Below the pieces are notes generated by a model. That model was not told the origin of the DNA. It saw only the letters and a program-made list of their open reading frames with translations, and made no database searches. A program made the position numbers and the translations under genes. Of a stretch of 22,154 nucleotides of DNA, positions 1 through 22,154 are shown one piece after another. How positions within the stretch are numbered: the stretch's first letter is position 1; every line of letters begins with the position of its first letter. Source of the stretch: a virus; IMG/VR virus record IMGVR_UViG_3300025120_013106, positions 1-22,154 of that record; one strand, written 5' to 3'.

Positions 1-10
1 GTGGGTCTCT

Positions 11-26
11 CATTGTAAATACAATG
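11..26. repeat. Perfect 7-2-7 inverted repeat
   Basis: CATTGTA and TACAATG flank a 2-base centre (AA). The symmetry and size fit a binding site for a dimeric regulator. There is no run of T after it, so it is not a terminator. The string TTGTAAAT also occurs on the minus strand of the divergent control region near 950, so the same protein might bind both; that is inference. Confidence 0.4.
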
Positions 27-199
27 TGCATACAAATTTTTTGGTTTTCTGTTTTCCTAGGGTGTTCCTGGAGCATTCTGGCCGGTAATCTGATCAGGAG
101 GGCCCTACAAATGCAAAGACCTGACCAAAGGGTTCGACCTTTCCAAATGGTCTCTTTTTTGGCCATTTTTGCGCGGATTCTACTGCTGCAAAATCTTCT

Positions 200-285
200 C
201 CAACGAGCGGCCAACAAACTTTTTTAGTTGGTCAGTTTGGTGGTCAATTTGTCCAACGAGCGGAAATTTTGCCAACGAATGGCCA
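200..285. repeat. Iteron-like short direct repeats
   Basis: Three copies of CCAACGARYGG start at 200, 253 and 272; the first and third continue with CCA. Between them TGGTCARTTTG occurs twice in tandem, at 229-239 and 241-251, with a 12-base period. The cluster lies in non-coding DNA beside an AT-rich stretch. This arrangement is typical of a replication origin or an array of operators, but nothing here tells which protein binds. Confidence 0.45.
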
Positions 286-300
286 TCTTGGTTTTTAGGT

Positions 301-354
301 GGGTGGACGATCTAAATCGTTGCGCTTTAGTTTGTTTGTACTATCTGTCCACCC
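301..354. repeat. Inverted GGGTGGAC/GTCCACCC pair
   Basis: GGGTGGAC at 301-308 is repeated in inverse orientation as GTCCACCC at 347-354. A third copy, direct, is at 472-479. The 38-base spacer makes a tight RNA hairpin unlikely, so spaced protein-binding sites are more plausible. Function unknown. Confidence 0.35.
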
Positions 355-382
355 TACCAAGGTCTATAGGGGTAAAATAGAT

Positions 383-439
383 ATAGAGTACAAATAATAG
401 AGAATAAAGGCGATAGAGTGCCTATATATACATATAGAG
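383..439. repeat. AT-rich stretch with four ATAGAG repeats
   Basis: ATAGAG occurs at 383, 397, 413 and 434, all in the same direction, inside very AT-rich DNA. Together with the repeats to its left this could be an unwinding region of an origin. An alternative is simple low-complexity intergenic DNA. No convincing open reading frame covers it. Confidence 0.3.
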
Positions 440-456
440 GATTTTGTTGGGTGGCG

Positions 457-487
457 GGTGGTTTGTTGGTCGGGTGGACAAACCGCC
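457..487. repeat. Inverted repeat beside the repressor terminator
   Basis: GGTGGTTTGT (457-466) and ACAAACCGCC (478-487) match in 9 of 10 positions around an 11-base centre that contains a GGGTGGAC copy. It lies just beyond the terminator of the leftward repressor gene. It may be a second hairpin at the transcript end or an operator. Confidence 0.35.
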
Positions 488-512
488 AAAAAAACCCGGC
501 TTTGCGGCCAGG
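488..512 (-). terminator. Intrinsic terminator of the repressor gene
   Basis: On the minus strand CCTGGC, a 6-base loop (CGCAAA) and GCCGGG form a 6-bp stem with one G-T pair. It is followed directly by seven T. It lies 34 bases past the stop of the leftward repressor gene, as expected for its transcription terminator. Confidence 0.75.
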
Positions 513-546
513 TGAATCAAATCCAAAAGCTCCAGAATCTAAACCT

Positions 547-933
547 CTATTTTGGGAACATCCAGGTTGCCATTTGGCGGAGCCATTCGCGGGTTCCTGC
601 ATCGCCTTCGGCTTTAGCCGCGATCCTGTAAATAATCGATCGCGTTTTGTCATCGAGCAGGGGGAATGGGGCGGCCGGGTCTCCTTGGTCGATATTTAGA
701 TCACCAAATTTTCTAGGCAGAAAATCCCGGCAGACTGCGCGGCAAAGTTTTTCGGCCGATTTGTCGCTTAACACCGAACAGATACGGCTCAATGTTTCGC
801 GGCCAAAATTTTGGCGATGAATTAACTTGGAAATGACTGTCGGTTGCAATCCCGCAGCGTCTGCCAGATTTTTTTTTCTGCCGTCAAATTCCTCGTTAAT
901 CACTGAAATCAAGGCTGTCGCGGCGAAACTCAT
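547..933 (-). CDS. Phage repressor-like HTH protein
   Basis: 128 residues, transcribed leftward, opposite to all other genes. Residues about 23-55 read as a Cro/C1-type helix-turn-helix: NLADAAGLQPTVISKLIH, followed by ETLSRICSVL, the usual fourth and fifth helices. The C-terminal half has no LexA-like peptidase motif that I can see. It diverges from the long early operon across a 90-base region with symmetric sites, the classic position of a lysogeny repressor. I infer that it controls the early operon and its own promoter; the phage would then be temperate. A Cro-like regulator is the alternative. The gene ends at its own intrinsic terminator. Confidence 0.72.
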   Translation of the reverse strand: MSFAATALISVINEEFDGRKKNLADAAGLQPTVISKLIHRQNFGRETLSRICSVLSDKSAEKLCRAVCRDFLPRKFGDLNIDQGDPAAPFPLLDDKTRSIIYRIAAKAEGDAGTREWLRQMATWMFPK

Positions 934-941
934 TCTGCACT

Positions 942-979
942 GTTACGTAATTTACAAGAAACCTACAAGTTTTTACTTG
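942..979. promoter_or_regulatory. Divergent control region with operator-like sites
   Basis: Between the repressor and the rightward operon are TACAAG at 953-958 and again at 964-969, an 11-base or one-turn period. CAAGT-TTTT-ACTTG at 966-979 is a perfect inverted repeat, and TTACGTAA at 943-950 is a palindrome. ACTTGAT recurs at 1052-1058, inside the first gene. These are good candidates for repressor operators. I could not place -35/-10 boxes with confidence. Confidence 0.45.
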
Positions 980-1023
980 ATGAATAAATGTACCTAGATA
1001 GACATATGCCGATCTAAGACATT

Positions 1024-1200
1024 ATGAGACATAGAATATCAATCAAACTAGACTTGATCCGTTATGAGCTTTTAACCATCAAGGAACTTCGGGGAAATCC
1101 CTCCCAATGCCAGGCAAAAAATCGAGCAATCTCGGAACGGATTGGCGAGCTTGAGGATTTAATCGAAAAAATAAAAAATCAAAGGGGGGCTCTGAAATGA
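1024..1200 (+). CDS. Small unknown protein, first gene of early operon
   Basis: 58 residues starting MRHRISIKLDLIRYELLTIK and ending with a charged segment, SERIGELEDLIEKIKN, that looks like a short amphipathic helix or coiled coil. The stop codon overlaps the start of the next gene in an ATGA junction, which is strong support for a real translated gene. It begins directly after the divergent control region, so it is probably the first gene transcribed. There is no clear Shine-Dalgarno sequence at its start. I do not recognise a family. Confidence 0.6.
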   Translation: MRHRISIKLDLIRYELLTIKELRGNPSQCQAKNRAISERIGELEDLIEKIKNQRGALK

Positions 1201-1466
1201 GAGTTTCACTTGAAATCGGCGAGGAGACTCTCGGCCTATTGGTTCCAGCTTTGATCGAAGCAGCGGAGCGTGAGGGATTGTTAGTCGTAGGTGAAGAGCT
1301 AGACGACCCGATAAGCTCAAAGGAGGCTTGTCGTCGATCTGGTCTCTCTGACACCTCAATTAGGCGGCTCGTGGAAAATGGGGATCTGGACCGCGTGCCA
1401 GGGACCGCTCGGCTTCTGGTGACAAAACAGTCATGGAATCGTTGGAGAAAAGGAGGTTCCAAGTGA
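1197..1466 (+). CDS. Excisionase/MerR-like HTH DNA-binding protein
   Basis: 89 residues. The C-terminal half (about 43-83) reads SSKEACRRSGLSDTSIRRLV, then DLDRVPGTARLLVTKQSW. This is the winged-helix pattern of excisionase-type HTH proteins, in which a first HTH is followed by a strand that reads an arginine/lysine wing. The N-terminal 40 residues are not recognised. It overlaps the preceding gene by 4 bases (ATGA) and the following one by GTGA, so it is translationally coupled. A G-rich Shine-Dalgarno-like run lies about 8 bases before its ATG. It could be a directionality factor or an early transcription regulator; no integrase is visible to decide. Confidence 0.62.
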   Translation: MRVSLEIGEETLGLLVPALIEAAEREGLLVVGEELDDPISSKEACRRSGLSDTSIRRLVENGDLDRVPGTARLLVTKQSWNRWRKGGSK

Positions 1467-1855
1467 ATACTTACGACGGAAAAGAAATCTTCCGCCGGAC
1501 TGGGTCGAGTTTAGGCCGTCTCGATGAGACCGCCATGGCTCCAGTCATGTTTTCAAGTTGGGGGGATGCGGTTTTATCGGCAGTCACTGAGATTTTTGGC
1601 GTCACAAAAAGCGACCTCAAGGGCAAATCAAGGCGGCGGGTCTTCGCCTGGGGGCGACAGGTCGGTGCAGCCTTAACGTACCAATACGGAAATTGCGCGG
1701 CTGTGGCGGTCGGGGACACTTATGGCGGGCGGCATTATTCTTGGGTCTACTATTCAAGAGAAACCGTTTCGAAAGCCATGAAACGAAGCGAGCTCACGAC
1801 CGGTCAGGTCCAGGCGGTCTACAATTTGGCAAAATCGCGCTTCCACGAAGAATGA
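1463..1855 (+). CDS. Stand-alone DnaA domain IV-like protein
   Basis: 130 residues from a GTG start chosen because AGGAGG at 1451-1456 lies 6 bases upstream and the GTG overlaps the previous stop. An in-frame ATG at 1433 lies inside the previous gene. Residues about 40-100 resemble the C-terminal box-binding domain of DnaA: TEIFGVTKSDLKGKSRRR, then GRQVGAALTYQYG, then VGDTYGGRHYSWVYYSRETV. These match the DnaA pattern of an SxxDLxxKxR helix, RQxxxAL and GDxxGGRDHTTVxHA. The AAA+ ATPase part is absent. The DHTT recognition residues of DnaA are HYSW here, so it probably binds a different DNA sequence. With ParB and primase-helicase genes in the same operon, a role in origin recognition or regulation is plausible but inferred. 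Confidence 0.6.
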   Translation: MNTYDGKEIFRRTGSSLGRLDETAMAPVMFSSWGDAVLSAVTEIFGVTKSDLKGKSRRRVFAWGRQVGAALTYQYGNCAAVAVGDTYGGRHYSWVYYSRETVSKAMKRSELTTGQVQAVYNLAKSRFHEE

Positions 1856-2502
1856 GCTCGAGCCGAGACACGATCGAGGCCGAGGTTTTAGACGCGGCTT
1901 ATTCGAAGCATGGCGGAGATTCGGCATGGTCCGCATTCAATGACGGTCGATTGAATCCGGCTGAGATCCTGGAGCGCATCGAGGAAGGTGATTCGTCGTC
2001 GGTGGCCGCTCGGGCGGTCGTGGTCGGGGTCATGCTCGACCTGGTCCTAGAGGGCTGGGCTAAAAATTGCGACCTGACCAAGGTCGGCCAAAACTCGGTC
2101 CGCCTTGCTGCTGCGTTCGGACACAAAGGGGGCTTTGGGTTTGTCCCGCTTTTTGGAGCGGTCAAAAAATGTGGAGGGTGGGAGTCGAAACCGGTCGTGG
2201 TCAAGGTGCTCGATTCCTGGTTCTGGGATCATCCAGGCGAGGAAGATTTGGGAAAGCGGCTCCTAGCGATCGGGCGTTTTTTCAATCATGCGGAGCTAGA
2301 AAATTGGAGCGTTCGTGGACTGGCTCGGGCCTTTGGGGAATCTCGAACCTGGACCGCGAAGCGAGTGCGGAAGGAATGCAATGCGCCGATTGAAGCGGCG
2401 GGCGGAAGGGCGAAGGCGACGTGGCAACAGGGGAACGGGCAACGGGAAAAAAGCCGGGCCGCTCGCATAGAAAGTTTTCAAAAATCAAAAACAAAGAACT
2501 AA
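1852..2502 (+). CDS. Unknown protein with possible C-terminal HTH
   Basis: 216 residues from the ATG at 1852, which overlaps the previous stop (ATGA). The frame stays open upstream to 1693 but that part lies wholly inside the DnaA-like gene. The N-terminal half is acidic with a hydrophobic helix (VVVGVMLDLVLEGW). Residues about 150-178 (WSVRGLARAFGESRTWTAKRV) look like a helix-turn-helix. The tail is strongly basic. It could be a replication accessory or initiator protein, given the DnaA-like protein before it and ParB after it, but I do not recognise a family. Confidence 0.55.
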   Translation: MSSSRDTIEAEVLDAAYSKHGGDSAWSAFNDGRLNPAEILERIEEGDSSSVAARAVVVGVMLDLVLEGWAKNCDLTKVGQNSVRLAAAFGHKGGFGFVPLFGAVKKCGGWESKPVVVKVLDSWFWDHPGEEDLGKRLLAIGRFFNHAELENWSVRGLARAFGESRTWTAKRVRKECNAPIEAAGGRAKATWQQGNGQREKSRAARIESFQKSKTKN

Positions 2503-2507
2503 AAAAG

Positions 2508-3851
2508 ATGATACAAGATAAAATCGAAAATATTACGATCGTGAGGCTTCGGCCGTCGCGGTCCAATCCTCGGAAAAATTTTCGGGAAGTCGACCAATTC
2601 GAGCTCATGGATTCAATTCGGTCGGTCGGGGTTCTGTCGTACTTGCTGGTCAGACCGGTGGGTGATGACTTCGAAATCGTAGCGGGTGAGCGTCGTTACC
2701 GGGCCGCCAAAGTTCTGGGATTGGAATCGCTCCCGTGCCGGGTTCGGCATTTGACTGATGAGGAAGTCGGAAAGATCCAACTGATTGAAAATATCCAGCG
2801 CTCGAATCTGTCGGCCACTGAAGAGCTTGCGGGAGTCCGGGAGCTCGAGGAGCTTGGGGTCAAAGGCAAAGCCCTTGCAAAATCGCTTGGTAAGACGAAC
2901 GACTGGCTTCAACTTCGCCTCGACTTGGGTAAACTTCCAGGCGGAGCGCAGGAGGCGGTCGGATCCGGTCGCGTGTCCCTGGCGTCGGTTCCTGATTTGC
3001 TCGAGGTCGATTCCAATGAGTGCGAGCAATTTGTGCAGGAGGTCCTTGAGATCGAGGAACCAGTCCCGGTTCTGACTCTCCGGGCCATGATCGATGAGCG
3101 TTACCGCGTCCCGAGAGAATCGAAATCTCGGTGGAATGCTTTTGTTGAAGATTATAAAGCGAAAGCTGGCAAAAATGTCGAGGGTTTGAACGACCCTGAA
3201 TCCTGGTCGCAATACGTGCGGCCGTATGGCGAAGGGGTCGGAAAATATAAGCTTGCTAGCGAAAAAATCGGCGGGCTAGCTGCTCGCCAGGAAGAATCGC
3301 GATTGACCTGGGGCGACTTGGCGAAGGTGCATGGAGTACCGTTGGTTTTAGTCCCGGTTGGGGGTGTTCGAGGAGGAGAAATCTCAGCGGCCGAGTTGGT
3401 CGATCGGTCTGTCATTGAGTCCGCTGAGAAGGCCGCAAAATCGGCGGGTCTTGAGGTGACCCTGGGAGCGCGGCGGAGCAAAGCAATCGAGCCAAAACTC
3501 GAGGAGGTAAAAGAGGAGGAGCCCGAGGAAAAGCCCGAGCCGGTGGTGGTTTCGTTTGACCCGGTCACCAGGTCGACAAATTGGAATCCCTGGGCCATAG
3601 GGGAAAATGTGTTTCTAGAGGACGAGTATTTTAACCGCGTTCAATTGTGTAAAGAAGTTCTTGAGAAAGAATCTCCACAGTGGAAATCGGCAGTCTTATC
3701 ACGTTGCCAGGAATCGGTTGAGGGGATTGATGAGAGTGCTTTGGTGGTTTGGTATCTCCTCGACGGACTGAAGCCCGAAGACCTTAGAGGTCGACGTCTT
3801 GCTGCTTTGCTGGGAGTTTCGGAATTTTGGATCGAGAGGCTTGCCGCGTGA
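2508..3851 (+). CDS. parB: ParB/Spo0J-family protein
   Basis: 447 residues from the ATG at 2508, five bases after the previous stop; a GTG at 2421 would give 476 residues but deep overlap. The N-terminal ParB domain is clear: SRSNPRKNF at about 17-25, GERRYRAA at 60-67 and ENIQRSNLSATEEL at 94-107. These are the CTP-binding motifs of ParB-type CTPases. An HTH follows at about 118-143 (GKALAKSLGKTNDWLQLRL). The C-terminal 200 residues contain an acidic linker near 330-350 and a segment unlike the usual ParB dimerisation domain. No ParA is in the window. The role could be partition of an extrachromosomal prophage, gene regulation or replication control; the family is certain, the job is not. 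Confidence 0.85.
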   Translation: MIQDKIENITIVRLRPSRSNPRKNFREVDQFELMDSIRSVGVLSYLLVRPVGDDFEIVAGERRYRAAKVLGLESLPCRVRHLTDEEVGKIQLIENIQRSNLSATEELAGVRELEELGVKGKALAKSLGKTNDWLQLRLDLGKLPGGAQEAVGSGRVSLASVPDLLEVDSNECEQFVQEVLEIEEPVPVLTLRAMIDERYRVPRESKSRWNAFVEDYKAKAGKNVEGLNDPESWSQYVRPYGEGVGKYKLASEKIGGLAARQEESRLTWGDLAKVHGVPLVLVPVGGVRGGEISAAELVDRSVIESAEKAAKSAGLEVTLGARRSKAIEPKLEEVKEEEPEEKPEPVVVSFDPVTRSTNWNPWAIGENVFLEDEYFNRVQLCKEVLEKESPQWKSAVLSRCQESVEGIDESALVVWYLLDGLKPEDLRGRRLAALLGVSEFWIERLAA

Positions 3852-4261
3852 TTGAAAAATTGATCGTTACAACTGGGGCCGGTCGAGAGGTTTTGATTAC
3901 CTGGCGGGAATATCGTTCGCTCGTGGGAACAATCTCAGCGAAACTTTGCGCGGTTTCCGGGCATGGGACTTTAACGAGATTATTCGTATCGCCTGGGAAC
4001 CGCCGGGACGGGCTCGGCCGGGCGCTCGTTCGGCAGGGTCTTCTCGAACTCCGAGACGCGGGGTGCCATCGTGCTTTTGTCCTGGTCAATCCCGGAGGAA
4101 TGCGGGAAGAGTCAATTTCTTTTTTTGAGGCGGTTGGATTTGAAACTATTGAGGGAAGCGAATTTTCACCGCCACTTGGATCGGTCGTTCTGATGCGGGA
4201 GATCGAGCGGGAAGGTGGAATTTTGCCGGTGCGTTCATACCAAAAAGGAGGGTCAAGCTAA
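3848..4261 (+). CDS. GNAT-family N-acetyltransferase
   Basis: 137 residues starting from a GTG that overlaps the ParB stop (GTGA). The acetyl-CoA binding motif A is at about 44-72: LTRLFVSPGNRRDGLGRALV, including the R-x-x-G-x-G loop. SFFEAVGFE at 91-99 is the usual motif B segment. The family transfers an acetyl group from acetyl-CoA to amines or protein termini; the substrate here is unknown. It sits between ParB and primase-helicase in a tightly coupled operon, so it is expressed early. It could modify a phage replication protein or a host target, or act against a host toxin; all are inference. Confidence 0.8.
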   Translation: MIEKLIVTTGAGREVLITWREYRSLVGTISAKLCAVSGHGTLTRLFVSPGNRRDGLGRALVRQGLLELRDAGCHRAFVLVNPGGMREESISFFEAVGFETIEGSEFSPPLGSVVLMREIEREGGILPVRSYQKGGSS

Positions 4262-6672
4262 TGGCGGACATGGACGACTGCCGGGCCAAGCTTCCTATCT
4301 GGGGACTTTTTGGGGCTTTAGGGTTGCCGGGCGCTGACAAAGTCGGAGCGTGGGCAGGCGGACAAGGAGAGGCAAAGATTTGCTCGCCCTTTCGGGAAGA
4401 CAATTCGCCCTCGTTTTCTGTTTTCACTCGAGACGGAGTGGGGCTTTGGAAGGATCACGGGACGGGTCAAGGCGGCGATGAAATCAAGTTGATCGAGGAG
4501 GCCAGGGGGATCCCGACAAAAGAGGCGATGCAACTGTATTGCCAGCTGGCCGGGGTTACCTGGGAAACTGGAGGCAAACCAGTGAAGCCGAGCAAACCTT
4601 GGAAACCAGCTAAAGAAGCTCCGCCCGTCCTTCCTAAAAAGTCGCTTGCCGATCGACTCGAGGGGGTCGAGGTGCCAAAAAAGGAGACACCAAAATCAAC
4701 CGGGTTTGGTGAAATCGTTAAAGAATACAACTACAAAGATGAAAAGGGAAACTTGCTTCACCAAACCATTCGGATGGAGCCTAAAAGTTTTCGACAAAGA
4801 AGACCAGCCAATCAGGACGACGACCCGGCGAGGGTTCGCGGTGGATTTGTTTGGTCTCTCAAAGATTCAAGAGTGGTGCCGTATCATTTGCCGGAGCTTC
4901 TGGCCGCTCCAAAATGTGAGCCAATCTTTTTGGTCGAAGGAGAAAAAGATACGTTGAATCTGGAAGCGTTATCGACTGAGGGGCTGGAGGTCGTCGCGAC
5001 GTGCTTGCCAATGGGAGCCGGAAAGTGGCGTGATGAATTTGCGGGGTTTTTCCGAAACCGGTGGGTCGTCATCATTCCTGATTTTGACAAGCCTGGGCTC
5101 GAGGGGGCTGACCTAGTGGCGCGTGAGATTTTCAAAGTCGCGGACCGCGTCGGGGTCTTGCATCTTGAAAGTCTATCAAAACAAGCTCAACCAGGTTGGG
5201 ACGTTTCCGACTGGCTCGAAGGTGAATGGGAAATTGGGATTACGATCGAAGAGCAATATCGAAAGCTGATGGATCAGGCCGAGCTTGCCGGCGTCGAAGA
5301 GCTCGACTTGTTTTCAGAGGTTGTCAAAATTGGTGACCGGGGCGGCATTTCTATTGATCAAGATTTGCTGGCAAGGCTCCTCGTTCGGATTGAAAATTTG
5401 ATTTATTGCGGTGATTCTTTCTGGCAATGGAATGGCAAAATCGGAATTTGGGAAAAGCGACGTGAAAAAACGTGGATTGAGCGCCAGATTAGAAGAAGGA
5501 TAGCTAAGGCTGGCGGGGGCTCGGTCATCAATGCCCCTTTAGTTTCTTCGGTGGTTCGCCTAGCAATGAGCGAAAGGGTTTTTTTTCCCGAGGCTTTGAA
5601 TGGGCAGAAAGCCGGAATGTTCCCGGTCCGCAATGGTCTTTTGGATGTCGCGTCCGGGAAGCTTTTGCCTCATCGTGCCGGACATTTGACCACGGTTCAG
5701 ACTCCGCATCGCTTTGAACCTGGTGCCGAGTGCCCTGAGTGGTTGGCATGGCTTGAAGAGCGCCAAGAAGATCCAGAAACACGGGATCAAATACAGGAGA
5801 TTTTTGCCTATTGCTTGGCAACTCATATCAATTATCACCGGCTGTTTTTTATTTTCGGCGAGGGTGGGACGGGAAAAAGTACGATGGTTGACGTTTTAGA
5901 ATGGTTGGTTGGTGAACACAACAGGGTTGCTGTCGAGCTCACAGAATTGGACAACGCTTTTACGCGTTCTCAGTTGGTTGGGAAATCTCTTGCCCTTTGT
6001 AAAGAGCTCACTAGGAATTCTCTGAAGCATATCGGTCTTATCAAGGCTATTGTGTCCGGCGATCCAGTGGCTGTAGATGTAAAGTATGGCGAGGGCTACA
6101 GTTACAGGCCCTCGTGTAGGATGATTATGGAGTCAAACTGTCTTCCAATGTCGCCTGATAGTTCGGCCGGGTTTGAGCGGCGTTTTATCCAAATTAATTT
6201 CGACAAGCAAATTGATCGAGATAAGATGGAATTTAATTTCCAAGAAAAGTTTAAAGCAGAAATGTCCGGCATTTTGAACTGGTCCCTTGTCGGATATAAA
6301 AGGCTCAAAGAGCGGGGGCGGTTCATCCATACCGAACGAAGCAAACAAGCAACTGATGATTTCAAGAAGCATCGCGCTCAGGTCGAGACGTTTTTAAAAT
6401 CAGGGATCTTGAAGGTATTTCCTCACCGAGAATCAAACGGAGAGATCACTCGGCTTTGTGTTTGGATGGAAGATGTATTTTCGGCGTATCACGAATGGTG
6501 CGCACAAGAAGATGTTGTGGCTTTCTACAAAGAAAAATCACCTTTTGCTCGCGAGTTATTTACCAAAAAACCAGAGTGGCGGGTGAGGAAAAAACGGGAA
6601 CGAGTCAATGATGAGATCCGCGATTCCCGGCTGTATGGGATCCAAATCGTCGAGAATCTAGTTGCGACCTAA
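4261..6672 (+). CDS. Primase-helicase (TOPRIM + SF3 D5/P4 type)
   Basis: 803 residues. The ATG shares one base with the previous stop and has AAGGAGG 9 bases upstream. The N-terminus (about 40-75: SPFREDNSPSFSV, then WKDHGTGQGGDEIKLI) matches the CHC2 zinc-binding domain of DnaG-type primases, but nearly all zinc cysteines are lost. A TOPRIM domain follows with EGEKD at 226-230 and DFDKPG at 274-279. The C-terminal helicase has Walker A GEGGTGKST at 533-541, a B-motif region around 576-583, sensor-1 Asn626 in IMESN, and an arginine finger at ERRF 639-642. Such proteins prime and unwind DNA at a phage origin. No separate DNA polymerase is in the window, so host polymerase may be used. Confidence 0.9.
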   Translation: MADMDDCRAKLPIWGLFGALGLPGADKVGAWAGGQGEAKICSPFREDNSPSFSVFTRDGVGLWKDHGTGQGGDEIKLIEEARGIPTKEAMQLYCQLAGVTWETGGKPVKPSKPWKPAKEAPPVLPKKSLADRLEGVEVPKKETPKSTGFGEIVKEYNYKDEKGNLLHQTIRMEPKSFRQRRPANQDDDPARVRGGFVWSLKDSRVVPYHLPELLAAPKCEPIFLVEGEKDTLNLEALSTEGLEVVATCLPMGAGKWRDEFAGFFRNRWVVIIPDFDKPGLEGADLVAREIFKVADRVGVLHLESLSKQAQPGWDVSDWLEGEWEIGITIEEQYRKLMDQAELAGVEELDLFSEVVKIGDRGGISIDQDLLARLLVRIENLIYCGDSFWQWNGKIGIWEKRREKTWIERQIRRRIAKAGGGSVINAPLVSSVVRLAMSERVFFPEALNGQKAGMFPVRNGLLDVASGKLLPHRAGHLTTVQTPHRFEPGAECPEWLAWLEERQEDPETRDQIQEIFAYCLATHINYHRLFFIFGEGGTGKSTMVDVLEWLVGEHNRVAVELTELDNAFTRSQLVGKSLALCKELTRNSLKHIGLIKAIVSGDPVAVDVKYGEGYSYRPSCRMIMESNCLPMSPDSSAGFERRFIQINFDKQIDRDKMEFNFQEKFKAEMSGILNWSLVGYKRLKERGRFIHTERSKQATDDFKKHRAQVETFLKSGILKVFPHRESNGEITRLCVWMEDVFSAYHEWCAQEDVVAFYKEKSPFARELFTKKPEWRVRKKRERVNDEIRDSRLYGIQIVENLVAT

Positions 6673-6684
6673 CAAACAAAAACC

Positions 6685-7344
6685 ATGCCGCACGAACTCA
6701 AAGAAACGGACAACCAGGAAAGACTTTGGGCTCGGCGTTGGGGGGTCACGCTTAGAACCGTTAAAAATTGGATTCAGAAAGCGGAAGAGCTTGGCGAGGT
6801 CGTACCTTTTGAAACAGAGAATCCAAACGACCTCCCCGAATGGTATCGAGATGTATTTGGAAAAGCTCCAAAAGGAGAAATTGAGGCCAGAGCTCGAGAG
6901 CTCAGAATTGAGGCCGGGCTCGAGGTCGTGGACCAGGTTGAGATTGACCTGGGGCCTATCGAGGTCATCAAGAAAGCCCTCGAAAGGGTTGGAATGGATT
7001 TAACCTATTCGCGAATCGTGGAAGAAGAGGAACGAGCGGCGAAAATGTATGAGGTTCTTCGGGTTCGAGGAGTCTCGACAAGCGAAGCTCGAAGGCAATG
7101 GAAAGAGGCTTCCGAAATGAAACGGGCCGCCCAAAAGGGAGACGACGCGGTGCAGGTTGCTCGGGAGCTTCTCCGCGAGTGGGTTTTAAAAGAATTCGAA
7201 CCGGTTCAGCGTGACCTTCGCAAAAAAATAAGCGGATCGGTCTTGGGTGTGCAAGCTCGCCAGGGACTTCTTGAGACGGTCACCGATAAAGAATGGGGGC
7301 GAGTTTGGGACAAGGAGCTTGAGAAAGTTTTAGCGGAGAAATGA
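6685..7344 (+). CDS. terS: Terminase small subunit candidate
   Basis: 219 residues. An N-terminal HTH (about 12-35: ERLWARRWGVTLRTVKNWIQKAEEL) fits DNA recognition by a small terminase. A long, charged, helical segment (95-215) could mediate oligomerisation. The stop overlaps the start of the large terminase gene in ATGA, the usual coupling of the pair. It has no Shine-Dalgarno sequence; an A-rich leader (AACAAACAAAAACC) precedes the ATG, 12 bases after the primase-helicase stop. Assignment rests on position and HTH, not on a family motif. Confidence 0.7.
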   Translation: MPHELKETDNQERLWARRWGVTLRTVKNWIQKAEELGEVVPFETENPNDLPEWYRDVFGKAPKGEIEARARELRIEAGLEVVDQVEIDLGPIEVIKKALERVGMDLTYSRIVEEEERAAKMYEVLRVRGVSTSEARRQWKEASEMKRAAQKGDDAVQVARELLREWVLKEFEPVQRDLRKKISGSVLGVQARQGLLETVTDKEWGRVWDKELEKVLAEK

Positions 7345-9209
7345 AAAGTGATTTTTTAGATTCAATCGGGGTTGAAGTCTCAACCTTAACGCGAGAAATC
7401 AAGGAAAGAGTTTGGATTCCTCGCGCTCGTTTGAATTTTGGCGCCTATTGCGAGGAAAATATCATCCTAAATTCAAGTGAAAATAGCGCGTACGCTGGTC
7501 CGTATTCGCGAGAAATGACTCCTTCAGTCTCTCGTTTTCTTGAGGAATTTTTGGACGGTGGTGGTGGTGAAAGGTGGCGGGAGTGTTACGGGGCTAAAGG
7601 TTCACAAGCTGCGGTTACTGCTCATTCATTAATGGAGATGGTTCGAAGGGCTGATTATGCTCCTACAAACATTGTTTACGGGATCGACGCTCAGAAAAAT
7701 GCCGGGGCTATTGCGGAAAGATACGTTGAGTTTTTAAAAAGCTCGCAGTCAATGGGCGATATTGTTGCCAAGCTTCCAGAGTCTTATTTGAAGGGCGACG
7801 TGATTTCTCTGCCAGGGATGAAATGTTATTTTGTTGGTTCTGGCTCTGTGGGTCAAGCGGCTAGCAAACCCGGCGTTGGCCTCGTTGTCATCGATGAAAT
7901 AGACACCCATAAAGAAACAAAGGTAGACGGGTCGACAGTTCACCTTTTCGCACAACGGGGCAAGGCAACGGTCAGCGGGAAAATCCTGGGCTTTTCAAAA
8001 CCTACCATTGAGGAGGGGCAAATCTGGCAGTTGGTTAATACTGGTTCGGGTCACCGAGATTTTGTTCCGTGTAAACATTGCGGGCATTTTCAATATCTTA
8101 AAATGAGCCAGGTTCGCTACCAACATTTGCGCGACAAGTTTGGCGACCTTGATCTTGCTAAGGTGATCCAGGGGGCAGAATACGAATGCGAGAGTTGCGG
8201 AGGGATGCACCAGGAGTCAGACAAGAAAGAAATGCTCGCGAACGGGGAAGTCAGGGCAACCAACTACCTCGAGAAAGGAGAAGGCGACGCAAAGGAAAAG
8301 GTTCCTGCTTGGCTCCCGAAACGAATGAGTTTTTACCATAACGACCTTTATGCCCTCTGGGAGAATAGCCGCTGGGGAAACCTAGCTGCGGAAAGACACG
8401 CGGCTGGGCGGGAACCAGTTAAGCTTAAAGGATTTCTCCAGGATAGACTCGGTGAAGCTTGGGCGGAAGGCGGAGCTCGAAGGGTGCGCTTGAGTGACGT
8501 CAGGGATATGTGTGGTGACTACCGCCGGGGAACCGTAAATAAAAAGCCCATCCTTTGCGGAGTCTTTGCGGATACCCAAGACGATTCGTGGAAGGCCGTT
8601 AAAGTCGGATTTTCTGCGGACGGGGATATTATGGTTTCTGATTGGGGGTCGTTTCTTACCTGGAAAAATTTACTGTCTTGGGCTCGAGCCGGAATTGACC
8701 ACGATGGCGTGAAATACTCGGTTCGATGCAATCTCACTGATGAAGGGGGGCATCGGACTTATGAGGTCAGAAATAATTGCTCGAAGCTTGCGCCCCTGTT
8801 TAATCCTTCAAAAGGTATAGGTGGCATGCAGGTGAGGCAACGGGGTGGCGACCTCCTTCGTTGGAGTAAAAGCCGAGTCTTTAAAACAACACAAGAAGGA
8901 ATGAGATTGGTCAAGGTGCTTCACTACGATGATGATTCATATCGGCGGCTTTTGTATCGAACGCTCATTCTGGACCGCGACCAAGTCGACGAAGACGGGG
9001 TTGAGGTCGAGCAATTTGGAAAGCTTACCTTTCCCGTTGACGCTCTTCGTGACGATGAATTCCTCCTTGAAATCTGCAGAGAGTACCAAGTAAAAAAGGC
9101 GGGAAAATGGGGATGGGAACGAGAATCTGGTCCGAATGATTTTGGAGACGCTTTAAAAATGTCGGTGATTGGTCGAGATGTTTGGTGCCGTTCAGCGGTT
9201 CGAGATTAG
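7341..9209 (+). CDS. terL: Terminase large subunit, GpA family
   Basis: 622 residues. It packages DNA into the prohead using an N-terminal ATPase and cuts it with a C-terminal nuclease. GpA-type features are GPYSREMTP at about 53-61, Walker B VVIDEID at 182-188, and a zinc-ribbon insertion with CKHC at 244-247 and CESC at 283-286. The nuclease core begins near GVFADTQDDSW at 407-417, where Asp411 is a likely metal ligand; a late acidic motif is GPNDFGDALK near 605. Walker A is poorly conserved: the expected place holds GAKGSQAAVT at 84-93, without a standard GKT/S. It is coupled to the small subunit by ATGA and ends the early-side operon. Confidence 0.9.
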   Translation: MKSDFLDSIGVEVSTLTREIKERVWIPRARLNFGAYCEENIILNSSENSAYAGPYSREMTPSVSRFLEEFLDGGGGERWRECYGAKGSQAAVTAHSLMEMVRRADYAPTNIVYGIDAQKNAGAIAERYVEFLKSSQSMGDIVAKLPESYLKGDVISLPGMKCYFVGSGSVGQAASKPGVGLVVIDEIDTHKETKVDGSTVHLFAQRGKATVSGKILGFSKPTIEEGQIWQLVNTGSGHRDFVPCKHCGHFQYLKMSQVRYQHLRDKFGDLDLAKVIQGAEYECESCGGMHQESDKKEMLANGEVRATNYLEKGEGDAKEKVPAWLPKRMSFYHNDLYALWENSRWGNLAAERHAAGREPVKLKGFLQDRLGEAWAEGGARRVRLSDVRDMCGDYRRGTVNKKPILCGVFADTQDDSWKAVKVGFSADGDIMVSDWGSFLTWKNLLSWARAGIDHDGVKYSVRCNLTDEGGHRTYEVRNNCSKLAPLFNPSKGIGGMQVRQRGGDLLRWSKSRVFKTTQEGMRLVKVLHYDDDSYRRLLYRTLILDRDQVDEDGVEVEQFGKLTFPVDALRDDEFLLEICREYQVKKAGKWGWERESGPNDFGDALKMSVIGRDVWCRSAVRD

Positions 9210-9221
9210 GAACAAAAAAAA

Positions 9222-9271
9222 GTGACGAAAAGTTACATTTTAGGGTTGCATCATACGTAACGATAAGTTAC
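9222..9271. promoter_or_regulatory. Two 15-bp operator-like sites
   Basis: GTGACGAAAAGTTAC (9222-9236) and GTAACGATAAGTTAC (9257-9271) agree in 13 of 15 positions and are imperfect or perfect inverted repeats (GTAAC-N5-GTTAC). They start 35 bases apart, a little over three helical turns. They lie in the only 100-base gap before the three-gene AT-rich cassette. The downstream HTH protein at 9898 may bind here. A terminase recognition site is an alternative. I could not identify a clear promoter. Confidence 0.55.
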
Positions 9272-9309
9272 CTTTTTTACATCGAAGCAAGAGACCGCTT
9301 CACGTTGAT

Positions 9310-9558
9310 ATGAAACTAAGAAACGCCAAAAACAAGTTAGAGAAATCAGGTTTTGCTGTAAGAATTAAACCTTGGGGCTGTTACAAAGCCGAAAGAGAAT
9401 TTGGAAAATACGTCATAGAATTCCAAGCTGATTGTGATGGGGATATAGGACATTTTTCTGTCAGGCGAAAAGATGATTTGCCAGATATGCAGTCAGATTA
9501 CTGCCCTTATTTCTTTTTTGATACCTGCAAAAGAGCCATTGAATTTGCATCAGACTAA
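9310..9558 (+). CDS. Small unknown protein of AT-rich cassette
   Basis: 82 residues. It begins with a basic helix (KLRNAKNKLEKSGF) and continues with alternating strands, including YVIEFQADCDGDIGHFSVRR and a LPDMQSDYCPYFFFDTCKRA segment. It has four cysteines but no clear metal motif. The DNA is visibly richer in A+T than the terminase and portal genes on either side, which suggests separate origin. No Shine-Dalgarno sequence and no TTGAC element precede it. It looks like the many small accessory proteins of phages; function unknown. Confidence 0.5.
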   Translation: MKLRNAKNKLEKSGFAVRIKPWGCYKAEREFGKYVIEFQADCDGDIGHFSVRRKDDLPDMQSDYCPYFFFDTCKRAIEFASD

Positions 9559-9592
9559 TAGATATAAAATTTGAAGTCTAAAAAATAAAACC

Positions 9593-9898
9593 ATGAAAAA
9601 AACAAATTATCACTTTGAAAAAATCGCAAAGGCTCGGCTTGAGTCAACTTACGGGGACATTGATGAGTGGGAAGACGAGTTTATTGATGAAGATTCGGAG
9701 ATCGTAACGACTCGAGAGACTCTTGAAGATTTTAAAGAAGGTTCAAAAGGCTGGGCTGAAGCAAGCGGGTTTCGCTCGTTTGATCTTGAGGGGCATTCAT
9801 GTTTTTTTTGGGAGTCAATGCAAGGATTCAAGGGGCAAGCTCGCGAAAGTATAGTTGTCGTTGATTTTGGAGATTTTCGGTGTGCCTACAAATTTTAA
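9593..9898 (+). CDS. Small acidic unknown protein of cassette
   Basis: 101 residues, strongly acidic (DIDEWEDEFIDEDSE near 22-36), with a hydrophobic, strand-rich C-terminal half (SFDLEGHSCFFWESM, then ESIVVVDFGDFRCAYKF). An A-rich leader precedes the ATG. Its stop overlaps the next start in TAATG, so it is coupled to the HTH gene that follows. An acidic partner before a small HTH protein resembles toxin-antitoxin or anti-host pairs, but I see no motif of a known toxin. Confidence 0.5.
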   Translation: MKKTNYHFEKIAKARLESTYGDIDEWEDEFIDEDSEIVTTRETLEDFKEGSKGWAEASGFRSFDLEGHSCFFWESMQGFKGQARESIVVVDFGDFRCAYKF

Positions 9899-10074
9899 TG
9901 ACGTCCGAAGAATATAAATCAATTCGAAAAAAGCTCGGCCTGACTCAGGCCGAGCTTTCGGCTGTTCTTGGTGTTTCTAGAAAAACCATAAACTTTCGAG
10001 AAAGCGGCTCTACTAAAATCACCGAGGAAGCTCGCCTGGCGATTCTTTTGCTTAAAAAAAACAAACGGCCATAG
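9898..10074 (+). CDS. Small Xre-type HTH regulator
   Basis: 58 residues from the ATG at 9898, which shares a base with the previous stop; the frame is open to a GTG at 9880 but that overlaps the upstream gene. EYKSIRKKLGLTQAELSAVL, then GVSRKTINFRESGSTKITEE, is a complete five-helix Cro/C1 HTH with little else. Such mini-regulators usually bind a nearby operator; the paired sites at 9222-9271 are the obvious candidates. The gene also carries a perfect 12-bp hairpin (see the entry at 9927). Confidence 0.72.
   Translation: MTSEEYKSIRKKLGLTQAELSAVLGVSRKTINFRESGSTKITEEARLAILLLKKNKRP
9927..9958 (-). terminator. Perfect 12-bp hairpin inside the HTH gene, terminator-like on the minus strand
   Basis: AAAGCTCGGCCT (9930-9941) and AGGCCGAGCTTT (9947-9958) pair perfectly around a 5-base loop. 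Six A precede the GC-rich core on the plus strand, so a minus-strand transcript would read a GC-rich stem and then TTTTTT, the form of an intrinsic terminator. On the plus strand only three T follow. The sequence encodes the conserved HTH residues KKLGLTQAEL. It may stop antisense transcription, or the palindrome may be a by-product of coding. Confidence 0.45.
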
Positions 10075-10075
10075 A

Positions 10076-10095
10076 TTGACAAGCGGTGGCTCAAT
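10076..10095 (+). promoter_or_regulatory. TTGAC start-associated element, gpW-position gene
   Basis: TTGACA begins one base after the preceding TAG stop. Fifteen bases separate TTGAC from the ATG at 10096. The spacer ends in GGCTCAAT, close to the spacer before 12281. Confidence 0.6.
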
Positions 10096-10413
10096 ATGAG
10101 TCAACCGATCAATCGAGCTCTCGTTAGAAGTCTTGCCAGGCTTCACACTGTCGCAGAGCTCACCACTAAGCTCGATGCCGCAACCGCTGAGCTCGAACAA
10201 GCAATGTCGGCGGAAGTCGTGGTGACAGGTGCCAACATGAAAGAATCGGGAACCACTGGAGAATATTTGAGTGGAGCCCTAGATTTAAAGGTGAGAACCT
10301 ACGAGGCCGCTATCGGGCTTCGAAAAAGGACGGATGCCGGGGCAGGCACTAACGGCGGGCCTAACCGAAAAATGAATCACGTTAACTTTAGATTCCGCGA
10401 GTGGGGATTCTAA
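10096..10413 (+). CDS. Small protein in gpW (head-tail joining) position
   Basis: 105 residues. The first 40 are helical and rather hydrophobic (ALVRSLARLHTVAELTTKLD, then AATAELEQAM), followed by a short strand segment (AEVVVTGANMKES) and GALDLKVRTYEAAIG. Lambda and its relatives place the small head-tail joining protein gpW between the large terminase and portal, and this gene holds that place. I cannot see enough gpW sequence to assign it by motif. It starts after a TTGAC element and has no Shine-Dalgarno sequence. Confidence 0.5.
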   Translation: MSQPINRALVRSLARLHTVAELTTKLDAATAELEQAMSAEVVVTGANMKESGTTGEYLSGALDLKVRTYEAAIGLRKRTDAGAGTNGGPNRKMNHVNFRFREWGF

Positions 10414-10417
10414 GCGG

Positions 10418-10437
10418 TTGACGTAGTCGCCTAACGC
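10418..10437 (+). promoter_or_regulatory. TTGAC start-associated element, portal gene
   Basis: TTGACG with 15 bases to the ATG at 10438, four bases after the preceding TAA stop. No Shine-Dalgarno sequence is present. Confidence 0.6.
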
Positions 10438-11964
10438 ATGGGGCAGGACTCAAAAAAATCACGGCGAGGCACTAGGGCGGGAAAGAAAGTTCAGGCCAAG
10501 CGGAAGACCGCAAAAGGACCGGTTGACGGCCTTCCAAAAACAAAATCTGACCTGGTCAAAATGATTTCCTCCTGGGATGCCGCAAGGCATTCCGACCGTC
10601 GTGGCCGGGTTGTCATGCCGTCACTTAATCCGAAGCGAAGAGTTTCACCGACGGAAAGGCTGGAGATTTCCAGGAAAGTTGAGGCGGCCGAGCAGAATGT
10701 TGGATTTGTAAAACGTGCCATTGAGGGCCCGGCTCGGCTTGTTGGAAATTTGCACCCACAGAGCCAGGCTGGCAATGCGGACTTTGAAGCCGAGATCGAA
10801 GAAAAAGTTGGAAACAGATTGAAAAACCATCTAGCATTTGACGGGGCGGGGAATTTCGATTTTTTGGACTGGCAAACCTGGGTTCGAGAATCAAAAATCA
10901 GGACTGGCGATTGTCTGACTGTTTTGGCCTCGGGGCCGGATGGGGCGGCTCGCGTGATGTGTTACGAGGGGAACCAGATCGGCGACGGTCAAGGAAGACG
11001 CGACCAGCCGGAAAACCTTTATGATGGAATCTTTCTTGACCGCTTTGGTGGACGCTCTGGATTTCAGCTTTTAGACGATGAAGGAAAGGCGGCGAAGGTT
11101 GTTTCTCGCGATCGAGCCATTTATCACTCAATCGGAGGGCGAGCCGGGCGGGTTCGATCAGTGTCTGGTTTGGCTCATGCGGTTGCCAACTTCCTCGATA
11201 TGGTCGAAATTATAAGTGACACCAAGCACGGAATTAAGGTGGCTGCCTTGTGGGGGGCTTGGATTGAACAAGCGGCAACCGAAAGTAATGAAGATCCAGG
11301 GGAAGACCTCAGAGGCTTTCTGGAGGCGGCGAGTGAAACTGCTGAAATTGCTGAGGTCGAAAATCTTCAAGCCGGGGAAACGTTGGCGGACGGAAATGTT
11401 CTTTCTGTCGAGGATGTCGTCCAGGGCGGTCGCTTCCAAGAGTTTTCTCCAGGGCAGAGCCTGCACACCATGACAGACACGCGTCCTCATCCAAACGTGC
11501 TCGGTCTTTTGTCTTGGTTGATTAGAGACATGGCTTGGGGGCTTCCTCACGGTGGGCTTTCTCCCGAAGTTCTATGGGACGCGTCTCAGATGAATGGCCC
11601 CGGGATGCGCTTTGTGATGGCGGAAACTCGGAGATTTGTCGCTGATGAACAAGAACGCGGGAGACGCGACTGCCAACGTATTTGGATGTACTTCGCCGCT
11701 AAGGAATCGAAGCGGGGCAATCTGGTCATTCCCGCCGAGTTGCAGGATACTTGGTGGAAGACGTCTTGGATTCCTCAAGCCGATTTGACGATCGACCGGG
11801 GCCGCGACGGGAAGCTTGATCTTGCTCTCCTCGATCAAGGGTTAATGACTCGTGAAGAATGGTGGGCTCGTCAGGGGAAAGATTGGAAGACGGAAGAGGC
11901 GAGAGTTGCCAGAGAAAAACAATTTATCAACGAACAACGGGCCGCGGCCGGTTTGCTAGATTAG
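10438..11964 (+). CDS. Portal protein, lambda gpB family
   Basis: 508 residues. Portals form the dodecameric ring at the capsid vertex through which DNA passes. Lambda-type features are visible: an N-terminal helix with SRKVEAAEQNVGFVKRAIEG, a wing with TGDCLTVLAS, and IISDTKHGIKVAALWGAWIE. Near 370-405 is the signature stretch GLLSWLIRDMAWGLPHGGLS, then PEVLWDASQMNGPGMRFVMA. The first 30 residues are very basic (KKSRRGTRAGKKVQAKRKTA). Length is typical for the family. It follows the gpW-position gene and precedes the HAD and protease genes. Confidence 0.88.
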   Translation: MGQDSKKSRRGTRAGKKVQAKRKTAKGPVDGLPKTKSDLVKMISSWDAARHSDRRGRVVMPSLNPKRRVSPTERLEISRKVEAAEQNVGFVKRAIEGPARLVGNLHPQSQAGNADFEAEIEEKVGNRLKNHLAFDGAGNFDFLDWQTWVRESKIRTGDCLTVLASGPDGAARVMCYEGNQIGDGQGRRDQPENLYDGIFLDRFGGRSGFQLLDDEGKAAKVVSRDRAIYHSIGGRAGRVRSVSGLAHAVANFLDMVEIISDTKHGIKVAALWGAWIEQAATESNEDPGEDLRGFLEAASETAEIAEVENLQAGETLADGNVLSVEDVVQGGRFQEFSPGQSLHTMTDTRPHPNVLGLLSWLIRDMAWGLPHGGLSPEVLWDASQMNGPGMRFVMAETRRFVADEQERGRRDCQRIWMYFAAKESKRGNLVIPAELQDTWWKTSWIPQADLTIDRGRDGKLDLALLDQGLMTREEWWARQGKDWKTEEARVAREKQFINEQRAAAGLLD

Positions 11965-11965
11965 C

Positions 11966-12259
11966 ATGGCAAAAAGTAAATTTGCGCCCGCGAGGTGTAT
12001 TTCGATTGACGTAGATGGAACGCTTTTGAAGCGCGGGAAATTAAACTGGCCCCTCGCGAATTGGGCAAAGCAGAAAAAGCTCGAGGGCTTCGAGGTCATC
12101 TTGTGGACTGCTCGCGGCCGACCACATGCCGAGGCCGTGGTGGAAAGGTTTGGGCTCGAGGATCATTTTTCGGCTGTCATCGGGAAGCCTGGTTACATTG
12201 TCGATGATATGGGATGGAAGTGGACCAGGTTCACAAAGATCGTGACGAAGTTTCTCTAG
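11966..12259 (+). CDS. Small HAD-superfamily hydrolase
   Basis: 97 residues. HAD motifs are complete: DVDGTL at 15-20 (nucleophile Asp15 and acid/base Asp17), ILWTARG with Thr48, GKPGY with Lys74, and IVDDMG with Asp80-Asp81. No cap domain is present, so the active site would be open and may accept a large substrate such as a nucleic acid or protein phosphate. It lies between portal and head protease, one base after the portal stop, where lambda-like phages have no phosphatase. It has neither a TTGAC element nor a clear Shine-Dalgarno sequence and may be translated by reinitiation after the portal gene. Confidence 0.78.
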   Translation: MAKSKFAPARCISIDVDGTLLKRGKLNWPLANWAKQKKLEGFEVILWTARGRPHAEAVVERFGLEDHFSAVIGKPGYIVDDMGWKWTRFTKIVTKFL

Positions 12260-12280
12260 TTGACGGCCTGGGCTCAATCT
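12260..12280 (+). promoter_or_regulatory. TTGAC start-associated element, head protease gene
   Basis: TTGACG begins immediately after the TAG stop of the HAD gene, with 16 bases to the ATG at 12281. The TTG is in frame and could be misread as the start codon. Confidence 0.6.
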
Positions 12281-13462
12281 ATGGCTCGAAAAGAATCTTG
12301 GTTTGAAATCAGCAACTCGGCGGACCTTGCGCCGCGTAACGAAGGCGGCCGCGTCGCACGCGTCGACATTATGGGGCCAATTGGTGGCTGGGATGTTTCT
12401 GGTTCTGAGTTTTTGCGAGAGCTTAAAGACCTGGGAGACGTCGACTCCATAGATTTGCGGATCCATTCACCGGGCGGTTCGGTACTAGATGGGTTAGCCC
12501 TTTTTAACGGAATCAAAAACCATCCGGCTCATGTTGTCGCCAGGGTCGAAGGGCTTGCTGCTTCGATGGGTTCAGTCGTATTGATGGCAGCCGATGAAGT
12601 GGAAATCCCAGAAAACGCTTATGTCATGATTCACAACGTCAGCGGCGGAGCCTACGGGGACATTGAGGAGCTAGAATCCATGGCTGCCCTGATGAGAAAA
12701 CTTCAAGACGACGTGACCGATCTTTATGCCGACGCGACCGGGAAAGACAGGAGTGAAATAGCCAAGCTGATGGCGGAAGAGACTTGGATGAACGGAGAAG
12801 ACGCGGTCCAAAATGGATTTGCAACCCGCGTGTTGGAGCCAGTCAAAGCGGCCGCTTGTGCCGACCTTGAGACGCTCGTTTCTAAATTTGAAAACGTCCC
12901 GGCGGCCGTGCTTGAGCTACAGGGAGAAGAGCCTGCCGAGGAGAAAGCCAAGGTCGAAGAAATCGAGGACTCACTCGAGGAAGACCATGCCGAAGAATCC
13001 GACGAGGAATCGGCCGAGGCCGACCAGGAGGAAATCGAGAAAGAATTGCAGGACGAAGTTAAGGCGAAAGCCGAGCTCTCGACTTGGGGAAGAATTTTGG
13101 CCGCTCTATCGGGTGATAAGAGCGCCGAGAACGACGGAGGATCGAGCGCTAAAGCTGCTCTCCAACGTGCTGAAAAACTCGAGGCGGAACTCTCCGGCCG
13201 AGTTGATGAGATCGACAAAATCGAGGCTGAGCTTCAAATTTTACGGTCTCAAAACAAGGAGCTCGAAAGCGCCGCTTTAACAGTCGAATCCCGCTTGATT
13301 GAGTGTGGTTTTGACTTTGCAGAGGCGGCCGACCTTCCGGCTCCAAACCAGAACAAAATCGGGAACGCCCTGGAGACTTACCTAGGAATGCAACCAGGTC
13401 AGGAACGAAGAGAATTCTTTGCAAAAAACCGCAAAGAAATCGAAAGACTTCAATCAGAGTAA
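12281..13462 (+). CDS. ClpP-like head maturation protease fused to scaffold region
   Basis: 393 residues from the ATG at 12281, preferred over the in-frame TTG at 12260 because that TTG belongs to the TTGAC element. Residues 24-195 are a ClpP/S14-type serine protease: oxyanion glycines in HSPGGS (62-67), nucleophile Ser95 in GLAASMG and His118 in MIHN. Glu167 occupies the position of the third residue in ETWMNGEDAVQNGF. From about 205 the protein is very acidic, then forms a coiled coil (about 285-340: AALQRAEKLEAELSGRVDEI), as in scaffolding proteins. In many phages protease and scaffold share one gene; the protease processes the scaffold during capsid maturation. It lies directly before the capsid gene. 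Confidence 0.85.
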   Translation: MARKESWFEISNSADLAPRNEGGRVARVDIMGPIGGWDVSGSEFLRELKDLGDVDSIDLRIHSPGGSVLDGLALFNGIKNHPAHVVARVEGLAASMGSVVLMAADEVEIPENAYVMIHNVSGGAYGDIEELESMAALMRKLQDDVTDLYADATGKDRSEIAKLMAEETWMNGEDAVQNGFATRVLEPVKAAACADLETLVSKFENVPAAVLELQGEEPAEEKAKVEEIEDSLEEDHAEESDEESAEADQEEIEKELQDEVKAKAELSTWGRILAALSGDKSAENDGGSSAKAALQRAEKLEAELSGRVDEIDKIEAELQILRSQNKELESAALTVESRLIECGFDFAEAADLPAPNQNKIGNALETYLGMQPGQERREFFAKNRKEIERLQSE

Positions 13463-13506
13463 GGGCGACAAAAACTAAAACTAAAAAAACTTAACTATCT
13501 AAAAAA
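13463..13506 (+). promoter_or_regulatory. A-rich leader of the capsid gene
   Basis: The 44 bases before the capsid ATG consist largely of A, with repeats of ACTAAAA and six to seven A directly before the start. No Shine-Dalgarno sequence and no TTGAC element are present. An unstructured A-rich leader can support strong translation without Shine-Dalgarno pairing. Similar but shorter A-rich leaders precede the genes at 6685 and 9593. Confidence 0.45.
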
Positions 13507-14358
13507 ATGGCTAACTCATTCGCATCAGCTTTAGCAGTGGATACACTCGCTGAAGAATCAATTACAACCTTGGGGCCAGTGCTTTCCGTACTGGACAACT
13601 TCAGCTTAGACGTGGCTGTCAATCCCGTCGCTCCTGGCTCTCGCATCCAGGTCGAAGTCGTTTCGGGTGGCGCAACCGCTCAGACAAATCCCTCAAGCTA
13701 CACCTCAAGCAGTGACTCCACAAAAATCGCTCGTGCTGTCACAGTCAACCAGCACTCGATTTCATTCAAGGTTACTCAAGCCGAGCTTAACAACGGTCAC
13801 CGTCTTCGCTCACTTCTTCGGAAGAATCTCCAGGTTATTGGAACCGCTTGCCGCGATGCGGTTTTTGCTCCAATCACAGCAGCAAACTATGGGGCCGCTG
13901 TTCTTGATTCAACCGCGGCGGATTTCGACGCAAGCGATCTCCAGACCGTTTGGGGTGCTTGTAAAGACTTCCCAACTCGTCACTTGATTCTTGATGGAGG
14001 ATACTTTTCGAAGCTACTCCCAACAAACGCCGATTCGTTCCTTCCTGGTCAATCGGGTGCTTACGGTTTTGATTCAATCGGGATGAATAACGCCTGGGCC
14101 GGGGCTGAAGCGAAGTGCATTGGTTTTGTTGGATCACAAGATGCTCTTGCAATCGCTTCCGGAGAGCCAATTATGGACGATGAAATCCAGGATCTCCTGA
14201 GCTTCTACGAAGGCGTTGAACTTCCCGGAGGTTTAACGGCTTACCTTTCAAGCTTTACGGATCTTGCGACTCGCACTCGCTACATGAACATCAGCGTAAT
14301 GCTTGGTGCCGCTGTGGGCGATAATACGGCTGGAGCGATTATCACGGATGGAACCTAG
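13507..14358 (+). CDS. Major capsid protein
   Basis: 283 residues. Assignment rests on position directly after the protease-scaffold gene, size, and composition: even, few charged clusters, rich in Ala, Ser and Thr. Recognisable stretches are IQVEVVSGGATAQTNPSSYT near 46-65, a long helix at TQAELNNGHRLRSLLRKNLQ near 90-109 (the spine-helix place of an HK97 fold), and RHLILDGGYFSKLL near 158-171. Arginine codons are almost all CGC or CGT (8 of 9), while neighbouring genes use many CGA, CGG and AGG, which fits very high expression. An intrinsic terminator follows. No separate decoration protein is seen. Confidence 0.8.
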   Translation: MANSFASALAVDTLAEESITTLGPVLSVLDNFSLDVAVNPVAPGSRIQVEVVSGGATAQTNPSSYTSSSDSTKIARAVTVNQHSISFKVTQAELNNGHRLRSLLRKNLQVIGTACRDAVFAPITAANYGAAVLDSTAADFDASDLQTVWGACKDFPTRHLILDGGYFSKLLPTNADSFLPGQSGAYGFDSIGMNNAWAGAEAKCIGFVGSQDALAIASGEPIMDDEIQDLLSFYEGVELPGGLTAYLSSFTDLATRTRYMNISVMLGAAVGDNTAGAIITDGT

Positions 14359-14378
14359 AATTTAAAACAACCATTGGC

Positions 14379-14413
14379 AGCGCGGAGAGTCGGAAGGCTT
14401 TCCGCGCTTTTTT
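14379..14413 (+). terminator. Intrinsic terminator after the capsid gene
   Basis: AGCGCGGA (14379-14386) and TCCGCGCT (14401-14408) form a perfect 8-bp stem followed by six T. It lies 20 bases after the capsid stop. It must be leaky, or a new promoter must follow, because the next gene starts only 33 bases later. Confidence 0.85.
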
Positions 14414-14426
14414 GTGTCCTGGTGGA

Positions 14427-14446
14427 TTGACGAGATCGGTCAGACT
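14427..14446 (+). promoter_or_regulatory. TTGAC start-associated element after capsid terminator
   Basis: TTGACG with 15 bases to the ATG at 14447. It lies 13 bases past the T run of the terminator and is not next to a stop codon, so the element does not depend on an upstream stop. Confidence 0.6.
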
Positions 14447-14764
14447 ATGAGTTTGGCCACGTCCCGAATCGCATTTTTAGAGAAAGCACAAGAATCACTA
14501 GAGAGCGTTTTCCCTGGTTCAATTACGTATAGTGGCTCCACTTTTACCTGCTCGAGGTCTGGGCTTGAGGTCGTCCAGGGAGCCGAGCCCGGCGGGTTTG
14601 AAAACGAGGGTCGTGTCATGGTCCGGGTGAGAATCGCACACCTTCCAGCGGCTGGTCTCCCGAGAGAAGCCCCTATCGTTTTGGATTCGGTCGAGTACCG
14701 CGTTGAGGAGTGCTTACTCGAGCCTGGAGATGTGGCTTGGAGCGTTCAGCTTGAAACAGTATAA
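14447..14764 (+). CDS. Head-tail connector candidate
   Basis: 105 residues from the ATG at 14447; a GTG at 14414 lies on the terminator tail and is unlikely. A short helical N-terminus (TSRIAFLEKAQESLESVF) is followed by a strand-rich body with EGRVMVRVRIAHLPAAGLPR and VLDSVEYRVEECLLEPGDVA. Small beta-barrel stopper or head-completion proteins of siphoviruses have this form and lie just after the capsid gene. No family motif is certain. Confidence 0.5.
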   Translation: MSLATSRIAFLEKAQESLESVFPGSITYSGSTFTCSRSGLEVVQGAEPGGFENEGRVMVRVRIAHLPAAGLPREAPIVLDSVEYRVEECLLEPGDVAWSVQLETV

Positions 14765-14767
14765 ATT

Positions 14768-14977
14768 ATGTCACGAACAAAACGAGAATACGCCTATGAA
14801 AAGCGCGGCCGAGGGACCGGGCAAAAACCTGGAATGCAAAGGTTTTCAGGCGTCGAGTTTAAAGCGTTACGGCTCCTTGATGAGGTCCGGGAAGCGTGTG
14901 ATAAGTGGCTTGATGCTCACGAAGACCGAGGTTCGAGCCGGGATCGTTTTCGGTATGGGAAAAAAGGTAAAAAATGA
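14768..14977 (+). CDS. Small basic unknown protein
   Basis: 69 residues, highly basic and hydrophilic (SRTKREYAYEKRGRGTGQK at the start, RDRFRYGKKGKK at the end), with one predicted helix in the middle (FKALRLLDEVREACDKWLDA). It sits 3 bases after the connector candidate and overlaps the next gene in ATGA. The coupling supports translation. It could be a small neck or packaging-associated protein; nothing identifies it. Confidence 0.5.
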   Translation: MSRTKREYAYEKRGRGTGQKPGMQRFSGVEFKALRLLDEVREACDKWLDAHEDRGSSRDRFRYGKKGKK

Positions 14978-15660
14978 AGCTGAAGGTAACAGTCCCCGGA
15001 TCTGATCGCCGAAAAATTGAGAGAGAAACCGAGAAGTTGATCAAGGCATTAGGACTCTCAAATGATACTTTTGCAAACATGGCGGCCCGGTCGGTTCGTG
15101 ATACCGTTGCGCGAAATGTTCAACCGTTTGGGATGGGGCCGAAGGCAAAGAAAAAAGGCATGTCGGCAGTTAAAAAAGATCTTCGCAATATTTTTAAAGT
15201 TGTTCCTGACGCGGCTCGCGGCCGTCAAGGAGTGATCACTTCAATTGCAGGAGCGGATTCGTTTCACCAATCAAAACGAGGGTCAAGGGGAAGGACGAGG
15301 AAGCTTGTTTTGAAAAAAATGATCATTCGATCGATCTGGAACAGCTACTCTGAAAAGGTCAGTGAAAAGGTAGGAATGGCAAAAGGGTCGGTCCTTGGTG
15401 GTGCTCCGACGCAGTTGAAAACGAAGTTTCAGGGATGGGTTAAAAATTGGAAAAAGACCGGGTCTAGCTCCACAAAAAAGAAATTTTTGGGTAAAATGTG
15501 GATTTTTAAAGCAGAACCTAGGCACGTCGCAAGCGACCGAGTGATGGGTGAGCGCGGAATCAAAAAGGTGATGAAGGTCAAGGATCGAAACTTAAAAAAC
15601 CTTCTACGAAGAAAAATGAGGGCCGACCTAAAAAAAGCTCAAAAGAAAATCAACCGCTAA
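14974..15660 (+). CDS. Basic neck/tail-completion candidate
   Basis: 228 residues, strongly basic. The N-terminal part (RRKIERETEKLIKALGLSND, then TFANMAARSVRDTVARNV) resembles the start of HK97 gp10- or lambda gpZ-type tail-completion proteins, which begin with a helix and an AAR...VRD segment. The rest is rich in Lys, Arg and Ser, with no recognised domain. Position between a connector candidate and the tail-terminator candidate fits that role. It is longer than gp10-type proteins. The last 40 residues are almost all charged (KKVMKVKDRNLKNLLRRKMR). Confidence 0.45.
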   Translation: MKLKVTVPGSDRRKIERETEKLIKALGLSNDTFANMAARSVRDTVARNVQPFGMGPKAKKKGMSAVKKDLRNIFKVVPDAARGRQGVITSIAGADSFHQSKRGSRGRTRKLVLKKMIIRSIWNSYSEKVSEKVGMAKGSVLGGAPTQLKTKFQGWVKNWKKTGSSSTKKKFLGKMWIFKAEPRHVASDRVMGERGIKKVMKVKDRNLKNLLRRKMRADLKKAQKKINR

Positions 15661-15663
15661 CGA

Positions 15664-15684
15664 TTGACAAGCGGGGTTCCTTGC
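15664..15684 (+). promoter_or_regulatory. TTGAC start-associated element, tail-terminator gene
   Basis: TTGACA with 16 bases to the ATG at 15685, three bases after the preceding TAA. Its first ten bases (TTGACAAGCG) are identical to those of the element at 10076. Confidence 0.6.
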
Positions 15685-16119
15685 ATGGTGGTATCTGATC
15701 GGCTTCTGGTCGCCCTAGGCGAGTTTTTGAATCAAGACCTTTCGCTTGGGCTGACTCCGAGGCTCAGAGATTACGGCGGCACCAAGGCGGCCAAGACCAT
15801 AATTATAGATGCTGATGACCCCGTTGAGCACGAGGCACTGGATGGCGTTTATGAATTAGACGGTGAAGTGATTTTAAAATTCAGGAATCGAGACGTGGCG
15901 GATGAAACGCAAAGGAGCGAGCTTTCCGAAATCAACGAAGCGCTTCGAGCTCGGGCAATTGATTGGATCAACGACACGACCAACGCTCGCGGGTTAGGTA
16001 GTCACGAGCTCAAAATATTTGATCTGCGAACTTCAGACGGTTCTTTCGAGCAAGAAGATAAGTTTCTTTTAGGACGAGTCGGATTCTCCGCAATTATCGT
16101 CGGGATGGACCCTTCCTAA
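15685..16119 (+). CDS. Tail terminator candidate
   Basis: 144 residues from the ATG at 15685, preferred over the in-frame TTG at 15664, which belongs to the TTGAC element. Mixed helix and strand: SDRLLVALGEFLNQDLSL, KTIIIDADDPVEHEALDGVY, and a final hydrophobic strand RVGFSAIIVGMD. Gene order (connector, completion, this gene, major tail protein) and size match the gpU-type protein that caps the tail tube. Assignment is by position. Confidence 0.5.
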   Translation: MVVSDRLLVALGEFLNQDLSLGLTPRLRDYGGTKAAKTIIIDADDPVEHEALDGVYELDGEVILKFRNRDVADETQRSELSEINEALRARAIDWINDTTNARGLGSHELKIFDLRTSDGSFEQEDKFLLGRVGFSAIIVGMDPS

Positions 16120-16123
16120 TTGG

Positions 16124-16143
16124 TTGACGCTGTTGCGCAGGTT
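16124..16143 (+). promoter_or_regulatory. TTGAC start-associated element, major tail gene
   Basis: TTGACG with 15 bases to the ATG at 16144, four bases after the preceding TAA stop. Confidence 0.6.
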
Positions 16144-16536
16144 ATGAGCGCAAAGATTTACGGCACCTCAGACTTTAGTATGTTATCAGAGGCAGGGATG
16201 TTCGTCCAGGGTCTCGATGTTGATTTCAACATGGAGGAGGTGACACTTCCAAACGAAAGCGGCGAAGACGTCGCGGGAGCTTATACAAATCCAAGCGCCT
16301 CCATTACGATGGATGGTTTTGTTAACACGGCTGGGGCCGCATTTTCTTCAACGCTTGGTGCATCGTTAACCATTAACAACGCACTTGATGCGGCAAGCTT
16401 TATCACTGGAATTGCGGACGACGACGCAGGCGAAACGATTACAACAAGCGTCAAGCTTGGTTACTCAAATAAAAATTTCAAAAGTCTAAATATTGGCGCG
16501 ATTTTCCGCCCGCACATGGGCTCCTTAGTAACCTAA
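16144..16536 (+). CDS. Major tail (tube) protein
   Basis: 130 residues from the ATG at 16144 (a TTG at 16120 is upstream in frame). Strand-rich, acidic, with few lysines, and a typical small tube-protein pattern: FVQGLDVDFNMEEVTLPNES, ASITMDGFVNTAGAAFSSTL, TTSVKLGYSNKNFKSLNIG. Like the capsid gene, it is followed by a strong hairpin, as expected for an abundant product. It lies upstream of the tail chaperones and tape measure. Only one tube gene and no sheath gene are present, so the tail is probably non-contractile. Confidence 0.65.
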   Translation: MSAKIYGTSDFSMLSEAGMFVQGLDVDFNMEEVTLPNESGEDVAGAYTNPSASITMDGFVNTAGAAFSSTLGASLTINNALDAASFITGIADDDAGETITTSVKLGYSNKNFKSLNIGAIFRPHMGSLVT

Positions 16537-16554
16537 TTTCCTCACCGAAAAAAC

Positions 16555-16610
16555 AAGCGGTCGAACGGGGTTCTGTGTTTGTCTTTCATCTCCCGTCGGC
16601 CGCTTCTTTG
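16555..16610 (+). terminator. Terminator-like hairpin after the major tail gene
   Basis: AAGCGGTCGAACGGG (16555-16569) pairs with CCCGTCGGCCGCTT (16592-16605) through 14 pairs with one G-T and one bulged A. The loop is 22 bases. The following T run is broken (CTTTG), so termination may be partial. It lies about 18 bases after the stop. Confidence 0.6.
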
Positions 16611-16617
16611 TGCCTGG

Positions 16618-16638
16618 TTGACAGGTTGAAGCTCATCG
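16618..16638 (+). promoter_or_regulatory. TTGAC start-associated element after the tail hairpin
   Basis: TTGACA with 16 bases to the ATG at 16639. As after the capsid gene, the element follows a terminator hairpin (12 bases from the stem end). Confidence 0.6.
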
Positions 16639-17094
16639 ATGACAGAACAAAATATAAACCGGGGCGGCCCCGTCGTCTCGATGGGTGGCAACAGTGACGA
16701 AGCAAATTTTGACACGAGGGATTCACTTCTTGCAGGGGCTTTGATGGCTCTAGGAGTCGAGCCGATAGACGCGGAGCCGGTCAGGATCATTACTCGTGAA
16801 CATTTGAGCGGATCCACTTACCAATTCTTTTTCAAACCTGTCAGCAATTGCGGGAAATGGCGTACTCGCGAGCTCTTAGGGTACTGGGCTCAAGGGACCG
16901 AATGGGTGGAAAAAAATCCGGAACATCCTTTTGCCTATGCCATCGCAGCCGTGAAAAATTACCGGGGGCTCTTAGACTTCATTAATAAAAAGGTTCCTTA
17001 TGGCTGGGTCAGCCGTGGGAAAAGCTTCGCGATGCTTCCCCTGGACGCGTCCAGCAAAACTCAAGAAATTATTTTGGGGAGGATGTCGAAATGA
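16639..17094 (+). CDS. Unknown tail-region protein
   Basis: 151 residues. The first 30 are polar and probably disordered. The rest is mixed: AGALMALGVEPIDAEPVRII, STYQFFFKPVSNCGKWRTRE, a hydrophobic helix FAYAIAAVKNYRGLLDFINK. There is no recognised motif. It lies between the major tail protein and the tail chaperones and overlaps the next start in ATGA. Lambda-like phages usually have nothing here, so it may be an added tail protein or an accessory factor. Confidence 0.5.
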   Translation: MTEQNINRGGPVVSMGGNSDEANFDTRDSLLAGALMALGVEPIDAEPVRIITREHLSGSTYQFFFKPVSNCGKWRTRELLGYWAQGTEWVEKNPEHPFAYAIAAVKNYRGLLDFINKKVPYGWVSRGKSFAMLPLDASSKTQEIILGRMSK

Positions 17095-17489
17095 AAAAAA
17101 CTAAAAACAAAAACTTAGTTCTCACGCTTTTTTCAAAACGGCCGAAGGCGGGTCAATATACGCTCTACCCCTTGACGGCTGGTCGAATCGCTCTTTTAGA
17201 GGACAAAGGGAATCAGCTTTTCTCGGGGACGCTTAAGGAAGGTGATTCCGTCCAGTCCTATGACGTCTTTGAGGCCTTTATGGTATCCGTCTCGAGCGGG
17301 GAAGAGCTAGCGGAGCTTTCAATTCTAAGCGAAGATGAATGGAAGATTGCCACCAGGGCGTTTGGCTTTGACCTTGAGGATCAAACTTTGATGGAGTTTT
17401 GGGACGTGGTCGAGAACGAACGCAAAGCCATCTCGGCGGCACGGGCGGTGCCAAAAAAAAAGAGAGCGCGACGGGCTTCGAAAACCTAA
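17091..17489 (+). CDS. Tail assembly chaperone G
   Basis: 132 residues, read in the unshifted frame. It begins with a basic segment, then strands (GQYTLYPLTAGRIALLEDKG) and an acidic helical body (LSILSEDEWKIATRAFGFDL). It ends in a Lys/Arg-rich tail (KKKRARRASKT) that follows the slippery site. It precedes the tape measure gene, as G does in lambda-type siphoviruses, and would bind and keep the tape measure soluble during tail assembly. A Shine-Dalgarno-like GGGGAGGA lies about 8 bases before the ATG. Confidence 0.72.
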   Translation: MKKTKNKNLVLTLFSKRPKAGQYTLYPLTAGRIALLEDKGNQLFSGTLKEGDSVQSYDVFEAFMVSVSSGEELAELSILSEDEWKIATRAFGFDLEDQTLMEFWDVVENERKAISAARAVPKKKRARRASKT

Positions 17490-17734
17490 TCAACCCGCCA
17501 GGCGACGAAGCTCCGTGGTGGGCGACCTACGTTACAGCACTGGTCCCAGTCACCGGGCGGGATGACAAGTTTGTTCTGTGGGAGCTTCCCTATGCTCGGG
17601 GGCTTAGATACCTTCATGCAATCGCGGTGGCTAACGGAACCACGATGGAGCTCGAGGAAGGTGACCAGGAAAAGAAAGATTCTCTCTTCGACGGGTTCCA
17701 AGATTTACGAGCCCGGCACGGTCTCAACGATTGA
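17091..17734 (+). CDS. Tail assembly chaperone GT, -1 frameshift product
   Basis: Reading joins 17091-17462 and 17462-17734: 124 residues of G, then 90 from the -1 frame, 214 in all. The T part (ESATGFENLINPPGDEAPWW, then FVLWELPYARGLRYLHAIAV) has no start codon of its own that makes sense; a TTG at 17399 is the first possible one. Its reading frame is open from well before the slippery site to a TGA that lies inside the TTGAC element of the tape measure gene. In the family the T domain recruits the tail tube while G binds the tape measure. Confidence 0.72.
17456..17513 (+). promoter_or_regulatory. -1 ribosomal frameshift signal
   Basis: A run of nine A ends in G, giving the heptamer A AAA AAG (17456-17462) in the correct phase for G (codons AAA, AAG). 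This is the slippery site known from E. coli dnaX. Ten bases downstream a stem can form between 17473-17480 and 17506-17513: GCTTCG with CGAAGC, extended by one G-T and one G-C pair, with a 25-base loop. The stem is a candidate stimulator only; the heptamer and frame offset are the strong evidence. Confidence 0.75.
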
Positions 17735-17750
17735 CAACTGGGGCTAAAGT
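17731..17750 (+). promoter_or_regulatory. TTGAC start-associated element, tape measure gene
   Basis: TTGACA with 15 bases to the ATG at 17751. The TGA within TTGAC is the stop codon of the GT reading frame, so the element and the stop are merged. Confidence 0.6.
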
Positions 17751-19310
17751 ATGGCGGCACTGACGTATAAAGTAGGCGGAGATACAAGCGGTCTAGGCCG
17801 TGCGGTCTCGAGGGCTAAAGGAATGCTTTCTGATCTAGGAAGTGCGGCTAAAAACCTTGCGCTAGGCGGGGCGGTGGCGGGTTCTGTCGCGGCAATTGGG
17901 GGAGCGTTCCGGGGGATTAAGCTCGCGGCCGAAATGGAACAGGTATCGGTGGCAATGGAGGTCATGACCGGGAGCGCCGAGAAGGGCAACCGAGCAATTG
18001 AAGCTCTAATGAAGTTTTCAGATGAAACTCCCCTTTCCTCCGAAGACGTAGTCGCAGCGGGCCGGGCCTTGATCGCCTTTGGCACGGATGCAGATGATGT
18101 CGTAGGAGTTTTGCGAAAGGTCGGAAACGTCGCCTCTGGTATTGGGGCTCCAATTGGTGAGCTTGCAGAGATCTACGGTAAAGCTCAAGTAAGCGGCCGA
18201 TTGTTTGGCGAGGACATCAACCAACTCGCAGGACGAGGAATTCCCATCCACACGGAACTCGCGAAGGTTTTAGGAGTCACGAGCGCTGAAATCAAAAAAA
18301 TGGTGACCGATGGGAAAATAGGGTTCCCTGAACTCGAAAAAGCCTTTTCAAACATGTCGGCCGAGGGGGGCCAATTTGCGGGCATGTTAGCAAAGCAGTC
18401 GAAAACATTTTCGGGCCTTTTTTCTACTCTCGTTGCAAAGCTTAATAATCTACTGAGAGACGTCGGTCAGGGATTAATGGAATCTCTCAAGCCGGTCTTG
18501 AGCAAACTAATTTCTTTAGTCGATGAAAATAGTGCGGCCGCTAAAAGGTTTGGTCAAACGATTAAAGAAGCGGTCTTCGTGATTGTTGAGGCATTCAAAA
18601 CAGGCGTTTTAGGTGAGCTCTTAAAAGCCAGTTTTTTGTATGCATCTTCGTTTCTAGTCAATTCAGTCGTGGGAGGATTCGCCACGGCAGGAGAAATTCT
18701 TATGAAAGCGGCCGTCGGCGTCAGTGATATTATCTCAGGCATCTTTTCATCTGAGAAAGTCGCTGCATTTTTTAAGATGATGAAACTGGGGGCCTTTGAA
18801 ATGTTTGTACCAAAACAAGAGTTTGAGCCCTTTAGAAGTATGCGGCTTAAGAAGGAGCAAGAACTTATAAAAGATGTGACGGATTCGACAGATCGAATCG
18901 ACGGCGGAGTCGATGCGATATTTGATGAATTTGAAAAGGGGATTCCCGATTTAATGGATTTGGACAAGCAAAAGGACAATTTCATGAATATCGCAAATCC
19001 TCTTCTGGAAGCTGTCAGGAAAAACTTTGAAAAAATGTCTAACGATATTGCTGTTTTAAAAACGAGTGATATCGGCCAACCGTCTCGGGCGTCCCTTTTT
19101 GGTCTGGATAAAAACGAGGAAGAAAAAAAGGAAGAAAAGGACCCTTTTACTGATAATGTCTTGAGGCCAGTTCTGACAAGCCTGGGAAGAATCGGCGGAG
19201 CCGGAGAGGGAAGAAAAGGCGGCGTGTTCCGGATGGACTCCGAACGGAACAAGCTTTTGAAACAAATCGAATTTAACACAAAAAACCAGCTTGTGGCGGT
19301 CTTTGCGTAA
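17751..19310 (+). CDS. Tape measure protein
   Basis: 519 residues. Residues about 55-245 are the conserved tape measure domain: EMEQVSVAMEVMTGSAEKG, FSDETPLSSEDVVAAGRALI, GAPIGELAEIYGKAQVSGRL, FGEDINQLAGRGIPIHTELA, and FAGMLAKQSKTFSGLFSTLV. A hydrophobic stretch follows at about 275-330, as is common for proteins that may insert into the host membrane. The C-terminal part is helical and charged. Tail length scales at roughly 0.15 nm per residue, which suggests a tail near 80 nm. It follows the G/GT chaperones as usual. Confidence 0.92.
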   Translation: MAALTYKVGGDTSGLGRAVSRAKGMLSDLGSAAKNLALGGAVAGSVAAIGGAFRGIKLAAEMEQVSVAMEVMTGSAEKGNRAIEALMKFSDETPLSSEDVVAAGRALIAFGTDADDVVGVLRKVGNVASGIGAPIGELAEIYGKAQVSGRLFGEDINQLAGRGIPIHTELAKVLGVTSAEIKKMVTDGKIGFPELEKAFSNMSAEGGQFAGMLAKQSKTFSGLFSTLVAKLNNLLRDVGQGLMESLKPVLSKLISLVDENSAAAKRFGQTIKEAVFVIVEAFKTGVLGELLKASFLYASSFLVNSVVGGFATAGEILMKAAVGVSDIISGIFSSEKVAAFFKMMKLGAFEMFVPKQEFEPFRSMRLKKEQELIKDVTDSTDRIDGGVDAIFDEFEKGIPDLMDLDKQKDNFMNIANPLLEAVRKNFEKMSNDIAVLKTSDIGQPSRASLFGLDKNEEEKKEEKDPFTDNVLRPVLTSLGRIGGAGEGRKGGVFRMDSERNKLLKQIEFNTKNQLVAVFA

Positions 19311-19330
19311 TTGACAAACCGAATCATCTC
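19311..19330 (+). promoter_or_regulatory. TTGAC start-associated element with GTG start
   Basis: TTGACA starts directly after the TAA stop of the tape measure gene; 15 bases separate TTGAC from a GTG start at 19331. The element marks a GTG start that would otherwise be ambiguous. Confidence 0.6.
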
Positions 19331-20056
19331 GTGGCGAACAAAATTTATCATCCCGGAAACCTGGTTGCAATGCCAGGCTTCAAAGCAAGCAAAGATCGAG
19401 CTGGGCTCTGGACCGGGACACAAATGTATCACTGCACCGAGCAAGAAATTCTTAGATTAATGCCGAGGCAAGGGAGCCCGCATCCGAAGTTCCCTTATTT
19501 AGCTCTTGAAACCGTTGGTTTTGAGATTTTCCAAGAAGGCTTGGCAAAAATTACCGCCGGGTATGCAGGCGCTTCTTTCGGGTTTGATGGATCTTCGGAG
19601 CCGGAAGAGGAATATAATCTCGACATCTCGACCAGTGAGGAGCCAGTACAAACTCACCACCGCTATGACGAGCTAAGTGACGAGGACATTCTTGCGGCTG
19701 TCGAGCTTGCTAGAAATCCGCCTCGGTCCGAGTCAGGGAAAGAAGTGAAGAAGCCCAATAAAGATGATTGGCCGCCTTTGAAAGTAGAGCTTTACGAAGA
19801 CATCTCAAAGGGAAAAGAGGCTTATAGAGATCCCAGGGTAACATGGTCGAAACGCTGGATTTCAAAAGAAAAGCCGACCGATTTAAATAATATTGCAAAA
19901 ATTCAAGAGCCGGAGGGAAATCCTCCCCAGGTCGCCGATGATCGGAACTGGCTTAACATAGGGATTCGCTCCCGAATTCGTGGCAAGGTTTACGAGAACG
20001 AGGTCACCTGGGAACTGTCAGGGAGGGGCGGATGGCTTGAACGTTACTACAGTTAA
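19331..20056 (+). CDS. Tail-tip region protein, unknown
   Basis: 241 residues from a GTG chosen because of the TTGAC element. The N-terminal 90 residues have hydrophobic strands and aromatic residues (GLWTGTQMYHCTEQEILRLM, then FEIFQEGLAKITAGYAGASF). The middle (about 95-150) is acidic and probably flexible (EPEEEYNLDISTSEEPVQTH). The C-terminal part ends in IRSRIRGKVYENEVTWELSG. Immediately after a tape measure, siphoviruses carry distal tail and tip proteins; this may be one, but no family motif is visible. Confidence 0.5.
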   Translation: MANKIYHPGNLVAMPGFKASKDRAGLWTGTQMYHCTEQEILRLMPRQGSPHPKFPYLALETVGFEIFQEGLAKITAGYAGASFGFDGSSEPEEEYNLDISTSEEPVQTHHRYDELSDEDILAAVELARNPPRSESGKEVKKPNKDDWPPLKVELYEDISKGKEAYRDPRVTWSKRWISKEKPTDLNNIAKIQEPEGNPPQVADDRNWLNIGIRSRIRGKVYENEVTWELSGRGGWLERYYS

Positions 20057-20059
20057 GAG

Positions 20060-21637
20060 ATGAGCAACGCGATTCAATTGCCGCCTCAGGTGAAACCGGG
20101 CCAACCGGTTCGGGCCGAAGATTATAATAAACTGATTGCGGCTCTCAAAAGTTCAATCATTCAGCCGGGGACCGGCTACCTTCGTCACATCGACAAGAGC
20201 GGAACGACGCTTCGCATAAACCAAAACAAAGAATTTAGGCAACGAATTAATCCGCCTTTTTCAGTGATTGAATGCGAAAAAAGGGCAGCGGGAAATTATT
20301 ATCTGCGTCTCGAGCCGGGGAGAGTTTCTAGTGCAAATCCGGTGGCATCCGCTGCCGATCCTCCTCAAGATGGGATTGATTATTTCATGCCTGAAATTAA
20401 TGGCACCCCGATGAATGAAAAAGATTCTGACGAAGATTTCCCAATCATCGAGATTGACGATGGCCAGAGCGTTTACGCAAGAATCAAACGGACCGCTGAT
20501 GGAGTCGTAGTGCCTCCTGTGTTGATCGTCGCGGAGGCGCGAGACGAAAAAACTAAGCACTACCAGCCGGAAGATCCGGAGGGTTCCGGAGTTGAAGAGA
20601 TCTACCAATATCGTCGGATATTGGATTTTGATGTAGCGTTTGATGAAGTGGAAATAAAAGTCTGGAGGAGATCAGATATTGACCTTGAACCATACCTGTG
20701 GACCGGCTCGAACGTCGGTCAGGGATCTGACGTTTTTAAGGAGCACGACGAGGAGAACGGGGTCTATAATTTCAGGAGAATTAAAGGGTGCTATGGTCTT
20801 GAAGATAAGCTGACCGCGACCAACCCAGGGGAAGACGAAAACACGTTACAGATTGATTTTGAGGCCGAGAACGTTGGGCAGACCTATACAGGTGTCAAAG
20901 CAAACGTCTACGTTGAATATGACGAAGACGACGATGACAGCACTTGCGACGACAAAGCTCAGTTTCGTCCCATCACCCACGGCGCAGAAACCGACCGGCA
21001 ACAAATTGAGGTTGAGGCTGACGGTGAGGTGATTCGAGTTAGGGGGAATGATGTAAAAAAGATCATCACTTTCCAGGATTGCGAGAGCAACGAATTACTT
21101 TCATTACAATTTGAGGATGGACTCCTTAAAGATGCCGGTGTTGGAGGATCTGTAACAATTCAGGTGCCCGCTTGTGGGTCGAGTGGCGGGACCGGCGGCG
21201 GGACCGATCCAGGATCAACTTCAGGCTCTGACAAATCCACTGCCATCGTGCCAATGGGTTGGCATGAAAAGGGTTATGGGGCACTTTTCACAATGGAGTC
21301 AAACGAAGTTCTTTTTGATTTTGTGATAAGGGACATTGCGGTGAGTGGAGCAATTACGAAGGTCAAAATTGATGATCGCTTTTTGAAAGTCTGCGAGCCC
21401 GGATCGATGGTAGTGACTGGAGTAACGGGCGACAAGCTCGGGCCGGTCAGCGCAGTCGTGAAAGGGGAGCGAGCAATCCTAACTGCCCTCCCTTTTTCTT
21501 TTTTACGTCCTAATCAAGTCACATTGAGGCTAACTGGAACTCGAAAAGGTTTCGAAGGCTTCGACATGCCCGAGCGGAGCGAGAAGCAGTTCATTGCCAA
21601 CGAGAAATTCATTAACTCAGCCTACCCAAGAGAATAA
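20060..21637 (+). CDS. Large virion structural protein, tail-tip candidate
   Basis: 525 residues. The N-terminus (PPQVKPGQPVRAEDYNKLIA) is a short helix pattern often seen at the start of phage structural proteins that trimerise. The body is strand-rich and acidic, with a run of Asp and Glu near 286-298. A Gly/Ser/Thr-rich linker lies at about 372-395, followed by a 125-residue C-terminal domain of strands (ALFTMESNEVLFDFVIRDIA, VTLRLTGTRKGFEG). The linker suggests two separate domains, perhaps a tail-anchored part and a distal domain. It begins 3 bases after the previous stop; a weak TTGAAC lies upstream, not a true TTGAC element. Confidence 0.55.
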   Translation: MSNAIQLPPQVKPGQPVRAEDYNKLIAALKSSIIQPGTGYLRHIDKSGTTLRINQNKEFRQRINPPFSVIECEKRAAGNYYLRLEPGRVSSANPVASAADPPQDGIDYFMPEINGTPMNEKDSDEDFPIIEIDDGQSVYARIKRTADGVVVPPVLIVAEARDEKTKHYQPEDPEGSGVEEIYQYRRILDFDVAFDEVEIKVWRRSDIDLEPYLWTGSNVGQGSDVFKEHDEENGVYNFRRIKGCYGLEDKLTATNPGEDENTLQIDFEAENVGQTYTGVKANVYVEYDEDDDDSTCDDKAQFRPITHGAETDRQQIEVEADGEVIRVRGNDVKKIITFQDCESNELLSLQFEDGLLKDAGVGGSVTIQVPACGSSGGTGGGTDPGSTSGSDKSTAIVPMGWHEKGYGALFTMESNEVLFDFVIRDIAVSGAITKVKIDDRFLKVCEPGSMVVTGVTGDKLGPVSAVVKGERAILTALPFSFLRPNQVTLRLTGTRKGFEGFDMPERSEKQFIANEKFINSAYPRE

Positions 21638-22154
21638 TGTCCAGTTCTAGCGATTCAGGCAGCGGTTCTTTTAGCTCAGGCTCTGACCTCACTTTTGAAT
21701 TAATCGGGAGTGATTTAGGGACCCAAGGAAAACACACTCATAACAAATGGAGGGGTATTGTTGAGAGTGGGGGAAAACTTTATTGTCCGCCCTTCCAGGA
21801 AGACGAGGTCTTGATAATAGATCCGTCGAATGACACGACGTCAACGACGGGGCAAGGCTCAATCCGAAATCCCTCAGAGCAAAAAAAGTACGTCGATTGT
21901 TTAACCGATGCCAATGGGAAAATTTACGCCAACCCTAGCGATCAAATCGCTTATCTCGAAGTAGACCCATCCGGATCTGGTTCTCCTCTCATTAACTATC
22001 GAGGCACGCCGTTAGGAAAAAACAGCATTCGAGGAGGTGCTTTAGCTTCCGGTAAAATCTATGGGAGTATCTACTCCCGAAATACCTCCACCCTCTCAAA
22101 CCCGGTCGTTTCGAAGTTTGATCTGTCCAATTTCAGCCAGTCTTTGATTTCATT
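21637..22154 (+). CDS. Repeat-containing adhesin candidate (partial, runs off the end)
   Basis: 172 residues visible; the gene continues beyond the window. The start ATG shares one base with the previous stop (TAATG). A Ser/Gly-rich N-terminus (MSSSSDSGSGSFSSGSD) is followed by spaced repeats about 45 residues apart: SGGKLYCPPFQEDEVLIIDP, NGKIYANPSDQIAYLEVDP and SGKIYGSIYSRNTSTLSNP. The GK(I/L)Y ... hydrophobic-DP pattern is that of beta-propeller blades. In a tail-tip position such a protein would bind a surface receptor or glycan. The function is inferred from repeat form and position. Confidence 0.55.
   Translation, partial: MSSSSDSGSGSFSSGSDLTFELIGSDLGTQGKHTHNKWRGIVESGGKLYCPPFQEDEVLIIDPSNDTTSTTGQGSIRNPSEQKKYVDCLTDANGKIYANPSDQIAYLEVDPSGSGSPLINYRGTPLGKNSIRGGALASGKIYGSIYSRNTSTLSNPVVSKFDLSNFSQSLIS

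Follow-up and report, generated by a model that had tools for sequence, protein, structure and literature searches.

A near-invariant RTTGACR element at fixed distance before late-gene starts in a family of siphophages: a candidate translation-initiation signal

Why should one short motif stand at almost exactly the same distance before so many late genes of a phage? The question is raised by a siphophage genome piece of 22,154 nts (the window), taken from IMG/VR record IMGVR_UViG_3300025120_013106, which names no host. Its genes encode ParB-like, primase, terminase, portal, prohead protease and tape measure proteins as well as a protein in the coat position. A preliminary description of this DNA had listed nine copies of TTGACR at nearly constant distance from start codons and considered a translation signal unrelated to Shine-Dalgarno (SD) pairing, a binding site for a phage protein or an RNA-processing site.

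The distance is counted here between the first T of TTGAC and the initial base of the start codon, 20 or 21 nt thus leaving 15 or 16 nt in between, and gene starts were chosen by conservation and open reading frames. The base before TTGAC is always a purine as well, so the element reads RTTGACR. On the + strand of the late operon (10096..20056) it precedes the gpW-like gene (ATTGACA, 10075..10081; ATG 10096, distance 20), the portal gene (10417..10423; ATG 10438, distance 20, in relatives 20 or 21), the prohead protease gene (12259..12265; ATG 12281, distance 21), gene 14447 (105 aa; 14426..14432, distance 20), gene 15685 (144 aa; 15663..15669, distance 21), gene 16144 (130 aa with a weak tail-tube match; 16123..16129, distance 20), gene 16639 (151 aa; 16617..16623, distance 21), the tape measure gene (TMP; 17730..17736, ATG 17751, distance 20) and gene 19331 (241 aa, GTG start; 19310..19316, distance 20). 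Six copies hence lie at 20 nt and three at 21 nt, before eight ATG codons and one GTG. The coordinates and spacings reported earlier are all correct, as is the count of nine carriers among the 16 starts from 10096 onwards and none among the 11 before. Within the late operon, the HAD-like gene at 11966, the MCP gene at 13507, which has an A-rich leader, and the genes at 14768, 14974 and 17091 do without the element.

Many of the sites lie 0–4 nt past the upstream gene's stop codon, and the TGA of the TMP element is itself that stop codon. Genes 14447 and 16639, however, keep the element though the preceding stop is about 70–80 nt away. Directly before the first of these elements an intrinsic terminator hairpin follows the MCP gene (14379..14408, + strand), with an equivalent in the relative G004. 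A terminator-like hairpin after gene 16144 (approximately 16551..16609, + strand) similarly precedes the second; it was seen by folding, also in G004, and is not listed by a consensus scan.

The pentamer by itself is not rare, since seven further + strand copies of TTGACR in the late region (10523, 10838, 11785, 12006, 16709, 17172 and 20454) have no start behind them. Both strands of the window together hold 26 copies against 23.8 expected, i.e., no enrichment. What is improbable is the constant distance to starts and not the number of copies. The motif had been picked after being seen, and the unremarkable total would also suit a post-hoc pattern or an inherited similarity devoid of function. 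However, an unbiased search over all 5-mers and pairs of adjacent offsets ranks TTGAC at -20/-21 first, with 9 of 27 starts, while 1000 random sets of ATG/GTG codons, searched over all 5-mers and offsets, reached a maximum of 5, and this only once. The question of whether random starts give similar counts is thus answered in the negative. The split between late and earlier starts (9/16 and 0/11) has a p value of 0.0024. Together with the conservation described below, where the element stays invariant although the spacers of the relatives have diverged, and also in a genome of 26–61 % protein identity, the unbiased search refutes chance, an explanation to which we attach next to no probability.

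The preliminary description had proposed conservation in related genomes as a test, and the element is indeed conserved with orthologous starts in 12 related contigs and in one more distant genome. TTGAC is unchanged at all 67 aligned starts of the 12 contigs (335/335 bases). With the nine window copies this makes 76 instances, each flanked by purines and lying at 20 nt (34) or 21 nt (42), with no other distance observed. Spacers of equal length are 69 % identical in these contigs; in G004, the most diverged of the set, TTGAC is kept 45/45 against 37.5 % identity in the spacers. At five genes (portal, protease, 15685, TMP and 19331) the spacing shifts between 20 and 21 and nowhere beyond, which indicates that spacer indels happen but are limited; the orthologues of 19331 start with ATG and have the element at 20 or 21. 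Since 20 or 21 nt is maintained in 76/76 cases despite such indels, the distance is set from the start codon and not from the upstream stop.

Changes in the upstream neighbours leave the element in place before its downstream gene. Before gpW it is kept in 10/10 related contigs that hold the site, including those where three upstream genes are absent; gpW is preceded by an xre gene in the window and by terL in most relatives. Similarly, the protease gene follows either the HAD-like gene or portal directly, and the element persists in L004, L010 and L014, which lack the HAD-like gene. Both places vary in gene content: the window insert between terL and gpW (9310-10074) comprises two genes of unknown function and one of XRE type and is missing from most close relatives, xre being also there in G003, and the HAD-like gene (11966-12259) between portal and protease occupies a variable cargo position that is empty in the same three contigs.

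A pattern scan of viral contigs added a further member, G053 (32,616 bp), whose carrier proteins are 26–61 % identical to those of the window. RTTGACR stands 20–23 nt before 8 of 9 orthologues, for which the chance expectation is about 1e-20, and also before two downstream late genes and one gene that has no recognised window orthologue. It is absent in G053 at the orthologue of 16639 and at the coat gene; the latter carries the element in no genome and has an A-rich leader in most. The other contigs of the pattern scan (L043, L046-L055) gave at most single matches, and seven Moulinsart-like phage records (9–80 kb) showed no enrichment. In G001 (29,031 bp), a close and complete-looking relative whose sequence extends further, with tail, holin, amidase and integrase genes, there are 11 carriers, all of them late (head, tail, holin), and early genes never carry the element in the window or in its relatives. 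Because the closer genomes share kinship, their instances are not independent events, and the weight of the argument lies with G004, with G053 and with the finding of the element at nine to eleven different genes per genome. G003 departs in one gene: its 15685 orthologue (8070-9719 in the oriented contig) measures 549 aa vs 144 aa in the window, an apparent fusion or insertion.

Across 51 listed carrier sites from five genomes, RTTGACR is found at 51/51. Position +14, counted from the first T, is less strictly a pyrimidine (46/51; C 38, T 8), and in GC-rich genomes a G-rich stretch comes immediately before it; between RTTGACR and +14 there is little base preference. A pyrimidine occupies -1 in 44/51 sites, followed by ATG. 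The start lies at 20 to 23 nt, yet TTGAC and the C at +14 stay in register with each other (mean 1.19 bits). The 7-mer also occurs elsewhere in each genome, and no other + strand ATG or GTG of the window has RTTGACR 20 or 21 nt before it; specificity thus needs the start codon. GCTCA, which the preliminary description had seen in spacers, is confined to some genes of the window and its close relatives and does not generalise as a second box; the C at +14 takes its place. The earlier statement that the TTG is not an alternative start is borne out, about half of the sites being out of frame: distance 20 puts the TTG out of frame, and in the portal copy a stop codon follows in its own frame (TTG ACG TAG). 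A TTGA/TCAA hairpin at two window genes was also discarded, being not conserved and with pairing near that of shuffled contexts. More generally, the five genomes reveal no conserved base-paired structure of the RNA hairpin operator type, pairing of TTGAC being close to shuffled and without consistent direction, and Rfam models gave no match to the window at gathering scores.

How does the element relate to SD pairing? Most early genes have AGGAGG-type SD sites, and 5/8 early starts pair with the anti-SD at -6 kcal/mol or better. In the window, G001 and G003, carriers pair with the anti-SD no better than random 20-mers. In GC-rich relatives, on the other hand, 78 % and 91 % of carriers reach -6 kcal/mol or below (random, 46 % and 58 %). 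Since most carriers there have SD-like energy, the element does not simply replace SD, and the separate G-rich stretch of G004 and G053 may be SD-like. Nor is it a general signal of the host ribosome, because the early genes of these phages lack it.

The reading that we favour, and to which the sequence comparisons lead us to give an even chance, is that RTTGACR acts at the RNA level as a translation-initiation element of late mRNAs (head, tail, holin). Three properties point to placement of the ribosome: the element is strictly tied to the start codon, is unaffected by which gene lies upstream and tolerates a shift of one nucleotide. The element would lie about 20 nt before the start, where the mRNA exits the 30S subunit, upstream of the SD position, and could be recognised by a ribosomal component or by an RNA-binding factor made or induced by the phage; such recognition would help to put the AUG in the P site. 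A second, weak SD-like contact might come from the patch further downstream, i.e., the pyrimidine, mostly C, at +14 and the G-rich stretch of the GC-rich relatives. A constant register between the element and +14, with the start at 20–23 nt, fits a ribosome-bound site with flexible spacing to the AUG. Late-only use suggests a late-infection factor or a need of late mRNAs; no candidate reader was identified among the phage genes. The non-SD translation signal proposed earlier thus remains the best reading, short of proof.

Among the competing explanations, we regard a leaderless late promoter as unlikely, though it deserves the closest attention. Here RNA polymerase, carrying a specificity factor altered or made by the phage, would recognise TTGAC and the C at +14 in the DNA and begin transcripts at the AUG or no more than 3 nt from it. 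The preliminary description had dismissed a promoter on spacing only. Normal spacing is indeed unsuitable: a sigma-70 reading would place the -10 position within the coding sequence, and no TTGACA/TATAAT pair 16–18 bp apart was found at the elements among the scan matches. Sigma-54 (-24/-12) offers only a loose likeness in spacing, its bases differing and its transcript beginning inside the gene. A leaderless promoter is nevertheless kept as a rival because promoters of this kind seem to occur in the related verrucophage P8625: three of its late genes are preceded, at about 36 nt, by TTGACA-N17-TATTGG/TATCTG units, from which a start at the AUG is expected. The pyrimidine at -1 followed by A would suit a transcription start, and the common register of TTGAC and C+14 while the start moves, the restriction to late genes and the terminator hairpins just ahead of two carriers agree with such a promoter. 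However, no conserved -10 or -35 partner exists at normal spacing, and in G053 and G004 the stretch from element to AUG is GGGGCGGG-like and difficult to melt. About 12 bits are insufficient alone for a promoter, other sense copies exist, and neither a sigma factor nor an RNA polymerase could be recognised among the phage genes.

Two other mechanisms account poorly for the spacing. Cleavage of late polycistronic mRNA ahead of the individual starts, put forward in the preliminary description, would explain why the sites are intercistronic, often 0–4 nt past the upstream stop, and confined to late genes. A cut site requires no 20–21 nt spacing to the AUG, though, and shows here no conserved structure. 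The case is further weakened by the tie of the element to the start codon instead of the upstream stop, and by the TMP copy, where cutting would damage the upstream message whose stop codon it overlaps; we consider RNA processing improbable. Slightly less probable still is a set of phage repressor sites scattered across the genome in the manner of cluster A mycobacteriophage stoperators, whose published motif contains GTCAA. The phage is temperate, and its sites are short, asymmetric, in one orientation and in or near short intergenic gaps. Yet a transcription roadblock needs no constant distance to the AUG, the early genes on which a repressor should act lack sites, and the 7-mer alone is not specific enough.

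The closest precedent for RTTGACR is the start-associated sequence (SAS) of cluster K mycobacteriophages, for which the authors proposed a role in translation initiation, its reader not being known (PMC3203893). Both are short, asymmetric and repeated in one orientation upstream of many mostly ATG starts, and RTTGACR is conserved within one phage clade as SAS is across subclusters. SAS, however, is the 13-bp GGGATAGGAGCCC, situated 3–7 bp before the start with an SD core, and is found at non-structural genes only (PMC3203893), whereas RTTGACR differs in sequence, lies 20–21 nt away without an SD core and marks late genes including portal, protease, TMP, tail and holin. Cluster A stoperators share the many short asymmetric sites, mainly in one orientation, of a temperate phage, but they are transcriptional and bound by repressor, with no fixed AUG distance described (PMC6550527, PMC9283540), while RTTGACR keeps such a distance and is missing from early genes. 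Like the SD sequence, RTTGACR is conserved and stays within a limited distance of start codons; unlike SD (about -5 to -13), it spans about -22 to -15, roughly twice as far upstream, is not complementary to CCUCC, has no AGGAGG-like core and is nearly invariant. Finally, the distantly related P8625 has the same late gene order and a repeated TTGACA-containing unit before starts, but that TTGACA lies about 36 nt away and comes with a -10-like box and an inverted repeat, GTATC-N8/9-RATAC; no RTTGACR occurs there 20 or 21 nt before starts. The repeats of P8625 (L063; 5426, 10750, 15573 and 17515) stand 21–26 nt before four late genes with TTGACA or TTGACC upstream, and three of the four resemble -35/-10 promoters whose transcript would begin at the AUG. 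The word "promoter" is absent from the text of the P8625 phage paper. Moulinsart (L022), for its part, has a recurring GAGACGGCGGGGAATA-like stretch before several late starts (2808, 4684, 10632, 15339), perhaps an element of its own. A non-exhaustive literature search found no published report of RTTGACR.

The host of this phage family is likely to be a marine member of the Verrucomicrobiota, as judged from portal kinship. The nearest isolated phage is Akkermansia phage Moulinsart (26–28 %), and for the G053 portal it is Verrucomicrobia phage P8625, of a marine Puniceicoccales strain; the element is absent from both. The integrase gene of G001 is flanked by the 5' half of a tRNA-Met(CAU) (L032, 18434-18475), found also in G003, that is a probable attP, hence the family is temperate; this half might reveal the host tRNA gene. 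Marinovum was rejected as host: a single 5.6-kb family contig (L023, NYVC01000077.1) in a Marinovum MAG is probably misbinned, and the tRNA-Met half was not found in that MAG within 3 mismatches. Convincing portal relatives were lacking in 398 Pseudomonadota genomes, pattern counts in 40 Pseudomonadota genomes deviate from a reversed-pattern control in both directions, and integrase searches among phages and plasmids gave distant matches only. An early window gene (1463-1855) encodes DnaA domain IV (Bac_DnaA_C, E 7e-11), the rest of DnaA missing.

Some Verrucomicrobia are SD-scarce though their CCUCC is intact, which makes other start signals plausible in this phylum (PMC10783764). We tentatively suggest that a signal about 20 nt upstream is read by a late phage factor or a lineage-specific ribosomal feature, with or instead of the anti-SD, so that these phages may switch translation as a whole from early (SD) to late (RTTGACR) genes. 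Non-SD start signals of bacteria are poorly defined, above all in SD-scarce phyla, and a near-invariant 7-mer at fixed distance from late-gene starts offers a precise target for finding its reader. Should it prove to be a promoter, these phages would have a late promoter that is leaderless and lacks the usual boxes. Under either reading, the element aids gene calling in these phages.
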